Made by a program: the position numbers and the translations under genes
The notes under the pieces: generated by a model
The model's database searches: none
What the model was told of the DNA's origin: nothing
What the model saw: the letters and a program-made list of their open reading frames with translations, nothing else
Assembly: GCA_016793525.1 (NCBI GenBank)
Contig: JAEUJT010000203.1
Location: 1 to 5,009, forward strand
DNA length: 5,009 nucleotides
Reading direction: 5' to 3'
Source: Archangium sp.
Lineage (GTDB): Bacteria; Myxococcota; Myxococcia; Myxococcales; Myxococcaceae
Shown: in pieces, positions 1 to 5,009 of the stretch
Position numbering within the stretch: position 1 is the stretch's first letter
How the letters are laid out: each line of letters opens with the position of its first letter

Positions 1-487
1 GTGGGGCAGTGCGGGCGTGGCCTTCAACGCGCTCCCGAGCGTGACGGCGCAGCTCGACCTCGACGTGGTGGCCGAGGGCCGTTGGTGGTCGCTCGGCGGA
101 GGCCTCTCCGCGCTCGGGCCCGGCTCGGTCGGGGCCTTCACCGGCACGGTCACCGCGATGGCCTTCGGTGTGGGGCCGCTCGGCTGTGCGCGGTTCACCT
201 ACGGCGGCGTGTGCGGCACGACGCGCCTCGGCTTTCTCCACAGCTGGGCGTCGGGGCTGCCAAACTCGGGCAGCGCCACCACCGCGACCTGGAACATCGG
301 CCTCGCGCCCTTCGTCGAGCTCCCGCTGAGCCACTCGCTGCGGCTCCGCTTCTTTCTCAGCGGCCAGGTGAACGCGGTGGTCACGAACGTGCTGGTGGGC
401 ATCTTCCCGGCGTGGCGCACCCCGCTCTTCTCCGGCGGCCTGGGGCTCAGCCTCGGAGGTCGTGCGGTCGACGCGGTCGTGCTCTAG
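1..487 (+). CDS. Beta-barrel-like envelope protein, C-terminal part (5' end outside window)
   Basis: The reading frame is open from base 2 and ends at the TAG at 485-487, giving 161 residues of the C-terminus. The GTG at 17 is probably an internal valine, because the frame continues upstream without a stop. The visible part alternates short hydrophobic and polar stretches separated by Gly/Ser-rich turns, as in outer-membrane beta-strands (for example LRLRFFLSGQVNAVV and GGLGLSLGG). No transmembrane helix, signal peptide or enzymatic motif is visible. Two cysteines flank the short segment ARFTYGGV and might form a disulfide. The general pattern recalls C-terminal barrel-like domains of myxobacterial hypothetical proteins found beside ECF sigma genes; this is recalled knowledge, not a search result. 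The stop lies 11 bases before the sigma-factor start, so the two are probably co-transcribed. The function is unknown, and the N-terminal domain that might reveal it is missing. Confidence 0.72.
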   Translation, partial: WGSAGVAFNALPSVTAQLDLDVVAEGRWWSLGGGLSALGPGSVGAFTGTVTAMAFGVGPLGCARFTYGGVCGTTRLGFLHSWASGLPNSGSATTATWNIGLAPFVELPLSHSLRLRFFLSGQVNAVVTNVLVGIFPAWRTPLFSGGLGLSLGGRAVDAVVL

Positions 488-489
488 GG
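486..489 (+). promoter_or_regulatory. Weak ribosome binding site for the sigma gene
   Basis: AGGG overlaps the TAG stop of the upstream gene and lies 9 bases before the ATG at 499. It is the only purine-rich Shine-Dalgarno-like stretch there. Its overlap with the upstream stop suggests translational coupling. It supports the ATG at 499 as the start, even though the same frame is open back to base 1. Confidence 0.4.
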
Positions 490-498
490 TCCGCCCGA

Positions 499-1038
499 AT
501 GCCCGCCGCCGCACCCACGCCAGCGCGTGGACAGCACGACTTCGAGCGGCTCTACGCGGCCGAGCTCGACTACGTGTGGAACAGCGTGCGCCGGCTCGGC
601 GTCGCTCCCGCGCACCTCGAAGACGTGACCCAAGAGGTCTTCGTCACCGCGTGGAAGCGAATGGACACCTACGACAGCGCGCGGCCCTTGCGACCGTGGC
701 TGTTCGGCATCGCCTTTCGGGTGGCCTCTGATTTCAAGGCGCGGGCCTGGCAGCGACACGAGGTGTCAGACGACGAAGCCGACGGCACCGACACCTCGGC
801 CTCTCCGGTCGAACACCTGGAGCGGCGGCAAGCGCAGGCGTTGGTGCTGCAGGCGCTGGAGCAGATTCCCCTCGAGCGGCGCGGCATCTTCGTGATGCAC
901 GACATCGACGGCACCCCGATTCCCGAGGTCGCCGAGCGGCTCGAGATTCCACTCAACACCGCGTACTCGCGCCTGCGCCTCGCCCGGCGTGACTTCGCGG
1001 GGGCCATCACCTCGCTCAAGGAGGACTCCGCGGCATGA
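499..1038 (+). CDS. ECF-type RNA polymerase sigma factor (sigma-70 family)
   Basis: This 179-residue protein has the usual size for an extracytoplasmic-function sigma factor, which directs RNA polymerase to a small promoter set in response to a signal. Region 2 spans about residues 14-86: FERLYAAELDYVWNSV, then EDVTQEVFVTAWKR (the conserved D-x-x-Q-E-x-F core-binding and -10 motif) and RPWLFGIAFRVASDF. An acidic linker (about 88-105) follows. Region 4 spans about residues 107-166, with LEQIPLERRGIFVMHDIDG and the helix-turn-helix PEVAERLEIPLNTAYSRLRLARRDF that contacts the -35 element. No region 3 or long N-terminal extension is present, as expected for ECF factors. The ATG at 499 is chosen because it precedes region 2 by a normal distance, has AGGG upstream and follows the previous stop; the frame open upstream of it has arginine-rich shadow composition. 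The stop overlaps the next gene's start (ATGA). The target regulon cannot be told from the window. Confidence 0.93.
   Translation: MPAAAPTPARGQHDFERLYAAELDYVWNSVRRLGVAPAHLEDVTQEVFVTAWKRMDTYDSARPLRPWLFGIAFRVASDFKARAWQRHEVSDDEADGTDTSASPVEHLERRQAQALVLQALEQIPLERRGIFVMHDIDGTPIPEVAERLEIPLNTAYSRLRLARRDFAGAITSLKEDSAA
1018..1024 (+). promoter_or_regulatory. Strong Shine-Dalgarno sequence for the membrane protein gene
   Basis: AAGGAGG, a near-perfect complement of the 16S rRNA tail, sits inside the end of the sigma gene, with 10 bases between it and the ATG at 1035. It fixes the downstream start and suggests that this protein is made at a good level even without coupling to sigma translation. It is much stronger than the site in front of the sigma gene, which could favour an excess of the putative anti-sigma protein. 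Confidence 0.75.
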
Positions 1039-1817
1039 GCACGCACGACGACCAGAGTCCGCTCGAGCCGCTGGCGCCGGAGCACCGCGCGCAGCTCGAT
1101 TCACTCCACGCCCTCGAGCCGGTACCGTCGGAGGTGCGGCAGCGCATGTTGGCGAAGCTCAATGCGCAGCTCTTCGCGCCGCCCGCGCCGACGACGTCGG
1201 GTGATGAGCCGCCTGCGCCGTCGTCTGCAGGTGGAAGCGCGGCGCCGGCGGTGCCCACGTCTGCGGCGACCTCCGCGGCTGGGGCCTGGGCCCCTGGTGC
1301 GGTGGTGAAATTGGCTGTGACGGTGGGCGCGTTGTCGTTCGCCGCGGGCGGTGCGGTGGGCGGAGCGATTCAGGCGGCGCGTACGACATCAGCACCGCAA
1401 CCCGCTCCGCAGCCGGCACAGGTCACACCGACGCCTCCGCCGGAGCCGAAACCGGAGCCCGCGCCGACTCCAATCGCCGCGCCGCCAGTCGTCCCGCGGG
1501 CGCCGACGCCCGTGCCTCCGCCCGCCCCGGTGAAGCCTGCGCCGAACGACGACGCGCTCCGTGACGAGCGCTCACGCATCGAGCAGGCCCGTTCGGCGTT
1601 GGCTCGCGGACAAGCAGAGAGCGCGCTCTCGGCCTTGGCCGAACACGAGCGGCGCTACCCCGCGGGCGCGCTGGTCGAAGAGCGCATGGCGCTCCAAGTC
1701 ATGGCCCTCACCTCCTCTGGCCGCACCCAGCAGGCGAAAGACCTGGCGGCGTTGTTCCGCATGCAGTTCCCCGACGGCCTGCTCCGACCGACGGTCGACG
1801 CCGCGTCACCGCCGTAA
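1035..1817 (+). CDS. Single-pass membrane protein, putative anti-sigma/sigma regulator with TPR-like C-terminus
   Basis: The protein has 260 residues. Residues 1-87 are predicted cytoplasmic: a short helical part (about 15-46, with LEPVPSEVRQRMLAKLNAQL) followed by a Pro/Ala/Ser-rich stretch. One hydrophobic segment spans about 88-115. Residues about 120-169 are very proline-rich (for example TPTPPPEPKPEP), resembling a periplasm-spanning spacer. Residues about 172-250 are helical and TPR-like: arginine- and alanine-rich helices, then YPAGALVEERMALQVMAL, SSGRTQQAKDLAALF and a closing FP. The four-base overlap with the sigma gene, together with this topology, argues for a membrane-tethered regulator of that sigma factor. 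This is an inference: the zinc anti-sigma signature (H-x3-C-x2-C) is absent, and there are no cysteines. The C-terminal helices could sense or bind an envelope partner, perhaps the barrel protein encoded just upstream. The start is supported by AAGGAGG at 1018-1024. Alternatively it may be a structural envelope protein unrelated to sigma control. Confidence 0.82.
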   Translation: MSTHDDQSPLEPLAPEHRAQLDSLHALEPVPSEVRQRMLAKLNAQLFAPPAPTTSGDEPPAPSSAGGSAAPAVPTSAATSAAGAWAPGAVVKLAVTVGALSFAAGGAVGGAIQAARTTSAPQPAPQPAQVTPTPPPEPKPEPAPTPIAAPPVVPRAPTPVPPPAPVKPAPNDDALRDERSRIEQARSALARGQAESALSALAEHERRYPAGALVEERMALQVMALTSSGRTQQAKDLAALFRMQFPDGLLRPTVDAASPP

Positions 1818-1874
1818 ACTCTGCGGCGAGCCGCGCGAAAATCGACACGCACGGAACGGGTGAGACCTGCTCAC
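1818..1874. other. Convergent intergenic gap with weak hairpins
   Basis: These 57 bases separate two genes that end towards each other. Two small inverted repeats are visible: GCGG/CCGC around CGAG (1823-1834), followed by GAAAAT, and GTGAG/CTCAC around ACCTG (1860-1874), extendable by a G-T and a G-C pair into the stop of the minus-strand gene. Neither has a proper T-tract on either strand, so intrinsic termination is doubtful and Rho-dependent or read-through ends are plausible. No promoter or RNA gene is seen. Confidence 0.35.
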
Positions 1875-4800
1875 TCAGCGCAGCGCGCCTTCGGGCTCGG
1901 GCGCCGTCGACGGTGTGTCCACGACGATGAATTCGACGCGCCGGTTCTTCTCGCGGTCGGCCGGGGTGGTGTTACCCGCCACGGGCTTCAGCTCGCCGTA
2001 GCCCTTGGCCTCGAGGCGCTCGGGCGCGATGCCTTCTCGCTCGAGGAAGCGCTTCACGCTCTCCGCGCGTCGCTGGGAGAGCTCCAAGTTGTACTGGTCG
2101 TTCCCCACGCTGTCGGTGTGGCCCTCGACGCGCACCTTCACCAGCTCCGGGTGGGCTCGCATCGTCGACGCCACTTCCTTCAGCAGCTTGAAGGAGCGGT
2201 CGAGGATGAGGTCTTTGTTCGTCGCAAAGTAGACCTTCTCGAGAATGAGAATTCGGCCAGCCTCGAGGCGCACCTTCGACTCGCCCTGGTCGGGGCAGCC
2301 GTCGTCGTCTTGAGTGCCGTTGATGGTCTCAGGCACGAGCGGGCACTTGTCGACCGTGTCGAGAATGCCGTCTTTGTCGTTGTCGACGTCGGGGCAACCG
2401 TCGCCGTCTTCGAAGGTGTCTTTGTCTTCGGCCTGCGTCGGGCACCGGTCGACGTTGTCGAGCAACCCGTCGCCGTCGGTGTCGACGAGCGGCTTCTCAT
2501 CGGGGCAGCCGTCGGTGTCTTCGAAGCCGTTCACCGTCTCCGGCACCAGGGCGCAGCGGTCTTTCACGTCGGGAACGCCGTCTTTGTCGTTGTCGGGGTC
2601 GGGGCACCCGTCGCCGTCTTCGAAGGTGTCGCGGTCCTCCGGGTCGAGGCGGCAGCTGTCGGTCGTGTCGGGCACGCCGTCTGTGTCGTCGTCGAGGTCA
2701 GGGCACCCGTCGGTGTCTTCGAAGCCGTCTCTGTCTTCAGGCTGTGCGGGGCACGCGTCGACGTCGTCGAGCAACCCGTCACCGTCGCTGTCGCGCGGAG
2801 TTGCGGGTCCACACGTCGGGGCGTAGCCGATGCCCACCAACCCGCGCACGTCGGGAGCGCCGTACCCCGAGATGATGCCGCGCCCGACGCCCGCCGACAC
2901 CACCCACGCGCCGCCGAAGGTGGCCTTGAGCCCGACGTCGGCTTCGGTGGGCCGGTTCTCCGCGAGCTTGGTGCCGTTGAAGCCGACCAACCCGTGCACC
3001 ACGCCCGACACCGCAAAGGGCACGTCAGCGACGGTGAAAGGCACCTCACCAGCCACGGCCCAGGTGAATTCGTTGCCGAAGCTGACGTTGGCCACCATCT
3101 CCTGGCGGCGCAGGTTGATGCCCAGGTTCGCGTCGAGGCGAAAGTGCGAGTGCTGGTACTCGACGAGGGCGCGCGGCTGGGCGGCGAGAAAGCCTCCGCC
3201 CATGAAGGCGTCGGTGCGGCCCGTGGGCAACACGATGGGCAGCGCGAAACCCACCGTGATGCCCGAATCGAAGGTGGCGATGCGCACGCGCGGCAACAGG
3301 CGCAGGTCGCCGGCGCCGAAAATCCACCCCTCGCCGACATAGCGTGCGTTGAGCAACGGCGAGGAGCCCGCGCTCTGAATGTAGAGCGGCAGATGTACGC
3401 CCAACTCGAAGCGCTCGAAGATGCCGAGCGAGCCGTACAGGTCGGCCGTGAGCTGGTGGTCGACGAGGCGACCCACGCGCGTGCCGCCGTTCGCGTCTTT
3501 CAGCACCAGCGGGTTGAGCGCGTACTGAAAGAGCAGCCCCAGGTTCCAACACTGGTGCCCACATGTCTGCGGCGAGAGCGCGTTCTGTACGTCGAACCGG
3601 CCGATGCCCGGCTTGTAGAGCTGCACGTCGACTGCGGTCGAGGTCGCCTCCGTCTGCGCCAGCGCCGGTGACCCCGCGAAGACGGTGAAGAGCGCGAGGG
3701 CAACGGTCAGCGCCGTTGCGTGCGACCGTCGAAGGCGCCTCCGGAAGCGCAGGAGCGCGAAGGCCAGTGCGGCCACCGGAGCCCCAGGCACTTCAGTGCA
3801 GCCACAGCCACCACCACCGACGGTGAGCGCCGACGCCGAGACGGGCGGGAGCCCACCGAACACACCAGGCGCGGAGTCGATGAGGTCGGCGATGCCGTCT
3901 CCGTCAGCGTCTTCGACCTGGTCGATGACCCCGTCGCGGTCAGCGTCGAGCCGCGGGTCGACGTCAAAGTTCTTCCCGTCAGACTGCGTGTCGCGGAAGT
4001 CCGGCGTGCCGTCGGAGTCGGCGTCGGGCAGGTCTCCGGTGGTGTCTGGCTTCGGCGCGTTGCCGAAGGTGGTGGGCGCGTGGTCGGCGCTCTCCACGAT
4101 GCCGTCGCCGTCGGGGTCCAAGCCGTCGCACACACCGTTGGTGTCGGCGTCGGTGCAGCCCGAGCCGCCTTCAATCAGGTCGGAGCGGCCGTCGTTGTCG
4201 CTGTCCAAGTCGCGGAAGTCGGGCACGCCGTCGCCGTCGGTGTCTGGCCGGGGGCGAGCGGTGCCACCGAAGCGCGTCGGCTGACCGTCGCTCGTCGCAG
4301 GCAGGCCGTCTTTGTCGGTGTCGGTGCCGTCACACACCGCGTCGCGGTTGGAATCAGCGCAGCCGGAGCCGCCTTCCACCAGGTCGGAGAGGCCGTCGTT
4401 GTCGCTATCCAAATCGCGGAAGTCGGGCGCGCCGTCGCCGTCGGTGTCGGGCGTCGAGCCTCCGCCGGGAGCGCCGAAGGCCGCGGGGGCACCGTCTCCA
4501 CTCGAGCGTACACCGTCGCCATCGGCGTCATCTCCATCGCATACCGAGTTGGCGTCCGCGTCGGCGCAGGTGGCCTTGCCTTCGACCAGGTCGCTCACAC
4601 CGTCGTTGTCGCTGTCCAAGTCGCGGAAGTCGGGCGCTCCGTCGCCGTCGGTGTCCGCGGGGTTCGGCTCGGTCCGGTCTCCGAAGCCGGTCACGTTTCC
4701 ATCGGCGGAGTCGATGAGGCCGTCTCCGTCGCCGTCGGTGCCGTCGCACACGCCGTCAGCAGTCGCGTCGGTGCAGCCGCTCGGCCCTTCGGAGCGGTCG

Positions 4801-5009
4801 GAGACGCCGTCGTCGTCGCTGTCCAGGTCGCGCAGGTCGGGCAGCCCATCAGCGTCGGTGTCGGGCAGCGCGGGAGAAGCCGTGTCGCCGAACGTCGTGG
4901 TGCCATCGGCGCTGTCGACGATGCCATCGCGGTCGGTGTCGGGCCCGTCGCACACGCTGTCGCCGGTGGCGTCGGTGCACCGAGACGCACCTTCGGCCAG
5001 GTCGGAGAT
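1875..5009 (-). CDS. Calcium-repeat / MYXO-CTERM-like / OmpA-family composite surface protein (N-terminus outside window)
   Basis: One frame runs from the right edge (no stop, no credible start) to the TGA at 1875-1877, 1044 residues. The GTG at 4955 lies inside a repeat and is not a start. Counting from the window edge: residues 1-380 are aspartate-rich calcium-loop repeats; 398-428 are GGGGCGC, a hydrophobic stretch and an Arg cluster, resembling a MYXO-CTERM surface-sorting tail; 432-451 resemble a Sec signal peptide h-region ending ALA before Gln; 452-733 are barrel-like; 740-907 are five thrombospondin type 3 repeats; 911-1031 are an OmpA C-terminal domain. The second half is a typical OmpA-family outer-membrane protein that anchors to peptidoglycan. 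The first half looks like a separate surface-sorted calcium-binding protein. No stop separates them, and the only in-frame non-CTG candidate starts near the junction are GTG codons at 3791 and 3776. Whether it is a real fusion, a processed polyprotein, two overlapping products or an artefact is open. It converges on the sigma cluster and is probably regulated independently. Confidence 0.88.
1917..2276 (-). other. OmpA C-terminal peptidoglycan-binding domain
   Basis: About 120 residues contain the OmpA/MotB-type signature: [53 protein letters not shown] and KNRRVEFIV. The Asp of HTD and the second Arg of SQRRA are 15 residues apart, the same spacing as the diaminopimelate-binding Asp271 and Arg286 of E. 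coli OmpA, so binding capacity appears intact. The domain would lie in the periplasm and fasten the outer membrane to peptidoglycan. A short proline- and glutamate-containing tail of about 13 residues follows it. Confidence 0.93.
2289..2792 (-). repeat. Five thrombospondin type 3 calcium-binding repeats
   Basis: Five units of about 32-37 residues follow the plan DxDxDGxxDxxDxCPxxPEDxDxFEDxDGCPD, each with calcium-binding aspartates and usually two cysteines. Thrombospondin type 3 repeats commonly link the barrel and the peptidoglycan-binding domain in OmpA-family proteins, acting as a calcium-rigidified periplasmic spacer. At DNA level a two-unit block is duplicated: closely similar stretches begin at 2368 and 2578 (210 bases apart). 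The fourth unit carries a four-residue insert (EKPL region), and the fifth departs from the pattern (NGTQDDDG in place of FEDxDG). Confidence 0.92.
2811..3656 (-). other. Predicted outer-membrane beta-barrel domain of the OmpA-family part
   Basis: About 282 residues follow the predicted signal cleavage site. They contain repeated amphipathic strand-like stretches with aromatic and glycine residues (for example [41 protein letters not shown] and [13 protein letters not shown]), fitting a transmembrane barrel or barrel-like domain at the N-terminus of a myxobacterial OmpA-family protein. The opening [17 protein letters not shown] and YALNPLVL match what I recall of that family. An unusual CGHQC lies near the start. 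Strand number cannot be fixed by eye. Confidence 0.65.
3657..3818 (-). other. MYXO-CTERM-like tail fused directly to a signal-peptide-like segment
   Basis: In protein order this encodes GGGGCGC, a short hydrophobic stretch ([11 protein letters not shown]), the basic cluster RFRRRLRR, then [20 protein letters not shown] and ALA before a Gln. The first three parts match the known MYXO-CTERM plan (Gly/Cys motif, transmembrane helix, Arg-rich end), which directs cysteine-based lipid anchoring and surface sorting and is processed by a myxosortase-type protease. MYXO-CTERM tails normally end the protein at the arginines. Here a second hydrophobic stretch with a classic A-x-A signal peptidase I site follows at once. 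The basic loop would stay in the cytoplasm with both flanks exported, agreeing with the positive-inside rule. The first hydrophobic stretch is short, so the MYXO-CTERM call is probable rather than certain. Confidence 0.7.
3870..5009 (-). repeat. Tandem array of ~207-bp units encoding calcium-loop repeats
   Basis: The unit has the form [27 protein letters not shown]2-GC-x8-VCDG, then DxDxDG and a TxFG-type tail. Its conserved DNA core (xCCGTCGTTGTCGCTGTCC on the + strand) starts near 4188, 4392, 4599 and 4806, at spacings of 204, 207 and 207 bases (68-69 residues). A further partial unit lies at the right edge. Each good unit has 2-3 DxDxDG calcium-binding loops and one cysteine pair nine residues apart, probably a local disulfide. 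The last unit (about 3870-4030) is divergent, lacks the cysteines and is spaced 73 residues from its neighbour. The array continues beyond the window, so its copy number is unknown. The repeats probably form a rigid, calcium-stiffened rod outside the cell. Confidence 0.9.

Follow-up and report, generated by a model that had tools for sequence, protein, structure and literature searches.

The stretch of DNA analyzed here (the window, 5,009 nucleotides at its full length) carries on its minus strand a single uninterrupted open reading frame (1875-5009, 1044 amino acids), which terminates at a stop codon at position 1875 and is open at its 5' end. This frame comprises a repetitive rod, a hairpin-like junction, a predicted beta-barrel, a TSP3 linker and an OmpA domain, and it is probably one ORF for a surface rod and an outer membrane barrel with two processing signals placed back to back between them. 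The rod (3850-5009, minus strand) covers the first ~400 residues of the frame and consists of Asp-rich TSP3-like repeats with paired Cys residues; direct repeats at a spacing of 204/207 nt define a repeat unit of ~204-207 nt (68-69 aa), and a Pfam search reported no match for this part of the protein. The plus strand encodes at 499-1817 an ECF-type sigma factor (PF04542 and PF08281, both above cut-off) and behind it a Pro-rich ORF, perhaps a regulator, whose matches to TonB_N and YfiO are weak and sub-cut-off; both are convergent to the long gene.

The C-terminal part of the protein begins with a predicted outer membrane beta-barrel (2823-3548, minus strand), delimited by an AlphaFold2 model with a mean pLDDT of 82.3 and a pTM of 0.54 in which the two helices of the junction are of low confidence. 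In this model 16 strand elements group into a barrel of ~12 strands, and the first long strand lies ~36 residues after the predicted cut. The best barrel matches in Foldseek were FapF (5o65, 5o67 and 5o68; target TM 0.58-0.69) and the COG4313 channel 4rl8 (0.63-0.64). The barrel is followed on the same strand by a TSP3-type calcium-repeat linker with approximate limits 2286-2783, recognized by conserved Asp and Cys columns and a PF02412 score of 23 bits (cut-off 25), and by an OmpA peptidoglycan-binding domain (1941-2231; PF00691, 79.5 bits; Foldseek match to 5wtl). The layout of TraB-type proteins, barrel plus TSP3 plus OmpA, is present in the window with a TSP3 score below cut-off. Assignment of the protein to TraB itself was rejected, as the NF033763 score was 266 bits against a cut-off of 700. 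The second product had been described as an OmpA-type barrel in the sequence-only reading; both an OmpA domain and a predicted barrel are there, and it is better named a TraB-like barrel with TSP3 and OmpA.

Between rod and barrel the sequence-only reading had noticed a Gly/Cys motif, a hydrophobic segment, an Arg-rich cluster and a second hydrophobic segment ending in ALA and Gln with no intervening stop codon, and all of these elements were confirmed to lie in one minus-strand frame. The signature GGGGCGC (3798-3818) contains the candidate lipidated or cleaved Cys (Cys codons 3804-3806 and 3798-3800). It is followed by the first hydrophobic segment (3750-3788), which corresponds to the transmembrane part of a MYXO-CTERM tail according to the comparison of junctions and forms a helix of low pLDDT in the model (residues 25-37). 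The junction comparison also delimits the cluster RFRRRLRR (3726-3749), predicted to be cytoplasmic and apparently common to the sorting tail and to the next signal peptide. The second hydrophobic segment (3657-3719; model helix 43-57, low pLDDT) is signal-peptide-like and ends in S-P-A-L-A, with the A-L-A triplet at 3657-3665 and the predicted cut just before the Gln codon at 3654-3656.

The occurrence of this join among relatives was evaluated in a scan that detected 416 loci encoding a relative of the barrel, of which the best 80 were kept. Among these best 80 of 416, 26 are fused with an internal Cys-helix-Arg arrangement, 8 are two-gene loci (a separate upstream gene with a MYXO-CTERM-like tail, judged by eye), 44 fit neither type and 2 are truncated by the contig. 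The closest relative (L001, 57% identity) is fused, and its full frame (L153) encodes 3,124 aa; tblastn of the genes flanking the long gene of the window gave no match at L001/L153. The fused form occurs in named isolates of Myxococcus, Corallococcus, Archangium, Hyalangium and Pyxidicoccus; L003 and L012 are not fused but single, and L015 is a two-gene locus. Two loci with long frames upstream of the barrel that bear no real tag (L024, L069) were excluded from the fused set, and L142 and L143 were rejected as not being true junction homologs. In a protein search, many of the 120 matches listed out of 197 were proteins of 1,000-1,800 aa with the same join.

With a profile of junction plus barrel, and at most nine candidates scored per genome, a relative was detected in 181 of 195 genomes of the phylum. 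By a hand count among the matches listed, the fusion is present in at least 70 of the 195; it was accepted when the match began at or before model position 15 within a stop-to-stop frame of at least 800 aa containing no stop, and the figure is a lower bound from a profile that was built from fused rows and favors fused forms among its top matches. Seven genomes searched more fully had 1, 2, 5, 4, 3, 1 and 2 copies, again counted by hand among the matches listed. The five fused copies listed for one of them (G003) have frames of 1,269-5,101 aa and may combine diverse rods with similar barrels.

The single known record of the window's protein, a contig of 5,009 bases, would suit the explanation that a missed base or a lost stop in the contig, or an accident of the strain, produced the join. 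The same join is found in named isolates and in many other genomes, so that fused relatives refute this explanation and its probability is negligible. A stop plus a separate start throughout the close relatives, the pattern by which the sequence-only reading would have recognized such an artefact, is not what these loci contain: the close relatives are fused, and comparison of the joined region with the relatives showed that the fusion is conserved in 26 of the 80 loci.

The first half of the junction resembles a MYXO-CTERM sorting tag in several respects. In agreement with the TIGR03382/TIGR03901 definitions, the window has the Gly/Cys signature, the invariant Cys, a helix and then an Arg-rich cluster; against the C-terminal position that these definitions call for, the tag is internal, with ~617 residues after the Arg cluster. 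An 18-row alignment covering fused junctions and their barrels, at 26-50% identity to the window, has a Cys at the position of the first Cys in 18/18 rows, and one Arg of the cluster is likewise invariant. The TIGR03382 model scored 14.5 bits on a 57-aa piece of the window junction and 13.3 bits on an 81-aa piece (cut-off 15.85). According to the passages of a recent paper that treat this tag, MYXO-CTERM is a three-part tag at the C-terminus that ends in its Arg region, and its bearers are exported by Sec, anchored by the helix, lipidated on the Cys, cleaved by MrtX and delivered to the surface by type II secretion (PMC11980579).

The C-terminal position of the published tag and a score slightly below cut-off agree with the explanation that the junction is cut once, either by signal peptidase I, which would free the barrel and leave the rod with a two-helix tail uncut by myxosortase, or the reverse. 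This we consider rather unlikely: a Cys that is invariant in all 18 aligned fused junctions would be odd if unused, the TIGR03382 cut-off is exceeded by 8 internal junctions in three genomes (G003, G004 and G005; L007 reaches 27.8 bits and L009 22.9 bits), and the same paper states, with reference to other work, that C-terminal tags are functional from mid-protein (PMC11980579).

A candidate for the protease that would process the tag was sought with the myxosortase model NF040593, which matched in all 15 fusion genomes tested (16 fused loci), above cut-off in 5 of the 15. Several of the 10 matches below cut-off cover part of the model only, and some may be other CPBP proteases. Among 14 control genomes none matched above cut-off and 4 matched below it.

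For the second half of the junction, 81 distinct junctions were compared, all selected for a Cys and a basic pair; 180 other matching frames did not pass this filter. The filter makes the Cys and the basic pair, and to a large extent the positive loop, true by construction in these 81 junctions; the independent evidence is the second segment together with the 18-row alignment. All 81 junctions have a small-x-small site (strict A-x-A in 72/81) as well as the second hydrophobic segment; the first hydrophobic segment is present in 77/81, the other 4 being rows with a wrongly picked Cys. After exclusion of rows in which the wrong Cys was picked (L074, L148, P0078, P0085 and P0117), A-x-A occurs in 69 of the 76 control rows; stretches of the same length taken 40 and 80 residues farther downstream have it in 4 and 8 rows. 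Shuffling the letters of the same stretch yields A-x-A in 52.9 of 76 rows on average, so that presence of the motif is largely explained by richness in Ala, and the observed number is moderately above what such a composition yields. Since these stretches are Ala-rich, the aligned position of the motif is better evidence than its presence: both Ala residues are found at 90% or more in the 18 rows, where A-x-A and the Cys rank with the best-conserved sites of the junction. Gln follows the last A-x-A in 40/69 junctions and the first A-x-A in 34/69, or 59/76 if sites preceding Gln are preferred; this is reminiscent of the Q-rule, which is called specific to Bacteroidetes in the source consulted in part (PMC5837995).

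The features of a signal peptidase I substrate, namely a positive n-region, a hydrophobic core and A-x-A, are present, at a site that is internal and has no start of its own. In the shortest joins the first Arg is separated from the second core by 3-4 residues, so the same arginines contact both helices; judging from this anatomy, a single cluster apparently doubles as the end of the sorting tail and the n-region of the signal peptide. The loop between the helices appears weakly constrained, because nucleotide changes in 12 pairs of relatives fall 38/24/38 at codon positions 1/2/3, with no third-position excess; these pairs were chosen for equal length and are uninformative on indels. Chance can be excluded as the source of the arrangement, which is shared by L001 and 26 of the 80 loci with the Cys and Arg invariant and A-x-A so well conserved. 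Both predicted processing signals are conserved among the fused relatives.

The high conservation of the A-x-A Ala pair in the 18 rows also bears on the possibility that the protein stays whole, with the hairpin in the inner membrane and the barrel in the outer membrane. An unprocessed tether of this kind would make such conservation hard to account for, and its link to the first long strand would measure ~36 residues in the model, presumably too short to cross the periplasm uncut, which favors two cuts. We regard the tether as very improbable.

How the barrel half would be translated depends on the start codons near the junction. In the window, the GTG located 8 codons past the second Cys of GCGC, within the first hydrophobic segment, is followed by no in-frame ATG, GTG or TTG until the barrel, which leaves the barrel with no obvious start of its own. 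Ribosomes might also initiate within the junction, in which case the long protein would not be the main source of the barrel. Consistent with this, 39 of 52 fused DNA junctions have a candidate start close to the Arg cluster, and by a cruder measure a start falls in the 8 codons before the cluster in 22/27 fused junctions versus 23/42 ordinary tails, a control that leans to dual translation and is weak because several of the 42 are evident false frames. Such a start is missing in 13 of the 52, namely the window, L001 and 11 other rows; the candidate positions vary between genera, and GTG and ATG codons are expected anyway in hydrophobic helices encoded by GC-rich DNA. Initiation within the junction as the main origin of the barrel is accordingly improbable.

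The evolutionary relation between fused and split forms was addressed with two trees. In a barrel tree of 79 rows, from which L044 and L077 (cut by contig ends) were omitted, the distribution of fused rows requires 8 label changes, and well-supported branches force at least 6 of them, with gain and loss indistinguishable; the window and L001 are sisters (SH-aLRT 100) within a set of 18 rows of which 16 are fused (99). A second, quick tree was used for its branching and not for counts of label changes. It contains another group of orthologs, forming one clade (100), in which a single in-frame stop downstream of the Arg tail divides L155 and L156 (split pair, 98), and L160, L162 and L163 read through (fused trio, 99). 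The split L141 likewise pairs with the fused L147 (support 96). At L157 and L158 the upstream MYXO-CTERM-like frame overlaps the barrel gene by four bases in a different frame, and by the curated cut-off both of these barrel genes qualify as TraB. Separate, overlapping and fused arrangements therefore coexist.

Taken together, these results make it likely that the long gene encodes a cellular polyprotein that receives two cuts, by signal peptidase I at A-x-A and by a myxosortase at the Cys, and yields rod and barrel at 1:1. The membrane-hairpin polyprotein that the sequence-only reading had proposed is supported in so far as relatives are fused rather than consistently split and both signals are conserved, with the cleavage itself deduced from these signals. 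Judging from the open frame, one precursor would be translated straight through the junction, and an N-terminal signal upstream of the window would export the rod. The first helix would then stop transfer while the Arg cluster remains in the cytoplasm, and the second helix would restart export as an internal signal peptide and send the barrel part to the periplasm. Signal peptidase I would cut after A-L-A, freeing a barrel with Gln as first residue, to be inserted into the outer membrane by BAM while the OmpA domain grips the wall. The rod would retain a MYXO-CTERM-like tail, be cut by a myxosortase at the lipidated Cys and be taken to the cell surface by the type II secretion system, as in the published model for TraA. 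The purpose of such an arrangement could be the fixed 1:1 co-production of a surface rod and a wall-bound outer membrane anchor, a one-gene counterpart of TraA/TraB.

One observation on the relatives is left unexplained by this simple two-cut model. By eye, 8 of the 17 N-termini listed for complete fused frames (L153, L150, L151, L148, L152, L149, L007 and L071) are lipoprotein-signal-like, with a Cys after a short hydrophobic core, the other 9 being signal peptidase I-like or ambiguous; in such relatives both ends of the rod might be lipidated.

To our knowledge, few bacterial polyproteins give rise to two different envelope proteins by cleavage. In Bradyrhizobium, the fbcH precursor of cytochrome b/c1 is a polyprotein cleaved at a signal peptide within its chain; it is respiratory and bears no sorting tag. 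Viral polyproteins contain helix-loop-helix joins cut by signal peptidase in which the second helix is the signal peptide of the next protein; these operate in the eukaryotic ER and have no Cys tag. A search of the open-access literature for bacterial polyproteins with internal signal peptides gave nothing on the present system.

The nearest published case is MXAN_5598 of Myxococcus xanthus, for which an atypical internal MYXO-CTERM was noted in the portion of the paper devoted to it and whose N-terminal part was proposed to be processed and anchored at the surface (Guo, Haft, Wall 2025; PMC11980579). Like the protein of the window, MXAN_5598 combines in one ORF a large adhesin-like region, an internal MYXO-CTERM, a barrel and OmpA (PMC11980579); adhesin-like refers here to the architecture of the window's repeats, for which an adhesin role is putative. 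The two differ in location, as the passages concerned place MXAN_5598 in the ftsA/ftsZ cluster (PMC11980579) and the gene of the window is convergent to the ECF sigma factor gene and its neighbor. The account given in those passages also includes no second signal or signal peptidase cut at the join (PMC11980579). The Myxococcus locus L004, in which a gene read as ftsZ adjoins the fused gene, groups with the window in the 18-row clade and fits the description of MXAN_5598. MXAN_5598 itself is listed in a table of vesicle proteins from 2014, in the part of that source consulted (PMC4158809).

The gene of the window is a further member of the MXAN_5598 kind at another locus. The idea of an internal MYXO-CTERM with barrel and OmpA is already published for MXAN_5598, and what the present analysis adds is the breadth, the recurrent fusion, the second signal and the shared Arg cluster, for none of which a report was found in the open-access literature searched. 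The 2025 remark on one atypical protein thereby describes a more general design whose join recurs across the phylum. This predicts that two-product genes are hidden behind a single OmpA family annotation, and it offers a natural test of the function of a sorting tag from inside a chain.

There is a wider reading, toward which we lean by a narrow margin: that one Arg cluster acts as both MYXO-CTERM tail and internal signal n-region in widespread, often multi-copy polyproteins of Myxococcota, that acquiring or losing a single stop switches TraAB-type adhesin/anchor pairs between separate genes, overlapping genes and one gene, and that fusion fixes a 1:1 ratio and co-delivery. The recurrent join also opens a route to asking why TraAB-like pairs are made at 1:1, a ratio that a polyprotein would fix. 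Of the 7 genomes tested, 6 encode true TraB as a separate gene, and true TraB has a long branch to itself in the quick tree; G001, the genome of L001, has no TraB match above the family cut-off, unlike the other 6. As described in the portions consulted of the respective papers, TraA and TraB occur at 1:1 with a barrel-TSP3-OmpA layout in TraB (PMC12045341), and the traA and traB genes share a four-base overlap (PMC3325183). In the pair as in the protein of the window, a surface protein with a MYXO-CTERM precedes a partner of barrel-TSP3-OmpA type; by eye, the rod of the window lacks a TraA-like architecture, and TraA and TraB are encoded by two genes whereas the window has one.
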